Positions 1 to 64,000 of a DNA stretch of 64,000 bases are shown here, one piece after another. Position numbers and translations under genes: made by a program. Under the pieces are notes generated by a model. It searched no databases, was not told the DNA's origin, and was given only the letters and a program-made list of their open reading frames with translations. Position 1 is the first letter of the stretch; every line of letters starts with the position of its first letter. Source of the stretch: Arcticibacter tournemirensis (GTDB taxonomy: Bacteria; Bacteroidota; Bacteroidia; Sphingobacteriales; Sphingobacteriaceae). The stretch lies in the NCBI RefSeq assembly GCF_006716645.1, contig NZ_VFPL01000001.1, positions 3,224,001-3,288,000 of the forward strand. Reading direction: 5' to 3'.

Positions 1-39
1 TCTGCAGGACAATCCATTTTTAATATACGAAATGTTGAT

Positions 40-819
40 CTATTCATCCGAGGCGTCTCTATCTTTTAACTCATTGACAAAGTGGTTGAGTGTTTGCAGG
101 TTTTTAACGGCATCGCCCATGGTATTGTTAAAATACGAAAATATTGTCTTCCCGTCCTGCATCCATTCATTGATATACAGTGCATATTCGTAAAGAAAAT
201 CGTCGGTATAACTACCCCTATATCCGCCGTTTGGACCATGAAATCGCAGATACATGAAATCTCCAGCTACATCATTCAATGGAGTGGCAGAGGCGGGCAG
301 ATCATGAATAACGAATCCCATACTGTACTGATCCAAAAGCTCATAGATATCTTCAACATACCACGACCTGTTGCGAAACTCCAAAAATATCTTCCATGAG
401 TTATCCTCATCTGCGCTCCTTATTTCAGCGAGCAATCTATCCAGTCCGAAAAGATCGAATGCTTGACCAGGAGGAAATTGCACCAGTAAACATCCTTTTT
501 TATCACCTGCCCGGTTGATTGTGTCCATAAACCTCCTGACGGCGTCGGGATTAAAAACAAGCCCTTTATTATGTGTTATTTCACGCCATAATTTAAAAGT
601 AAACTTGAAGTTCTCAGGGACGCTGGCAGCCCATTTTTCAACGGTTGCCGGTTGAGGGATTTTATAAAAAGAGCTGTTTACCTCAAGGCTGTTAAATAAG
701 GAAGCATAAAAAGTAAGTCTGCTTTTATCTCTGAATTCCACAGGGAAGGCCTGCTTGTTCCGAACAGGCAAAGTAATATTACTGGTTCCTGAATAAAAAT
801 CTCCTATAACTTGCGGCAT
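40..819 (-). CDS. DUF72 (YecE-like) family protein
   Basis: A complete 259-residue protein that reads as a DUF72 domain from end to end. The N-terminus has the family's glycine-serine-type start (IGDFYSGTSN), then a stretch naming the small barrel core (NSLEVNSSFYKIP) and a late FLEFRNRSWY segment where the family has its conserved Arg and Trp. The fold is a TIM barrel; no reaction is established for the family, so no function is assigned. There is no signal peptide, so it should be cytosolic. It lies 88 bases downstream of the AsmA-like gene on the same strand and may be co-transcribed with it. The family call is firm; the role is unknown. Confidence 0.9.
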   Translation of the reverse strand: MPQVIGDFYSGTSNITLPVRNKQAFPVEFRDKSRLTFYASLFNSLEVNSSFYKIPQPATVEKWAASVPENFKFTFKLWREITHNKGLVFNPDAVRRFMDTINRAGDKKGCLLVQFPPGQAFDLFGLDRLLAEIRSADEDNSWKIFLEFRNRSWYVEDIYELLDQYSMGFVIHDLPASATPLNDVAGDFMYLRFHGPNGGYRGSYTDDFLYEYALYINEWMQDGKTIFSYFNNTMGDAVKNLQTLNHFVNELKDRDASDE

Positions 820-907
820 CTGCTATACAAAAAAATGTAATGTGTTTTTAAACAGATTATCACGTCTGAAGTTCTATATACCTGAAATAATAGCCCTCCG
901 GATACTT

Positions 908-3601
908 CTATTCCTTTGGGGTCTCGCTTTCAGCAGCACTTTTTTTCTTAAACGGATTGATTCCCTTAATAAGTCCTTTTCCTGTTTCCTTCAGACTTTT
1001 TTCAGCAGGTTGTTTATTCCCTGAAGTATCCGTGCTGCCCGATAACTTTTTGGAAAGCTGGGCTGCCGCACTCTGAAGGAGCTGTTTCTTTGCTGAAGCT
1101 ACAGAATCTTTTACAGCAGAAACAGCTGCTTGTTTAGCCACTTCCACTTTAGTACGAACAAATTCCGCCGACTGTTCCTTCATCGACTGTGCAAGACTTG
1201 CTGCGCTCTGTTTCAGAGCGGTCTTTACAACCGGATGAGTAACAGATCCCTCCAGCTTAATCTGGAGATCAACTTTATCGCCTATATTAAGAGGAATACC
1301 TTTGTTGTTCACTTTTGTTACCAGTCCGTTAACCAAAGAATTGCCTTTGGCACCCATCAGGGCCCGCGGTACTTTCATATTGATGGTATAATCAAGGCTC
1401 TGATCAAGTCCATGGAGTCCGCCAATTTCCATATCAATATCCTTCACCTTCATGTTAAAGGGCTTAACAAGAACTTTACCAGCTGCAAATTCAAAATAGC
1501 TTTTAATGTCTTTAACCGAGATCTGCTGCAGTGCGCTGATATTAAGTGTGTTTGCCATTTTTTCCAGCGGCTGAAACTTATTTAAAACACCTTCAAGTAA
1601 CAAAACATTTCCTTTTCCCGTAAGCGAGGAGAGATCGGGCATCATACCTTCACCCAGTTTTCCCTTCATATCTAAGTTGGAGCTAAGGGTTCCGGCGAGG
1701 AATTTTCCGACAGGCATAAGCTTTTGAACAGTATTGAAGGCAAAAAAAGTTTTTTGTATGTCAACGCCTTTTACATCATAATTAAGAGAAACATCCGGAT
1801 GTTTTTTATCGGTCTTTGTCGAATAATAACCGTTGATCGCCATGGTACCGTCAAGCGCTTCTCCTTTAACGTCCGAAAGCTTAACAGCTTCATCTTCTAT
1901 CCTGAGAGTACCAGAAAGGTTACTGATGTCAAGCTTATCATAGTGAACAGAACCTGCTTTTGCATTCAGTTGCAGGTCGAGGTTAGCAGGAACAGCAAAT
2001 GGAGCTGAAGTATTTGCTCCCCCTGTTTCGCTGGCTGAAGTTCCCATCCATTTATTAAGATCAATGTGATCGGCCGAAACATTAATAGTGCCATTCAGGG
2101 GCTGGTTTTTGATTACGTATGGCAGGATGTTGTTTATCGTACCATTGACGGTGAATTTAGTATTCATGAAACTGCCAGCCATATTACTGACAGTAACATT
2201 CCGGGGATTAAATGTCATCAGCATATTGCTCACCTGCAGCCCGCCGGGGTAATCAGATGAACGGTATAGAAAGTTTCGTACGGCAATAGTGCCATCCGCA
2301 TAAAACTGATCGAAGTTCTGTTTCTGAGCCGCGGCGGCGCTTCCTTTCATGCTCACATTGGCATCGAGCAAACCCTTTAGCGTAGTTCCTTTTTCCAGCT
2401 TCACGAAACTTGTTATTCCAGTAAGATCCAGCTTTCCTTTTGCGGCAGCATCAATAAGCAGTGAGGATAACGGTTTCTTGACGTTAAGCCGGAAGTCAAA
2501 AGGATTGTTGTCCATCTCAATATGTCCCCTGGGGATGTCGATTACTGTATGGTCTGTGATGCCGTCCGGATTATTAACACTGAGCTTAAGGTTGACGTTT
2601 TTTACGGCTTTAGGCAGATCAGGGTATTGGAAGAAGCCATCCTTTATTTCAAGGTTTATTTTATATGCCGGGATTTGAGCAGCGCTGTATGGTCCTTTTA
2701 CCAGTCCGTCGAAAGTAAGAGATCCATTCGTTTTTACAGACGCAAAATCATGCTGATAAATCGCAGGAATAAAAGAAAGTATGTTTTTGAAACTTGTAGA
2801 CAATGCTTTGAACTGAATATCCATATTGTAGCTGTCTGCCGAAGCGAGCTGAAAAAAACCTCCTGCACCAAGCTGAAGATCATTCAGCTTGATCTTATCT
2901 GTCTGAAAAGAATAGGTATTACTCTTTGTATCTATTTGAAGGTCTGCATCAACATCTGTCCTGATTTTATTGAGCCATGGAATGCCTCCATAGACAAAAT
3001 TCACCTCGTCCGCGGTCGTCGTGGTCTGCAGCGTAAACCGTTCAGATGTAAAGTCACCTTCACCCTCATGATTGAGGTTTACAATCTTACTGCTCATACG
3101 ACTTACATCATCCTCGTAAACGATATACCCGTTACGGATACTGTATTTCTTCAGGTGTATCACGAAAGGCTTCGTTTCAGAGCTGGTGTCTGCGGCCGAT
3201 GTGTCAGGTTTTAAGATATCCCAGTTTGCATTTCCATTTTTATTGACAAGCGCAAAAATGCGTGGCCGGTCAAGTTCTATAGCATTTATCTTTATAGTTT
3301 CGCCCTTTATTACACTAAGAAGGTTTAATGAAAGGTCAAAACCTTTTACCGACAACAGCGTGTCTTTTTCGAACTCTCCTGTTCCTATTATATGAAGGTC
3401 TTCAAGACGCAGCGACAGATCAGGAAAATCGCGTAAAAGCGAAATATCAGCTTCTTTAAAGTCGGCTTTCGCGTTCAGCTTTTTGTTGATTTCTGCTTTA
3501 GCAATTCCTTCGATTTTCCCTTTAAATACGAAGGGTAACAGAATAACGGCAACAATAATGAGCAGGAAAAAAATCCCGGCTATCCGTAGTGGCTTCTTCA
3601 T
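908..3601 (-). CDS. AsmA family protein (large inner-membrane-anchored protein)
   Basis: An 897-residue protein with one N-terminal membrane anchor (residues about 5-26, IAGIFFLLIIVAVILLPFVF) followed by a long beta-rich periplasmic region of the AsmA type. Residues 30-130 carry the AsmA N-terminal pattern (NKKLNAKADF, then LSLRLEDLHI and IELDRPRIF). The second half has the AsmA C-terminal pattern of repeated short beta strands with DLSSLTGKGNVLL around residue 660. The tail after about residue 790 is Lys/Ala/Ser-rich and low in complexity. AsmA-like proteins are thought to bridge the inner and outer membranes and affect lipid transport and outer membrane assembly; that is family knowledge, not shown here. 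Start chosen because an Arg/Lys-rich MKKP precedes the anchor. Confidence 0.88.
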   Translation of the reverse strand: MKKPLRIAGIFFLLIIVAVILLPFVFKGKIEGIAKAEINKKLNAKADFKEADISLLRDFPDLSLRLEDLHIIGTGEFEKDTLLSVKGFDLSLNLLSVIKGETIKINAIELDRPRIFALVNKNGNANWDILKPDTSAADTSSETKPFVIHLKKYSIRNGYIVYEDDVSRMSSKIVNLNHEGEGDFTSERFTLQTTTTADEVNFVYGGIPWLNKIRTDVDADLQIDTKSNTYSFQTDKIKLNDLQLGAGGFFQLASADSYNMDIQFKALSTSFKNILSFIPAIYQHDFASVKTNGSLTFDGLVKGPYSAAQIPAYKINLEIKDGFFQYPDLPKAVKNVNLKLSVNNPDGITDHTVIDIPRGHIEMDNNPFDFRLNVKKPLSSLLIDAAAKGKLDLTGITSFVKLEKGTTLKGLLDANVSMKGSAAAAQKQNFDQFYADGTIAVRNFLYRSSDYPGGLQVSNMLMTFNPRNVTVSNMAGSFMNTKFTVNGTINNILPYVIKNQPLNGTINVSADHIDLNKWMGTSASETGGANTSAPFAVPANLDLQLNAKAGSVHYDKLDISNLSGTLRIEDEAVKLSDVKGEALDGTMAINGYYSTKTDKKHPDVSLNYDVKGVDIQKTFFAFNTVQKLMPVGKFLAGTLSSNLDMKGKLGEGMMPDLSSLTGKGNVLLLEGVLNKFQPLEKMANTLNISALQQISVKDIKSYFEFAAGKVLVKPFNMKVKDIDMEIGGLHGLDQSLDYTINMKVPRALMGAKGNSLVNGLVTKVNNKGIPLNIGDKVDLQIKLEGSVTHPVVKTALKQSAASLAQSMKEQSAEFVRTKVEVAKQAAVSAVKDSVASAKKQLLQSAAAQLSKKLSGSTDTSGNKQPAEKSLKETGKGLIKGINPFKKKSAAESETPKE

Positions 3602-3755
3602 TTTTCAAAGTATTTCGGAGCTAAGATACAAAAACCTCCAGCGAAGAGAGGGGTGCAGTAACAATATGAGTTAGTGGAACCGTCATTGTGCCCTTGCTGC
3701 CCATTAAAGTACTAATGGATACCCATATTGCCCCGCTCCGGCTAATGATTCCCTA

Positions 3756-3794
3756 CTGTGAGTCTACCTTTTTGCCGAAAAGGTAGACTCACAG
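3756..3794. repeat. Perfect 17-bp inverted repeat with 5-base loop
   Basis: CTGTGAGTCTACCTTTT (3756-3772) is followed by TGCCG and then by its exact reverse complement (3778-3794). It sits between two divergent genes, so it cannot be the terminator of either, and no T run follows it on the plus strand. It could be a remnant of a mobile element, an operator-like site or a structured RNA element. Confidence 0.9.
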
Positions 3795-4087
3795 CAGGCT
3801 GAGCCGACCTTGTATGAAGGAATACAGATAATCAAAGGATCACCAGAAGCAGGCCATTCTGCGGGCATGATGACTTTCTGCAGGGCGTTTAAGGGATTTT
3901 CAGAACAGCTCAACACAAAGATAATCAACCGCTTAATTATACAGATTATAAATTAGAATTTCCTGTTTCATCTTTTTGCAGTTCTTATCAACTTTACTTT
4001 ACATCAGCTAAAGCCGCCGATCTCCGCATCGTGTTACCGTCCTAACCCTGCCCTGTGCCAGCTGCTGATGGCTGAAGCAATTTAAAA

Positions 4088-4094
4088 AAGGAGG
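4088..4094 (+). promoter_or_regulatory. Unusually strong Shine-Dalgarno site
   Basis: AAGGAGG lies 7 bases before the ATG at 4102. Most genes in this window have no recognisable Shine-Dalgarno sequence, as is usual in Bacteroidota, so this one stands out and fixes the start. Confidence 0.75.
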
Positions 4095-4101
4095 AAAATA
4101 T

Positions 4102-5187
4102 ATGGCAGTAATCGATAGTAAAGGCGGCATCCACGGCACAGCAGGCTCCGTGGTATACCGCAGCTACGGGGGAATGAACATCGTTCAGAGCCGTCCCCGG
4201 CGGTTCAAACAAACAGAGGCCAGCCAGGAGGCTGCCGGAGAATTCGGACTAATCAGTCAGGCATCCAGGGTGATCAGGGAGGCATTCCGTCCCTTTTATC
4301 ACCACTTTCATGACGGAGGGATGGTGAACCGCATGACGGCAGCCGTCTCGCGCAGTATCCGGGGCAGCCGCAGCCGGGAGCGTGGTGACCGCGACCTGCA
4401 CGACGGGGAGCTCTCCTTCCTGGAGGGACTGGAGTTCAATGAAAACTTTAAGTTTTCGCAGGCCCTGCAGTTCAAACCGCAGGTAAAGCGCAATGAGAAG
4501 GGACAGGTAAGCATCAGCCTGCCGGAGATCTACTCACGCAGGGACTTTGTCACCCCTTTCAGGGAAAACGGTAAGGTGAAGAGCTTCCGGCTCAGCTTTG
4601 TACTGGCAGGTTTCAACTTCAGGGAAAAGTTCTATGAGTATATCGGGGAACAGAGTGTCAGTATACGCGTAGGCAGCGTGACTGCCGCCCGCGAGCTGGT
4701 ATTTGAGGACGAAGTACCCAAAGGCTGCCTGCTGCTGGTGCTGGGTATGCTGGAATGTACCGATACGAACGTATACAAAAACCAGCTGGAATCGATCAAC
4801 AGCAGGGATTTCAACCCGGTAAGCCTGATCGCGGCATTCCAGTCGGAAGATGAAGCAGAGGCAGGATATGGGGAAAGCAGGGCCATCCTGCATGATGAAG
4901 AGGCAACAGCAACGGGCATCCCTACCCGTACCCAGCTGATGGCCGGTTACAGGGGGAACGACTTTCTGAGCAGTATGCGTGCCTGGAGGGAGGCGACGGC
5001 GGGGCGGGGAAAGGTGACCGAAGCAGAAGAGAGCCCGGGACTAAGGGATCAGGAACGAGCGCAGCAGCTGCAGGAGATGGAGCAGATAGTAAGGGAGAAA
5101 CTCAGGCAGATGAGCGGGCAGTCGGCCACAGCGGCCAGAGAGGCCATTGACCTGAGCAAGCTCATGGGGAAAAGAGTAGATTTTTAA
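4102..5187 (+). CDS. Unknown GC-rich protein, possibly DUF6266-related
   Basis: A 361-residue protein with no signal peptide or membrane segment. The N-terminus (GGIHGTAGSVVYRSYGGMNI, then QSRPRR) recalls DUF6266 proteins, which open with a glycine-rich segment followed by a Trp/Gly stretch and a proline-basic motif; this link is from memory and tentative. The middle is beta-rich and the last 60 residues are charged and probably helical (QQLQEMEQIVREKLRQM). Base composition is well above its neighbours: by hand count 33/60 G+C in 4201-4260 and 42/60 in 4321-4380. A textbook ribosome binding site precedes the ATG. It stands alone, with 110 bases before the next gene. Together these suggest high expression or recent acquisition. 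Function unknown. Confidence 0.8.
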   Translation: MAVIDSKGGIHGTAGSVVYRSYGGMNIVQSRPRRFKQTEASQEAAGEFGLISQASRVIREAFRPFYHHFHDGGMVNRMTAAVSRSIRGSRSRERGDRDLHDGELSFLEGLEFNENFKFSQALQFKPQVKRNEKGQVSISLPEIYSRRDFVTPFRENGKVKSFRLSFVLAGFNFREKFYEYIGEQSVSIRVGSVTAARELVFEDEVPKGCLLLVLGMLECTDTNVYKNQLESINSRDFNPVSLIAAFQSEDEAEAGYGESRAILHDEEATATGIPTRTQLMAGYRGNDFLSSMRAWREATAGRGKVTEAEESPGLRDQERAQQLQEMEQIVREKLRQMSGQSATAAREAIDLSKLMGKRVDF

Positions 5188-5297
5188 ATGCGCTTGACCT
5201 GCTAAGGGTAAACTGTGCACCTGATTATAAAAATAATCTAAACTTTTTTGCTGCGAGGCTTATTAAATCAGGAGTTTACATCTGCAATAAATCATTT

Positions 5298-7073
5298 ATG
5301 AAGGTCAGCGATTTTATTATTCAGCGCTTAAAAGAATGGAAGGTTAACCGGATCTTTGGGTATCCGGGTGATGGTATAAACGGCATATTAGGAGCATTAA
5401 ACCGTGCCAAAGACGATATCCGGTTTATACAGGTAAGGCATGAAGAGATGGCGGCTTTTATGGCCTGCGCGCATTCCAAGTTTACCGACGAGCCAGGTGT
5501 CTGTCTTGCAACATCCGGACCGGGGGCAATTCATTTGTTAAATGGCTTGTATGATGCCAAACTCGATCACCAGTCGGTAGTAGCTATTATCGGGCAACAG
5601 AAAAGGACGTCGATGGGAAGTAATTATCAGCAGGAGGTGGACCTTCTGTCGCTGTATAAAGATGTTGCGTCTGAGTATGTTCAGATGGTAACAGATCCAG
5701 CTCAGGTACGGCAGGTGATTGACCGGGCGTTCCGTATTGCAAAGGCAGAAAGAACCGTTACCGCAGTGATCGTACCGAACGATCTTCAGGAAGAGGAGGC
5801 TGTAGAGGAGCCGCAGCGTAAACATGGAAACGTTTTTACGGGGGTCGGTTACTCCAAATCCCATCTCATTCCTTCGGCGGAGGAATTGCAGAAGGCGGCT
5901 GCCATACTTAATGAAGGAGAGAAGGTTGCCATACTGGTAGGAGCGGGCGCTTTCAGCGCTGTGAATGAGGTAAAGCAGATAGCAGAGATACTCGGGGCGG
6001 GAGTGGCAAAAGCCTTGCTTGGGAAGGCGGTACTACCCGATGATCTTCCTTACGTTACCGGTTCTATCGGCTTGCTGGGCACTAAAGCAAGCTGGGAAAT
6101 GATGGAAAATTGCGATACCTTCCTTATGATCGGCAGTAGTTTCCCTTATTCTGAATACTTGCCCGAGCCGGGAAAGGCAAGGGGAGTACAGATCGACATC
6201 GACGGGCGAATGCTAAGCCTGCGGTATCCAATGGAGATCAACTTGTTAGGCGACAGTAAGAGCACCCTTGAGTCGCTTATTCCACTGCTCAAACACAAAG
6301 AGGATCGTTCGTGGCGCAAAACTATTGAAAATAATGTTACTGATTGGTGGGAAACCATTGAAAAGAGGGCTATGCAGGAGGCTGAGCCTATCAATCCTCA
6401 AAGGGTATTACAGGAGCTTTCTCCAAAACTTCCTGATGAGTGCATTATCACTGCAGATTCGGGAACATCGGCCTTTTGGTATGCACGTAATTTAAAAATG
6501 CGCGAAGGGATGCTTGCTTCTCTTTCAGGTACACTGGCCACAATGTGCCCGGCGGTTCCGTATGCTGTTGCTGCAAAATTTGCTTATCCAGGGAGAGTAC
6601 CCATTGCAATTGTTGGCGACGGCGCCATGCAAATGTTGGGTATGAACGAGTTGATCACTATTTCGAAATACTAGAGAGAGTGGAGCAATCCGCGGTTGCT
6701 GGTTATCGTACTGAATAACCGTGATTTGAATATGGTGACCTGGGAACAGCGAATGATGGCAGGGGAACCAAAATTTGAAGGGTCTCAGAATATTCCTGAT
6801 GTTCCTTATGCACAGTTTGCTGAACTGTTAGGATTGAAAGGCATACGGGTGGAAAAGCCCGGACAGATATCCGGAGCGCTTGACGAAGCTTTGAGCACTG
6901 ACCGTCCCACAGTACTCGACGTGCTGGTAGACCCTAATGTACCCGTTGTTCCGCCGCATATTGCTATGAGTCAGCTGGCTATGTATAGTAAAGCTCTATT
7001 GAAAGGCGACCCCGAAAGCGCGGGAATAGTAAGGCAAACGATCAGAGAAGTAATGCAGGGCGGAGTAGGTTAA
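5298..7073 (+). pseudogene. Thiamine-diphosphate enzyme (pyruvate oxidase / acetolactate synthase-like), interrupted by an amber codon
   Basis: Read as one frame this is a 591-codon member of the large thiamine-diphosphate enzyme family, closest in layout to pyruvate oxidase-like proteins. The N-terminal pyrimidine-binding domain has FGYPGDGING and the activating Glu in RHEEMAAF; a central domain follows; the C-terminal diphosphate-binding motif starts with VGDGAMQM and ends with VLNNRD. Codon 459 (6672-6674) is TAG, directly after ISKY and before REWSNPRLL, in the same frame as the remaining 132 codons, which keep full family similarity. Relatives carry Trp at this place as far as I recall, so TGG to TAG is the simplest explanation. 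The stop falls inside the cofactor motif, so a truncated product would be inactive. Alternatives: sequencing error or suppression. Confidence 0.85.
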
Positions 7074-7088
7074 ACCGGAATTAGAATA

Positions 7089-7262
7089 ATGAGAAGGAAT
7101 CGAAAGCTATGGGCCCCGGGGGCTGTTATGCTTGCAGGCTTGATGCTTGACAGTTTTGCATTCGCAATAATTCAGGATTCTTTAAGTCCTGCTATTATGA
7201 TTATAGCTGCAATCCTGTTTCTTGGTGGTATAATCTGGTTTGCTGCCAACTTTCGTGAATAG
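7089..7262 (+). CDS. Small two-helix membrane protein (57 residues)
   Basis: This short reading frame begins with MRRNRKLWAP and has two hydrophobic stretches, residues about 11-28 and 34-53, ending in ANFRE. A basic N-terminus before the first helix suits membrane insertion. It starts 16 bases after the thiamine enzyme frame ends, on the same strand, so it could be the last gene of that unit. No family is recognised and codon statistics were not computed, so it is a plausible but unproven gene. Confidence 0.5.
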   Translation: MRRNRKLWAPGAVMLAGLMLDSFAFAIIQDSLSPAIMIIAAILFLGGIIWFAANFRE

Positions 7263-7282
7263 GGTTATGCAAGATGAGTGAC

Positions 7283-7340
7283 GATAAACTTGTTTTATAA
7301 GCGGAGGTTTATGTAAACTTGCATCCAAAACAAGCTTATC
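7283..7340. repeat. Imperfect inverted repeat with nested palindrome before the SNF2 gene
   Basis: GATAAACTTGTTTT (7283-7296) faces AAAACAAGCTTATC (7327-7340), pairing at 13 of 14 positions. The loop holds a second palindrome, GTTTATGTAAAC (7307-7318). It lies in the 117 bases between the small membrane protein and the helicase gene and could be a terminator for the upstream unit or a leader structure; there is no clear T run after it. Confidence 0.6.
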
Positions 7341-7379
7341 CGGCTTAAAATATTGCATTCGCCTTTATAAAGAATATCA

Positions 7380-10300
7380 GTGATTAATACATCAGGAAAA
7401 CAGGAAGAACCGTCAGGTAATCATCGCTTTACATTAAGAAATACCTCCATTTCTGATATTACGGAAGGGCTTCTTTTAAGACACATGAACGCGGGGAATA
7501 CGTATGATAGCAGGGCATATCAGAACGTAAACCCTAAAATCCTTGAGCTTAATCTGGGTGTCTTTACCAACCAGTTTACTACTCTTGCTTTTCCGGATGT
7601 AACAGTCGTCCGTCAGGGCAATGATTTATTTCTCTCCTGCAATTGCCCCGAAAACAATAAGAATTTATGTGAACACGAGGCGCTGGTTATGACCGCTCTG
7701 ATCAGAAGGGACGAACTGCGGGTGTTTTTTGATGAAAAGCTTCGGCACGAAAAGCTAAGAGAAGTTGCTGTCGATTATGGGCTGGAGAACGAACCCGATC
7801 TGGACAACTTTTTTGAATTAGAGTACATCCATAAGAAACTGATTATTAAATCACGCCTTCCATCACTCTTTGCAGCAACAAAGGAAAACTTTGCTGCTTT
7901 TAACGATCTTCTGAAGAACGGTGATCAAAATATTGCAGACGCAGCTGCCAGGACCACTGATCAGCCGGTTTTTGTGGTATTGCGGCAGCATAAATACTAT
8001 CAATATCTCTTTGTTGATCTTTACCGTTCGGAAGTATCGCTGGAGGGGCGTATCAAAAACCCCTTAACAGCAGTGTCGCCGCTCGACCTCATGTGGAGAT
8101 CGGAAGATCCCGATCATTTAAAGTTCTTTACAGCTGTCAGCAAATTTCAAAACCAGACAAGTACAGCGCGAACCCATTCAGATCTGGTCGCGCTAAGAGC
8201 GATCGTAAAGAATCCCTTAGATTATGCCTTTTACTATCATGACAAAGACGTGTCAGAGAAAGTGACCGCTCGTTCCCTTGTCCCCGTAAAAATCAAGCTG
8301 CTGACAAACGATCCTGAATTGAAAGTAAATCCGCAGGGGGCTTTCTACGAATTGAGCGGGAGTATTAAAATTGAAGGCCGGATCTGCGACCTGGAAAGCC
8401 TGGATCTTAGGTTTAACTATTTCCTTGCGGCAGAACAAACGCTTTATCTTGCCGGAAACCTTCAGGCTCTGGGCATCATTGACTTGCTAAAGAAGAAGAA
8501 CGGCCGGCTTCTGATCCACGGTTCGAAATACAGGGAGTTTAAAACAAAATTACTTACAAAGATCGAGGATAAGGTAGGTATTGATTATACACATATTAAG
8601 CCAGCCACTCCCTTACAGCTCAACCAGCAGGGCTTTAATAATCCGAAAGAAAAGGTTATTTATCTTTCGGATTTTGGGCAGGATGTGATGATCATTCCAG
8701 TGGTGCGATATGGAGAGGAGGAAGTACCGATCCGAAGCAAGCGGCAGGTTTATGGAACCGATAAGCAGGGGCGTGAATTTCTGGTAAAGCGCGACGGTGA
8801 GGAGGAAGATGCTTTTACAGCACTTCTGCTAAAGCAGCATCCCTATTTCGAAGAGCAGCTTGAGAACGACCTGTACTATTTTTATCTGCACAAGAAACGC
8901 TTCCTGGATGAAGAATGGTTTTTAAATGCCTTCGATGAATGGCGGAAGTACAATATTACTATCCTTGGTTTTAATGAGCTGGAGGGAAATAAGCTCAATC
9001 CTCATAAAGTAAAGATCAGCATAAAAGTTCTTAGCGGGATTAACTGGTTCAATGCCATTGTGAATGTAAAGTACGGAAAGAAGAGACTCGGCCTGAAGCA
9101 GTTGCAGAAAGCTGTAAGGAATAAGAATAAGTATGTTCAGCTGGACGATGGCACCACGGGCATTCTTCCTGAGGAATGGATGGAGAAATTTGCAGCCTAT
9201 TTTAATTCGGCTGAGATTGCAGGCGACGACACGCTGATTATTCCGAAAGTTAACTTCTCTGCTGTCGACCAGTTATATGATGCCGAAATGCTGGATGATG
9301 AGGTTAAGGAAGAACTTAACTTCTATCGTAAAAGGTTATCGGACTTTGAGTCAGTTAAGAACGTTAAGATTCCGGCAGAATTGGAAGGGACCCTGCGTTC
9401 CTATCAAAGGGAGGGATTGAACTGGCTTAATTTTCTTGATGATTTAGGCTTTGGGGGCTGCCTTGCCGATGACATGGGTTTAGGCAAATCTGTTCAGATC
9501 ATTGCCTTTATTTTATCACAAAGGGAAAAGACAAAGCATAATGTTAATCTTATCGTAGTTCCTGCATCTCTGATATTTAACTGGCAGGCGGAAGTGAGCA
9601 AGTTTGCTCCTTCTGTAAAGATACATACTATTTATGGTGCCGACAGGATAAAAAATACTCATGATTTCGACCCTTATGAAATCGTCCTTACTTCTTATGG
9701 AACGCTGCTGTCAGATATTCGCTTCCTGAAAGACTATACTTTCAACTACATCTTCCTGGACGAATCACAAAATATTAAAAATCCCGAATCTCAACGATAT
9801 AAGGCGGTCCGCTTATTAAAGTCGCGAAATAAGATTGTGATTACAGGCACACCTGTAGAGAACAATACCTTCGACCTTTACGGTCAGCTGTCTTTTGCCT
9901 GTCCGGGTTTATTGGGCAGTAAGCAATATTTTAAGGATATCTACTCATCGCCGGTCGACAAGTTTAAAAGTTACAGGCGGACAACAGAACTCCAAAATAA
10001 AATCAAGCCTTTCATTCTGCGCAGAACCAAGCAACAGGTGGCATCAGAACTTCCTGACAAAACAGAAATGGTGCTTTATTGCGAAATGAAACCTGAGCAG
10101 CGTAAAATATACGATGCCTATGAGAAGGAGTTCAGAGAGTATATTTCAGCTGCCACGGATGATGAATTAGCGAAGAGCCCGATGAATGTTCTAAAAGGAT
10201 TAACGCGGCTAAGGCAGATATGTAATTCGCCACTGTTACTAAAAGAAGAGAAACTAAAAGGAGAGGAGTCAGTGAAAATTGAGATGCTGACAGAACAGAT

Positions 10301-10772
10301 AGAAAATAAGTCGCCCCGTCATAAAATTCTGGTCTTTTCTCAGTTTGTCTCCATGCTTGATCTCGTAGGGAAGGCATTGAAAAGTCGCAATATCGGGTAT
10401 GCTTACCTAACCGGCAGTACAAGGGATAGGGAGGCTGTGGTGAGCAGCTTTCAGAACGATCCCGGACTGCGGGTGTTCCTTATCAGCCTCAAAGCGGGTG
10501 GTACCGGCCTTAACCTGACAGAAGCCGATTATGTGTATCTCATTGAACCATGGTGGAACCCTGCCGTAGAAAATCAGGCCATTGATCGATCGCACCGCAT
10601 CGGACAAGATAAAAATGTGGTGGCGGTACGAATGATCTGCCCGGGCACGGTAGAAGAGAAGATGATGACTATGCAGGAGTCAAAAAGAGAGCTTGTTCAA
10701 AATCTTATTAAAACAGACACTTCCTTCCTGAACTCTTTGTCGAAAGCAGACTTGCTTAAGTTGTTGGAGTAG
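7380..10772 (+). CDS. SNF2-family DEAD/DEAH-like helicase with SWIM-type zinc motif
   Basis: A 1130-residue ATPase of the SNF2/RapA-like type. A SWIM-like zinc motif (CxC then CxH: SCNCPENNKNLCEH) is at about residues 86-104. A long middle domain follows, and the two RecA-like lobes occupy the last 460 residues: motif I DMGLGKS near residue 700, motif II DESQ near 793, GTPVENN, and in the second lobe GGTGLNL, EPWWNP and DRSHRIGQ. These proteins use ATP to move along or remodel DNA-protein complexes; the specific role of the bacterial SWIM-containing branch is not established. The start is GTG at 7380 because an in-frame TAA lies three codons upstream. Its end overlaps the convergent DUF4199 gene by 17 bases. 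Confidence 0.92.
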   Translation: MINTSGKQEEPSGNHRFTLRNTSISDITEGLLLRHMNAGNTYDSRAYQNVNPKILELNLGVFTNQFTTLAFPDVTVVRQGNDLFLSCNCPENNKNLCEHEALVMTALIRRDELRVFFDEKLRHEKLREVAVDYGLENEPDLDNFFELEYIHKKLIIKSRLPSLFAATKENFAAFNDLLKNGDQNIADAAARTTDQPVFVVLRQHKYYQYLFVDLYRSEVSLEGRIKNPLTAVSPLDLMWRSEDPDHLKFFTAVSKFQNQTSTARTHSDLVALRAIVKNPLDYAFYYHDKDVSEKVTARSLVPVKIKLLTNDPELKVNPQGAFYELSGSIKIEGRICDLESLDLRFNYFLAAEQTLYLAGNLQALGIIDLLKKKNGRLLIHGSKYREFKTKLLTKIEDKVGIDYTHIKPATPLQLNQQGFNNPKEKVIYLSDFGQDVMIIPVVRYGEEEVPIRSKRQVYGTDKQGREFLVKRDGEEEDAFTALLLKQHPYFEEQLENDLYYFYLHKKRFLDEEWFLNAFDEWRKYNITILGFNELEGNKLNPHKVKISIKVLSGINWFNAIVNVKYGKKRLGLKQLQKAVRNKNKYVQLDDGTTGILPEEWMEKFAAYFNSAEIAGDDTLIIPKVNFSAVDQLYDAEMLDDEVKEELNFYRKRLSDFESVKNVKIPAELEGTLRSYQREGLNWLNFLDDLGFGGCLADDMGLGKSVQIIAFILSQREKTKHNVNLIVVPASLIFNWQAEVSKFAPSVKIHTIYGADRIKNTHDFDPYEIVLTSYGTLLSDIRFLKDYTFNYIFLDESQNIKNPESQRYKAVRLLKSRNKIVITGTPVENNTFDLYGQLSFACPGLLGSKQYFKDIYSSPVDKFKSYRRTTELQNKIKPFILRRTKQQVASELPDKTEMVLYCEMKPEQRKIYDAYEKEFREYISAATDDELAKSPMNVLKGLTRLRQICNSPLLLKEEKLKGEESVKIEMLTEQIENKSPRHKILVFSQFVSMLDLVGKALKSRNIGYAYLTGSTRDREAVVSSFQNDPGLRVFLISLKAGGTGLNLTEADYVYLIEPWWNPAVENQAIDRSHRIGQDKNVVAVRMICPGTVEEKMMTMQESKRELVQNLIKTDTSFLNSLSKADLLKLLE

Positions 10773-11295
10773 GAAGCACTTTTGATTTCCGCTTCAAAAT
10801 CAACGCGCTTATAAGGGAAACAACTATTCCGATTGGGAGAATTTCAGAATAAGTGATCAGCACGAGGAATAATGGATTTTTATACATCTCTTTAAAACGT
10901 GCCATTTCCATTGTCTTTTTTGAGATATCCAAACTACTTGCTCCACTTTCACGAGCCTCTCTAAGAACATGTCCGGTATACTTGTCCATAAAATCGGGGA
11001 TGAACAGATAATATTCAATCAGCCAGACAACCACATAAATCGTAGACGCAATAAAAGCGATACAGAGACCTGTCTTAAATGCCCTTCCAAATGATATAAA
11101 TCCGCCGGAATGTTTATCCCTTAGGTTTTTAACACCAACGAAAACAAGCGAGAAGGCAAGGATCATGGAAGCGTATCCCATGACCATATTGCTTGTGTAA
11201 TCCGGATTGTTATAACAGATCGTTGTGATGCATACCATCAGCCCAGCGACGATCAAACCAGAAATCATTCCAAATACAATGATATTTTTTTTCAT
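10756..11295 (-). CDS. DUF4199 domain membrane protein
   Basis: A 179-residue integral membrane protein with four hydrophobic segments (about residues 5-25, 38-58, 74-94 and 145-166) and a soluble loop between the third and fourth. The pattern, including the GGFISFGRAFKTG segment before helix three, is that of DUF4199, a family common in Bacteroidota with no assigned function. It lies 110 bases downstream of the membrane-anchored LuxR-type regulator on the same strand, a pairing I recall from other Bacteroidota, so the two may act together. The 3' end overlaps the helicase gene by 17 bases. Confidence 0.88.
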   Translation of the reverse strand: MKKNIIVFGMISGLIVAGLMVCITTICYNNPDYTSNMVMGYASMILAFSLVFVGVKNLRDKHSGGFISFGRAFKTGLCIAFIASTIYVVVWLIEYYLFIPDFMDKYTGHVLREARESGASSLDISKKTMEMARFKEMYKNPLFLVLITYSEILPIGIVVSLISALILKRKSKVLPTPTT

Positions 11296-11405
11296 ATTCC
11301 TTTATTGATTTATGATTCAAATGTGAGGCGTTCAAGCAACTTTCGCTTCATACTTTCGGGTGATTTTTAAAAGAATACATAATTTCAACTGAAGAATGAG
11401 ACCTC

Positions 11406-11879
11406 TCAGGGGATAATTCCCAGTTTTTTGGCTTTATCTACTGCCTGAGTACGTCGTTCTGCTTCCAATTTTTCAAAGAGCCGCGACGAGTGAGTCTTGA
11501 TTGTATTTACCGAAACAAATAAGCTCTCCGCGATTTGCCGGTTGCTTAGCCCCCTTGACATCAACACCAATACCTCCAATTCGCGTTTACTAAGGCCTAG
11601 TTTGGCAAGTTCTTCTTCGTTTATTACAAAAGGAGCGAGAGCAGGTTTATAGATTTCTTTTTCTGTTATATGGGTCCTTTTTTTCTGACCCGTTAGTTTT
11701 AAGGCGACCCACATTCCAAGGCCAGTAAAAACTATCGCAATAGCGCCAATATATAATTCCAAAGCATGATCAACGATAACAAACTGCCATTCAAGCCACT
11801 TCATTAAAAACAATAAAGACGCTAATGAAAAGCCGTATATAATGACACGTTTGTTCCGGAGCAAGAAATTTGGAACCAT
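11406..11879 (-). CDS. Membrane-anchored LuxR-type transcription regulator
   Basis: A 157-residue protein with two N-terminal hydrophobic segments (about residues 12-27 and 39-61) and a C-terminal LuxR/GerE helix-turn-helix from about residue 92 (LSKRELEVLVLMSRGLSNRQ, then VSVNTIKTHSSRLFEKL). There is no receiver domain. The layout implies a DNA-binding domain tethered to the inner membrane, with the signal sensed in or at the membrane. The neighbouring DUF4199 protein is a likely partner. A -7 box lies 21 bases before the ATG. Confidence 0.9.
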   Translation of the reverse strand: MVPNFLLRNKRVIIYGFSLASLLFLMKWLEWQFVIVDHALELYIGAIAIVFTGLGMWVALKLTGQKKRTHITEKEIYKPALAPFVINEEELAKLGLSKRELEVLVLMSRGLSNRQIAESLFVSVNTIKTHSSRLFEKLEAERRTQAVDKAKKLGIIP

Positions 11880-11899
11880 AATATTTGTTATGCTTTAAT

Positions 11900-11907
11900 C
11901 AAAAATA
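11900..11907 (-). promoter_or_regulatory. -7 box (TATTTTTG) of the LuxR-type gene
   Basis: On the minus strand this reads TATTTTTG, a full match to the Bacteroidota -7 consensus TAnnTTTG, 21 bases before the start codon. I could not identify a matching -33 TTG at the expected distance. Confidence 0.5.
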
Positions 11908-12058
11908 AAATATTTAGAGGTTTCCTGATCATTGGTCTGAAAATTCTTGTTCGACGGATACACCACAGAGTTTGACAATCGAATATTCTCGTTATTGAGT
12001 GTTGTATGTATCTTAGCCGCCTTGTAATTTACTGTCTATAATTTCATTCTAAATATTA

Positions 12059-13267
12059 ATGAAGGCTCTGTTGCATTTATATCTCAATTCGTATCGCGGA
12101 CTTACAAAACCAGCATGGATGCTCGCGCTCATTATGCTGATCAATCGCAGCGGAGCGATGGTCATTCCGTTTCTTGGGATTTATATGACACAATCCCTGC
12201 ATTTTAACATTAAAGACACAGGTACTGTATTAAGCTGTTTCGGAGTGGGGGCGGTTTTGGGATCCTGGCTGGGAGGATGGCTCAGTGATAAAGTTGGACA
12301 TTTTACTATTCAGCTCAGTTGTCTTCTGTTATGTATCCCTGTTTTTTGTATCCTTTCTGAGCTCACTAATCCTCTGTCATTATCAGTGGGCGTTTTTACT
12401 TTAAGCCTGATAACCGAGACATTCCGTCCGGCAAACTCTGTTTCTATTGCCTCCTATTCTAGTCCCGAAAGCATTACCAAAGCTTTTTCGCTGAACAGGA
12501 TGGCGATGAACTTAGGTTTTTCGATAGGACCGGCTTTAGGAGGGTTTCTTGCTGCATTCTCATATCATTGGTTGTTTTATGGAAATGCTATAACCTCCGG
12601 CGCAGCCGGGTTTGCGTTTTACATGTTTTTTAGAAAGCGAAGGGGGAATACGGACAAAAAGAACGTTCCCAAAAAGACAGATGCTGATGTATCTATACGA
12701 TCCATTTCCCCCTGGCGTGATGGTAAATTTCTGGTATTTACTATCTTATGTTGTTTCTATAGCATTTGTTTTTTTCAGTTGCTCAATACTCTTCCATTGT
12801 TTTACAGGGAAGCTCACCACTTAAGTGAATGGGATATAGGTTTGATATTGGCTTATAGCGGGTTAGTGGTATTTTCGCTGGAGATGCCCCTTGTTCATAT
12901 AGCGGCCAAAAGACTGAGTACTTCTGCTTCTATTATACTTGGAACCGTGTTGTGCGGAGCTTCGTTTTCCATTCTGACGTTTCCGGGACACTTACCGTTA
13001 TTGTACTTTTCAATGTTTTTACTTTGCCTCTCAGAAATACTGGCTATGCCTTTTATGGCTACAGTAACGATGAAGAGGGCTTCTGAAGGAAGACAGGGAG
13101 CCTATATGGGAATGAACTCGCTTTCTTTCTCTGCGGCACATATCCTTTCTCCTTTTCTCGGAACACGTATAGCCGACCACTTTGGATTTAACATTCTCTG
13201 GATCTCGACAGGAATACTTACAATCATCACTGCTCTCGGCTTTTGGATGATAGTGAAAAAATTATAA
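12059..13267 (+). CDS. Major facilitator superfamily transporter
   Basis: A 402-residue protein with about twelve hydrophobic segments, the usual size for a drug-efflux type MFS permease. The loop after helix two carries the family signature (GSWLGGWLSDKVGH, matching GxLaDrxGrr). The central loop between helices six and seven is Lys/Arg-rich (RKRRGNTDKKNVPKK). It should export a small molecule by proton antiport in the inner membrane; substrate unknown. It is divergent from the LuxR-type gene and ends in a hairpin terminator. The ATG at 12059 leaves a normal cytoplasmic N-terminus. Confidence 0.88.
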   Translation: MKALLHLYLNSYRGLTKPAWMLALIMLINRSGAMVIPFLGIYMTQSLHFNIKDTGTVLSCFGVGAVLGSWLGGWLSDKVGHFTIQLSCLLLCIPVFCILSELTNPLSLSVGVFTLSLITETFRPANSVSIASYSSPESITKAFSLNRMAMNLGFSIGPALGGFLAAFSYHWLFYGNAITSGAAGFAFYMFFRKRRGNTDKKNVPKKTDADVSIRSISPWRDGKFLVFTILCCFYSICFFQLLNTLPLFYREAHHLSEWDIGLILAYSGLVVFSLEMPLVHIAAKRLSTSASIILGTVLCGASFSILTFPGHLPLLYFSMFLLCLSEILAMPFMATVTMKRASEGRQGAYMGMNSLSFSAAHILSPFLGTRIADHFGFNILWISTGILTIITALGFWMIVKKL

Positions 13268-13280
13268 CACTAGTATGTAA

Positions 13281-13316
13281 AAGAAGCAGGGAGTTTATTC
13301 CTCTGCTTCTTTCTTT
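13281..13316 (+). terminator. Hairpin terminator after the MFS gene
   Basis: AAGAAGCAG (13281-13289) pairs exactly with CTGCTTCTT (13303-13311), with one wobble and one further pair inside, and TTCTTTTCC follows. The distance to the transporter stop codon is 13 bases. It also overlaps the last codons of the small acidic gene on the other strand. Confidence 0.6.
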
Positions 13317-13447
13317 TCCTCCAGTTGTTCCTTATCCGGAACCGGTTCTATGTTATCATTATCCGAGGTTACTGTTTCGATATCATTTCCCGGATGTTTA
13401 GTGGTGTTTTGATTGTTTTCGTTCTTGTCTTCTTTCGGATCTGCCAT
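13295..13447 (-). CDS. Small acidic hydrophilic protein (50 residues)
   Basis: The frame begins MADPKEDKNENNQN and ends KKEAEE. About half the residues are Asp, Glu, Lys or Asn, with no hydrophobic core, so the product should be disordered. It lies 52 bases upstream of nothing on its own strand other than its ATG leader and converges on the MFS transporter. Short Bacteroidota proteins of this composition are often annotated as hypothetical. No function can be proposed; the composition is not that of random translated DNA, which supports a real gene. Confidence 0.55.
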   Translation of the reverse strand: MADPKEDKNENNQNTTKHPGNDIETVTSDNDNIEPVPDKEQLEEKKEAEE

Positions 13448-13499
13448 ATTTATTGATTTTACTTATAAGTAAGGGCATACAAGCAAAATTGTTTGGCCG

Positions 13500-16400
13500 C
13501 TATCTGAAATTTCTCCCTTTATAAAAGACTTCTCTGCTATCCAAAACCGGAGCAGTCGTTTCATCTCCATTGGCCAGCGTCAGCAGGGGCAGGGTATCTT
13601 CATTTGTCCGGGTTAAGCCCCGTAAAAGACTGTTCAGATTGAAACAACGACTGGACACCACATGAATCACTTCACCTTCAACCTGCAATTTACCTTCAAC
13701 CATCAGGAGCCGGGACTGTATTATTTCTTTCCGGTATTTATCAAAAAGCTTCTCCCATACCACAATATTGGCATTGCCGGTTTCATCCTCGAGGGTCATA
13801 AATAATATCCCTTTAGCTGTTCCGGGCCGTTGCCTTACAGTGATCAATCCCGCTACTCTTACCCGTTCACCATCCTTTAGTGTTTTTAAGTCAGCAATCC
13901 GTTTGTTGTGGAGCAGGTCGAGCTTTTCGCGAACCAGGGCGACCGGGTGATTCTTTAGTGATAAACCCGTTGCAGCGTAATCCTGCACTACATGCTCGCT
14001 TTCACTCATTAAGGGCAATTCTATCTGCAGCTCTTTTACGCTTTCTGATGGCTGGCCTTCAAAGAGCGCAACAGGACGGTCTCCAAGAGCCGATACCTCC
14101 CATAAAGCTTTGCGGCGGTCTGAGCCTAAGGAGCGGAAAGCATCCGCATCCGCCAGTTTTTCAAGTGCAGCTTCAGGTACGCCAGCCGCGCGAAGCTGAT
14201 CAACATGAGAATAAAAGGGTTTCCGGTCATTTGTCAAAAGCAGCATATCCTCCTCCCTCAAACCCTTCACCTGCCTGAAACCTAATCTTACTGCATAATG
14301 ATCACCTTCTTTTTCTTCCAGGGTATTATCCCAGTAAGAATAGTTCACGTCTACTGGCAATACTTTAACCTGATGATCCCGGGCGTCCCTTACAATTTGT
14401 GCGGGTTGGTAAAAGCCCATGGGCTGACTGTTTAGTAGTGCTGCGCAGAAAACGTCGGGATAATAATATTTCAGCCAGGAAGATATATAAACCAGCAGAG
14501 CAAATGAGGCTGCATGACTTTCAGGGAAACCATATCCTTCAAAACCCTGCAATTGCTTGAAAACTCGTCTTGAAAAGTCTTCTTCATAACCCCTGGCCAC
14601 CATACCATCCACTAGTTTTTTCTCATAGAGATATAATTTGCCATTCGCTTTAAAGGTAGCCATGCTTCTGCGAAGTTCATCCGCCTCGCCAGGGGTAAAG
14701 CCAGCCGCCACAATGGCGATTTCCATCGCCTGCTCCTGGAATAAAGGAACCCCGAGGGTGCGGCCTAATATCTCTTTCAGTTCTGCAGAAGGATAAACAA
14801 CGGCTTCCTCTTCGTTGCGACGCCTTAGGTAAGGGTGAACCATATCTCCCTGTATGGGGCCTGGTCGTACAATTGCCACTTCAATCACCAGATCATAAAA
14901 GCACTTAGGCTTCAGGCGTGGCAGCATCGACATCTGTGCACGGCTTTCGATCTGGAACACCCCAATGGTATCTGCATGGCTGATCATTTCATACACTTTA
15001 GCATCGTCTTGTGGTATATTTGCCAGCGTTAATTCCCTGCCATAGTGTTTTAATACCATATCGAAGGCTTTGCGGATCATGGTTAGCATACCAAGACCTA
15101 ATACATCCACTTTCAGGATGCCGAGTGCTTCCAGATCATCTTTGTTCCATTCCAGTTGTGTGCGGTTTTCCATACGGGCATTCATCACCGGACACAAGTC
15201 AGACAGCTTGTTATCGGTAATAACAAACCCGCCGGTATGCTGGCCCAACTGCCTCGGAAACCCCATCAGCAGCGTGGTAAGTTCGAGGACCTTTCGGATA
15301 AGAGGGTCGTGCGGGTTCAGTCCCTGCTCCCTCAAGCGTTTTTCATCAAATCCCTCTTCACTGAAATCCCAAATGGTCGCCCCGATGCGTTTAATGGTAT
15401 CTTCCGATAGTCCCATTACTTTACCTACATCGCGGATAGCGCCCCTGTGGCGTTCTTGCGTGACCGTAGCAACGATGGCAGCATGGTCGCGGCCATAATC
15501 TTCATAGATATACTGAATGATCTCCTCGCGGCGCTCATGTTCAAAGTCGACATCAATATCCGGCCATTCTTCGCGCGCATCAGACATAAAGCGGGAAAAT
15601 AATAATCTTGACTTCATGGGATCTACTGCCGTAATGGAAAGGCAATAACAAACCGTTGAATTAGCAGCAGAACCGCGTCCCTGATGCAGGATCCCCAGTT
15701 CTTCTGCCTTTTGAGTATACTTATACACCCGAAGGAAATAGGGGGCGAGCTTCCGTCGTTCAATAAAAGCCAGCTCAAAATCAATCTGTTTTCTGATCTT
15801 GTCAGGAACAATCGCTCCATATCGTTCATGTGCGCCCTCCCAGGTATATTTAGTTAAGCGCTCCTGAGGTGTGAGGCCGTTAATAACCGCTTCTTCAGGT
15901 TCGATATATTTAAGAGCATCAAGTGAAAAAGTACAGGCATCCGCTATTTCCCGAGCATTATCTATCGCTTGAGGATATTGCCTGAACAAGCGGTGTATTT
16001 CATCAATTGGTTTCATATAGCGTTCTGCGTTAGCATGAAGCCTGAAACCAGCCGAATGAATGGTGCATTTTTCGCGAATGCATGTTAATATATCCTGCAA
16101 TTCACGTCGCTCATTATCGTGGTAATGTATGTCTCCTAGGGCCACCAGGGGGATTCCAAGATGCGAGAGACGGTATAATCTTTTCGCATCATCACCACTA
16201 TAGGACCGTGTTGCCGCCATATAAACATCCTTGCCGAATACGGCACGATACTCTGCTACTGCACTTTTGAAATCTTCATCATAATCAAAGCCTTCGTTCA
16301 ACGTTTCAGGAGGGATAATAATGAATTTAATTCCTTCACGGCGTTCATAGACATCCTGCTTATATAAATGACATTTACCTTTCTCTGTCCTTAGGTTTCC

Positions 16401-16682
16401 CGTGCTTAACAAAGCCGAAAGCCGGCCATAAGCTTCCAGGTCTGTAGGGTAAGCTAATAAACCGGGGCCATCCTGCAGATCCAGTCTGCAAGCAGGAATA
16501 AATTTAATCCCCAGCTTCTTAGCGATGATATGCGCCCGTACTATGCCAGCAAGGCTGTTGCGGTCTGTAATAGCCAGAGCTGTATAGCCGTAAGCAGCAG
16601 CCTGCTCCACCAGTTCTTCAGGATGTGAACCTCCGCGAAGGAAGCTGAAGTTGCTCGTTATTTGCAGTTCGGCGTATTTCAT
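13500..16682 (-). CDS. dnaE2: Error-prone DNA polymerase DnaE2 (ImuC)
   Basis: A 1060-residue family C DNA polymerase of the DnaE2 type, which copies damaged DNA with ImuB and ImuA. The N-terminal PHP domain begins TSNFSFLRGGSHPEEL; the palm has the catalytic Asp pair in PDIDVDFEH near residue 375 and a third Asp in LKVDVLGLGML; the C-terminus has an OB-fold (RVRVAGLITVRQRPG, then FMTLEDETG). The frame is open for 81 further codons upstream, but those overlap imuB and show no PHP similarity. The family start MKYAELQ lies at 16682, with another ATG at 16685 just one base after the imuB stop, so translation is probably coupled. Confidence 0.95.
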   Translation of the reverse strand: MKYAELQITSNFSFLRGGSHPEELVEQAAAYGYTALAITDRNSLAGIVRAHIIAKKLGIKFIPACRLDLQDGPGLLAYPTDLEAYGRLSALLSTGNLRTEKGKCHLYKQDVYERREGIKFIIIPPETLNEGFDYDEDFKSAVAEYRAVFGKDVYMAATRSYSGDDAKRLYRLSHLGIPLVALGDIHYHDNERRELQDILTCIREKCTIHSAGFRLHANAERYMKPIDEIHRLFRQYPQAIDNAREIADACTFSLDALKYIEPEEAVINGLTPQERLTKYTWEGAHERYGAIVPDKIRKQIDFELAFIERRKLAPYFLRVYKYTQKAEELGILHQGRGSAANSTVCYCLSITAVDPMKSRLLFSRFMSDAREEWPDIDVDFEHERREEIIQYIYEDYGRDHAAIVATVTQERHRGAIRDVGKVMGLSEDTIKRIGATIWDFSEEGFDEKRLREQGLNPHDPLIRKVLELTTLLMGFPRQLGQHTGGFVITDNKLSDLCPVMNARMENRTQLEWNKDDLEALGILKVDVLGLGMLTMIRKAFDMVLKHYGRELTLANIPQDDAKVYEMISHADTIGVFQIESRAQMSMLPRLKPKCFYDLVIEVAIVRPGPIQGDMVHPYLRRRNEEEAVVYPSAELKEILGRTLGVPLFQEQAMEIAIVAAGFTPGEADELRRSMATFKANGKLYLYEKKLVDGMVARGYEEDFSRRVFKQLQGFEGYGFPESHAASFALLVYISSWLKYYYPDVFCAALLNSQPMGFYQPAQIVRDARDHQVKVLPVDVNYSYWDNTLEEKEGDHYAVRLGFRQVKGLREEDMLLLTNDRKPFYSHVDQLRAAGVPEAALEKLADADAFRSLGSDRRKALWEVSALGDRPVALFEGQPSESVKELQIELPLMSESEHVVQDYAATGLSLKNHPVALVREKLDLLHNKRIADLKTLKDGERVRVAGLITVRQRPGTAKGILFMTLEDETGNANIVVWEKLFDKYRKEIIQSRLLMVEGKLQVEGEVIHVVSSRCFNLNSLLRGLTRTNEDTLPLLTLANGDETTAPVLDSREVFYKGRNFR

Positions 16683-16686
16683 CATT

Positions 16687-18189
16687 TCAAGCAAAAAATC
16701 CATGTAAATACCACTGTGGGGCAGCATCATAATGTCCTGAGCGGAAGAGCCAGTAACGGTTCCCATCTGAATCTTCAACAACGTAATAATCCCGGTGTTC
16801 ACCTTTCTCCAGCCACCATTCGCGTTCAATGCGCTCAGGTCCGTCTGCCTTCTCCACTGCATGCCGCCTGCCTTTATAGGTAAATACTTTTGGCGGATAA
16901 TCGGGCAGGAGCGCCATGACTTCAACCTGTTCAGGTTTCGGAAGTAAACGGATAGGGCGAAGCCTGTCTGTACGCCACGCAGTTACCGGTATTTCGGATA
17001 AGGATGCCGCCTCTTTTACCGATCGTTCTGGCCAGTAATGTTCCACTGGCAGGTATCGGTGAATCCTGTTTGCACCCACTTTACCCGCAAGCCTGTCGAG
17101 CAGCTCCGCTAAAGCAGAGTCCTGTAAACCGGGGTTTCCGGCCCATAACTTTTCCTGCAACACATCAATATCATCTACTTTAGTTGCCTCCAGCAGAAAA
17201 AGTTCAATTCCAAGGCCTGGCTCGATCTTGCTGACCTGTAATTCGAGCAATTTGAATATATGAGATATGCTATGCGAGCCCCGGTTCGTACTGATACCCG
17301 TATGCACCATTTTACCATCCACACGATAACATTTGAGTACAGCTTTACGAATTCCCTTTCCCTCAGCTTTGAGCCGTAAACATAATCCTTCTAATAAACG
17401 CTGTATAGCGATTTCAATTCCTCTGGCGGTCTTTATAGGCTCTAAACAGGGAAGTCGTTCTACATAAGGTACCGGAGGGACTAAAGGTATAATCTCTTCA
17501 TTCTCCTGGTCCAAAGCCTGGGCCAGTCTCAGTAAAAATGCTTCGCCAAAGCGCCTTCGTAACACCGAACGCGGTATCTGCATAAAACTTCTAATGGTGC
17601 TGAACCCTAATTTTTGCAGCTTCTCCAATACAGGGGCTTCCAGCCGCAGCGCAGCAGGAGGGAGGTTCATCAGGGTTTGTGCCTGCCTGCCGCTTTCAAT
17701 TATCGGTGTTATTTTACCAAAGCGGGCAACTGCCCATGCCGCTCCAATGGTATCAGCTATGGCAGCGCGGGTATCATAACCTGATGCACGCAATTTGTTA
17801 ACGATGTTTTTAAGATAGCCCCTTTCGCCTCCCCATAGATGTGCACAACCCGAAATATCCAGGATCAGACCATCCGGCAGGTTAACAGCTACAACCGGAG
17901 TATAGCGAATACACCACAATCCCAATTGACGTAAAAGCCGTGCTTCCTTTCCCGGAATGTAATTCAGTATCTGCAAATTAGTGGTAATGGCTTTAGCATC
18001 TGCTGCCGCCATTCCAGAATAGACACCCTGCGACTCCGCAACCGGATTAGCAGCAGTGATGATCATGCGATTTCGCTCAGGAGCGACAAAAACAAAGGGT
18101 ATTTGTCGTAATTCCGGCTTTCGAAGGCTCAGCCAGTCTGTCGTCAGGTTACGAAACCATATAGCCATAAAGCGTTTCTGCATACTCAA
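16687..18189 (-). CDS. imuB: ImuB, inactive Y-family polymerase-like protein
   Basis: A 500-residue Y-family polymerase relative that acts as the scaffold of the ImuABC mutasome. The N-terminus (FMAIWFRNLTTDWL) is where active Y-family enzymes have a metal-binding Asp; here the position is occupied by Phe-Arg, as in ImuB. The palm-like LILDISGCAHLWGGE and the helix-hairpin-helix region (LEKLQKLGFSTIRSF, then RRRFGEAFLLRL) are present. ImuB normally recruits DnaE2 to the sliding clamp. It overlaps imuA by four bases (ATGA) and is followed after one base by dnaE2. Confidence 0.93.
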   Translation of the reverse strand: MSMQKRFMAIWFRNLTTDWLSLRKPELRQIPFVFVAPERNRMIITAANPVAESQGVYSGMAAADAKAITTNLQILNYIPGKEARLLRQLGLWCIRYTPVVAVNLPDGLILDISGCAHLWGGERGYLKNIVNKLRASGYDTRAAIADTIGAAWAVARFGKITPIIESGRQAQTLMNLPPAALRLEAPVLEKLQKLGFSTIRSFMQIPRSVLRRRFGEAFLLRLAQALDQENEEIIPLVPPVPYVERLPCLEPIKTARGIEIAIQRLLEGLCLRLKAEGKGIRKAVLKCYRVDGKMVHTGISTNRGSHSISHIFKLLELQVSKIEPGLGIELFLLEATKVDDIDVLQEKLWAGNPGLQDSALAELLDRLAGKVGANRIHRYLPVEHYWPERSVKEAASLSEIPVTAWRTDRLRPIRLLPKPEQVEVMALLPDYPPKVFTYKGRRHAVEKADGPERIEREWWLEKGEHRDYYVVEDSDGNRYWLFRSGHYDAAPQWYLHGFFA

Positions 18190-18917
18190 CCCACCATCAG
18201 TTTTTGCGGTTCAACCATTCGCATGTTTATATGCCTGAATTTGCCATCAGACCATTCCATGATCCAGCTTCCAGGCTTTCCATTCCGTACCCTGAGCAAC
18301 TCTACCTGCCATCGCGGAAAGCCGAGACCCGGCAATCCGTCTACAGGTTCACTGGGTAACGACTTAATCTTCCATCTGGCAGCACAAGCCGTCGAACCCA
18401 TTTTGTCCGTTTGATTACGAATAACAAAGCCGGTTACATGACTGTGCTCAACAGCCAGTTGCAACCGACGCGACTGTTTAAAGTCAATATCCTTCAACTC
18501 GCCTGCAACAGCAGCCAATCCCGGGCATTTAAGTGCTTCCTCCATTACCCATAACACCTCTTTATCTTTCGAAAGGCGTATAAATATTACTCTGTCTGGT
18601 TCAACTCCAAAAGCTTTCAAGGCAGGGGGAAACAAGTCTTGCGAAAGTCCGGCCCATAAACACACACCACCATTCTGCATCAGTACTGACATTAATCCGG
18701 TAACAAAGCCCGCGCTGGCGGCAGATTGTTCTGTATTCGAGCATACCAGTTCGTGTACCGAACCCAATGGAAAAACACCATTGGGAAAGGCTGATTCTAC
18801 AGCACCCAGTCCGACCAGTTCCTGCGTACCTGCAGGTGGCGATTTATAGCCTTCCCATTGCAGAATGTTCTTTTGCAACCGGCTTATGAGTTCTTTTCTA
18901 TCAGATGCAGTTGTCAT
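18186..18917 (-). CDS. imuA: ImuA-like RecA-related accessory protein
   Basis: A 243-residue protein in the first position of the imuA-imuB-dnaE2 cassette. It has the ImuA/SulA-like layout: a short N-terminal helix, a FPLGSVHELV motif at about residues 49-58 and a RecA-like core with CLWAGLSQDLFPPAL and the VIFIRLSKDKEVLWVMEEAL segment. There is no complete Walker A motif, in line with ImuA. In known systems ImuA is needed for damage-induced mutagenesis and binds ImuB. A -7 box lies just upstream. No lexA gene is in the cassette. Confidence 0.85.
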   Translation of the reverse strand: MTTASDRKELISRLQKNILQWEGYKSPPAGTQELVGLGAVESAFPNGVFPLGSVHELVCSNTEQSAASAGFVTGLMSVLMQNGGVCLWAGLSQDLFPPALKAFGVEPDRVIFIRLSKDKEVLWVMEEALKCPGLAAVAGELKDIDFKQSRRLQLAVEHSHVTGFVIRNQTDKMGSTACAARWKIKSLPSEPVDGLPGLGFPRWQVELLRVRNGKPGSWIMEWSDGKFRHINMRMVEPQKLMVG

Positions 18918-19310
18918 TACTAATAATCGGACAGCAAAAATAATGCTAAAAATATTAGTATTAAAATAATCGGAGAACTATTTCAAATGGAGATGGACAC
19001 CCCCTGTGTTGTTAACCTGAAGCCAGGAGTTACGCAGATGTCATCATCGTGTGCTTACTCTCAGTCTATATGTATTCCTCTATAGACTTAATATTTACAA
19101 AAGACGCTTAGAGTCAAATGAATCGTAGTACGTTATGATATCGAAATACCACTTATTTAGTGTACGATTCAGGAATGAAAGAAAATATTGGTTAATTTAA
19201 TAAAGAGCCAAGCTACATTTAATACAAAGACTCTACTACCGGACAAGAAGCACTGCAGCATATATACAAAAGGTCAAGCTGATAAACCGGTGCACAATGG
19301 TCATTTCGTC
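18918..19310. other. 393-base intergenic region between imuA and the response regulator
   Basis: No convincing gene. It contains the imuA promoter elements close to 18940 and a perfect 8-bp inverted repeat, AGTCTATA (19063-19070) and TATAGACT (19081-19088), with a 10-base loop. A 62-codon plus-strand frame at 19188 has no protein-like features. Confidence 0.6.
18935..18942 (-). promoter_or_regulatory. -7 box (TATTTTTG) of the imuA-imuB-dnaE2 operon
   Basis: Reads TATTTTTG on the minus strand, matching TAnnTTTG, 17 bases before the imuA ATG. It lies between the arms of an 8-bp inverted repeat, TACTAATA (18918-18925) and TATTAGTA (18953-18960), which could be an operator for a damage-response repressor. 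Confidence 0.5.
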
Positions 19311-19694
19311 TTATTTCAGAACCGCCAGTTGACAGATACTGCCAATGAGTTCGCTGGCGCTACAGGGTTTTGGTAAAAACAGATCAGCACCTGATTTAAT
19401 CATGAGCGCTTTGGTTTTATCATCTATTAATGATGAGTGGGCAATAATGCCAATTTGAGGCCAGTTCATCTTTATATATTGAGCAGTTTCAAAACCATTC
19501 ATTACAGGCATTTCTATATCAACAATCAGCACTTCCGGCAAGATCAAACTGGTTTCGATTTGTTGTATGCCCTTTTTCCCATTTTCCGCCTGAAAGACGA
19601 GTGCTATACCTGAGTTCTTTAGCATCCTTGCTATTATAAAGCGATAAATCTCATCATCATCTATTATTGCTGCTGAAATAAGTGGAAGTCTCAT
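19311..19694 (-). CDS. Single-domain response regulator (receiver domain only)
   Basis: A 127-residue CheY-like receiver. The acidic pocket Asp12-Asp13-Asp14, phospho-acceptor Asp59 (LIVDIEMPVMNG), switch Ser87 and Lys109 (LPKP) are all in place, so it should be phosphorylated by a histidine kinase or phosphotransfer protein. There is no output domain, so it must act through another protein. No kinase is nearby. It starts 14 bases after the AraC-type reading frame ends and is probably in the same transcript. Confidence 0.92.
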   Translation of the reverse strand: MRLPLISAAIIDDDEIYRFIIARMLKNSGIALVFQAENGKKGIQQIETSLILPEVLIVDIEMPVMNGFETAQYIKMNWPQIGIIAHSSLIDDKTKALMIKSGADLFLPKPCSASELIGSICQLAVLK

Positions 19695-19708
19695 TGTTTT
19701 GATTTACT

Positions 19709-20709
19709 TTATATATTAGTTTTGTTTTTACTGATTACCTTTTTGTACCATGCTGAGAACGTACTGCTTTTCTTGAATCCCAGTTCCATCGCCAGTTGTT
19801 TAGCCGTCTTTTCCTTTCCAGATAACATTCCCGACACATAGTTTATTTGCAAGTTCCGGAAGTATTCAAGAGGCGTAATCCCATGTGCCATCTTAAAATC
19901 GCGCTTGAGTTTGGAAGCCGATATATTGCAGCTGATTGCAAGGTTATTAATCCCAGGGAATTTATACGGAGCATGCTGTTCTAGAATCTTGGTTGCCTTC
20001 AGCATAACATAGTTGTGTTCTTCTTTCGAACTACTGTTTGAAACCTCTTCTTCGATAGTAAGCTTAAAAAAAAAGCGGTTAGTTCAAATAAGATACTAAA
20101 AAGCGAGGGCTGATAATGATAGCTTCTGCGCTTAAACCGTAAAACATCATATAAACGGTCTTGTAGAAAGATTTCAGCCCTGACAGCCGATCGATACGAC
20201 AATATATGGCTGAACATGTCAGCATTATTAGCATGACATTGTCGGTTCATAGTACTATCCTGGTTAATTAGGTCGGCCAAATAGCTACCTGTAAAGATTA
20301 ACCGGCAACATCTTAATACAGTTCCCTTCTCCAGAAGAATTTCAATTTTACTCAAGGGGCGCAAAAAGATAACATGGTCATTTGCCCAATGGGTTTCCTG
20401 AGGATCACGGTAACCTATTTTCCCCAAACTGTAAAAAATATTAATTGAAAAATAACCTAAAAGAGCATCTTTTGCTTCTAAAATATAACGATTATTCGCC
20501 TTAGCCTGCATTTCAAGAGCGAGTAACCAGAAACCATTAGCTACCTTTTCATAAAAAACCTCACCAGAACTTTCTTTATCATCAATATAAAAATGATGCC
20601 CGGAAACTAAGGGCACGAAACTCGGGTGTTGCCCAAAGTATCGGGGATAGACGAAGGGGGTAGTTCTGTTTAACTTTATATTTTGCCATCTTATAGATGA
20701 ATTTTTCAT
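19709..20709 (-). pseudogene. AraC-family transcription regulator split by a frameshift at a 9-base A run
   Basis: Two overlapping frames form one regulator. The upstream part (20709 down to 19999) is an N-terminal sensing domain of about 210 residues ending in LFELTAFF; the downstream part (from about 20005 to 19709) is a helix-turn-helix with NISASKLKRDFKMAHGITPL and AKQLAMELGFKKSSTF, typical of AraC C-termini. At 20065-20073 the plus strand has nine A (nine T in the coding strand). With ten, the frame would read on as FFFKLTIEEEVSNSS...HNYVMLK and give one protein of 333 residues, a normal size for this Bacteroidota family. As written, the upstream product loses its DNA-binding domain. Causes could be a true mutation, slippage-controlled switching, or a base-calling error in the run. 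Confidence 0.85.
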
Positions 20710-21191
20710 ATTTTAAGAAATTGACAGGCTCTGTCTACCTGTTATAAGGCTTTTATGTTTTGTTAGCGGTACGAGCATCGTGATAGGTAAGAGTGTATTG
20801 ATAAACTGGTCAAGCCGTCGTATCTTTCTTTGAATAGCTTAAGTTCAGGCGGTCTGGCAGAAGTGGAAGTCCATTGATTGCTCATATGTTTGAGAATAGT
20901 TTATAGATGCCGTAATATTAAACAAACCTTATGTTATCAATAAGCCCAAATATTACCAGATAGGCCAGACGGCCTAAATTTGACGTTATGATGTTTGAGC
21001 TATACGCCTTGTTTATATTACGGCCAATATGAGCTAGTGAGTGACATTCTTTAATATTAACGGATTTACGTCTCCATGTCGTTTTGTTGATATAATAATT
21101 TTCTGAATGCTTTTTTAGCTAAGTTTATGTTTATTGGACTATTTATTATGTTTTTTTTATTTAAATGCATAACTTAGAAGTGTCCTGAGAA
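20710..21191. other. 482-base intergenic region with complex inverted repeats
   Basis: No gene seen. It separates the leftward AraC-type gene from the rightward sigma factor gene, so both promoters should be here. The right half is very A/T-rich with T runs just before the sigma factor. The region 20880-21034 holds nested inverted repeats, listed separately. Confidence 0.65.
20880..21034. repeat. Nested imperfect inverted repeats
   Basis: Outer arms GCTCATAT (20880-20887) and ATATGAGC (21027-21034); middle arms GCCGTAATATTAAACAA (20909-20925) and TTGTTTATATTACGGC (21009-21024), complementary apart from one extra base; and a central TAGGCC-AGAC-GGCCTA (20961-20976). The three pairs are arranged around the same centre, except that the left side has about 21 extra bases between the outer and middle arms. 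It may be a decayed mobile element, a structured RNA or a large operator region. Confidence 0.7.
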
Positions 21192-21776
21192 ATGATGACT
21201 GAAGAAATTACCGATATAGCAGATGACAAACAACTCCTTGAACGGGTGAAAGCCGGCGACAGGTTGGCTTTTGGGATGATTTACAGTAAGTATTGGTCTA
21301 AATTATATATATATGCTTATAATATTCTCAGGGAGAAACATAGTTGTGAGGATATAGTTCAGGAAATTATGACGGATCTTTGGATACGGAGGGATGTATT
21401 GCAAATTGAATCGCTAAAGGCTTTTTTTCTGGCAGCAACACGATTTCAGGTACTGAAGGTCATCCGATCAGGAAAAGTTAGAAGCGATTTCTTTACACAA
21501 GATCACCAATTACCGGAAGGTTATAATGCTGAACAGACCATTCATAGTAAGGATATAAGCTCAATCGTTGATGAGCACATTTCTCAATTACCTGATAAGT
21601 GCCGTGAAATTTTTACTCTAAGCAGAAAGGAGCAGTTATCTAACCGGGAAATTGCGAAAAAGCTTGGAATAGCACAAAAAACCGTAGAAAATCAAATAAC
21701 TATTGCTATTCGCCGTCTCAGATCCTCTCTCGGCGATGTTTTAGCTTTCATTCTTTTATTCTATACACTCCTTTAA
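21192..21776 (+). CDS. ECF-type RNA polymerase sigma factor
   Basis: A 194-residue sigma-70 family factor with only regions 2 and 4. Region 2 spans about residues 25-95 (HSCEDIVQEIMTDLWIRR carries the core-binding motif) and region 4 spans about 130-180 (LPDKCREIFTLSRKEQLSNR, then LGIAQKTVENQI). It should direct RNA polymerase to the downstream SusC locus when released by the FecR protein encoded next. The C-terminus is a short hydrophobic tail (LAFILLFYTLL), common in this family. The start at 21192 gives MMTEE; the second Met is equally possible. Confidence 0.93.
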   Translation: MMTEEITDIADDKQLLERVKAGDRLAFGMIYSKYWSKLYIYAYNILREKHSCEDIVQEIMTDLWIRRDVLQIESLKAFFLAATRFQVLKVIRSGKVRSDFFTQDHQLPEGYNAEQTIHSKDISSIVDEHISQLPDKCREIFTLSRKEQLSNREIAKKLGIAQKTVENQITIAIRRLRSSLGDVLAFILLFYTLL

Positions 21777-21884
21777 TATTTTTTCGACTTCCTTTTATTA
21801 GTTTTTTGTTAATAAATAATAATTTTTTGAAGATTTCTTTGGGGGTAAAGAGGGGATTTGGGGTACTTACAATCAAATCCCGTT

Positions 21885-23045
21885 ATGGAAAAAAGAAAAT
21901 TTCAGAAGATAGTCACAAAATATCTTAGCGGAAAAGCTTCCGCAGAGGAGGAGAAGCTCCTGGTTAACTATCTTGATAGTTTTCAAAAAGACAATGAAGG
22001 CTGGAACCTCCCCGAAATGGGAGAAGAAGAAATTGTGGGGAATGAACTTTATCAAAAAACGCTACAGGAAATTAAGTCGCGGGAAGAAAGAGGGAAGGTG
22101 TTCAGATTGCGATGGCTCTCGGCGGCAGCATTTGTACTGGTGTTTCTATCCGGGTTGTATTACACCTTACAGAATCGTAATCCGGTTCTGACAAGCAAAG
22201 CAGAAAGATTCAAAAATGATGTTTTGCCGGGCACTTCAAAAGCCACTCTGGTTCTGGCAGATGGGAGACATATCACGTTAGACGGTAAAGAAAACGGAGA
22301 GTTAACGAATGAGGCGGGTGTTATTATAAAGAAAACTAAAGAAGGTCAATTAATCTACGATCTGTCGAAGTCCCCGAGTTCATCAGCAAATGCATCGGAT
22401 ATCATTTATAATATAGTTTCTACTCCCAAAGGGGGGAAATACATGCTAATGTTGGAAGATGGCACAAAAATCTGGCTTAATTCTGCTTCGTCTCTGCGCT
22501 TTCCTGTTGAATTTATTGGAAATACGAGAAGTGTAGAGTTAACAGGCGAAGCCTATTTTGAGGTGGCTAAAAACAGACAAAAACCGTTTCTTGTGAAAAG
22601 TCGGGGAACAGAGGTAAAGGTACTTGGCACTCATTTCAACATCAGCTCTTATGAGAATGATCCGGCAGTGAAAGCTACTTTATTGGAAGGATCTGTAGAG
22701 GTTTCAAATAATCATAAAAAAGTATTGCTAAAGCCCGGTAATCAGGCCGGAATTTCAAATACCGGGATAAAGATCATTGAAAATGCCGATACAGAGATGG
22801 AGATGGCCTGGAAAAATGGTTTTTTTCAATTTAAAGATGCAAGGCTGAAAGATATTATGAGGCAACTTTCCCGGTGGTATGATGTAGAATTTGAATACAG
22901 TGGAAAGCTACCCGACGAAGAATTTACAGGTATTATCGCACAATCAGTGAAAATCTCTAAAGTACTGGAGATGCTGGAGCAGGGAGGCGGGGTTGCATTT
23001 AGAATTGAAGGAAGAAAAATAACAGTAACATCAACACAGGAATAA
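21885..23045 (+). CDS. FecR-type anti-sigma factor with DUF4974 domain
   Basis: A 386-residue inner membrane protein. Residues 1-70 form the cytoplasmic sigma-binding domain (KYLSGKASAEEEKLLVNYL); a single membrane helix follows near residues 77-96 (WLSAAAFVLVFLSGLYYTL); the periplasmic part has the FecR domain (TPKGGKYMLMLEDGTKIWLN, then GEAYFEVAK and GTHFNI) and a C-terminal DUF4974 domain (FKDARLKDIMRQLSRWY). It should hold the sigma factor until signalled by the N-terminal domain of the SusC receptor. The ATG at 21885 is preferred over an upstream TTG because it directly precedes the sigma-binding domain. Confidence 0.93.
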   Translation: MEKRKFQKIVTKYLSGKASAEEEKLLVNYLDSFQKDNEGWNLPEMGEEEIVGNELYQKTLQEIKSREERGKVFRLRWLSAAAFVLVFLSGLYYTLQNRNPVLTSKAERFKNDVLPGTSKATLVLADGRHITLDGKENGELTNEAGVIIKKTKEGQLIYDLSKSPSSSANASDIIYNIVSTPKGGKYMLMLEDGTKIWLNSASSLRFPVEFIGNTRSVELTGEAYFEVAKNRQKPFLVKSRGTEVKVLGTHFNISSYENDPAVKATLLEGSVEVSNNHKKVLLKPGNQAGISNTGIKIIENADTEMEMAWKNGFFQFKDARLKDIMRQLSRWYDVEFEYSGKLPDEEFTGIIAQSVKISKVLEMLEQGGGVAFRIEGRKITVTSTQE

Positions 23046-23114
23046 ATTTAATAACCCAGATATATATGATAATAAACAGTACTTAAAGAATATTCAGAGG
23101 GTTAAGAAATAATA

Positions 23115-23142
23115 CCTGCTCCGGATTGCGCCCCGGAGCAGG
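23115..23142 (+). repeat. Perfect 10-bp GC-rich hairpin between fecR-like and susC-like genes
   Basis: CCTGCTCCGG (23115-23124), loop of 8 bases, CCGGAGCAGG (23133-23142). It is strong, but no T run follows. It may partly stop transcription or protect an mRNA end between the regulatory genes and the transport genes. The spacing before the SusC start is 113 bases. Confidence 0.75.
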
Positions 23143-23255
23143 AAGTGTTACCCTGTCTCCAGGAAAGGCATTTGGATAACATGTTCAGGTTAACCCCATT
23201 CAAATTATTACCAATCGTTTCATTTAATCAGCATTAACCCAAACAGAGCAAAAGT

Positions 23256-26200
23256 ATGAAACATGCTTTACTTTACCAATGCAGATACCTCAGTATCTGT
23301 CTGAAAATCTTTATGCTGCCCTATAGGCAACATTCAGGAACATTATTCTCGCAATTAGTACGGATTATGAAGATTACGGGGATTATAATACTGGCCGCCT
23401 GCCTCCATGTCAGCGCCGCCCTTTATTCTCAAAAGGTAACTCTTAAGGAACAGAACAGTAAGTTGTCAGATGTATTCGTTCGTCTGCGTCAGCAAACAGG
23501 ATACAATTTTATTTATAATAATAAGCTCCTGAAGAAGGCTGTACCGGTTACTGTAAATGCAGCTGATGAACAACTGGAGGAAGTACTTGGTTCAATCTTT
23601 AAAAATCAGCCGTTAAGCTTTTCTATTATTGAAAAGACAATCGTTGTAAAGGAAAAGGAAAAAACAGTTTTATCCGAAATTACAAACTATGTAAAGAACG
23701 CGATGGAGTCGGTAATCCCCGACGGTCCGGTGAGGGGTATCGTGACAGACGAAAGGGGGGATCCGCTTCCGGGGGTGACTATCACACTGACAATACCAGG
23801 TGCGCAAGCAAGAAGTGTGGCGAGTAATGCGGATGGTAAATATTCATTTAGTGCTGTGCCATCCGGAGCTGTGCTTCTTTTCAATATGATTGGATTTAAG
23901 CGACAGGAAATTGCGGTAGCAAATAAGGAGGTAATTAATGTAAAGCTTCAGCCTGACGTTAAAGAACTGCAGAATGTGGTTATCACGGGATATCAGGAAA
24001 TCAAAAAAGACAACTATACAGGAAACGCTATCGTTATCAAAGGTGACGACCTTAAAAAGACGAATCCGCAGAATGTGCTGAAAGCTATTCAAAGCTTTGA
24101 CCCATCTTTCAAGTTACTGGAGAACAACCTGGCGGGATCAGATCCTAACGCAATGCCAAGAATTAATGTTCGTGGAGCCACTGCATTACCGGCGATTCCT
24201 ACAAATGCTGATGATTTAGTAAACCGTGAGAATTTATCTGCTCAATTTAACCTTCCCGCTTTTATACTGGATGGTTTCGAAGTATCAGTACAAAAGGTAG
24301 TCGATTTAGACATTAACCGTATAGAATCGGTAACCCTGCTCAAAGATGCTGCTGCAACGGCCGTATATGGTTCGCGTGCTGCAAACGGTGTAATGGTGAT
24401 CACCACAAAGGCTCCTGTTTCAGGGAAGCTCCAGTTATATTATAACTCTGAGCTCCAGGTTACAGCTCCGGATCTCTCGGGATATGATATTTTAAATGCA
24501 GCCGACAAGGTTGCGTATGAACAGAAGGCTGGTTTGTTTAGTACTCAAACCGCTGGTGTGGGTGACAATACCCAGGACAAACTGGACGCTGAGCTGTTTA
24601 TCCGGCTTAAAAATGTAGCCAGCGGGGTAAATACCTACTGGCTCTCTCAGCCACTGCGTAATGCCTACGGACAGAAGCATTCTCTGAATGTGCAAGGCGG
24701 AGACCAGACTTTCAGATATGGTGTCGATTTGCGTTATCAAACCATGCCAGGTGTAATGAAGGGTGCGACAAGGGACAGGTTTAGTGGCGGTATGAACTTT
24801 ACGTATAACCCTTCGCCTAAGCTTCTCATCAGAAATGACCTTTCTGTAAACCAGACGAATGGAGTTAATTCCAATTATGGCAGCTTCTCAACATACGCAA
24901 GTATGAACCCGTATTATCCGATAAGAGATAGCGTAGGAAGAATTGTACAGGAACTGGCGAACTGGCGTGTAGATACCTATAGAGAGGGGAGCGACCAATA
25001 CATAAACAGATACGTATTTAATCCATTGCATGAAGCGAGTTTGAGCAATTTCAGCAAAGAATCATATTTTGAGATGATTGATGCGTTATCTGCCGACTAT
25101 AAAATATCCGGAAGTTTGCGGTTGAGGGCTTTGATAAGTCTGAATAACACCATTAGTAAATCTGACAAGTTTCTTTCCCCTTTTAGCAAGGAGTTTTATG
25201 ATTATTCAACTAACGACTTAAATAAAAGAGGAAGTTATGATTACTCCAACACCAACAGGCTTGGTATAGACGGTACAATCTCATTAAGTTACAATAAGCA
25301 GATCAATGATCACTTCTTCAACCTGGTAGCAGGCACCAATGTACTGTCGGCGAAGTCCGACTTTAAGTCGTTTTCTGCTCAGGGTTTCTCGAACGACAGG
25401 TTCACAAATGTCGGTTTCGCCAGGATTTACAAAGAAAATTCTTCGCCAGATGGAGATGTACTGATCCAGAGAACCCTGGGTGCTTTTTTCTCGGGTAATT
25501 ACTCTTACAAAAATAAATACCTGATGGATGCTTCTTTTCGACTGGATGGATCATCTGCTTTCGGAGCCGACAGCAGGTTTGCACCTTTTTGGGCGCTAGG
25601 CCTGGGATGGAATATCCACAATGAGAACTTCCTGAAGGATAATGCATTTATCAGTCAGGTTCGTTTAAAAGCCAGTACAGGTATCCTCGGTTCTATTGGC
25701 TTCCCGGCGTACATGTCGCGTTCTATTTATACTTATTACAGCAACAACTGGTACTCTACCGGAATCGGTGCCGCTACCAGCAATTATGGAAATACCAACC
25801 TGGAATGGCAAAAAACAGAAACTTATGATGTCGGCCTGGATATCGGGTTCCTGAAAGATCGTTTTGTGATCTCCCCGCGGTATTACTACAAGCTAACCAA
25901 AGGCTTGATCACCGACATCAATCTTGCTCCATCTACTGGTTTTACAACGTATAAAGAAAACCTCGGCGACATGAGCAATAAAGGGTACGAAGTTTACCTG
26001 AAGGCAAATCTGTTCACCCGTAACGATGCTTATATCAATATTACCGGAAATATAGCCCACAATGAGAATACAATTGTGAAGATCTCAAATTCATTAAAGG
26101 CCTTTAACAAACAGATTGACGATATACAAAAGGATGAAAAGAATAAACTTTATGCGATGCCTTTACTTCGCTATAATGAAGGTCAGTCCCTCAATACCAT

Positions 26201-26771
26201 ATATGGAGTGAAATCTCTGGGGATCGATCCTGAAAATGGCAAGGAGATCTTTGTAAAAACAGATGGTTCTTTAACCTATGAGTATGATGTAAGGGATACA
26301 CGGCCTATTGGTAACAGTACCCCCGTGGTTGAAGGCAATATTGGCAGTTCAATAGGTTACAAAAGGTTTACGCTAAGCTTTAATTTCTGGTACAGGCTGG
26401 GTGCGGACATTTACAATCAGACTTTGGTTGATCGTATAGAAAATGCTGATCCCCGCTTTAATGTAGACAGAAGAGCGATGACTTTACGTTGGTCGGAGCC
26501 TGGGGATGCCGCTTTGTATAAGAACATCCAAGATCTGACACCAACAAAGGCCAGCTCACGGTTTATACAACGTGAAAGTCTGATAGATCTTCAGTCGGTA
26601 TATCTTTCTTACGATTTTAAACGCGACTTAGTTCGCAGGATAGGATTCCAAAACATCCGGGCTTCGGTTTCAATGAACGACCTGTTCAGATCGTCTAGCA
26701 TAAAAATTGAAAGAGGTATCAATTCACCATACGCGAGAAGTGCAACGTTCTCGCTACTTGCGGCATTTTAA
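23256..26771 (+). CDS. SusC/RagA-type TonB-dependent receptor with signalling domain
   Basis: A 1171-residue outer membrane transporter. After the signal sequence (ITGIIILAACLHVSAALYSQ; several Met codons precede it) comes an STN signalling domain at about residues 60-130, which in this class contacts FecR. A carboxypeptidase-like beta domain follows (VRGIVTDERGDPLPGV), then a TonB-box-like VVITGYQEIKK, the plug (LLKDAAATAVYGSRAANGVM) and a 22-strand barrel to the C-terminal Phe (LLAAF). With the SusD-type protein encoded next, it imports a substrate across the outer membrane using TonB energy. The STN domain fits the sigma/anti-sigma pair upstream: substrate binding induces the locus. Substrate unknown. 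Confidence 0.95.
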   Translation: MKHALLYQCRYLSICLKIFMLPYRQHSGTLFSQLVRIMKITGIIILAACLHVSAALYSQKVTLKEQNSKLSDVFVRLRQQTGYNFIYNNKLLKKAVPVTVNAADEQLEEVLGSIFKNQPLSFSIIEKTIVVKEKEKTVLSEITNYVKNAMESVIPDGPVRGIVTDERGDPLPGVTITLTIPGAQARSVASNADGKYSFSAVPSGAVLLFNMIGFKRQEIAVANKEVINVKLQPDVKELQNVVITGYQEIKKDNYTGNAIVIKGDDLKKTNPQNVLKAIQSFDPSFKLLENNLAGSDPNAMPRINVRGATALPAIPTNADDLVNRENLSAQFNLPAFILDGFEVSVQKVVDLDINRIESVTLLKDAAATAVYGSRAANGVMVITTKAPVSGKLQLYYNSELQVTAPDLSGYDILNAADKVAYEQKAGLFSTQTAGVGDNTQDKLDAELFIRLKNVASGVNTYWLSQPLRNAYGQKHSLNVQGGDQTFRYGVDLRYQTMPGVMKGATRDRFSGGMNFTYNPSPKLLIRNDLSVNQTNGVNSNYGSFSTYASMNPYYPIRDSVGRIVQELANWRVDTYREGSDQYINRYVFNPLHEASLSNFSKESYFEMIDALSADYKISGSLRLRALISLNNTISKSDKFLSPFSKEFYDYSTNDLNKRGSYDYSNTNRLGIDGTISLSYNKQINDHFFNLVAGTNVLSAKSDFKSFSAQGFSNDRFTNVGFARIYKENSSPDGDVLIQRTLGAFFSGNYSYKNKYLMDASFRLDGSSAFGADSRFAPFWALGLGWNIHNENFLKDNAFISQVRLKASTGILGSIGFPAYMSRSIYTYYSNNWYSTGIGAATSNYGNTNLEWQKTETYDVGLDIGFLKDRFVISPRYYYKLTKGLITDINLAPSTGFTTYKENLGDMSNKGYEVYLKANLFTRNDAYINITGNIAHNENTIVKISNSLKAFNKQIDDIQKDEKNKLYAMPLLRYNEGQSLNTIYGVKSLGIDPENGKEIFVKTDGSLTYEYDVRDTRPIGNSTPVVEGNIGSSIGYKRFTLSFNFWYRLGADIYNQTLVDRIENADPRFNVDRRAMTLRWSEPGDAALYKNIQDLTPTKASSRFIQRESLIDLQSVYLSYDFKRDLVRRIGFQNIRASVSMNDLFRSSSIKIERGINSPYARSATFSLLAAF

Positions 26772-26781
26772 TTTAAAATAT

Positions 26782-28272
26782 ATGAAGCACTATATATATA
26801 TCATACTCATCGGGCTGGCTTTTTCTTCCTGCAAAAAGTTTCTTGATGTACAACCAGAGTCGGATGTTACAAAGGAGGATCTGTTTAAAACAGAGGAGGG
26901 CTTTAAGGAGGCGCTGAACGGGGTGTACAACCTAAACGCCGAAAAATCATTATACGGAGAGAACCTTACTTTCGGCAATCTGGATATTATGGCTCAAAAC
27001 TATGATTTTACCGACGCGAATCCACGTAAGGTACAATCATTCCTGTATGAAGATCAGTTCCTTATCAGCAAGAACGATGAAATTTGGGCCTCGGCCTATA
27101 AAGCAATCGGGAATATCAACTCGATACTGGAGGCCGTTGAGAAGAACAAGGGCGTTTTATTTGATAAAAACTACGAACTGATTAAGGGCGAAGCGCTTAC
27201 TTTGCGGGCCTATCTGCACTTTGACCTGCTTAGGATGTTTGCTCCTTCGTTCGTAAGTAAACCGAATGCCGTAGCTATTCCATACGTAACCATCGTATCG
27301 ATTAAAAGTACTCCGTTCTCTACAACCACTGAGGTGTTGAATAAGATAATTGCTGACTTAACGGAGGCGAAACAACTGTTAAAAGTTGCCGACCCTATTT
27401 TATCTGCAGGTTATATTGTTGGTTACCCTGACAAAACTTATCCTGATGATTTTCCAGAGGCAATGAAATCGACAGAGACGAGCAGTAACTCGCTCTTTCT
27501 TCAGAACAGAAGACACAGAATGAACTATTACACTGTTTGCGGAGAATTAGCAAGGGTGTACTTGTATAAAGGCGACATGGTGAACAGCCTGGCAAATGCA
27601 AAAGAGGTAATTGATTCGGGCAAATTTCCATGGACAAAACAGCAAGACTTTTTCAGTAGCAATTCGCAGCAGCGGGATAAGGTGTTTTATCCTGAGATCA
27701 TCACTGGTTGGTATGTTCCTCAATCGCAAGAGCTTCTCAATCGTTTGTTTTCAAACGATAATCCAAGCAATGCGCCTACTATTACACAAAAGGAGTTTAT
27801 ATATGAGAAAGGAAGTGTGGGAGCAGAGGACTGGAGGTTCAGGCAGTGGTTTCGTGATGTACCAGTCAATAATTCACCAGGGCGCTCTCTGGTACAAAAA
27901 TATACATGGAACGGTACTCCTCAAAGGAATATGCACCCTACGGTGGCACCTGCGATGCGTTTATCTGAAATGTATTACATAGCAGCAGAAGCAACCTTTG
28001 ATACCGACCCTGTAAAGGCAACCGCTTATGTAGACAGTGTGCGTTTCCATAGAGGAATAGGAGTAGCGTTGCCTAAAACGATCGCAAAACCAGACTTTAT
28101 CAGAAAGCTGGTTGAGGAAGCACGTAAGGAGTTTTATGGTGAAAGCCAGATCTTTTACATGTATAAAAGGCTGAACAGGGATGTTATCAATACCAACGGA
28201 ATGGTCTATCCGGCAAGTGATGAGATCTTTGTTTTCCCATTACCATTAGATGAATTAGCTTATAGAAATTAA
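26782..28272 (+). CDS. SusD/RagB-type substrate-binding lipoprotein
   Basis: A 496-residue outer membrane lipoprotein, the lid of the SusCD transporter. The signal peptide ends in LAFSSC, with Cys17 as the lipid-modified residue, followed by KKFLDVQPESDVTKEDLFKT, the hallmark start of mature SusD proteins. Helical TPR-like segments follow (GEALTLRAYLHFDLLRMF) and the C-terminal half has the RagB/SusD domain with RLSEMYYIAAEA. The start is 11 bases after the SusC stop; an in-frame extension upstream overlaps susC and lacks signal-peptide character. It captures the substrate at the cell surface. Confidence 0.95.
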   Translation: MKHYIYIILIGLAFSSCKKFLDVQPESDVTKEDLFKTEEGFKEALNGVYNLNAEKSLYGENLTFGNLDIMAQNYDFTDANPRKVQSFLYEDQFLISKNDEIWASAYKAIGNINSILEAVEKNKGVLFDKNYELIKGEALTLRAYLHFDLLRMFAPSFVSKPNAVAIPYVTIVSIKSTPFSTTTEVLNKIIADLTEAKQLLKVADPILSAGYIVGYPDKTYPDDFPEAMKSTETSSNSLFLQNRRHRMNYYTVCGELARVYLYKGDMVNSLANAKEVIDSGKFPWTKQQDFFSSNSQQRDKVFYPEIITGWYVPQSQELLNRLFSNDNPSNAPTITQKEFIYEKGSVGAEDWRFRQWFRDVPVNNSPGRSLVQKYTWNGTPQRNMHPTVAPAMRLSEMYYIAAEATFDTDPVKATAYVDSVRFHRGIGVALPKTIAKPDFIRKLVEEARKEFYGESQIFYMYKRLNRDVINTNGMVYPASDEIFVFPLPLDELAYRN

Positions 28273-28285
28273 ATCTGGAATTACC

Positions 28286-29140
28286 ATGAAACGATATTTT
28301 ATATATACTTTTCTGCTAGCCTTGTTTCTATCGGCCTGCGAAAAAAACGACATATCTTTATATGATAGCGACGTTGACAACATCTATCTGAATTATCTGG
28401 ATGACAAAGGAAAGAACGATAGCAGTATAGTTACTTATTCGTTCGCCGGCAGTCCCGGCCTGGCGAGTGATACCATCTGGATTCCGGTAGCAGTTGCCGG
28501 GAAGCGGGTTAACCGCGACCGAAAATTTGTGCTGTCTGTAGTAGATACTTTGACTTCAGCACAAAAAGATATGCATTATGAGCCGTTAAAGCCCTTTTAT
28601 ATCATGCCGGCAGATTCGGGTAAAACAAGGGTGCCTCTGATCATTAAAAACACCGATCCCCAACTGGCAAACACTTCGGTGGTGCTCTCGCTGCGCATCA
28701 TACAAAGCGAAGATTTTGCAGCTGAACTGCCGGTTGCTATCCGTACCAAAATGTTTGTGTATTCGAACAGGCTGGAACAGCCTGCCTGGTGGGTGTATTG
28801 GATGGGAAATCTGGGCACATATAGTAGAACGTCTCATAAGTTGTTTCTAATTTCCGGAGGACAAGACTTAGTCATTCCTACGGCGCCAGACGCCTATATG
28901 GGAATACCCAGAACCCTGTACTATCTGGAGAATGTAAAGAACTTTACTGTTGATCCTTTTACATGGATTTTAAGGAATCCTGAAAAAGGATACGTGCTGG
29001 CTAAGAGAAATGATGGAACTGAAGACTACGACTTTTATCAGAAAGAGTCTCCTCTGGTAAAAATTCATCTTAAGTTCTTTCCCCAGGTGAACCGCTATTT
29101 CTTTATGAACGAGAATGGGAATCAAGTTATTTTTAACTAA
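28286..29140 (+). CDS. DUF4843 domain surface lipoprotein
   Basis: A 284-residue lipoprotein with the lipobox LFLSAC (Cys18). The mature part has the DUF4843 pattern: NIYLNYLDD early, DTIWIPVAVAGKRVNRDRKF, then YWMGNLGTYSRTSHKLFL. The domain is confined to SusCD loci in Bacteroidota and is thought to be an extra surface substrate-binding protein. It starts 13 bases after SusD and precedes the PKD-like lipoprotein, the usual order for this kind of locus. Confidence 0.88.
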   Translation: MKRYFIYTFLLALFLSACEKNDISLYDSDVDNIYLNYLDDKGKNDSSIVTYSFAGSPGLASDTIWIPVAVAGKRVNRDRKFVLSVVDTLTSAQKDMHYEPLKPFYIMPADSGKTRVPLIIKNTDPQLANTSVVLSLRIIQSEDFAAELPVAIRTKMFVYSNRLEQPAWWVYWMGNLGTYSRTSHKLFLISGGQDLVIPTAPDAYMGIPRTLYYLENVKNFTVDPFTWILRNPEKGYVLAKRNDGTEDYDFYQKESPLVKIHLKFFPQVNRYFFMNENGNQVIFN

Positions 29141-29148
29141 GGCATATC

Positions 29149-30588
29149 ATGAAAAGTAAGTATATATATCTTTTAGCCATTGTGGCTCTGTTTTATACCT
29201 CGTGTAAGAAGGATCTTGGAAACTATGATTATTCTCCTCCTTCAGAGCCAGTAATTGAAGGTATCCGGAATGCAAATATCCCTGCGCTGATTGGCGATTC
29301 CTTAATCATAAAACCGAAGGTAAGCCTGGCAGGCGCTGATCCGCTGACGGACCTCAGCTTTGAGTGGAGAATCCTTTTATTAGAAGAACTCCGTGAGCTG
29401 AGTTTCACTGGTTATCCATTTAAAATGCTTTTCAATCTAGGCACAGGTGAAAGGGCTGCAAAACTTATAGTAACAGACAAGCGGAATGGTCTCATTTATA
29501 AATATGAATTCAAGATCACGGGTACTACCCAGTTTTCTTCAGGAACAGTGATCTTAAGTAATGAGGGAGGAAAGGGCAAACTTTCTTTCGTAAAATCCGA
29601 CAATACTGTTCTTGCCAATATTTATGAAACACTGCAGCCTGGCCTTGTTTTGCCAAACAACCCGGTGCAGCTTTATTATTCCAAACCCTTACCATACCAG
29701 CTATTAAGCAAAGAGGAATACTGGATCATGTGCAATGACGCCAGCTCTGGCAGTGTCATTGTTAATCCAAGTACATTATTCTTTAAAGAAAATTTCAGAT
29801 CTCAGTTTTTCCTTCCTCCATCCACGGTTACCCCCGGGCATTTGGAGACCTTAATGGGAACCATCTCCCATGGTGTGATTAATGGAAAGCTGTATGTTGG
29901 TATTCAAAGTACTGCTCCATTTGCTCCTGACTATGGGAAGTATGCAAATCCACAACCGGGAGATTATGAGCTGTCGCCAATGTTCACAAAGGGAGGTTCT
30001 TTCTACCTCGGATATGACACAAAAATCAAGGCCTTCGTTGTTTTTGATGGTGGAGGATCGTATTTAGGAACCAATTACGGAACCGGGACCGCCACTACGC
30101 TTCCTTTCAATCCCAAGAATATCGGGATGAGTAACCTGGTGTATTTTAAAGCAAGTGAGTCTGGTACCACATATGCTTTTTTCAGGGACGAAACAGGCAC
30201 CTGGGAGTATAGATTTAATAACAGGCTTAATGAAGGAACTAAAGAAATTGTCCCTGAGCAAAAGAGGAAATTCGCAGGCTCGTCATTGGTGCTGGCAGAT
30301 TCAAAATGGGTGCGCAACAACTTAAACGTATTTTATTTCTCGTCGGCCGATAAGATCTACCGGTACAATCCGATTAATGAGGAGGTGCGGGCCCTTGACG
30401 CGAATTTTGGCGGCAAGAAAGTTTCAATGATCAAAATCAGTGCTGACGACAATACCCTAACTGTTGGTGTAGAAGGAGCCTTATATAGTCTGGATGTTAC
30501 TGTTGGCAAAAACGGAAATATTGTAGAGGCCAAAACAATAAATGGAATTCCAGGATCTCCGGTTGACGTCCTGGTTAGAACTAATTAA
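29149..30588 (+). CDS. PKD-like family surface lipoprotein
   Basis: A 479-residue lipoprotein, with lipobox LFYTSC (Cys19) and then KKDLGNYDYSPPSEP. Residues about 30-130 form an Ig/PKD-like fold (LSFEWRILLLEELRELS, then GERAAKLIVTDKRNG); the rest has beta-strand periodicity that may form a propeller (DKIYRYNPINEEVRALD). Such proteins accompany DUF4843 in SusCD loci and are assumed to bind substrate outside the cell. The gap to the previous gene is 8 bases, so it is in the same operon. Confidence 0.85.
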   Translation: MKSKYIYLLAIVALFYTSCKKDLGNYDYSPPSEPVIEGIRNANIPALIGDSLIIKPKVSLAGADPLTDLSFEWRILLLEELRELSFTGYPFKMLFNLGTGERAAKLIVTDKRNGLIYKYEFKITGTTQFSSGTVILSNEGGKGKLSFVKSDNTVLANIYETLQPGLVLPNNPVQLYYSKPLPYQLLSKEEYWIMCNDASSGSVIVNPSTLFFKENFRSQFFLPPSTVTPGHLETLMGTISHGVINGKLYVGIQSTAPFAPDYGKYANPQPGDYELSPMFTKGGSFYLGYDTKIKAFVVFDGGGSYLGTNYGTGTATTLPFNPKNIGMSNLVYFKASESGTTYAFFRDETGTWEYRFNNRLNEGTKEIVPEQKRKFAGSSLVLADSKWVRNNLNVFYFSSADKIYRYNPINEEVRALDANFGGKKVSMIKISADDNTLTVGVEGALYSLDVTVGKNGNIVEAKTINGIPGSPVDVLVRTN

Positions 30589-30599
30589 ATAACATAGAA

Positions 30600-31742
30600 A
30601 TGAAACTACACTATTTGATTTTAGCTGCGATGGCTCCGGTCTTCGTTGCTGCACAAACTCCGAACTTTACCCTAACCGGTAAAATAGGAAACCTAAACAA
30701 ACCAGCAAAGGTATATTTTGACTATACAGAGAATGGAAATAATCATATGGATTCGGCTGATGTGGTTAACGGGGCGTTCAAGTTCTCGGGTAATATCACA
30801 GGAATAGCCTTTTCCAGGATGACGCTTTCCCATGACGGCAAAGGGAAAAATAATGAAATTTATGCTAAGGGAGCCGGAGACGTTATCTATTTCTATTTTG
30901 GTGCTGAGAACATTAAGGTGACTTCCGTCGACTCACTGTATAACGCCAAATTCACAGGGTCGAAAGTGTACAACGAGATGCTTGCTTTTGACAAGGCGAC
31001 AGGAGAGACAGTGATGGCTATTAACCGTACAGCCAATCTTGTTATGGAGAGGGCCACGCCCGAACAGCAAAAAGACCCTGAATTCTTTAAGGCACTGGAT
31101 GTTCAGGTAAAGGGAAAAACAGCTGCACGAAAAGACAAACTGGTACAGTTCGCAAAAAACAACCCTGATTCTTATTTCTCTGTTGCGGGATTGACCGAAG
31201 CTTTTAATGCTTACAGAGTACCGGTGACCGATATAGAAGCTGTATTCAACAAGCTGAGCGAACAACAGCGCAAAACGTATGCGGGGATAAACCTGGCGAA
31301 GCTTATCGAGGCGAACAGTACAACTGCTATTGGAGCCAAAGCGCCGGTTTTTGCTCAGAAAGACACGACTGGAAAGCCCATAGCTTTAACTGATCTGAGA
31401 GGTAAATATGTGCTGGTTGAATTTTGGGCGAGCTGGTGTCATCCTTGTCGTCTGGAGAGCCCCAACCTGTTAAAGCAGTATCAAATCTATAAAGAAAAAG
31501 GATTTGAGATCCTTGCCGTATCCCTGGATAGTGATAAAGGACGATGGATCGAGGCAATAACCAAAGATGGCTTAACCTGGCCGCAGGTTTCCGATTTAAA
31601 GGGGTCTGGCAATGAGGTGGCAAAGCTGTATGGTGTAACTGCCGTGCCCGCAAATTTTCTGGTTAGTCCTGAAGGGAAAATTATTGCCAAAGACCTGCGG
31701 GGTGAAGATCTGAACAAAAAACTGGCGGAAACGCTGAATTAA
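30600..31742 (+). CDS. TlpA-like thiol-disulfide oxidoreductase with DUF4369-type N-terminus
   Basis: A 380-residue secreted protein. A signal peptide (LILAAMAPVFVAA) precedes a beta-rich N-terminal domain (FTLTGKIGNLNKPAKVYFDY) of the DUF4369 type and a helical middle. The C-terminal 133 residues form a thioredoxin fold with WCHPC (Cys280 and Cys283) and a cis-Pro in TAVPANF (Pro350). The active site resembles TlpA/ResA reductases, which reduce disulfides outside the cytoplasm. It follows the two lipoproteins by 11 bases. In this locus it could reduce disulfides in an imported protein or keep an enzyme active; this is inference. Confidence 0.93.
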   Translation: MKLHYLILAAMAPVFVAAQTPNFTLTGKIGNLNKPAKVYFDYTENGNNHMDSADVVNGAFKFSGNITGIAFSRMTLSHDGKGKNNEIYAKGAGDVIYFYFGAENIKVTSVDSLYNAKFTGSKVYNEMLAFDKATGETVMAINRTANLVMERATPEQQKDPEFFKALDVQVKGKTAARKDKLVQFAKNNPDSYFSVAGLTEAFNAYRVPVTDIEAVFNKLSEQQRKTYAGINLAKLIEANSTTAIGAKAPVFAQKDTTGKPIALTDLRGKYVLVEFWASWCHPCRLESPNLLKQYQIYKEKGFEILAVSLDSDKGRWIEAITKDGLTWPQVSDLKGSGNEVAKLYGVTAVPANFLVSPEGKIIAKDLRGEDLNKKLAETLN

Positions 31743-31771
31743 AAGGATTCATACCGGGTAGTGTCAGTTTT

Positions 31772-33658
31772 ATGAAGTCAATAAGATTTTTCAAAGTAAT
31801 AATCACGGTCATTCTTTCAGCAGCAGCAATACAATCTGTTGCTGCTGAATTGAAGGGGGCAAAAATAGCACTTAGAGTACTCTACGTAGGTTACAGTCCT
31901 GAAAGACCGATGCCTGCCAATGTGGTTTATTACAGTACAGTTCCCAAAGTAGTTGAGCAGGTCTACAAAACAAGAATGTCCGATTTTAAAGCTTTTCTTG
32001 AAAGCCGGTTCAGCAAAGTCGAAACAGTGGATGTAAGAGATTATACTCCTGACATGTCCAATAATGCTGATGTTACTATTCTGGATGCCGGCCCGGTGAA
32101 GTTGCCCGCTGATTTTAGCCGGCCTGTAGTTCTGATGCATGCTATGGCGCCTAACGTTGGCTTGCCCATAGGGCTGAAATTCGACTGGTACTGCCAGTGT
32201 CTTGAAGATGATGCGCTAAACATCAATACGAAGCATGAGATCTTTAATTCGCCTATAAAAGTCAAGCTGACGATGGTAAAAAGGCCTACACCAGAGTCAT
32301 TTTTCAACGGTTTCCAGGGTCTGAAAACTCCGAAAGAAATGCCGATGTGGAAGGTGATCAAAGAGGAATCATCCGCCACGGAGAAGTATATTATTGGGAT
32401 GGTCTCTCACGGCGAGGGATTTAACGATTCTCCGGACGCGGAGTCTATATCCGGAGGTGTATGCCTTAAAAATGCGGAAGCAGTGGCACTTGGACGACAG
32501 GGCAACTACTTTATGTGGGGATTCTCGGCTTCGCCGGATCACATGACCGATGAAGCGAAAGATGTATTTGTAAATGCTGTTTGCTATATCCGGAAATATG
32601 ATCATCAGCTGCCGATAGTAAAGAAGGTACAGATCGAAACCCGTGAATGGATTGACGAGAGGATGTACCGTACTGATAAGTCGCTGTATGAAAAGGCGAT
32701 CATTTCGCGACAGGAGGGTAATGCCCGGATGCTGAAATTACAGCAGGACTTGAAAGCTAAGAAAGCTGCAGGGGAAGATATTGGATACGCCAACGAAATG
32801 TTCCTCAAGATGCCTGTTAGTAATGAAACGGAAAGTTTTGCCGACTATTTAAAGGGGCAGAATGGTGCTGAGCTGTTCAGTCGCTTTGGCGAGAACACAG
32901 CCTTATATCATAAGTACTACCGGGATAATTACGAGTATTTTTATCCCTCTGATGCTTATTCCTTACAGCTCGACACAGATGTCCAAAAACTGCGCATTTC
33001 GAACAGGAAGATCGGGCTTCTCGAAAAATGTATAGAAATGCTGGAAAAAAATCAGGATCCGGCAACGGCTCAAAAGATACTGGAACGGTATACCACAGAG
33101 AAATTTACAACCGCAGCGGATTGGAGAAACTGGTTTACTAAGAACAAGGCGAAGTTGTTTTATACAGAAGCCGGCGGCTTTAAGTTTATGGTCAATACCA
33201 TTGGGGCGGCTTCATCGCCGGCCGGTGAAAAAGCAATGATCATAGACGATAATAACGGTGCGACAGAGCCAACGTTAAGTGATCCTGTATCGGTGTCTGC
33301 TAAACTTGTTTATGCGGCCGACAGAAAAAGTGCAGATCTGTTCATTTATGCTAACATGTTGAAAGGATGGCATGTGTATGCCTTTGTTCCTTCGGGAAGT
33401 CCCTTTATACAAACAGAACCGCGACTTGAGTTACCGGAAGGAGCCGTTACAGTTAAAGACTGGCAAACGCCGGCGGCTTTGCCTTTCCCGGACGACAAGG
33501 GCGTTTTTATATTTGAGGGGAAAGTGTTCTATAAAATGAAAATTGACTGCAGCGCTGTAAAGCCTGGTTCAGTAATTAAATGTGGTTTGTTTTACCAAAC
33601 CTGTAACGACAATAAGTGCCTTCAGCCTACCACAAAAATGGTAGAAGTAACCATCTGA
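31772..33658 (+). CDS. Secreted protein with C-terminal DsbD-alpha-like domain
   Basis: A 628-residue protein with a signal peptide (ITVILSAAAIQSVAA). Residues about 28-290 look like an alpha/beta domain that binds nothing I can name; it resembles glutamine-amidotransferase-like (ThuA) folds in layout (VLYVGYSPERP, then DVTILDAGPVKLP and RPVVLMHAM). A helical middle follows (LKLQQDLKAKKAAGEDIGYA). The last 130 residues are DsbD N-terminal (alpha)-like: VSVSAKLVYAADRKSADLF, WHVYAFVPSG and the Cys pair in YQTCNDNKCLQP. In DsbD that Cys pair passes electrons to other periplasmic proteins. The fusion and position after the thioredoxin gene point to a shared redox job. The stop overlaps the next start (TGATG). 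Confidence 0.82.
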   Translation: MKSIRFFKVIITVILSAAAIQSVAAELKGAKIALRVLYVGYSPERPMPANVVYYSTVPKVVEQVYKTRMSDFKAFLESRFSKVETVDVRDYTPDMSNNADVTILDAGPVKLPADFSRPVVLMHAMAPNVGLPIGLKFDWYCQCLEDDALNINTKHEIFNSPIKVKLTMVKRPTPESFFNGFQGLKTPKEMPMWKVIKEESSATEKYIIGMVSHGEGFNDSPDAESISGGVCLKNAEAVALGRQGNYFMWGFSASPDHMTDEAKDVFVNAVCYIRKYDHQLPIVKKVQIETREWIDERMYRTDKSLYEKAIISRQEGNARMLKLQQDLKAKKAAGEDIGYANEMFLKMPVSNETESFADYLKGQNGAELFSRFGENTALYHKYYRDNYEYFYPSDAYSLQLDTDVQKLRISNRKIGLLEKCIEMLEKNQDPATAQKILERYTTEKFTTAADWRNWFTKNKAKLFYTEAGGFKFMVNTIGAASSPAGEKAMIIDDNNGATEPTLSDPVSVSAKLVYAADRKSADLFIYANMLKGWHVYAFVPSGSPFIQTEPRLELPEGAVTVKDWQTPAALPFPDDKGVFIFEGKVFYKMKIDCSAVKPGSVIKCGLFYQTCNDNKCLQPTTKMVEVTI

Positions 33659-35412
33659 TGAAAAAACATAAGCTAAATACACTATTAGTAGCCATATTCT
33701 TTATTACCATCCACAATGTTCTTTACGCTCAGAAGTTTGACAGAGCAGGCATAGAGTGTACAATACATAAAGCGGTGAACAAAGCGTACAACACCAGCGT
33801 GAGGATTTGGGGGTTTGACATAGTTAAGCAAATGCAAACCAGCGGTCAGTTTAGCGGAGTTGTGGTGAGTGCCGAAGGACACATTCTTACAGCGGCACAT
33901 GTAAACGTTCCGGGCAACACCTACAAAGTAATGTTCGCCGATGGAACTGAATATTTCGCCAAAGGCCTGGGAGAAATCGAGCTTGCCGGCAACAGGACCA
34001 TACCTGACGTTGCTATGATGAAAATCATGGGCAAGTTTAAAGGCCCTTACGCTGAAATGGGCTGGTCCTATTCACTGAAAAAGGACGAACCTTGTATCAG
34101 TATTGCTTATCCCGAAAGCCTCAACCAGCCCTTGCCAACAGTGCGGTTTGGACGGATTGCGGATCCGAACAATAAGTACGGATTTGTACAATCTACCTGC
34201 ATCATGGAGCCCGGCGATTCGGGAGGTCCGTTGTTCGATTACTTCGGGCGGGTGATAGGACTGCACAGCGCCATTGACGTTTCAGAAAGTGACAATTTTG
34301 AAATACCGGTAGATCTTTACAGGAAATACTGGACAGCCCTGAACAAAGAAGAAACATATAAAGAATACCCCCAGCTAAAAGACACCATAGGGATAGATCC
34401 CTTGATTGGTAAAATTATAACAGTCCCGGGACTTCAAAAACCGGAGAAGAACTTCACAGCCCTCATTTCCAGATTAAATACGTACTCTCTGCCGGTTCAA
34501 AGCAACATAAATGATATTGTCCAAACAGTATTTGGAACTCTCTTTTCATTAAAGGGATCTACATTCGATAAAAAGTTCGATAACAGAAGCATCCTGGTTA
34601 GCAAAAGCTCAATGGTAGGAGAGGATCCCGGTGTAGTATGGAAAGGTAAAAAGATTGAAGCCAGGGTAATTCTAAGGGATAAGGAAACCGACTTGATACT
34701 GTTAGAAATGGATTGGAAGCGCAATAGTGGGATAGAGGTTGCAGAATTAAGCCCCGATACATCAGATTTTGAGCAGTTAGGCAAATTCCTCATATCTCCT
34801 CTGGGCGGCGATACCAGTAAAATAAGTGTATTGGGCAGTCGGGAAATCAGCTTACCGAAACTAGCCAGTTCTGCCTATCTCGGCACAGAGGTAGGGATGA
34901 AGCAAGGCTGGGTGACATTAACTGATATTAAACAAAGCTCTCCGGCCGCTGAAGCCGGCCTGAAACAAGGAGACCAGGTGCTGAACCTTAACGGCATAAA
35001 TATCGAAACCTCTGATGATTTTTCAAACGCACTTAAAAAATACTGGCCGGGCGATGAGATTAAGATCAAAGTGATGAGGCCTGACAGTTTGCGTTCAGTA
35101 GATATTACGCTGATAAAAGAAGTTGTTTTGGGAAGCCGGCCTCAACGCAATAATGGTCACCCCGCCGAAATGTTCGCGGGCGGCAAAAGCAGCAGACGCG
35201 ACGGTTTCGCAGGGGTGTTTGTCCACGATGCAGTTCTACGCCCCGAACAGTGCGGAGGGCCTGTTTTTGATGCTACAGGCCGTTTTTACGGTATAAATAT
35301 TGCACGCTATAGTCGCACAGCTAGCTTGATTATTCCTTCTCAGTCTGTTCTCCGGTTAATCGACAGGTACATACAGTCTGAACTATCTGCATCGATGCTT
35401 TCGAAGCAATAG
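33658..35412 (+). CDS. Secreted trypsin-like protease with a second degenerate protease-PDZ module
   Basis: A 584-residue secreted protein (signal peptide to about residue 24, HNVLYAQ). The first domain is a complete S1 trypsin-like protease: His81 (LTAAHVN), Asp117 (TIPDVAM) and Ser188 (EPGDSGGPLF). The second half resembles another such domain with a PDZ domain (about 412-475, SPAAEAGLKQGDQVLNLNG) inserted before its nucleophile strand: Asp345 is kept (ETDLILLEM), the His position is lost and the nucleophile is Cys532 (PEQCGGPVFD). So one module is probably active and the other binds or holds substrate. The start is the ATG overlapping the previous stop. This is the last gene of the locus. 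Inferred role: cleaving a protein substrate for the SusCD importer. Confidence 0.88.
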   Translation: MKKHKLNTLLVAIFFITIHNVLYAQKFDRAGIECTIHKAVNKAYNTSVRIWGFDIVKQMQTSGQFSGVVVSAEGHILTAAHVNVPGNTYKVMFADGTEYFAKGLGEIELAGNRTIPDVAMMKIMGKFKGPYAEMGWSYSLKKDEPCISIAYPESLNQPLPTVRFGRIADPNNKYGFVQSTCIMEPGDSGGPLFDYFGRVIGLHSAIDVSESDNFEIPVDLYRKYWTALNKEETYKEYPQLKDTIGIDPLIGKIITVPGLQKPEKNFTALISRLNTYSLPVQSNINDIVQTVFGTLFSLKGSTFDKKFDNRSILVSKSSMVGEDPGVVWKGKKIEARVILRDKETDLILLEMDWKRNSGIEVAELSPDTSDFEQLGKFLISPLGGDTSKISVLGSREISLPKLASSAYLGTEVGMKQGWVTLTDIKQSSPAAEAGLKQGDQVLNLNGINIETSDDFSNALKKYWPGDEIKIKVMRPDSLRSVDITLIKEVVLGSRPQRNNGHPAEMFAGGKSSRRDGFAGVFVHDAVLRPEQCGGPVFDATGRFYGINIARYSRTASLIIPSQSVLRLIDRYIQSELSASMLSKQ

Positions 35413-35491
35413 ACTACAACACAGAGTTAAGCCAATTGCCTCGTTTTTTTGAAGACCCTATTGTCATTGTTTAATAATATTATTTCTTATT

Positions 35492-35505
35492 GGAACGATT
35501 GTTCC
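35492..35505. promoter_or_regulatory. TetR-type operator 1
   Basis: GGAAC-GATT-GTTCC is a perfect palindrome with five-base arms. Its partner at 35524 shares TGGAA-Y-GATTGTTCC and lies 33 bases away, close to three turns of DNA, on the other side of the -7 box. Confidence 0.7.
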
Positions 35506-35515
35506 TAAATAGAAA

Positions 35516-35523
35516 TACATTTG
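35516..35523 (+). promoter_or_regulatory. -7 box (TACATTTG) of the dehydrogenase promoter
   Basis: A full match to TAnnTTTG, 39 bases before the ATG. It is flanked directly by the two operator palindromes, so a bound repressor would block RNA polymerase. Confidence 0.65.
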
Positions 35524-35539
35524 TGGAATGATTGTTCCA
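35524..35539. promoter_or_regulatory. TetR-type operator 2
   Basis: TGGAA-TGATTG-TTCCA, palindromic arms of five bases, starting on the base after the -7 box and covering the expected transcription start. The sequence is nearly the same as operator 1. Confidence 0.7.
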
Positions 35540-35562
35540 TTATAAAATCAATCATTCAAAAC

Positions 35563-36312
35563 ATGAAAAAATTATCAAACAAAGTAGCGGTTATAACAGG
35601 AGCTTCAAAAGGAATTGGAGCAGGTATAGCCAAAAGTCTTGCAGCAGAAGGTGCATCTGTAGTAGTGAATTATGCATCATCTAAAACCGATGCCGACAAA
35701 GTAGTAGCAGAAATCGTTAACAATGGAGGAAAAGCCATCACCTTGCAGGGTGACGTATCGAAGGCAGCCGATGTTAGTCGTTTGTTCGACGAAACCGCAA
35801 AGGCGTTCGGACCGGTTGACATTCTTGTTAACAATGCCGGAGTGTATAAATTCGGACAAATTGAACAAATCAATGAAGAGGATTTTCATTATCAGTTCAA
35901 TATCAATGTGCTAGGCTTGCTGCTGGCAACCCAGGGAGCTTTGAAAAATTTCAACTCAGCTGGAGGTAGTATCATTAATATCGGCTCGGTAGTGAGCAAC
36001 ATCGCTCCGGTAGGAAGTTCGATTTATACTGCCACAAAGGGGGCAGTAGATTCAATTACTCATGTTTTATCGAAAGAACTCGGCCCTAAAAAAATTAGGG
36101 TAAATTCTATTAATCCAGGTATGGTAGAAACAGAAGGGACGCATGCCGCGGGATTCATTGGCAGCGATATGCACCTGGAAGCGGAGCGAACAACGCCACT
36201 GGGGCGCATTGGTCAGCCGGAAGACATTGCTCTGATTGCTGTCTTCCTTGCTTCCGACGAATCCAGATGGTTGACTGGCGAAACCCTGCTGGCTGGCGGT
36301 GGTATAAGATAA
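35563..36312 (+). CDS. Short-chain dehydrogenase/reductase
   Basis: A 249-residue classical SDR. The cofactor motif TGASKGIG is at residues 12-19, NNAG near 90 and the catalytic Tyr155 and Lys159 in YTATK, with a Ser upstream (NIGSVVS). The length and the ending LTGETLLAGGGIR are normal for a cytosolic NAD(P)H-dependent ketone or alcohol oxidoreductase. The Asn-Tyr-Ala-Ser after the second strand suggests NADPH preference. It is followed by a TetR-type gene, and the promoter has two matching palindromes, so it is probably induced by a reactive or toxic small molecule. Substrate unknown. The upstream in-frame extension runs through the operators and is rejected. Confidence 0.93.
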   Translation: MKKLSNKVAVITGASKGIGAGIAKSLAAEGASVVVNYASSKTDADKVVAEIVNNGGKAITLQGDVSKAADVSRLFDETAKAFGPVDILVNNAGVYKFGQIEQINEEDFHYQFNINVLGLLLATQGALKNFNSAGGSIINIGSVVSNIAPVGSSIYTATKGAVDSITHVLSKELGPKKIRVNSINPGMVETEGTHAAGFIGSDMHLEAERTTPLGRIGQPEDIALIAVFLASDESRWLTGETLLAGGGIR

Positions 36313-36346
36313 CCCTGCGGCGATCCCGAATAATTTATTTAAATTG

Positions 36347-36377
36347 AATAGCTTTGCCTAATTAGAGCAAAGCTATT
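36347..36377 (+). terminator. Perfect 11-bp hairpin between dehydrogenase and TetR genes
   Basis: AATAGCTTTGC (36347-36357), loop of nine bases, GCAAAGCTATT (36367-36377), then TTTG. It is a plausible terminator for the dehydrogenase, but it ends only six bases before the TetR start codon. Its left arm also contains TAGCTTTG (36349-36356), a match to the -7 consensus, so the TetR gene may have its own promoter here. Confidence 0.6.
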
Positions 36378-36383
36378 TTGATT

Positions 36384-36965
36384 ATGGCAAGGACGAAGGA
36401 TTTTGATGAAAAGAAAGTGCTGGACAAGGCAATTAATCTATTTTGGTTAAAAGGGTACAATGGTACTTCTATGCAGGATCTGGTGGAAGAACTTGGCATA
36501 AGCCGGTCGAGCCTGTACGATACTTACGGAGATAAGCATACATTATATCTGAAAGCCTTAGAATCGTACCAATGCGGGACTTCCGGCAAACTTTGTGCAA
36601 TCATTCACGATTCAAAATCAGCCAAAGAAACGATCAGGGCCTTACTCGATTTTATTACCTCCGAACTCCTGAACGACAAGGCACACAAAGGTTGTTTTCT
36701 TGTGAATGCAGAAGTTGAAGTTGCTCCGCACGATGCTCAAGTAAATCAAATGATCTGCCAAAACGATCAGCAGGTTGAAGATGTTTTTTACAAAGTTATT
36801 TCAAAAGGCCAGGAAAGTGGCGAAATAACGAATAAACAGGATGCCAGGGCACTCGCCAGGTTTACCTTCAATACCGTTAAGGGCATCCGCGTAGCAGCTA
36901 AAACAACTAATGACAAAGCTGTTTTCGACGATATCATTAAACTGGCGCTCTCTATATTGGATTAA
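36384..36965 (+). CDS. TetR-family transcription repressor
   Basis: A 193-residue regulator. The N-terminal helix-turn-helix is clear (VLDKAINLFWLKGYNGTSMQ, then LGISRSSLYDTYGDKHTLY), and the C-terminal helical domain binds an unknown ligand. TetR proteins commonly repress the gene next to them; here the two GGAA-type palindromes before the dehydrogenase are the obvious targets. The ATG at 36384 is preferred over the TTG six bases earlier. The protein size is typical. Confidence 0.93.
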   Translation: MARTKDFDEKKVLDKAINLFWLKGYNGTSMQDLVEELGISRSSLYDTYGDKHTLYLKALESYQCGTSGKLCAIIHDSKSAKETIRALLDFITSELLNDKAHKGCFLVNAEVEVAPHDAQVNQMICQNDQQVEDVFYKVISKGQESGEITNKQDARALARFTFNTVKGIRVAAKTTNDKAVFDDIIKLALSILD

Positions 36966-37166
36966 AGCAAAAGCCCAAACTAATCAATCAGATAATAACA
37001 CTTTTTTGTCACCTTTCTGGAGGTTTATCGTACAAAAGAGAAGAATGTAGAATTAAATATCAATCTACGCTCATTATAAAAGTGCTTTTAATGATAAATT
37101 TCCTCTGCTTACCTTTTCCGGATTAGAAAAAGTTTATTATTGTGTTATAACTCGAATTAGTCTTTT

Positions 37167-38045
37167 ATGGATTCAAAGGAAAGAATATCAATTGTAATTG
37201 TTTCTGACAACGCATTTATGGTTATGCTTGCTACTTTGATCAAAAGTATCGAGGTTAACCACAAATCCGATGAAATAATAGACTTCTACATCGTTGAAGA
37301 TCACGTAACAAAAACAAACCGGGAAAAGTTATTGGCGTCGGTAAGCTCTCCTTTTATCAATTTTACTTTTTATAAAATGAATGATATACTGCCGGTAGGA
37401 AGAGAGCAACTTGTTGACAAGTCGTCTTTCCCTCTTAATGTATATGTAAGATTTTTTGTTCCCGATTTTATTCCTCAGCATATCAGTAAGATATTATATT
37501 TAGACGCCGATATGGTTGTCAATGCCGATATATCCGAGTTATGGAACATTGATATTGGCCAATATGTTATAGGGGCTGCGATTGACAGGGCCAAAGTTGT
37601 AAGCAGCACCTGGGCTGGAATTCCGAACTATAAGGAGCTTGGCCTGCATGCCGATACGAAGTATTTTAATGCAGGACTGCAGATCATTAATGCGTTTAAG
37701 TGGCGTAGCGAAAATATTACAGAGAGGTTAATGAAGTGTAAGCTGGATAATGAAGCCTTCCTGAAGTTTAACGACCAGTATTGCCTGAACGTTGTTTTTG
37801 CTAACAACTGGTATGAATTAAGTTCGAAGTGGAACTGTTTTCCTGACTCCACCGAGCCTGATCCTAATCTGATCCATTTTATTGGAGATAAACCTATTTA
37901 TACCACATATACCTTTAATGAGGATTATAAAAACCGATTCTATTATTATCTTAGCATGACAAAATGGAGAGGATTCAAAGCTCTTAGTGGTAACAGGCTT
38001 AGAATTAATAAACTCATTAATAAGATCAGAAAAAAACTGGTTTAA
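37167..38045 (+). CDS. GT8-family glycosyltransferase (first of three paralogues)
   Basis: A 292-residue family 8 glycosyltransferase. The N-terminal nucleotide-sugar-binding part starts IVIVSDNAFMVMLATL; the metal-binding DxD is Asp113-Ala-Asp115 (LYLDADMVV); KYFNAGLQIINAFKW is the acceptor-side motif and HFIGDKP the C-terminal HxxGxxKP. GT8 enzymes are retaining transferases using UDP-glucose or UDP-galactose and often act on lipopolysaccharide core. A basic C-terminus (NKLINKIRKKLV) may bind the membrane. It is clearly related to the genes at 45940 and 46826. It starts the rightward block of four polysaccharide genes. Confidence 0.93.
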   Translation: MDSKERISIVIVSDNAFMVMLATLIKSIEVNHKSDEIIDFYIVEDHVTKTNREKLLASVSSPFINFTFYKMNDILPVGREQLVDKSSFPLNVYVRFFVPDFIPQHISKILYLDADMVVNADISELWNIDIGQYVIGAAIDRAKVVSSTWAGIPNYKELGLHADTKYFNAGLQIINAFKWRSENITERLMKCKLDNEAFLKFNDQYCLNVVFANNWYELSSKWNCFPDSTEPDPNLIHFIGDKPIYTTYTFNEDYKNRFYYYLSMTKWRGFKALSGNRLRINKLINKIRKKLV

Positions 38046-38054
38046 CTGTATACA

Positions 38055-39623
38055 ATGACCATTTCAAAAGAAAAATGGCCTAATGGTGTTATAATGAAGA
38101 TAAGTTTCATTATTTCGGCCTTAGCGTTTTTAATAATGATTGCTATCAGGCTTAAACTGACGTTTAGTATAAGTACAGATTTGGCAGGCGTAGAACAAAA
38201 TGTTATTTATAGTATTCAAACCTTCCTTGATACCGGTAAGTTGTATACCGATCCCGGACATCTTCCTTTTTCTATAACGCAATATACTCCTATATACCAT
38301 TACGTGTGTGCGTTTACAGCAAAGGCGTTTCATGTCGATCCTCTGTCAGATATACAACAGCTATATTTGATTGGCCGCACGTGGAATATAGTATTTAATG
38401 TTTTATCGGCTGTATCTGTATATCTGATTGCCAGGAGGTTCGGACTCCACTGGCCTCTTGCAGCAATTCTGGGCTTTCTCGCCTTTATTTCTGTTTTCCG
38501 GCAAGGATTCAGCGTTCGTCCCGACTCATTATACGACTGCTTTTCACTATGGTCGGTATACCTCCTGATTGTTTTCCTGGACGAAAGAAAACCGGCCAGA
38601 TCAAAGCTTGAATATTTGTTCATTTCCCTGGTGCTCTCTGTGTGCGCTATTTTTACGAAGCAGAGCGGAATACAGCTTCCCGTTATTTTTCTTACCTTCT
38701 TTTTATTTGTCAGGGAATGGAAGGCATTTGCATCTGCATCGGCGATTTACCTGATGGTTTTTTCCGCCTTCCTGCTTTTCTTTGTTATGCTCTATAAAGA
38801 TGCGTTTCTAAAAAATGTGATTGGCGGTCTTGATAATGGGATTAGTATCCATTGGTTTCAGAGCCGTGTTTGGGGAAATGGTTTTAAGATAAAAGTTATA
38901 CTCCCTGCTGCTGCGGCACTCTATATAGTAGTTGCCAAGCTATTGGTTTTTAAAGGAGATACCATCGAACGGTTTCTATGTTTCTGTATCTCGGGAATGT
39001 TTGTGTTCTCTGCAATCACTATATTGAAGGATGGTTCCAATATTCAGTATTTTTATGTGCCCGTTTGCCTGACGTTTGTGCTCATCGCTCATTATACCAA
39101 CTCACATATCAAACATTGGCGGCTATATCGTTTAGCTTTACCGGGACTGTCTTTTTTACTCATGATGCTATTAGCAGTCAATGTGAGGCATCATTTTCAG
39201 TGGCTCAGGGATATTGAATATGTTAAAAAAGCCCGGATCGGCGAGAAGGAGCGTGCAGCGAGAGCAGTTGCCGAATATTTTTACAAAGATCTTGGGATTG
39301 GCGCGAACGATTACATCTTTGCCGATTTGGCGATTGAGAGTGCCGACTTAAAAATTAATGGCAGAAGGGGCATTAATAATCTGTTATTCCGCAATTGTGT
39401 TGTACCGCAATTAGAGATGTTTGACGCTATTAAAAAAGCGAAGGTCCTTGGGTTTGAAAACTTTGATAAATGCCTGAAAGAAGGGCAGATAAAGTACATC
39501 ATTTCATCAAACCCTCCAAATAGTTTTCAGCTGACGGAGAATTTAATATTGCTGCGTGATCGAAACTATCTTTTATTGAAGCGAATAGGAGGTTATTCCA
39601 TTTATAAATATCGGGGCTCGTAA
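38055..39623 (+). CDS. Multi-pass membrane glycosyltransferase (GT-C type)
   Basis: A 522-residue protein with about ten hydrophobic segments and a first extracytoplasmic loop holding acidic residues (STDLAGVEQN), as in ArnT/PMT-like GT-C transferases that use polyprenyl-phosphate sugars. The C-terminal 130 residues are soluble. The start is 9 bases after the GT8 stop. The GT-C assignment is from layout and not from a firm family motif; a polysaccharide-modifying sugar transferase acting on the periplasmic side is the best guess. Confidence 0.7.
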   Translation: MTISKEKWPNGVIMKISFIISALAFLIMIAIRLKLTFSISTDLAGVEQNVIYSIQTFLDTGKLYTDPGHLPFSITQYTPIYHYVCAFTAKAFHVDPLSDIQQLYLIGRTWNIVFNVLSAVSVYLIARRFGLHWPLAAILGFLAFISVFRQGFSVRPDSLYDCFSLWSVYLLIVFLDERKPARSKLEYLFISLVLSVCAIFTKQSGIQLPVIFLTFFLFVREWKAFASASAIYLMVFSAFLLFFVMLYKDAFLKNVIGGLDNGISIHWFQSRVWGNGFKIKVILPAAAALYIVVAKLLVFKGDTIERFLCFCISGMFVFSAITILKDGSNIQYFYVPVCLTFVLIAHYTNSHIKHWRLYRLALPGLSFLLMMLLAVNVRHHFQWLRDIEYVKKARIGEKERAARAVAEYFYKDLGIGANDYIFADLAIESADLKINGRRGINNLLFRNCVVPQLEMFDAIKKAKVLGFENFDKCLKEGQIKYIISSNPPNSFQLTENLILLRDRNYLLLKRIGGYSIYKYRGS

Positions 39624-39684
39624 ACGATGTATTTGAGTATTTGCAGACCCGTTCAGTGTTAGAATAAAAATCATCATAAATATA

Positions 39685-40638
39685 ATGCCAGCTCAACCAG
39701 ATGTAGTAATCATAGCTCCCTGCTTCAATGAAAACAGAACCGTCGAGGTGTTTCTTGCTGATCTCGAGAAAGCGCTGGAATCGTTGGCGTATCGATTTAG
39801 GATCGTTATTATTGATGATGGCTCTACAGATGATACACTTGAGATACTGAAAAGCATAGAGTTAAAGGCAGACAATCTTGAACTTTCCATTCTTACATTG
39901 CAGTTCAATTCTGGTCACCAGGGTGCGATTTACCAGGGTTTATTGTACTGCAGCAACTTGCCTTGCGATAAATTTATTATTATGGACTCTGACGGCGAAG
40001 ATGACCCAACGGCAATAAAGGAGCTTGTTAAGATTAATGGCTTCGATATAGTCCATGTAATACGGGGAAAGAGAAACGAAAGCTTCTCTTTTAAGCTGGC
40101 GTATTATTTTTATAAGATCATATTTAGAGCGATAACCGGAAAGGTGTTAAACTTCGGTAACTATTGTATGATCAATAAAAAAATAGTTCTTAATTCATGT
40201 CATACTTCGTTTATCCATTTTGCTGCCCATCTTTCGAAGCAGAAGGCAAAAAGCAAGGGAATAGTTTATGACCGGAGAAAAAGGCTTGACGGGAAATCTA
40301 AAATGAGTTTCCAGGGTTTGGTTAATCATGCTTTTAAATCATTTATCGAATATGGAGAAGAGCTGTTAATGGTTTTCCTTAAGCTTTTTGTTGTCATCGG
40401 CATCTTTATGCTGATTATGGTGGGAGTGGTTCTTTATAAGAAGTTCATATCTATGGAGGCTGTGATTGGATGGGCAAGTACTATTTTATCTAGCTTATTT
40501 AATATGGCTCTAATCAGTCTTGGCTTCTTTATCCTGGGAATCCTGATGTTAAATGTAATATCAAGAGGGAAAAATATAAAAGAGGTAATTTACGAAGAGA
40601 TAGAAAAACAACCCTTTTTACAAGATAAGTACTCATGA
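39685..40638 (+). CDS. GT2 glycosyltransferase, DPM1/DPG-like, membrane-bound
   Basis: A 317-residue family 2 transferase. The GT-A domain has VVIIAPCFNENRTV, IDDGSTDDT and the DxD-like MDSDGEDDP; two membrane helices follow (about residues 228-255 and 270-297). This is the layout of enzymes that load a sugar on polyprenyl phosphate, which would supply the membrane-embedded GT-C transferase encoded just upstream. It overlaps the next gene by four bases (ATGA). Confidence 0.9.
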   Translation: MPAQPDVVIIAPCFNENRTVEVFLADLEKALESLAYRFRIVIIDDGSTDDTLEILKSIELKADNLELSILTLQFNSGHQGAIYQGLLYCSNLPCDKFIIMDSDGEDDPTAIKELVKINGFDIVHVIRGKRNESFSFKLAYYFYKIIFRAITGKVLNFGNYCMINKKIVLNSCHTSFIHFAAHLSKQKAKSKGIVYDRRKRLDGKSKMSFQGLVNHAFKSFIEYGEELLMVFLKLFVVIGIFMLIMVGVVLYKKFISMEAVIGWASTILSSLFNMALISLGFFILGILMLNVISRGKNIKEVIYEEIEKQPFLQDKYS

Positions 40639-41651
40639 TGAACAATGTAGTCCTGCTGTGTTATGGAAAAGAGATTGAATATAGAAGAGCAATTTTTGCC
40701 ATTCTTAGTTTTGCCGGCTGGTATAGTGGGGATATTAGGGGAATCAGGTTCGTAATTTACACCGATGATCCATCTTATTTTGAGCCTTATCTTCAGGGAC
40801 TCGTAACCGAATATGTTTTCCTCACAGACAGTATGCTTCACGACATGGTGGCCAACACCGGCTATATTCACAGGAGAAAGATCTGTATCATTAAAGACGT
40901 ATTCGTGCGGCGCCAGGGAACGCCGGTTCTGTTTCTTGACTCGGATACTTTTGCTATATCCGACCCTCAGCCCTTATTAGACAGCCTCAATAGAGGAGAA
41001 TGCTTCATGCACGTAAGGGAATATCGTTTTGCTGATGCTCCCGACATTTACAGGAAGTATATGCGCAATAAACTGGAGAATGCAGAACAATATCCGGAAG
41101 CGTTTTTAAAACTTATCGAAAGCCAGTCGTTTCTTTTAAACGGAAACTTGCTCAAGTTTGAGAACTCAATGTATTGCTGGAACTCAGGGGTACTGGGCCT
41201 TAGCAGCGAGACCGGGTCGCTTATGAATGATATATTGAATCTTACAGATCAGTTTTATTCGGCAAGCAGGTGGTTCATCAGTGAACAACTCGCTTTTTCG
41301 CTGGCATTACCTTCTATATCAAAATCACCATTATTTCCTGTTGAACCGTTTATCAACCATTATCACCAGGTTAAGGAGAAAGTCGACATGCTCACAGCAC
41401 GTTTTTTTGATAGAACGTTCAGCAAGCTGGATTTGCAAAAGAAGCTATCGTTGATAAAGACATTTTCTCTCAGCCTCAATAAAATCACGATATATGATTA
41501 TTGTGCAATGATCTCCTACTATTCGCTAAAAAAAGGATCTGTTGGAAAAGGCTTGCGTTATGGAGTAAAGGCACTGCTGAATATTCCTTTTAACCCACTA
41601 TTTTTCAGCTATCTAAAGCCTGGAAACAAGGTGATAAAGCAGATCAGATAG
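40635..41651 (+). CDS. Glycosyltransferase, GT8-like fold
   Basis: A 338-residue protein with a nucleotide-sugar transferase N-terminus: RFVIYTDDPSYF, IHRRKICIIKDVF and a DxD in LFLDSDTFAI near residue 101, and later MYCWNSGVLGL, which matches the GT8 FN(A/S)G position. The C-terminal third is helical. It diverges from the three clear GT8 paralogues of this locus. It overlaps the upstream GT2 gene and ends directly against the convergent GT4 gene with no gap. Confidence 0.8.
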   Translation: MMNNVVLLCYGKEIEYRRAIFAILSFAGWYSGDIRGIRFVIYTDDPSYFEPYLQGLVTEYVFLTDSMLHDMVANTGYIHRRKICIIKDVFVRRQGTPVLFLDSDTFAISDPQPLLDSLNRGECFMHVREYRFADAPDIYRKYMRNKLENAEQYPEAFLKLIESQSFLLNGNLLKFENSMYCWNSGVLGLSSETGSLMNDILNLTDQFYSASRWFISEQLAFSLALPSISKSPLFPVEPFINHYHQVKEKVDMLTARFFDRTFSKLDLQKKLSLIKTFSLSLNKITIYDYCAMISYYSLKKGSVGKGLRYGVKALLNIPFNPLFFSYLKPGNKVIKQIR

Positions 41652-42716
41652 TTAAAGAAACTGTTCATAAAAAGCAATCGTTTCACTTGCCACATGATCC
41701 GGATCGAACGAGGATAGATCTGGCTGCATTACGATGTCCGATTCAGCTTCAACCTCTACAACACTCTTAAGCAACTGTCCCGAATCTAATTTACCTGAAA
41801 ATAGTTTAATATATTGAGGACCGGCTACCTCCCTTAATTCGGGGAAAATGCCCAGCGCCGGAGCAAGAGTAGGCTTGTTAAAGCTCAAGTTTAAAAAGAC
41901 TGAGCCTGAATTAAATATATTTGAATAAGGTGTTACAACCAGATCTGACGCATTAAGATAGACTTGTAGTTCTGAATCGGGAAGAAATTTTTCATTTAAC
42001 TGAAACTCGTCAAGGCCTTCAGCTTCTTTAAAAAGCTGGTCTCTTACCTCCGGATGTACGCCCCCGGCAATTAAAAGATATTTATTTTCCAGATCTAGCT
42101 CCTTAAACGCCCTTATAAGTCCCGTCACGTTCTTATAGGTTCGTATCTGGCCAATAAAAAGGATTACAAATTTACCAGCAGGTACCGAAAGTTGTTTGCG
42201 GGCTGCTTCCATCGAGGTTTCATTGGGATAGTAGCCGCGGTAATGGGGGTGGGGAATATAACAGAATTTCTGTCTGCCGGCACTCGCTGCTTTTTCTTTA
42301 ATGATTTTTAACCCATCTCTATTCAGGCTGATAAATCCATCCGCTTTCTTGTAGAGAAATGAATACATCTTCTTCTGAAGGGCTGCATTTTTACTTTCAT
42401 GTGCCTCGAGATTATGAACCGTCCAGATCACCTTCTTATTGAAAAGCTTTATTGTATTGATAAACAACCGAAACAATATCAGGCGTAGGCTTGCCTTGAA
42501 ATGGTTTGAATAGGATAAAATGCTACTAGGCCAATGAATATGAAGTATCTTATAGTTTTGAAATAGCAATGCCCTTAAAACGAATCTCGGAGTAAACATA
42601 AATTCGTGTACTTTATATCCTTTTTTCTCTATATTGCTGTAAAGAATATAATTATAAGGGTTGCCTTCACGTGTGGCATAGGCCGGCCACGCTAATATTC
42701 CTGCCGGTTTGTTCAT
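41652..42716 (-). CDS. GT4-family glycosyltransferase
   Basis: A 354-residue GT-B enzyme. The C-terminal nucleotide-sugar half has FVILFIGQIRTYKNVTGLI and the family's late Glu region (ASDLVVTPYSNIFNSGSVF). The N-terminal half includes TVHNLEAHE. GT4 enzymes are retaining transferases on the cytoplasmic face. The start codon overlaps the stop of the upstream gene by one base (TAATG), so the two are coupled. Confidence 0.9.
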   Translation of the reverse strand: MNKPAGILAWPAYATREGNPYNYILYSNIEKKGYKVHEFMFTPRFVLRALLFQNYKILHIHWPSSILSYSNHFKASLRLILFRLFINTIKLFNKKVIWTVHNLEAHESKNAALQKKMYSFLYKKADGFISLNRDGLKIIKEKAASAGRQKFCYIPHPHYRGYYPNETSMEAARKQLSVPAGKFVILFIGQIRTYKNVTGLIRAFKELDLENKYLLIAGGVHPEVRDQLFKEAEGLDEFQLNEKFLPDSELQVYLNASDLVVTPYSNIFNSGSVFLNLSFNKPTLAPALGIFPELREVAGPQYIKLFSGKLDSGQLLKSVVEVEAESDIVMQPDLSSFDPDHVASETIAFYEQFL

Positions 42717-43498
42717 TAGAGTGTATCAGCGTTTGAGACGGTATTAAAAACCGGATAATTTGCTTTGAAAAATGGAAGAAGATCAGCCAGCCTCTGAGAT
42801 ACAGGCGCTGTTAGTTTCTTCCTGTTTATGTATGCAGAGATCTTTCGCATTACTTTCCCCGCTAAAATATAACCTTTTTTTATAAAACCAGCAGGCTGAG
42901 GTACCGGCGCGAGATTTTCATTATACCACTTTCTGAGCTCACCTCCGCTGTAATGTTGTATATAGCTTTCAGTATTTAAAACCGAATTGTTATTCCATTG
43001 AAGATGCTCCAGTTTATAAAGAGACGGATTTCCCTTACTGAAGTGAATGATATGGCCGTTCTCGTATGGCGCCTTGTCTTCGGAGGGAACTTCAGCATCC
43101 GCATTTCTGATCACCGTTTCTAAAAATTCTATACTTGCAGCGGTGTTTCGCAAAAAGATTACCCCTGCATTTACCCGTCCAGAAATGCCTGGGGCCATAA
43201 AGATCGACCGGGAAGGGTCGAGTGTGTTAAAACAAGTATCAAAAGGCGGCATGTTATCACTAAATCGACAGTCGGCATCAATAAACGCCACCCATTCGTA
43301 GTCACCCCTGAGGGCTTGAAGCATCAGCGGCACTTTCAGCCAAGAAGCTTCAGACCCCTGTAGTCTCCTCGGCGCGCGGTCTACTAACAGGTATTCATAG
43401 CCGTATTTTTGACAGTAGGACCGATGTGTGTCTATACAACTTTTGAAGTGTTTATGATAACCTCCCACGGCTATAGAAAAGACGAGAACTTTACTCAT
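42716..43498 (-). CDS. Glycosyltransferase (GT34/galactosyl-transferase-like)
   Basis: A 260-residue protein with FSIAVGGYHKHFKSC at the N-terminus, a metal-binding DxD in AFIDADCRF near residue 75, and GRVNAGVIFLRN, which matches the position of the acceptor motif in GT34-like and GT8-like enzymes. There is no membrane segment. It lies in the leftward block between the flippase and a GT4 transferase. The family assignment within GT-A enzymes is tentative. Confidence 0.75.
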   Translation of the reverse strand: MSKVLVFSIAVGGYHKHFKSCIDTHRSYCQKYGYEYLLVDRAPRRLQGSEASWLKVPLMLQALRGDYEWVAFIDADCRFSDNMPPFDTCFNTLDPSRSIFMAPGISGRVNAGVIFLRNTAASIEFLETVIRNADAEVPSEDKAPYENGHIIHFSKGNPSLYKLEHLQWNNNSVLNTESYIQHYSGGELRKWYNENLAPVPQPAGFIKKGYILAGKVMRKISAYINRKKLTAPVSQRLADLLPFFKANYPVFNTVSNADTL

Positions 43499-43511
43499 AA
43501 TGTGATTTATG

Positions 43512-44972
43512 TTACTTCCTTTTAAAGATCTTACTTTGAATTAGTGCAGTTGCAGTTTCCCGATATGAGGCAGGGACTACAAAATAGCATACTGCAGTGT
43601 AGCTAATCAGTCCCATTACGATAAGTGTGCTGACCCTGAAGTAAATATTCATATTCCTCATTAACAAAGCGAGAGTTATTAGCACCAAAGCCATTATGGC
43701 GCTTGAAAACAAGGAAGGAAACAGCGCTTTAAGATAGCCCTTCCACGAGACGCCGATTAGCCTGATTGCATACCAAACAGAAAGCGGGTATAATCCTATA
43801 GCTCTGACGGTAAATGCAACAGCGGTATAAATCAGGCCATATCTTGTAAAAAGAAAAAAGAATACGAAGTCGGTTGCTGCATAAATTATTCTGAGTTTAG
43901 CTTGCCATTGCGGTTTATTTCTAACCAGCATAATGTTTTGATTGTACTGGCCTATAGAAGGCAGAAAACCGACAATAGTAACAAGCTGCATAATTATTAC
44001 GGCATCCAGCCATTTTGGCCCCAGCATCAGCAGTGTGATATCTTTCGAAAGGATGGCTAACCCCGTAAAAATAGGAGCGGTTATCAGAGCGGTAACTGCT
44101 GTTGAGCTAAGATAGGTGCTGCGCAAGCTTTCGTCATCATCCTGCAGCTTAGAGAATGCTGGAAGTGATACCCTTACCAGGGATGTGGTCAAAACAGAAT
44201 TAAGGGTGTTGGGTATCCGCTTGGCAGTAGTATATATTCCTGTGGCCGCGGCCCCCAGATAATAGGTGATAAAAGCGATGTCGCTGTTCTGGTTAATCAT
44301 ATTGGTAATGCTGGTTAACGCCACATGCTTGCTGTAGGATACCATTTCATAGAATGAACCTTTTGAAAACTCAGCCTTCGGCCGCCACGGCGTAATAAAC
44401 CATAGAAGTATGAGCTCTGTAAAGGAGGCAATTACCTGCTGTCCTACTACGCTGTATACGCCGTATCCTTTCAGCGCCATCGCTATTCCTGCAATACCTC
44501 CCATTGCAGTCGACGCTGTTGATCGAATGGTAAGCGATCTGAAATTGAACCTGTGAGTAAGCCACACCTCATGTATTCGTGTAAGTCCACTAGTAAGGAT
44601 AATGATACTCATTGCTCTCACAACTTCAGCCAGGCCCTTCGTACCGCTCAGCTGTTCGATCAGACCCGCCGATATAAACAGCAATCCGAACGCTGGAATG
44701 GAGAGACCTATGCAACTCCAGAATGCAGTATTGTATTCAAGGTTTGAAGGATCCGCCTTTCGCAGTATAGCCGTGGCAATACTGTCGTACGTCACCACTC
44801 TGAATATTTGGACTATTAATATAGACACGGACAGAAGACCGAAGATCTCAGGCTCAAGCAGTCTCGCAAGGACTATAAAAATACCAAAAGTCATTAATTG
44901 CCTGATAAAATTATCCGCTAATGACCAGACGGTCCCTTTATACATTTCCTTCCTGAAATTCTTATCTTTCAT
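43512..44972 (-). CDS. Oligosaccharide flippase (Wzx-like, MOP superfamily)
   Basis: A 486-residue membrane protein with about fourteen hydrophobic segments and the polysaccharide-exporter N-terminus (KGTVWSLADNFIRQ, then GIFIVLARLLEPEIFGLLSV). Proteins of this type flip lipid-linked repeat units across the inner membrane before polymerisation. It lies 5 bases downstream of the pyruvyl transferase and 13 bases upstream of the next transferase, so it is in the same operon. Confidence 0.9.
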   Translation of the reverse strand: MKDKNFRKEMYKGTVWSLADNFIRQLMTFGIFIVLARLLEPEIFGLLSVSILIVQIFRVVTYDSIATAILRKADPSNLEYNTAFWSCIGLSIPAFGLLFISAGLIEQLSGTKGLAEVVRAMSIIILTSGLTRIHEVWLTHRFNFRSLTIRSTASTAMGGIAGIAMALKGYGVYSVVGQQVIASFTELILLWFITPWRPKAEFSKGSFYEMVSYSKHVALTSITNMINQNSDIAFITYYLGAAATGIYTTAKRIPNTLNSVLTTSLVRVSLPAFSKLQDDDESLRSTYLSSTAVTALITAPIFTGLAILSKDITLLMLGPKWLDAVIIMQLVTIVGFLPSIGQYNQNIMLVRNKPQWQAKLRIIYAATDFVFFFLFTRYGLIYTAVAFTVRAIGLYPLSVWYAIRLIGVSWKGYLKALFPSLFSSAIMALVLITLALLMRNMNIYFRVSTLIVMGLISYTAVCYFVVPASYRETATALIQSKIFKRK

Positions 44973-44977
44973 GTATG

Positions 44978-45796
44978 TTAATCCCAGAGATCAGTTGGAA
45001 AAGCGTTTAACAATTTTTGACTGTCAAAGAGGGGAGCCTTCATTCCTCCCATTTTTAAAGCTTCAGCAAGACTCGTTGCTGGTTCTATTTCGTCTCTTCC
45101 GGTTCCCATCATGTAGTCATTGTATTTAAAAAGATTTTCAGTTTCTGACAAACGCAAATAACGGGCTGGAATACCATAAGCTTCGGCAATTATTAAACCA
45201 TGGAGTGAACTCGCAATTACAAAATCGGCTTCTAATATATCTGATATACAGCGGTTCCAGCTGCTCAGGGGCGAAACAATATTTTCGGCATTTGAATTTT
45301 GTACGATACTCATGTCATGGAGGTTCGGCACCACTACATAATCCTTCTTACTTGTACGCTTAAACCTGCCGGGAAAAAGTGAGGGGATAAGAAGGGCTGG
45401 GTCGCCGTAGACAGCCGGTGCTTCTATTCCCCGTTCAAGTAAGAAATTGCGGGTTAAAGGGCCCCTAACAGCTCTCACGTCCAACTGATAGTAAGTATGT
45501 TCACTGAGGTCGACCTTTCCGTTTACGCCTGTTCCCCAGATCACGTCGTTATCTTTGGCGAAATGCAGAACAGAACCAAGAGCAAGTAAACGCCTGCTTT
45601 GCTTCACTTCCTCCTCAAGCATGTAGTTGTGATCTGCAAGTACCTTATTCACAATGATTTTTGATAAATGATCTCCGAAATTCAATCCGCCGCTGGGAGG
45701 CGACCAGAAATAAAGATCGATATGATTATAGGTCATATACTCCCGGTCTTTTCGTTCCGGCCTGATTCTATTGAAAACCTTATGTAATAAGCTCAT
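44978..45796 (-). CDS. Polysaccharide pyruvyl transferase family protein
   Basis: A 272-residue protein with the family's two marks: NFGDHLSKIIV near the N-terminus (the GD motif) and ASSLHGLIIAEAYGIPARY late in the protein. VRGPLTRNFL is also typical. The family adds pyruvate ketals from phosphoenolpyruvate to sugar residues, adding negative charge to the polymer, though some members transfer sugars. It is the first gene of the leftward block that begins at 45796. Confidence 0.9.
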   Translation of the reverse strand: MSLLHKVFNRIRPERKDREYMTYNHIDLYFWSPPSGGLNFGDHLSKIIVNKVLADHNYMLEEEVKQSRRLLALGSVLHFAKDNDVIWGTGVNGKVDLSEHTYYQLDVRAVRGPLTRNFLLERGIEAPAVYGDPALLIPSLFPGRFKRTSKKDYVVVPNLHDMSIVQNSNAENIVSPLSSWNRCISDILEADFVIASSLHGLIIAEAYGIPARYLRLSETENLFKYNDYMMGTGRDEIEPATSLAEALKMGGMKAPLFDSQKLLNAFPTDLWD

Positions 45797-45939
45797 TCAG
45801 TGTGTAACAATATTTAGTACCTTTATCTGTTTAAAAAACTAATGCAATGATACATGTTGTTTGTAAATTCAGCGCGTAGAATGCAATTTAATTCATTATA
45901 CTGTAGTGATTAAATAATTGTTACTAATAATATTAAAGA

Positions 45940-46836
45940 GTGAATCAAAAGGATGATCCGATAGTCATCGTCACCGTATGTGATAATCATTTTGCTGTTT
46001 TGCTGGCTGCCTTAGTCAAGTCAATAGAGATGAATCATTTGTCGGCTGAATGCATTGAATTATATATTATTGAGGATTCGCTTGCCAGTTCAACCAAATC
46101 AAAACTCCTGGCCTCTGTCAATCAGCAAATGTTCAGGATTAAGTGGTTGGCAATGAAAGAAGTAATTCCTTTAAAAAGTGATTTACCTTTAGATGGTTCT
46201 TCTTTTCCGCTGAACGTATATGTTCGCCTGTTTATTCCCTATTTTATTCCAGCAGACACAAAAAAAGTGCTTTATCTTGACGTGGATATGATTGTAAAAA
46301 AGGACATATCCGCTTTGTGGCATACGGAAATGGGCGAATATGTTATTGCCGCCGTTGCCGACCGGTCTGGTAAGGTGAGCAGCCCATGGGGAGGGATTTC
46401 AAACTATAAGAAGTTAGGTATTGATCCTGACAGTAAATACTTTAATTCGGGACTATTGCTTATAAATCCGATAAAATGGAGGGAGCAGCATATCACCAGT
46501 GAGGTCATTAACTGCGTTAACAGTAATAGAAGATATGCGAATTTTCCAGACCAGTATGGTTTAAATGTTGTATTTGCTAATAACTGGTTAGAACTGGACA
46601 GCAGGTGGAATAATTATTCGGCCTTGAATGAGTCTGATCCTTTTATCATTCACTTTATTGATATTAAGCCGATCTACAACTCATACAACCTCAACGAAGA
46701 GTATAAAGACCAGTTTTTTTATTATCTGCAGTTTACAGCCTGGAAAGATTTTAAACCCATAAAGCAGTATCATCGCATTATAAGAAAAATCTATAACAGG
46801 CTCACTAAGCGTGTGCTTCAGATTTTCAGGCGTTGA
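45940..46836 (+). CDS. GT8-family glycosyltransferase (second paralogue)
   Basis: A 298-residue GT8 enzyme: IVTVCDNHFAVLLAALVKSI, DxD at Asp114-Val-Asp116 (LYLDVDMIV), KYFNSGLLLINPIKW, and HFIDIKP where GT8 enzymes have HxxGxxKP. It shares SSFPLNVYVR and much else with the 37167 paralogue. The start is GTG because an in-frame TAA lies two codons upstream. It stands alone on the plus strand and its end overlaps the third paralogue by 11 bases, tail to tail. Confidence 0.92.
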   Translation: MNQKDDPIVIVTVCDNHFAVLLAALVKSIEMNHLSAECIELYIIEDSLASSTKSKLLASVNQQMFRIKWLAMKEVIPLKSDLPLDGSSFPLNVYVRLFIPYFIPADTKKVLYLDVDMIVKKDISALWHTEMGEYVIAAVADRSGKVSSPWGGISNYKKLGIDPDSKYFNSGLLLINPIKWREQHITSEVINCVNSNRRYANFPDQYGLNVVFANNWLELDSRWNNYSALNESDPFIIHFIDIKPIYNSYNLNEEYKDQFFYYLQFTAWKDFKPIKQYHRIIRKIYNRLTKRVLQIFRR

Positions 46837-47722
46837 ACTTATTCTTTAAAAACACCGGGATCTTTTCGATGATATTTATTCCCTTTTTAATATATCGTCT
46901 TAACTCGCCTACAGGTTTTGTTCCCTTCCACTTTGTCTGATTCAAATAATTATAGAATAGCTCTTTATAGTGTGGGTTGTTAAAGTAAGAGGTATAGAAA
47001 GGCTTTCTGTGAAAATAGTGAACGATATAAGGCGCGGGGTGATCGCCGCTGGCATAGTAATTCCAAAGAGGATCCAACTCATACCATTGATCCACGAGGT
47101 TCACATTCAAGCCGTACTGATCGCCAAAAAAACTGTATTTCCTGTTTTCATTGATCGTCTGAATTACTTTCCTGGTGACGTCTTTTTCAAGCCACTTTTT
47201 AATATTGATAAGAAGCAATCCAGAATTGAAGTATTTTGAGTCGCCGGGTAGCCCGAGTTCTTTATAGTTCTTTACGTTATTTTTGATATATACACAAATA
47301 GAATCCGTTGCCGCAGCCATCACATAGTTGTCTATATCAGTATACCATAGTTTGGAAATATCTGTATTGACCACCATGTCTACATCCAGATAAAGAACCT
47401 TTTTGGTTCCCTCAGGAATGAAGTGTGGAATAAATATCCTCATGAAGATATTTAACGGATAGCTGGTACGATCTGATGGCAGTTGCATGCCAGATGGAAT
47501 TACCTCTTTATTGTTGATCCACTTAATCTGCATCCTGGTCAGGTCAAGAGAATCTTCAAGTTTCTTTTTTCTCTTCCTGGGTATATTGTCTTCAATTATC
47601 CAGGCTTCGATCAGTTCGCCGGACTTGTGATTTACCTCAATAGATTTAAGCAAGGCGGCTACCATTATCAGATAGTGATTATCTGAAGCCACCGCAATTA
47701 CTATTTTTTCGTCAGTGTTCAT
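46826..47722 (-). CDS. GT8-family glycosyltransferase (third paralogue)
   Basis: A 298-residue GT8 enzyme with IVIAVASDNHYLIMVAALL, LYLDVDMVVNTDISKLW and KYFNSGLLLINIKKW, and HYFHRKP at the C-terminal binding motif. Very similar to the one converging on it from 45940. The two probably arose by inverted duplication and now add different or identical sugars. It is the only leftward gene between two rightward units. Confidence 0.92.
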   Translation of the reverse strand: MNTDEKIVIAVASDNHYLIMVAALLKSIEVNHKSGELIEAWIIEDNIPRKRKKKLEDSLDLTRMQIKWINNKEVIPSGMQLPSDRTSYPLNIFMRIFIPHFIPEGTKKVLYLDVDMVVNTDISKLWYTDIDNYVMAAATDSICVYIKNNVKNYKELGLPGDSKYFNSGLLLINIKKWLEKDVTRKVIQTINENRKYSFFGDQYGLNVNLVDQWYELDPLWNYYASGDHPAPYIVHYFHRKPFYTSYFNNPHYKELFYNYLNQTKWKGTKPVGELRRYIKKGINIIEKIPVFLKNKFNA

Positions 47723-47834
47723 TTGAAATGATGAAAATATAATTTAAATCTTATATTGCCAAATACTAAGTCAGCGTTGCAGCTTCTTATGTCACTTTAA
47801 TTAGCGTTTATTTATATAATAATACCGGCTCTTT

Positions 47835-48623
47835 ATGGATGGAAATTCATACTTATTTAAAGGGGTAACTTTGATGGTTACTCATTATAACAGAAGTGGT
47901 TCACTCGAGCGGCTTTTATATGCTTTTGAAAAATTAAACTGCAGGTTTGAAGATATAGTCGTATCGGACGATGGGAGTAAGGAAGAACATATAGAAAACC
48001 TCAGGAAGGTTCAATCAGCTGTACCATTCCGGCTGATCCGTTCGGAGGTTAATAAGGGACTAGGTAATAATCTGAATAAGGGGCAGGCAGCGGTGCAAAC
48101 TCCCTATACATTATATGTACAGGAGGACTTTATTCCCACAGAAAAATTTCCGCCCCGGTTCAAAGACGCTTTATCATTTATGGATAGCGATCCAGGAATC
48201 GATATTGTACGTTTCTATGCTTACAGTAGTTATCCTTATTTAAAATACTACAATTCAGGATTTTATAAAATGCTAATAAAGCCATGGTACGCTAACTACA
48301 GGAAGATTTATTACTATAGTGACCACCCGCACCTGAGGAGAAGCAGCTTCAATGAGAAATTTGGTCCTTACCCTGAAGGGCTCAAGGGCGACCGAACCGA
48401 GTACCGAATGTGTCTGAACTTTATTCAGAGAAAGGGCAGGGGGTTATTTTATGGCAAGTACAACGAGTTGTTTGTTCAGGATAATTCAGACGAACCGAGT
48501 ACCATGAAAAGAAAGAGCTGGACAACTAGTAAAAAGCCATTAATTTCAGTTGTACGAAACTTTTACAGGCAGATTAGGTATAACTTTGACATTTTATTTA
48601 ATAAGGGAAGCCACCAGGAATGA
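47835..48623 (+). CDS. GT2-family glycosyltransferase
   Basis: A 262-residue GT-A enzyme. The N-terminus has TLMVTHYNRSGSLERLL, then IVVSDDGSKEEH and NKGLGNNLNKG; the DxD position reads VQEDFIP. The C-terminal 100 residues are basic and aromatic. A role in adding a sugar to the lipid-linked repeat unit is expected. It overlaps the next gene by four bases. Confidence 0.88.
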   Translation: MDGNSYLFKGVTLMVTHYNRSGSLERLLYAFEKLNCRFEDIVVSDDGSKEEHIENLRKVQSAVPFRLIRSEVNKGLGNNLNKGQAAVQTPYTLYVQEDFIPTEKFPPRFKDALSFMDSDPGIDIVRFYAYSSYPYLKYYNSGFYKMLIKPWYANYRKIYYYSDHPHLRRSSFNEKFGPYPEGLKGDRTEYRMCLNFIQRKGRGLFYGKYNELFVQDNSDEPSTMKRKSWTTSKKPLISVVRNFYRQIRYNFDILFNKGSHQE

Positions 48624-49813
48624 ATTTTGTTTTCGTAAGTCTGCAGCGCATTCACACCGACCGTGAGTCAACCTCAACGAGTCTGGCAAAGGAATTATCG
48701 AAACAGCATAAGGTGCTTTATGTTAATCCTCCGGTTGACAGACGAACATTGCTGCTTAACGAAAATGATCAATATACGCTTGATCACATTGCCGCTATCA
48801 GGAATAAGACTGCAGGTTTAAGTCGGACTGCCGATAATCTGTGGGTATTGAACCCATCAAGAGTAATCGAGTCGATCAACTGGATACCCGGAAACCTTAT
48901 ATTTTCATTGTTTAATTACCTTAATAACAAAAGGTTTGCCGCCGACATCAGGAAAGCAATTCAGGAGATTGGGTTTGAGCAGTTCGTTCTGGTCAACGAC
49001 AAGGATATGTTCAGGAGTTTCTATCTAAAGGAATTGCTTTCTCCCGAAATGTATGTTTATCTCGATCGCGACTATACTCTGGGGTTCGACTACTGGAAGA
49101 AACATGGTTTTGCTATAGAGCCCGCGCTGATGCGAAAAAGCGATGCTGTTGTCTGTAATTCGCTTGACTTTACTAAAAGAGCGGCTAAGTACAACAAAAA
49201 CAGTTTCTATATTGGAAACGGGGCGGATCTTGAAGTGTTTGATCCCCAAAAAGAATGGCTGCAGCCAGAAGATCTGAAAGATTTAAAAAAGCCACTGATT
49301 GGCTATGTCGGCGCTCTGAATTCTATGCGTATTGATATCTCACTGATAGAATCTCTGGCAGAGCAAAAACCAGAATGGACTTTCGCGTTTGTTGGGGCGG
49401 AGGATGATAATTTCAGAAAGAGCCGGCTCCATGCTCTTGACAATATTATTTTTATCGAGAAGAAGCATACCAGTATTGTACCGGCCTATGTGAAATACTT
49501 CGATGTTTGCATCAATCCGCAACTGGTTAACGAGATAACCATCGGTAACTTCCCATTGAAAATAGTGGAATATCTGGCAATGGGCAGGCCTGTAGTAGCT
49601 ACTGAAACCAATACAATGAAAGAAGTTTTCAGTGATCATACCTATCTCTGTAAAACATCAGACGAATACATCTCGGCGATAACCGATGCGATGGAAAAGG
49701 ACAATGATCAGCTTCGAAATAGCAGAATGGCGTTTGCGAAAACTTACAGCTGGGAGGCAGTAGCCAAAAAACTATTGTGGTGTATAGAAACTGCCAGGGG
49801 AAAAACAACTTAA
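48620..49813 (+). CDS. GT4-like (GT-B) glycosyltransferase
   Basis: A 397-residue GT-B protein resembling TuaH-type transferases: FVFVSLQRIHTDRESTS at the start, VYLDRDYTLGFDYW, CNSLDFTKRAAKY and the donor-binding IGYVGALNSMRIDI and GNFPLKIVEYLAMGRPVVAT, where the family Glu is present. It is the last rightward gene of the locus and ends one base before the convergent GT2 gene. Confidence 0.88.
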   Translation: MNFVFVSLQRIHTDRESTSTSLAKELSKQHKVLYVNPPVDRRTLLLNENDQYTLDHIAAIRNKTAGLSRTADNLWVLNPSRVIESINWIPGNLIFSLFNYLNNKRFAADIRKAIQEIGFEQFVLVNDKDMFRSFYLKELLSPEMYVYLDRDYTLGFDYWKKHGFAIEPALMRKSDAVVCNSLDFTKRAAKYNKNSFYIGNGADLEVFDPQKEWLQPEDLKDLKKPLIGYVGALNSMRIDISLIESLAEQKPEWTFAFVGAEDDNFRKSRLHALDNIIFIEKKHTSIVPAYVKYFDVCINPQLVNEITIGNFPLKIVEYLAMGRPVVATETNTMKEVFSDHTYLCKTSDEYISAITDAMEKDNDQLRNSRMAFAKTYSWEAVAKKLLWCIETARGKTT

Positions 49814-49814
49814 G

Positions 49815-50675
49815 CTAGTCATTAGCCGACGTCTTTGTGTCGTGAGGCTTTTCTGAGGACAGCATCTTATACGACCTTTTGAACTCCCGGATCACTCTAT
49901 TCGTAATTGCCTTAAAAAAGCTTCCGTCTCTGTCGAGCGTCCGGGGACTGGTCCAGGGTCTGGCCTTCTCCGATTTCACCTGCTTGATTTTTCCGTACTT
50001 CATCATGTCAAAAGCAAGTCTTCCATCATCACCTCTTACGTTTACCATGATATACCCTGCTTTCAGTCCAAACTCCTTTATATAGCCCATACTGATCCCG
50101 TAAGCATTAAGGTAAGGCCGGTTGATATGACGGAATCCCGCTATCACATCTTTCATTTTTTCGAGCATCTTTAACTGCCACCGCGGATAACCAGGTTCGG
50201 GTATAAAAGAATAACGCCCATATACACAAGCTACACCCGGCTTTTGCAATACTTTCATCATCTCATCTATATAGCCTTCAGGGTACAAGCAATCTGCATC
50301 CGCCAACAGGATATATTTACCTTTTGCCCGTTCCTGACCTAGTTGCCTTGAAGGGCCACAGCCCTGTATTTCCTGAAAAAGCTTTTGGACATGGAGCCGG
50401 CTCAATGTCTTTTCAGTGTTATCTGATGAATTATTGTTTATGACAATGATCTCAAAAGGGATTTTGGTATTGGTTAGCGACAGTGAATATAAACATCGGA
50501 TTATATTGACTTCTTCATTGTAAGCCGCAATCAAAACAGATACGAGAGGCATGTCACTCTGCACCTCGTCTAACTTCTCATTAACAGAGTCGAATACTTC
50601 CTGGGGGACCTCGTTATAAGATCTGTATGGAAGATTTACTTTGCTTACCCACGATGGAACATTAAAAATTGCCAT
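49815..50675 (-). CDS. GT2-family glycosyltransferase
   Basis: A 286-residue GT-A transferase: VSVLIAAYNEEVNIIR, VINNNSSDNT, and the DxD in LLADADCLYPEGY. No membrane helices. It is the last gene of the long leftward operon (57590 to 49815). Gap to the upstream acyltransferase is 32 bases. Confidence 0.92.
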   Translation of the reverse strand: MAIFNVPSWVSKVNLPYRSYNEVPQEVFDSVNEKLDEVQSDMPLVSVLIAAYNEEVNIIRCLYSLSLTNTKIPFEIIVINNNSSDNTEKTLSRLHVQKLFQEIQGCGPSRQLGQERAKGKYILLADADCLYPEGYIDEMMKVLQKPGVACVYGRYSFIPEPGYPRWQLKMLEKMKDVIAGFRHINRPYLNAYGISMGYIKEFGLKAGYIMVNVRGDDGRLAFDMMKYGKIKQVKSEKARPWTSPRTLDRDGSFFKAITNRVIREFKRSYKMLSSEKPHDTKTSAND

Positions 50676-50707
50676 AGTATCTGTCTGTTGTTGGAATTAA
50701 AAAATAG

Positions 50708-51883
50708 TTACGCTGCCTGTTGAGTAAAAATGCCTTTGATTCGTCTGGTTGCATTTGCAGTCCAGTTTCTATTCATGCAGGGTTTCTCTATCAAAATAAA
50801 GAAGGTCCCTGATATTGCCAGAACGAGAAACGAAATGAACAAAAAATGAATTGACCAATCGACGAGATAAATATCGGTAAACTTTCTGCTAAAGGGCAGA
50901 TTATCGATGCTCCAAATTATAGGATTATGAAGTAAATAGATGGAATAGCACATTCCTCCGATAGTGGTAAGGATCTTTTTACTGAGCAGGCTCTTCCAGA
51001 AACTAGTAAACAATACAAGATAAGAAAAAACAAACATCATAAAAGTAAGGCTAAAGTCCCATCCGGCTTTGAGAGGCAGCACGGCACCCTTACTTATTTT
51101 AAACGACCAGATGGCAGAAAAGATCAGAATGCCAAATAAAACCGGAACTGTTTTATTCTCCCTATGAAAAATCCTATCCCCCGACACGAAAAAGTCTGCA
51201 AGAAGAAAACCGGCAAGAAAATAATGCGCATAATCGTAAATGGAAAGAAAAGGAAGCACCCAGATATGCTTTATCACCATGAAGAATAACATCAATGAGA
51301 CAACGGTTGCCCTTCGTTTTACTTTATTCAGAGAAAACAAGCGGGCGATAAAAGGTGCCATCAGATAAAACTGAACTTCTACTTCCAGGCTCCACGCCAC
51401 CGAATTAAGAAGTGGTAAAGTATCTCTGCCATAGAATATATTATGCGTGTAGGTTAGTGAAGATAACAAACTTGGAAACAGCCTGGCAAAAGATGATTGA
51501 TGCATCACAAATAACAGGAGAATGAACAATCCTGTCATTACGAGGAAGTAAGGGGGTTCTATCCTCGATAGTCTCTTAAGATAATAATTCTTCAGCGAAG
51601 GCTTCTGCTCGTTATTTATATAGAACCTTGCAAAAGGAAGAAAAAGGATAAACCCGCTAATTACAAAGAACAAGTATACGCCGTAGGCACCATTGGATGT
51701 TACCAGATTTAAAACGGGGTAATCATGATATGAGCTCGTATATCCGCCAGGATTTTTCTGAATAAAGAAAACGTTGAGATGGCACAGAAAAACACTAAGA
51801 ATAGCGATAAACCTTAAACCATCTATTTCTGGAAGGAAAGCTCTTGTACCCGTATCCCGTCGAAATCTGTTAAACCAATCCAT
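50708..51883 (-). CDS. Acyltransferase family 3 (OafA/YrhL-like) membrane protein
   Basis: A 391-residue integral membrane protein with about ten hydrophobic segments. The family N-terminus LPEIDGLRFIAILSVFLCHL carries the conserved Arg and His; VAWSLEVEVQFYLMAPFI is the second family motif. These enzymes move acetyl or other acyl groups from the cytosol onto sugars on the periplasmic side. There is no C-terminal SGNH domain. The gap to the upstream gene is 5 bases. Confidence 0.92.
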   Translation of the reverse strand: MDWFNRFRRDTGTRAFLPEIDGLRFIAILSVFLCHLNVFFIQKNPGGYTSSYHDYPVLNLVTSNGAYGVYLFFVISGFILFLPFARFYINNEQKPSLKNYYLKRLSRIEPPYFLVMTGLFILLLFVMHQSSFARLFPSLLSSLTYTHNIFYGRDTLPLLNSVAWSLEVEVQFYLMAPFIARLFSLNKVKRRATVVSLMLFFMVIKHIWVLPFLSIYDYAHYFLAGFLLADFFVSGDRIFHRENKTVPVLFGILIFSAIWSFKISKGAVLPLKAGWDFSLTFMMFVFSYLVLFTSFWKSLLSKKILTTIGGMCYSIYLLHNPIIWSIDNLPFSRKFTDIYLVDWSIHFLFISFLVLAISGTFFILIEKPCMNRNWTANATRRIKGIFTQQAA

Positions 51884-51888
51884 TATGA

Positions 51889-53397
51889 TTATTTTGAGTT
51901 TTTTGTATGATGCTGCTTTTCGCTATCTAATTTAAATGTCACCGTTATCAATGCCAGGAACAAGCAGAAATAAACGCTTGATGGGAATTGTACAATCGCT
52001 TCCTGCGGATAACTGCCAACAAGGAATGCAAAGACAATGAGGATCATCGCGAGGCAATAATTCTTAAGTTCGGGGTCTTTCATCTTATAATAATTGCTGA
52101 TGCCCGTTTTTAGGGAAACGAAGAATAGTGTGCAGAATAAAAGCAAGCCTACCCATCCCAATTCTCCCGCAACACGTACGTAGCCACTGTCGGGGGCAAA
52201 GCCTCGTAAGATATTGTTAGGTACCATCCGCTTTCCCGTGTTGCTCAATACGCCCAAGCCCGCTCCGATTGGATGCGATTGTATAAAGGGTTGAATCCTT
52301 TTCTGAGTTATTTTCCTGACATTAAATGACGCATCGTCAGATGGCCTGAAAGCCGACTGAAAACGCCGGATACTGGGACTCGAAGTTGGTGTAAAGACCA
52401 GAGCTGCAAACAAGACTCCGGCAACGATACTGAATTTAAGAATCGTCGCATTAAAATTTAAAATAAGCAAAAGAACAAGTGCAGCAGGGACCAGTACATA
52501 GGCTCCTCTTGTTCCTGAAGTAAGCATGGCAACCATGAAGAGAATAGTGAGGATTCCTAATACTATTTTTTTGTGTTTTGATACCGGACCGAAAAGCATA
52601 CTAATGCATAACAGACTGGTTGCAACCATATTATATGAAAAGGCGACGGGGTCGGAAAAAATAGAGGCTTTTCGCCAGTGTCCGTTAATAAATAGCAGGG
52701 ACTTAACGCGCGGATCAGACAGCCCTCGTTCCTCAAAGGGGAAAAAACCGATATACTCTTGTTTTAATGCGTATAGGGCTGCAAACACCGAAAGGGCAAT
52801 CCATAACTTTAAAATAAAACGGATGAATGATACGGTATTTATGCTGTTCGTGAATACAAAATACATAAGCATAACAGCAGCTACCGAGCGGATAGTATAT
52901 ATCCAGGGGAGTATTGACCTTGCTGTAGGATTAGCTATCTGAATAATATTGTAGCTTATCCAAATCAGAATAATATAAGCAATCGGGTTTTTAAAAACCG
53001 ACCAGTTAGGTTTATTCTTCTGACTGATGAAAAAGCCGAGGATAAGTAAAGCTTCCAGGCCGTCCATTATTGTACCTAGCGGAAAATCCACGCCCATCGC
53101 CGCTATCCACATAATAAAATAGGCAGCTATCATTACGATTACCGTCCCCACTTTAGGGTATGCCACCAGGCCATAGATCGCTGGAACTCCAGTAATTACA
53201 ACAGCTAGCAGTATTCCCGTTTCTGCTCCCTGGCGATAAATAATTAACGCGAAAAGCAGGCTAAAGATAATTAAAAACGTAATTCCTGCAGGGTTGGCTA
53301 ATTTATCGGTAATGAATGTTTTGCGCAGGAAGGTATAAAGCCAGTTTGACGTATTTTTCCTTTCCGGAGGAGATATATTAATTTTAAAATTATCCAT
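51889..53397 (-). CDS. O-antigen ligase/polymerase-like membrane protein (Wzy/WaaL type)
   Basis: A 502-residue protein with about a dozen hydrophobic segments and the O-antigen ligase domain in the middle (GTRGAYVLVPAALVLLLI, with the preceding long periplasmic loop region and SHPIGAGLGVLSNTG after it). It would polymerise repeat units, or attach the finished polymer, in the periplasm. The start at 53397 (MDNFKINI) overlaps the stop of the small membrane protein as TAATG; the longer frame from 53445 is the same protein with an unlikely extension. Confidence 0.85.
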   Translation of the reverse strand: MDNFKINISPPERKNTSNWLYTFLRKTFITDKLANPAGITFLIIFSLLFALIIYRQGAETGILLAVVITGVPAIYGLVAYPKVGTVIVMIAAYFIMWIAAMGVDFPLGTIMDGLEALLILGFFISQKNKPNWSVFKNPIAYIILIWISYNIIQIANPTARSILPWIYTIRSVAAVMLMYFVFTNSINTVSFIRFILKLWIALSVFAALYALKQEYIGFFPFEERGLSDPRVKSLLFINGHWRKASIFSDPVAFSYNMVATSLLCISMLFGPVSKHKKIVLGILTILFMVAMLTSGTRGAYVLVPAALVLLLILNFNATILKFSIVAGVLFAALVFTPTSSPSIRRFQSAFRPSDDASFNVRKITQKRIQPFIQSHPIGAGLGVLSNTGKRMVPNNILRGFAPDSGYVRVAGELGWVGLLLFCTLFFVSLKTGISNYYKMKDPELKNYCLAMILIVFAFLVGSYPQEAIVQFPSSVYFCLFLALITVTFKLDSEKQHHTKNSK

Positions 53398-53537
53398 TAT
53401 AAAAACAGGAGCTTTATAAAGAAATAATACGCTGCAAAGAAGCAAAATACAATAGCTGTAAATCTGCCGATCTTTTCGATCTTCTCATTCTCACTCTGAC
53501 CAGTTGTCGGTTTTCTCTGCTTCGGATTTGTCCTCAT
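53397..53537 (-). CDS. Small single-helix membrane protein (46 residues), coupled to the O-antigen ligase-like gene
   Basis: The frame reads MRTNPKQRKPTTGQ, then a charged stretch and one hydrophobic helix (residues about 26-46, FTAIVFCFFAAYYFFIKLL). It starts 10 bases after the upstream glycosyltransferase ends, and its stop overlaps the next start as TAATG, the tightest kind of coupling. The basic N-terminus should stay in the cytosol. The placement makes a real gene likely. No family is recognised. Possible roles are a partner of the polymerase/ligase-like protein or of the chain-length protein; this is inference. Confidence 0.7.
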   Translation of the reverse strand: MRTNPKQRKPTTGQSENEKIEKIGRFTAIVFCFFAAYYFFIKLLFL

Positions 53538-53547
53538 GCTGAAAGTT

Positions 53548-54732
53548 CTATGGATTCATCGGTCTGTTAGTAGTATAGTGTACAGTTGCTACAGAACGTT
53601 TATTGGCATTCTTCGCTTTAAATAATGAAATGACCTGGAGAAAGACAAATTTTGGTATGCCCGCCAACGATTTATATATCTTTCTGTCGGTATGTGAAGA
53701 TCTTAAGGAAATTATAAAACCGAGTATAAAGATTGCTATGGCGATAAGCCATATAACCGAGAGTATTGGGTTAAATACTATGTTAATCACCAAACAAACA
53801 AGCGATAAGAGAATAAAAATAAACAGCGGGGGGCGCAGCAGAATAACCCCAAAGAGCGCCTGGTTCAAACTGCGATTCTTCACACCTTCGAATGTCAGGT
53901 GGAAACCATACTTGAAATACCGGAACCAGGTATTGATCCAGCGGGATCTCTGATTAATTAACTGCTCGGTACGCGACGTTTTTTCATCATAAACCACGGC
54001 ATCCGCGGCAAACGCTATCCTTTTATTTCGTGCGACAATCTCTTTTTGGAGCACTTTATCAAATCCGGCACCTGATATATCTGATTTTCCCAGGCATTCC
54101 TTATACAAGTCAGTTGTAAAAGCCATGCCTGAACCTGCAAGGGTCGCTGAAGATCCAAGTTGAAAGAGGATTTTACCGTCGTAAAAATGATAATAGATAT
54201 CTCTTGCAGCATCGAGACATGAGTAGACGGTATCAAGGTTCTTCGCCTCTCTGGTTCCTTGAACAGCCTCAAACCCTCTTTCAAAATATTCATTCAGGCG
54301 GTTCAGAAATTCTGGTTCCACCAGATTGTCGCTGTCTACAATCGCCAGACGCTCATGGTGTCTTACAAAGTGATTGATGGCATAGAAGTGCGAACGAACA
54401 TTGCTGGCAAGTGTTTCGGGCGGACGTAAAAGCACGATCCTTTCATCGCTGAAATGCAGGGTCGAAACATCACATTTATCAGCTACGATGTATATCACAT
54501 ACCTGCTGTAGTTTAAATTAAGAATCGACTGAACGACTGCAGGTAACGAATCTGTTTGTTCGTATGCCGTTACAATGATTGCGTAATCCGGGGACGACAG
54601 AGAGGAGGGGCGTCCGGCCTTACTTCTTTGTTTGATAAAAATAATCCATAACAAATACAGTAATAATGGAAGCACCAGATTGTAACCAATCAGTAGCTGC
54701 AAAATATACCATATAACATTTAGATAACTCAT
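53548..54732 (-). CDS. Membrane GT2 glycosyltransferase (processive type)
   Basis: A 394-residue GT2 enzyme of the cellulose/hyaluronan synthase-like layout: one N-terminal helix, a GT-A domain with IIVTAYEQTDSLPA, DxD-like IVDSDNLVEPEF and the QRSRW-type NQRSRWINTW near residue 275, and two or three C-terminal helices. The (Q/R)xxRW motif is where such enzymes hold the growing chain. It overlaps the Wzc-like gene by four bases. Confidence 0.9.
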   Translation of the reverse strand: MSYLNVIWYILQLLIGYNLVLPLLLYLLWIIFIKQRSKAGRPSSLSSPDYAIIVTAYEQTDSLPAVVQSILNLNYSRYVIYIVADKCDVSTLHFSDERIVLLRPPETLASNVRSHFYAINHFVRHHERLAIVDSDNLVEPEFLNRLNEYFERGFEAVQGTREAKNLDTVYSCLDAARDIYYHFYDGKILFQLGSSATLAGSGMAFTTDLYKECLGKSDISGAGFDKVLQKEIVARNKRIAFAADAVVYDEKTSRTEQLINQRSRWINTWFRYFKYGFHLTFEGVKNRSLNQALFGVILLRPPLFIFILLSLVCLVINIVFNPILSVIWLIAIAIFILGFIISLRSSHTDRKIYKSLAGIPKFVFLQVISLFKAKNANKRSVATVHYTTNRPMNP

Positions 54733-56909
54733 GCCGCTACTGTCTCTGCACCTATTTTTCCTTTAGCTTGCTCTGTTTGCACCTTGTTAAGCACCCAGCC
54801 CATAAGCTTTTCATCATGGTTCTTGAAATACTCTATATAAGGCTTTTTAGAATCCGTTATACTTTGTCCTGCTTCAAAGACAGCAACGATTGCATCCGTA
54901 AAACTCAACCATTCTTTTGCCTGGTTGCCTGCGCTAAGCGAAGGTGTTTCTATAATTATCAGGTCAAACTTATCCCGAAGCTGGCTGAATCGTTTCAAAA
55001 TAGTGGTATCGTCAGCAATCTCCAGAACAGAACTATCTCCGCCTCTGTTAGCAAGCACTGTAACGGAGGATTCGGGTATGATTTCGTCGAATTCGGCACT
55101 TCCCTCAAAATAATCTTCAAGATAAATACCCGCCTTTGTCGACCTGCTGATATTTGGATTCTGAAAATTTCCATCAATAAGAAGCACCCTTTTGTTTGTC
55201 ATTTTAAAAGCGTAAGAAAGGCTGAGTGCCAGTAATGTTTTTCCTTCAGATGGTGATATACTGGATACTGAAACGATGCGGCCTTTTAAATCCTTCTCTA
55301 TTTCAAACCTTATCGACCTCAAGCTTTCTTTAAAATCCCGGGCATATTTATTTTTCTCAGGTTGCTCCCATATATTTTTAAGGTCAATATCCGGCCCTCT
55401 GAATGACATTAAACGGCCTAGTACAGGGATTTGAGTTCTATTGGCTAAGTCCCTCGCCGAAAGGATGGAATTGTCGATAAAAAACAGGACAAATAGAATT
55501 ACAAGGTAAAAAACAAGTGTAAGAATACCACTCAGTATAACGAGCAGCATCTTCTTCGACGGCTGCGCCATGCCCGGCATAGCCGTTTGAACAAGATTGA
55601 GTTTGACGGAAAGCCCAGCTTCCATATTGCTCTGATTATATCTGTTTAATACGTTCAGATACTCCTGGCTGGCTACTTCAGCATCGCGCTCAAGAGCTTG
55701 TACCACCGCTTCATGAGGAACGAGCTGATCAAACTGCGAATTTAGATTTCGCAACTGCGTTTCAATCGTATTCATGCTATAGCGCGAAAGATCCAGCTGA
55801 ATTTCGAGATTCATTTTTTGCTGTACCAGTTCCTGCTTCGCCGCTAAGGGATTAGTGATGTAAAGGTCATTGGTACGGCTTATCTGTGCCGACATAATGT
55901 TTTGCAATGAATCAATAGAGTTTTTGTACTGAGGATCAAAATCATTTTGAATATATAAATCATAAAGTCCCCGCAGTTCTTCTCTGGTAGAGAGAATATT
56001 TTGATTCAATTTAGTATAAACAGATTCGAGGTATCGTCTTTCGTTAGGCTCAAACTTTCTGTCGATTTCATTAAGAGCACCGGTATAGGAAGCTATTGAT
56101 TTAAATATATCCTGTTTTCTGTTAGAATAATCAACAATCTGCGAATAGAGCTGGCTCGACTGCTCATCTAAATTGAGTACCCTGTTCCTTATTTTGTAAT
56201 CTCTTAAAGAATCTACAGCGCTGTCAAGATCACGTTTTTTTTCTTTCAATAAATTGGCGAGAAATTTGGTTGCTCGTCTTTGATTGGTCTTGACCAAGAC
56301 AGTGTAATATTTTATGAATTCAGAAGACAGGGTATTGACAACAAATGCAGATAGCTCTGGGTTCTCGGATTCAAATTCAACATTAATAAAATCACTGTCG
56401 CCAGCCCTGCTGACCTTTAATTTGCCTAATATTGCCTGACTGTCGTAGTTCATCGACTGCAGGAGCCTATACAGACCATTCTGATCTTTATCCCACAGGT
56501 TTAGCCCTTCAAAACGATCGTATTTATAACGGTAAACCTGCAGGGCGTGTTTTTTACTGCTTTCGGGAAGTTCCCTCATCCATTTACTATAGTTGCGAAA
56601 TGGCTTTTCCGTGAAGTCATGAAGGATCAATTTATAGGAAACCTGGTCGATCATCTTCTTCAACCGCATCATCTCCATGAGATTGCTGAATTCCTGGTTA
56701 ACTTGCTGGCCCCTGGGGGCAAGACCGTCAATGAGTTCCGATTGCTGAGTATCGTCCACTATCCCGGTAGAGATCCTTGCCTGAGATGTGTAAGAATCTG
56801 GAAGGTTACGAACCAAAAAATAAGTAATAATTACAGCTATTAATGGTATTATGATTAACGTAAGCCGGTGTTTTTTTAGTAACCGGAGAAATTTAGCTAT
56901 TTCTTCCAT
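54729..56909 (-). CDS. Wzc-like polysaccharide chain-length protein with kinase-like domain
   Basis: A 726-residue protein: membrane helix near residues 14-32, long periplasmic coiled-coil region (about 60-440), second helix near 450-475, and a cytoplasmic BY-kinase-like domain. The Walker A region reads SPSEGKTLLAL (about residues 552-562) and Walker A' LLIDGNFQNP. The Walker B position has IIIETPS, where kinases normally have Asp. The C-terminal tyrosine cluster that BY-kinases phosphorylate is absent; the tail ends KIGAETVAA. So it may bind nucleotide but is unlikely to autophosphorylate in the usual way. Its role is control of chain length and export. No gap to the TolC-like gene. Confidence 0.88.
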   Translation of the reverse strand: MEEIAKFLRLLKKHRLTLIIIPLIAVIITYFLVRNLPDSYTSQARISTGIVDDTQQSELIDGLAPRGQQVNQEFSNLMEMMRLKKMIDQVSYKLILHDFTEKPFRNYSKWMRELPESSKKHALQVYRYKYDRFEGLNLWDKDQNGLYRLLQSMNYDSQAILGKLKVSRAGDSDFINVEFESENPELSAFVVNTLSSEFIKYYTVLVKTNQRRATKFLANLLKEKKRDLDSAVDSLRDYKIRNRVLNLDEQSSQLYSQIVDYSNRKQDIFKSIASYTGALNEIDRKFEPNERRYLESVYTKLNQNILSTREELRGLYDLYIQNDFDPQYKNSIDSLQNIMSAQISRTNDLYITNPLAAKQELVQQKMNLEIQLDLSRYSMNTIETQLRNLNSQFDQLVPHEAVVQALERDAEVASQEYLNVLNRYNQSNMEAGLSVKLNLVQTAMPGMAQPSKKMLLVILSGILTLVFYLVILFVLFFIDNSILSARDLANRTQIPVLGRLMSFRGPDIDLKNIWEQPEKNKYARDFKESLRSIRFEIEKDLKGRIVSVSSISPSEGKTLLALSLSYAFKMTNKRVLLIDGNFQNPNISRSTKAGIYLEDYFEGSAEFDEIIPESSVTVLANRGGDSSVLEIADDTTILKRFSQLRDKFDLIIIETPSLSAGNQAKEWLSFTDAIVAVFEAGQSITDSKKPYIEYFKNHDEKLMGWVLNKVQTEQAKGKIGAETVAA

Positions 56910-57590
56910 TTATTTTATTTCTTCCAGTTTCTTTACAAGTAATTCTTCAAGAGATGTTTTCGCTGATATTAACGCGGTTTCCGCTGATATTTTTCCCTGG
57001 TAGGCCGAGCTTATTGACATCGATGCATTTGTGTATTCCTGAAAGGTAATTTCGTTTTTTTCATAGCGAATCCGAAGATCTTTAAAAACACTTTCAGCGT
57101 CCATCACCATTTTAGTCTGCAGTCTCAGGTTATTCAAACTCTGAAGATAAATTAAATAACGTCGTTTAACTTCAGATTCTAATTGTAATTCATATTCCTT
57201 TTGCTCAAGCAGCGAAATTTTTAATTCTTCTTTAGCGGCTTTTATAGCCCCGGGCTTTCTAAGAAAAGAACCAGGATTAATCGATATACCAAACTGGTAG
57301 CCTGTTAAAATTGCCGGGTCAATTATATCAACGGTGTTTCTGTTCGAACGGGCCACATAAGAAAAACCAATGGGATCAAGCCATGAAAGCTTCTGGCTGG
57401 CAACATTACTTTTCGCAATTTCTATCCGGTGATTAAAGGACTGCACTCTGGGATAATTAGCCTTCGCTACAGCCACCAGCTTCTCCATGTATAGATAAGA
57501 GAGATCGTTCATTATAGTTTCCTGAGCGCGTGCACTAGAAAAAACCATCGACATAAATAGCAATGGTATTACTAATCTTTTAATATTCAT
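56910..57590 (-). CDS. Half-length TolC-like outer membrane protein
   Basis: A 226-residue secreted protein (signal peptide MNIKRLVIPLLFMSMVFSSARA) with one outer-membrane-efflux repeat: long helices (KRRYLIYLQSLNNLRLQTKM, then SISSAYQGKISAETALISAK). TolC proteins have two such repeats in about 450 residues; this has one. It could form a channel as a larger oligomer or work as a periplasmic adaptor. It is first in the leftward operon and directly adjoins the Wzc-like gene. A palindrome and a -7 box lie upstream. Confidence 0.82.
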   Translation of the reverse strand: MNIKRLVIPLLFMSMVFSSARAQETIMNDLSYLYMEKLVAVAKANYPRVQSFNHRIEIAKSNVASQKLSWLDPIGFSYVARSNRNTVDIIDPAILTGYQFGISINPGSFLRKPGAIKAAKEELKISLLEQKEYELQLESEVKRRYLIYLQSLNNLRLQTKMVMDAESVFKDLRIRYEKNEITFQEYTNASMSISSAYQGKISAETALISAKTSLEELLVKKLEEIK

Positions 57591-57682
57591 AAGACGTTTG
57601 TCCCGTTTGGATCCTTGCGATAAATAGTGAATGTATTAGTTGATTTCGTCAGCTTTATACTGTTTTTAGTGCTGATAAGTTT

Positions 57683-57690
57683 CAAATATA
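57683..57690 (-). promoter_or_regulatory. -7 box (TATATTTG) of the polysaccharide operon
   Basis: Reads TATATTTG on the minus strand, a full match to TAnnTTTG, about 93 bases before the start of the TolC-like gene. It overlaps the left arm of the palindrome at 57686-57706. Confidence 0.55.
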
Positions 57691-57706
57691 CGTTCTGAAC
57701 GTATAT
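57686..57706. promoter_or_regulatory. Perfect 21-base palindrome, probable operator
   Basis: ATATACGTTC-T-GAACGTATAT: ten-base arms around one central base. It overlaps the upstream edge of the -7 box, so a bound protein would control the polysaccharide operon. No regulator gene is adjacent. Confidence 0.7.
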
Positions 57707-58093
57707 GTCCCCACGAATTTAGAAATTGATACGATTACCATACCAAAAATTAATTTTTAAAGCAGATTGGGAGGAACAATAACAGTCGGGCCACTCTTGT
57801 TAAATGTCATTGGCTAGAGGCAACTTTCATAAAATAATTAAAATAAAAGAGCGGGGAAATTGTTACACATAAAGAGAAGCATTTACACGTTTGTTTTTTA
57901 TTTCTCTTTCCTTGTATTTTCATGCACGATGTTATATTTATGCTATCAGAAGAATACCTTAGAAAATCAGTTAATTTATTACTGCGCTCTGTAATATGGC
58001 TTCATTTTTGGAAAATAAGTGGGTAACCACAAAGTCGGGCCAGCCGTATACGTGGAAGGGGGGGTAGATACTTTCTCAATTATTGTCAAGATT

Positions 58094-61000
58094 ATGATAA
58101 AACATCTACGGTTATCCGTGATACTTATATTTCATTTGATTTCGTCAAGTTATCTTTTTGCGCAGTTTCCCTATAAAGAGAGCTTTCGAAATTCCACAGC
58201 TCCCGGAATTACATTTGGCGGTGCGCCTCCGGCTTTCCTCACCGCTGCCCCTGGTACAGGCCCCAATGGAGGTAGTATCGACAAGGAAGGTGAAGGTTAT
58301 CTCAGACTTACAAACTATGGTAAAAATCAAAAAGGGTACATCGTAAGTAATGCCGAGTTCCCTTCTTATAACGGACTCAGCGTTATTTTTGAGTACTATA
58401 CGTACGGAGGTACAGGTGCCGATGGTATTAGCCTCTTTCTTTTTGACGCTTCGGTTGATACTTTTAATATTGGCGGGTTTGGTGGTTCTTTAGGATATGC
58501 CCAGATAACTACAACTACGCCCGTTTCGCCTGGCGTAAGCAAAGGCTATCTGGCGATAGGATTAGATGAGTTTGGAAATTTTTCAAATCCGACCGAGGGG
58601 AGACAGGGAGGAATTGGACGCGTATCAGGGTCTGTTACTCTTAGAGGAAAGGGGAATGGCGCTGCCCTTACTCCTGATAACTATAAATACCTCACCTCTG
58701 TGCGTACTTCAACTTTGAACCCCTCGCTGCCATTAACTTTCGGTGGTAATGCAAGACAGCCCGATTCCAGTTCTACCGGCTATCGCAGAGTGTACATGGA
58801 TTTGGTTCCTAATCCTAATGGAGGCTACAATATCACCGTCAGAATTACACGCGGGGGCACATCACCCACTACTGTTACTGTTATTAATAATTTCTATTAT
58901 CCAGAGCCAGCACCTGCAAATCTGCGTTATGGGATCGCTTCCTCGACAGGAGACCAAACCAATTTTCACGAGATCAGGAACGTATTTATTGACGTGTTTG
59001 ACGTTAATAATATTAGTAAACCGAATGCTTTGAATGACGCTTTAACGCTCTGCAGCGGGAAGGTTGCCGTACTGGATGTTACAGCCAACGACGTTTCGCC
59101 AAATGCAGGAGGAACTATCAACAAAGCTTCAGTAGATTTGGATCCTACTGTTACGGGTATCCAGAGTACTTATACAGTACCAGGCAAGGGGACTTTCTCC
59201 TATAATTCGGACGGTACTGTATCATTTACCCCTGAATCCTCTTTTACCGGAAATGTTATTGGATATTATTCAGTAAAAGACTCTTACGGTAAAACTTCCG
59301 ACCCCGCAGAGATTGTCGTTACATATTCTCCTCCGCCGGCACAACCCGACGCTGGAAGAGACACCTTAGTTAATACCCTGTTCCCTAATGCCAGCGTTAT
59401 TCTGCGGGGCAGCGATCCTCAAAATAATATCGGTAAATGGACTCAGGTTTCGGGCCCTAACACAGCCGTTTTTTCTAATATTAGCATTCAGAATCCCCTG
59501 GTCAGCAATCTTACAGGAGGAACCTATGTTTTTCGCTGGTCGGTTTCGACAGCGGCCGGATGTGAGCTCTTTGACGATGTTCAGATCAATGTTAATCATA
59601 CTCCGGTAGCAGCAAATGACAGTGTAACAACTTCTTTAAATACGATAACTACCATTCCTATACTTGCCAATGATACTGATCCTGATGGAAACAATACACT
59701 GGTTAAAAGCAGTGTCAGGATAATTTTTACTCCCTTACATGGAACAGTATCAATCGATCCGGTCACCGGTGTTGCTAACTACAGGCCTAATGAGGATTAC
59801 AGCGGATATGACTCATTTTCGTATGCTGTGAAAGATAATTTTGGAGCAGAATCCAACCAGGCAACTGTCTCTATTGCAGTAAACGTAAAGCCTGAAGGCA
59901 CGGGAGATAATACATATACATCTTCAGAAACTCCGGTTAAGATCAACGTACTTACTAATGACAAGGGTAAAACCGGATCTATAGTACTTAAACACACTGA
60001 TCCGGTAAACGGAATAGTGGTTGTTAATCCCGACAGCACGATCACTTATACCCCAACAGCCGGCTTTAGCGGAAAGGATTCTTTTACCTACAAATTAAAA
60101 AACAAGGAAGGACTTGAATCCGATCCAATAACAGTAACTGTCAATGTACGCCCCGTGGGAAGCAGCGATAGCCGTACTACCCCCGTTAATACATCTGTCA
60201 GTATTGCCGTTAAAGATAACGACATAAGCAAAACCGGAACGACGGTTATGCCCGCTTCTACACCATTACACGGAAGTATAAGTGTAAACGCTAATGGAAT
60301 AATCACCTATACTCCCGCCAATAATTATTCGGGCACCGATATTTTCACTTACCGGCTTAGGGCAGCAGACGGACTTGAATCGGATGCCATCACCGTTAAT
60401 ATAATGGTTAAAGGAGTGCCTGAAAAGGCTCCTGACATCGAAGCCGATGTTTCTGATGGTAAACCTACGGTTATCACTATTCCAGTTGTTCCGGGCAGTA
60501 CTGTTGTAATCACCAGTCCGCCAAAACATGGTACAGTTACTATAGATCCGGTAACAGGGGAGGTCATTTATACTCCTGAACCAGGATATACCGGTCCCGA
60601 TGATTTTTCGTACGTTATCCGCGATCCGGATGGGAATGAGTCAGCGCCTGGAAGAGTGATCATAGAAGTAAGTCGTCCAGCGAAGATAGGATTGGCCAAA
60701 GCGCTTACATCGATGACGAAAAACGCTGAAGGAAGTTTCAATCTCCGATTCACTTTTACCGTGGTCAACTATGGTGATCACCGGATCAATCAGTTAAGTC
60801 TGACAGATGATCTGGCGGGCGTTTTCCCATCGGCAACTATTACAGTCAACAGCATCAGATCTGATGGTACTCTTGTTGTGAATGACGCTTACAACGGTTC
60901 TACCAACAAAGAATTGTTACTTCCATCAAGTTATATTGCCGCAAGATGGAAAGAAGTGATTGAACTGGAAGTTACGGTTGTTTTGAGTAACGAGGGCGGA

Positions 61001-61423
61001 TCTTACTACAACTTCGCTTATATTGAAGGGGTAGCGGAAAACACAGGAAACAAAACAGAGGATCAGTCAACGAATGGACTGTCGCCCGACCCGGTCAATT
61101 CCGGCGATCCGGCTCCTTCTGAGTTAACGCCAGTAAAGCTTGTTAAGCAGCCTTTATTTGTACCGGGAGGCTTTTCCCCTAATGGCGACGGTATTAACGA
61201 TTACTTTGTTGTGGAAAATGCCATGGGTAAACAGGTTTCTCTGGAGGTATTTAACCGTTGGGGCAACCGCGTATACCGGTCACAGAACTATCAGAACGAC
61301 TGGAATGGCAGATGTACAGAGGGCATCCACATTGGTGAGGACCTCCCTGTAGGTACGTACTATTTTATTTTAGTGATTGATAACAAGGACAAGCAGGTCG
61401 GTTACATAACCATCAACAGATAA
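58094..61423 (+). CDS. Giant surface protein: lectin domain, Ig/cadherin-like repeats, gliding-motility C-terminal domain
   Basis: A 1109-residue secreted protein (signal peptide ends SSSYLFAQ). Domains in order: an L-type lectin-like domain to about residue 305 (GTGADGISLFLFDAS); a bacterial Ig/cadherin-like repeat; a PKD-like segment (about 415-505); four more Ig-like repeats with a shared pattern of YTP..GYSGxDxFxY; a DUF11-like domain near 860-990; and the type B C-terminal domain (GGFSPNGDGINDYFVVENAM, then FNRWGNRVYR) that targets type IX secretion. It is likely displayed at the surface for sugar binding, adhesion or motility. The ATG at 58094 directly precedes the signal peptide; an upstream in-frame start at 58019 is rejected. 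Confidence 0.9.
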   Translation: MIKHLRLSVILIFHLISSSYLFAQFPYKESFRNSTAPGITFGGAPPAFLTAAPGTGPNGGSIDKEGEGYLRLTNYGKNQKGYIVSNAEFPSYNGLSVIFEYYTYGGTGADGISLFLFDASVDTFNIGGFGGSLGYAQITTTTPVSPGVSKGYLAIGLDEFGNFSNPTEGRQGGIGRVSGSVTLRGKGNGAALTPDNYKYLTSVRTSTLNPSLPLTFGGNARQPDSSSTGYRRVYMDLVPNPNGGYNITVRITRGGTSPTTVTVINNFYYPEPAPANLRYGIASSTGDQTNFHEIRNVFIDVFDVNNISKPNALNDALTLCSGKVAVLDVTANDVSPNAGGTINKASVDLDPTVTGIQSTYTVPGKGTFSYNSDGTVSFTPESSFTGNVIGYYSVKDSYGKTSDPAEIVVTYSPPPAQPDAGRDTLVNTLFPNASVILRGSDPQNNIGKWTQVSGPNTAVFSNISIQNPLVSNLTGGTYVFRWSVSTAAGCELFDDVQINVNHTPVAANDSVTTSLNTITTIPILANDTDPDGNNTLVKSSVRIIFTPLHGTVSIDPVTGVANYRPNEDYSGYDSFSYAVKDNFGAESNQATVSIAVNVKPEGTGDNTYTSSETPVKINVLTNDKGKTGSIVLKHTDPVNGIVVVNPDSTITYTPTAGFSGKDSFTYKLKNKEGLESDPITVTVNVRPVGSSDSRTTPVNTSVSIAVKDNDISKTGTTVMPASTPLHGSISVNANGIITYTPANNYSGTDIFTYRLRAADGLESDAITVNIMVKGVPEKAPDIEADVSDGKPTVITIPVVPGSTVVITSPPKHGTVTIDPVTGEVIYTPEPGYTGPDDFSYVIRDPDGNESAPGRVIIEVSRPAKIGLAKALTSMTKNAEGSFNLRFTFTVVNYGDHRINQLSLTDDLAGVFPSATITVNSIRSDGTLVVNDAYNGSTNKELLLPSSYIAARWKEVIELEVTVVLSNEGGSYYNFAYIEGVAENTGNKTEDQSTNGLSPDPVNSGDPAPSELTPVKLVKQPLFVPGGFSPNGDGINDYFVVENAMGKQVSLEVFNRWGNRVYRSQNYQNDWNGRCTEGIHIGEDLPVGTYYFILVIDNKDKQVGYITINR

Positions 61424-61424
61424 G

Positions 61425-62360
61425 ATGAAAACATTGAAGGAATTTTTACTGCTTATTTGCCTGCTGGTTGTTTCGGCTTCAGTAAGCGCTCAGCAAAATG
61501 CCATGTATTCGCAGTACATGTTCAATACTCTCGCTATAAATCCTGCCTACGCCGGAAGCCGGAACGTGGTATCTGCAACAGGACTGTACAGAAGCCAGTG
61601 GAACGGAATTGATGGTGCACCTGAAACGACTACGTTTACGGTAGATGGAGCCCTAAACAGTAAACGCATAGGTCTGGGTTTTCAGATCTACAACGACAAA
61701 CTCGGAATTACGAAAACAACAGGAGCCGCAGTCAGCTATGCTTACAGGATCCGGATGAACGAGGCCTCTTTGTCATTTGGCCTGCAGGGAAGTGTTTCAC
61801 AATATGTTGCCGATTTCACCAGTGTATCCCTGGGCAGTCAGAGTTCCTATGATCCTGCATTTGCCAACAACGTTAACAAGGTTCTTTTCAATTTCGGAAC
61901 TGGCGTTTACTATAATTCAGACAGGTTTTACCTCGGCTTATCAGCGCAGGACCTTTTAAATAACAAGCTGGCTGAAAACAATGCAACTACAGACAGTACT
62001 ATGGGCAACCGCAAGTCGCTACATCTGTTTCTCGCTTCAGGGTATGTGTTCACACTAACGGACGATTTTAAACTGAAACCTTCATTTCTGGTGAAGGGAG
62101 TAAAAGGCGCACCTTTGGAAGCTGATTTTAATGCAACGTTATGGATAAAGGATGTGTTCGCAATAGGCGCCCAGTACAGGAGCAGCGCCGACCTGGCGGG
62201 TATACTTGAGGTACAGGCAACTCCGCAGATTCGTATTGGATACAGCTACGACCACAGCATTACCCGTTTGAGGAACTTTAATACAGGAAGCCACGAAATT
62301 ATGCTCAGGTATGAATTCGGTTCGCGCAGGGGCAAGATTTTATCACCGAGATATTTCTGA
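61425..62360 (+). CDS. PorP/SprF-family type IX secretion membrane protein
   Basis: A 311-residue outer membrane protein. Signal peptide ends ASVSAQ; mature start NAMYSQYMFNTLAINPAYAG is diagnostic of PorP/SprF, which anchors or delivers substrates carrying type B C-terminal domains. The rest is beta-strand-rich and ends GSRRGKILSPRYF. The start is one base after the stop of the surface protein gene, so the two are a substrate-partner pair. Confidence 0.93.
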   Translation: MKTLKEFLLLICLLVVSASVSAQQNAMYSQYMFNTLAINPAYAGSRNVVSATGLYRSQWNGIDGAPETTTFTVDGALNSKRIGLGFQIYNDKLGITKTTGAAVSYAYRIRMNEASLSFGLQGSVSQYVADFTSVSLGSQSSYDPAFANNVNKVLFNFGTGVYYNSDRFYLGLSAQDLLNNKLAENNATTDSTMGNRKSLHLFLASGYVFTLTDDFKLKPSFLVKGVKGAPLEADFNATLWIKDVFAIGAQYRSSADLAGILEVQATPQIRIGYSYDHSITRLRNFNTGSHEIMLRYEFGSRRGKILSPRYF

Positions 62361-62370
62361 AACACAGTTT

Positions 62371-64000
62371 ATGAAGCTTAAAATATTTTTAACGGTCCTT
62401 TTTATTACTTCGCTGATTTGCCGGCTGGCTGCTCAATCTTCAGACAAGGAAACGCCAGCGATGAAGAAGGCTATTTCAGAATATAACTCTCTCCGGTACT
62501 TATCAGCAATTCACCATTTGAATGCAGTCCTTGAAAAAGACACTTCCAATGTGAAAGCCATGGAAATGATCGCTTTCAGTTACAGACAGGTTAAAAACTA
62601 TGACGAAGCGCTCTTCTGGTATGAGAAGCTAAGCCATCAAAAATCTTTAAAAGCAGACTGGGTGCTTTACTTCGCAGAGGCGCTTGCGAGCAAGCAGCAA
62701 TACGAGAAATCAGAACAATGGTATCGTAAATATCTCAGTATGATGCCGGCGGACAAACGTGCATCAGAATTTTCCCGCGCTGATTTAAATAGCTTCACGC
62801 AGAATAATGGATTTTGGAAGGTTGCCTACACCAACCTGAATACTGCTGCTTCGGAATATTCTCCTTTATATTACAAGGATGGACTTCTATTCAGCAGCAA
62901 CCGCCTGCGAAAGAGTGCCTCCGGACGGGTTTTTCCCTGGGATAACACACCTTATAGCAATTTATATCAGGTCGCCAAACTCAAAGATGTTAAAGATGTA
63001 GATACTGATAGTATGATGAGGGTAGCCTTCAAGGGTAGTGGAAAGGCATATAGGTTTAATAACGACGACACCGAACCCACCAGCAACGACAGCAAAACAC
63101 TGGGGCAATACAATCCTGCTCTTTTTATGGACACGCTTGGTCTGGCATTGAATTCTTCAGGTCTCGCTAAACCCCTGATGGGGAGGGTGAACACAAAATA
63201 TCACGAAGGTCCGGCTTCGGCATTTCCCGATGGCTCTCTGATATTTACGCGGAATAACTTTTACAAAGGACGACAAGGCAAAAGCAAAACAGGGATCAAC
63301 AAGCTGAAACTCTATATTGCCAGCGGCAGCGGCTTAACAACGATAACAGAATTTCCTTATAATAGCGACGAGTATTCTGTCGGACACCCTGCTCTTAGTA
63401 CAGACGGAAACATCCTCGTTTTCGCTTCCGATATGCCGCAGGGTTATGGTGGAACTGACCTGTATTACTGCGTTCGCTCGGGAGCAGGGCAATGGACACG
63501 ACCAGTAAATCTCGGGAAGCAGATCAATACGGAAGGGAACGAACAGTTTCCATATCTTGCAAAAGACGGAACCCTTTTCTTTGCCTCGACCGGGCACGCC
63601 GGTCTGGGCGGACTTGACGTATTCGAGGTCGCTTTGAAAGATATGAAGCCTGTTCACCAGCCTCGTAATATGGGTGTTCCTGTGAACTCCTCTGCTGACG
63701 ACTTCGGACTGGTAAGAAGTGAAGACGGAAAGAGTGGTTATTTCAGTTCTAACAGGAGGGGTGGAGACGATATATACCATTTCAGCCAGGCAAGTTCAAG
63801 GGTCAGAATTGAAGGCACTATAAAAGACGCAAGAACCAAGCTTCCTTTAGGAGGAAGCCGGCTGCTGATGCGCCATCTGGACGGTACTGATACCGTAAGA
63901 ACAGACACCAAAGGACAGTTCAGCAAGGATCTGGCGAAAGAAAGAGACTATGAAATTACAGGTCAGAAGTTAGGATACGTAAGCCAGATGGGCTTTACTA
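62371..64000 (+). CDS. OmpA/PD40-type lipid- or envelope-associated protein, partial at window end
   Basis: The frame opens at 62371 (MKLKIFLTVLFITSLICRLA, a signal peptide) 10 bases after the PorP/SprF stop and stays open to the window end: 543 residues are seen. Residues about 50-140 form TPR-like helices (EMIAFSYRQVKNYDEALFWY, then YEKSEQWYRKYLSM). From about 155 come PD40/WD40-like beta-propeller repeats (SVGHPALSTDGNILVFASDM, then GGLDVF and DFGLVRSEDGKSGYFSSNRR). The last 70 residues visible are a carboxypeptidase-regulatory-like fold. Proteins of this order usually end in an OmpA peptidoglycan-binding domain, which would lie beyond the window. It completes the adhesin, PorP, OmpA triad. 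Confidence 0.9.
   Translation, partial: MKLKIFLTVLFITSLICRLAAQSSDKETPAMKKAISEYNSLRYLSAIHHLNAVLEKDTSNVKAMEMIAFSYRQVKNYDEALFWYEKLSHQKSLKADWVLYFAEALASKQQYEKSEQWYRKYLSMMPADKRASEFSRADLNSFTQNNGFWKVAYTNLNTAASEYSPLYYKDGLLFSSNRLRKSASGRVFPWDNTPYSNLYQVAKLKDVKDVDTDSMMRVAFKGSGKAYRFNNDDTEPTSNDSKTLGQYNPALFMDTLGLALNSSGLAKPLMGRVNTKYHEGPASAFPDGSLIFTRNNFYKGRQGKSKTGINKLKLYIASGSGLTTITEFPYNSDEYSVGHPALSTDGNILVFASDMPQGYGGTDLYYCVRSGAGQWTRPVNLGKQINTEGNEQFPYLAKDGTLFFASTGHAGLGGLDVFEVALKDMKPVHQPRNMGVPVNSSADDFGLVRSEDGKSGYFSSNRRGGDDIYHFSQASSRVRIEGTIKDARTKLPLGGSRLLMRHLDGTDTVRTDTKGQFSKDLAKERDYEITGQKLGYVSQMGFT

Follow-up and report, generated by a model that had tools for sequence, protein, structure and literature searches.

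SusCD pairs are usually taken to be glycan importers, and a 'pedal bin' route of import is known for SusCD and RagAB systems. RagAB of Porphyromonas gingivalis is of the same SusCD type as the locus described here; its RagA is, by E-value, the best solved relative of our SusC, and to our knowledge RagAB has no DUF4843 or PKD_2 partners. The papers cited in this article are cited for the sections consulted. RagAB takes up peptides that proteases have cut (PMC11817032), and in the main text of that paper the words 'thioredoxin' and 'disulfide' occur 0 times. A SusCD complex that stably holds two extra lipoproteins has been reported (PMC7618045), and extra lipoproteins likewise accompany the pair at our locus. 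Peptidases in or near polysaccharide utilization loci (PULs) have already been published (PMC7768429, PMC6298971), BtuG is treated in PMC10404256, and the consulted sections of PMC9122927 contain no thioredoxin.

Has a linkage of SusCD pairs to thioredoxins and peptidases been described before? Judged by titles and the starts of abstracts, our searches found no report of it and no description of a reductive step coupled to SusCD import, and they found DUF4843 only in work on other subjects. SusCD, thioredoxin, peptide and disulfide were treated apart and not as linked in the portions of the literature consulted; nothing relevant to SusC together with TlpA stood among the best 20 of 119 matches, which were swamped by 'susceptible', and a further query on the linkage gave nothing among the best 20 of 37 matches. 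SusCD uptake loci are known, but as far as this search shows, the class of SusCD loci with thioredoxins and peptidases and the probable ThuA/DsbD-alpha protein that we describe here are new.

Layout of the locus

The locus occupies nine genes of the window, by which we mean the whole stretch of 64,000 nucleotides that was analysed (Table 1). An earlier note, made from the sequence alone, had listed these nine genes in order on a single strand, and all nine were found where it placed them, with Pfam or NCBIfam support for every name. Its overlap between the last two genes amounts to one base (P8 stop TGA 33656-33658, protease start ATG 33658), and its lack of a glycoside hydrolase agrees with Pfam, which found none in the nine proteins. 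The 'small gaps' it described apply to the run from SusC to the protease, where no gap exceeds 29 bp (7, 13, 8, 11 and 29 bp from SusC through the P8 gene, with the starts chosen here); upstream the spacing is wider, with 108 bp between sigma factor and FecR and 210 bp between FecR and SusC.

Table 1. Genes and protein parts of the SusCD locus (window positions)
Feature	Position	Strand	Basis
ECF sigma factor (TIGR02985)	21192..21776	+	NCBIfam match
FecR anti-sigma factor	21885..23045	+	Pfam; start taken as ATG 21885, with TTG 21858 in frame
SusC/RagA TonB-dependent transporter with STN domain	23256..26771	+	TIGR04056, 585 bits
SusD lipoprotein (SusD-like_3)	26779..28272	+	Pfam; start chosen ATG 26779
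DUF4843 lipoprotein	28286..29140	+	Pfam
PKD_2 lipoprotein, PKD-like domain and predicted beta-propeller	29149..30588	+	Pfam, model
TlpA-like thioredoxin, DUF4369 and AhpC-TSA	30600..31742	+	Pfam, motif WASWCHPC
P8, ThuA-like/DsbD-alpha fusion protein	31772..33658	+	Pfam, alignment, model
P8, probable ThuA-like part, residues 31-279	31862..32608	+	Structure match 4jqs, low-confidence stretches
P8, DsbD-alpha part, residues 501-628	33272..33655	+	Pfam, structure match 1vrs_C
P9, trypsin-PDZ protease with second, degenerate trypsin-like stretch	33658..35412	+	Pfam, alignment

No terminator-like site on the + strand lies within any gap of the SusC-to-protease run, and given this packing, a single predicted transcript for these genes is the simplest inference. 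Promoter-like sites number 43, compared with 33.0 (sd 5.4) in shuffled sequence, which is about the density of a weak consensus; one of them, at 28281-28309 and scoring 9/12, begins inside the gap between SusD and DUF4843. With a TIGR04056 SusC and a SusD-like_3 protein separated by 7 bp, the locus is a SusCD (RagAB) transporter locus; with nine genes and no glycoside hydrolase among them, it is not a polysaccharide utilization locus. Elsewhere in the window, at 4415-4489, ARAGORN reports a tRNA whose anticodon, tta, corresponds to a stop; this prediction is probably false.

The importer proteins

What do the importer proteins say about the substrate? The closest solved chains of SusC are RagA (6sli, E = 4.6e-46) and the 'SusC homolog' chains 8aa4 (1e-45) and 5t3r (1.3e-42), and since 8aa4 and 5t3r, which we take to be glycan transporters, are nearly tied with RagA, similarity of SusC cannot decide between peptide and glycan. 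The PKD_2 protein was modelled with a pLDDT of 91.7 as a PKD-like domain and a beta-propeller; its top Foldseek match is BT1487 (4r5o), which covers the PKD part too, and it also resembles BtuG1 (8ptd; Z 24.2, rmsd 3.1, 291 aligned) and XusB (9hqk; Z 20.5, rmsd 3.4, 293 aligned), as well as numerous unrelated propellers with Z near 20. By sequence, the DUF4843 and PKD_2 profiles match no solved chain at E <= 0.01 (best E 0.62 and 0.04, respectively), and we therefore set aside sequence kinship with solved chains, although an absent match does not amount to a different fold. The two extra lipoproteins of the SusCD complex mentioned in the opening are presumably among the solved chains that these two profiles did not match.

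By eye, a lipobox Cys is present in the SusD, DUF4843 and PKD_2 proteins, whereas TlpA, P8 and the protease start with plain signal peptides that have no lipobox; this division points to capture at the cell surface and to periplasmic sites for both reduction and cutting. The earlier note had put both of these steps outside the cytoplasm, which is likely, and the plain signal peptides would place them more narrowly, in the periplasm and after import. SusC and the SusD, DUF4843 and PKD_2 proteins have at most one Cys each beyond signal or lipid positions; without Cys pairs in these proteins, the thioredoxin hardly serves to fold them, and we consider a role as importer-folding factor unlikely.

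The thiol proteins and the protease

The only two Cys of the TlpA protein (280 and 283) lie within the WCHPC motif of its AhpC-TSA domain. This motif, an AhpC-TSA match of 90.4 bits and a signal peptide recognized by eye identify it as a thioredoxin of the TlpA/ResA kind, with a score below the NCBIfam cut-off for ResA itself (104.9 vs 170). P8, of 628 residues and single-copy in its own genome, has DsbD_N as its only Pfam match (PF11412, residues 511-626, 41.1 bits). Its C-terminal end superimposes on 1vrs_C (Z 10.6, rmsd 2.4, 105 aligned) and on ScsB (6c29; Z 10.6, rmsd 3.2, 127 aligned), and Cys 604, 611 and 616 are invariant in this end across 26 aligned sequences; the fold and the redox pair 611/616 make this a DsbD-alpha domain. 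P8 thus resembles the periplasmic reductases DsbD and ScsB in alpha fold and Cys pair but differs from them in that the alpha domain is fused behind a probable ThuA-like domain and that Pfam finds neither a membrane nor a thioredoxin part; P8 is not a full DsbD. The N-terminal part is probably ThuA-like, as suggested by a model that matches 4jqs (Z 9.7, rmsd 4.0, 180 aligned), has low pLDDT at 132-147 and 195-240 and lies in a region with no Pfam match. A Cys-x-Cys (141, 143) and Cys 231 in this part are also invariant in the 26 aligned sequences.

Where would P8 obtain electrons? Two DsbD membrane proteins score over the cut-off elsewhere in the same genome, and each adjoins a separate DsbD_N protein of ~150 aa. 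DsbD is thus split here and DsbD_N free-standing, so that a detached alpha partner is normal in this genome, and P8 may be viewed as a further partner of this kind for the split DsbD. At one locus of this genome (L145, C1 2246000-2260000), three small TlpA-like proteins surround a split DsbD with separate DsbD_N and DsbD_TM genes.

The protease P9 was analysed as a protein fragment that starts at 33661, one residue short, and residue numbers follow this fragment. Its trypsin triad is intact in 15 of 15 aligned sequences, and Cys 145, 180 and 531 are likewise invariant, with Cys 180 seven residues ahead of the catalytic Ser. Behind the PDZ domain lies a second Trypsin_2 match, weak at 26.6 bits (cut-off 27.6), in which the His is lost and the position of the Ser is a Cys in 15/15. 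Despite its triad and PDZ domain, P9 falls short of HtrA/Deg by the NCBIfam measure, with 119.3 bits against degP_htrA_DO, for which the cut-off is 416.2.

A class of SusCD loci linked to thioredoxins and peptidases

DUF4843 matches over the cut-off occur in 36 of the 121 family genomes and in six of 296 phylum genomes, and the match in the window is the sole one in its own genome. For a comparison, we used the 60 best-scoring DUF4843 loci of the 121 family genomes, with the window excluded; these loci are interrelated, and 28 genomes supplied them all. As controls, we chose 40 loci manually among high-scoring SusD_RagB matches listed for seven genomes, with 20 from the window's own genome, and they therefore represent canonical SusCD loci and no random draw. 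ORF starts were set at the first ATG, and gaps are approximate. Four pairs of control windows overlap (L101/L106, L105/L116, L107/L108, L110/L114), by which eight downstream proteins are counted twice, and the contiguous downstream run is empty in seven of the 40 controls and in two of the 60 class loci.

Canonical glycan PULs, to which the controls belong, have the same SusC and SusD families as the window, but the genes downstream are different. Of the 60 interrelated DUF4843 loci, 50 have a WCxPC thioredoxin in the contiguous run downstream, as against none of the 40 hand-picked controls, a contrast that a profile count within 7 kb reproduces (50/60 vs 0/40); 23 class loci have two or more such thioredoxins and 10 have none. 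Two of the loci without one (L054, L087) have genes of an ABC-2 transporter with auxiliary domain instead. Peptidases are also prominent. Among 83 other downstream proteins of the class, Pfam found Trypsin_2 in 15, Met-zincin (DUF4953/5117/5118) in 10, aspartyl protease in six and S46 in five, with the first and last counts overlapping because Trypsin_2 also matches an S46 protein. The downstream ORFs of at least 180 aa number 182, of which the first 150 were considered; the 83 were taken from these after thioredoxins had been removed by eye, and two of the 83 still carry WCGPC. No glycoside hydrolase is among the 25 commonest of their 71 families, whereas the 25 commonest of the 94 families in the controls include GH43, GH97, GH10, GH76 and GH2 and no peptidase; the control figures cover 87 of 104 proteins, with apparent SusC, SusD and sigma proteins and everything from L116 (six proteins) and L131 (four) omitted and three duplicates among the 87.

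The linkage of thiol and protease genes to related SusCD pairs, as the earlier note had suggested it, is thus upheld for thioredoxins and for peptidases at large, but the trypsin-PDZ protease itself lies within 7 kb of only 11 of the 60 class loci. The reductase pair did not survive as a class feature: the P8 fusion is present in two of the 60 loci and in six of the 121 family genomes (and in one of 395 phylum genomes, the window's own), which rejects a DsbD fusion in every related locus, and among these six family genomes DUF4843 lies within ~5 kb of P8 in three (its own, G087 and G088) and is absent or more than 60 kb away in the others (G092, G094, G119). Nor is the lack of glycoside hydrolases a rule among relatives, with GH3 in one class locus (L049) and GH29 and GH92 near P8 homologues, as described below.

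On a SusC tree, a quick build of 98 of 101 possible rows (L067, L106 and L131 were dropped, their SusC being too short or distant), a branch with support 100 divides the class from the controls. Thioredoxin linkage, mapped on this tree as a label, changes 6 times, compared with 32.8 in shuffles. The linkage looks ancestral in the DUF4843 class, with a handful of losses. By the thioredoxin counts, the peptidases of the class and the split among SusC sequences, the window locus falls within a separate SusCD class as far as such sequence comparisons define one, and this class most likely imports protein or peptide, with thiol reduction. The window's own genome also has SusCD pairs of different type that directly adjoin a gene with a thioredoxin domain (L141, L142, L143, L144, L147, L148), in the orders Trx-SusC-SusD or SusC-SusD-Trx (checked by Pfam for L141 and L143), and the thioredoxin link is therefore wider than the DUF4843 class.

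Loci around P8 homologues

Homologues of P8 were found at 31 loci, in Pedobacter, Mucilaginibacter and MAGs labelled Chitinophagales, Sphingobacteriaceae or Bacteroidetes; four of the contigs (L020, L025, L026, L031) end inside the fetched stretch. SusC is near in 29 of the 31, a thioredoxin gene also in 29, DUF4843 and PKD_2 in 25 and trypsin-PDZ in 14, and a trypsin, M16, BSP or HExxH-lipoprotein gene is present in 25, a count in which genes outside the Pfam scan were assigned by protein clusters. Among the extra genes are M16 peptidases, with a Pfam match in L001 and L021, and a BSP peptidase in L006 and L010. At four loci (L021, L023, L025, L029), P8 stands beside another SusCD type without DUF4843 or PKD_2, and at L030 it occurs without SusCD; the redox part is therefore not tied to one importer. 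DsbD_TM genes lie upstream of the sigma gene in L023 and L025. L005 and L013 have GH29 immediately next to the protease gene, with GH92 behind it in L005.

Between PKD_2 and TlpA, six loci (L001, L002, L005, L007, L016, L027) have an unnamed lipoprotein of ~318 aa in up to three tandem copies. HExxH is present in 11 of 11 copies from these loci, the L005 copy has no Pfam match, and the sequence motif makes this protein a possible surface metallopeptidase.

A proposed model for the uptake of protein and its alternatives

Starting from the gene order, the domains, the intact WCxPC motif and trypsin triad, and the linkage of thioredoxins and peptidases to the class, we propose an operon that takes up protein or large peptides from outside the cell, is controlled by a sigma/anti-sigma pair and includes the opening of disulfides and cutting in the periplasm, a reading that we prefer but to which we give only middling confidence. 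The substrate, the locations of the proteins, the path of the electrons and the opening of disulfides are what we infer. The SusD, DUF4843 and PKD_2 lipoproteins, the last with its beta-propeller, would seize the substrate at the cell surface, and SusC would bring it in by the TonB-driven 'pedal bin' route. In the periplasm, P8 would draw electrons from a DsbD membrane reductase encoded elsewhere and pass them to TlpA, TlpA would open disulfides in the imported substrate, and the trypsin-PDZ protease would cleave the chain. More tentatively, and here we lean toward doubt, there may be a whole SusCD branch for disulfide-bonded protein that combines import, reductive unfolding and cutting, with P8 as an electron hub dedicated to the locus and fed by the chromosomal DsbD.

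Might the propeller lipoprotein capture a micronutrient instead; might it bind a metal complex or a cofactor in the manner of BtuG and XusB, perhaps still within a carrier protein that protease and reductases would strip away? The PKD_2 model does resemble BtuG1 and XusB, capture proteins for vitamin B12 and siderophores share the propeller fold, and sigma/FecR pairs serve iron uptake as well; however, propellers are common, with BT1487 as the top match and many unrelated ones near Z 20, and the DUF4843 class repeatedly includes peptidases of several distinct families, and we regard micronutrient capture as distinctly unlikely. Data on the iron response of three Bacteroidetes, in which TlpA, redoxin and trypsin-like genes are regulated apart from the SusCD entries (PMC10434189, in the sections consulted), are neutral and help this idea in neither direction. 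It is unlikely that the operon takes up the peptide core of glycoproteins or glycopeptides whose glycans are stripped outside or by other loci. The GH29 genes that adjoin the protease gene, with GH92 behind one of them, lie in tight same-strand runs, as this reading would have it, but they occur in just two of 31 P8 loci (20 accessory or exemplar proteins were scanned with Pfam), and a glycoside hydrolase is absent from the window's nine proteins and from the 25 commonest families of the class, the GH3 of L049 notwithstanding.

The invariant Cys of P9, including the one at the second Ser position, raise another question: could TlpA and P8 have the protease, or other partners in the periplasm, as their target instead of the cargo? 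The pairing of these Cys is putative, and with a thioredoxin at 50 of 60 class loci but trypsin-PDZ at 11, such a protease is missing beside most of the linked thioredoxins; we consider a redox-gated protease quite improbable. As for chance neighbours or general periplasmic stress genes, the window's own genome has 34 AhpC-TSA matches and thioredoxin-like genes are therefore common, but the comparison of 60 class loci with 40 controls rejects chance linkage for the DUF4843 class, as the clustering of the thioredoxin label on the SusC tree also argues, and we give this explanation almost no credence.

Outlook

If the proposed uptake of extracellular protein is correct, SusCD import would be coupled to a reductive step, and annotators could name SusCD systems that feed on protein from sequence, by their place in the branch that has DUF4843 and PKD_2 together with thioredoxins and peptidases.
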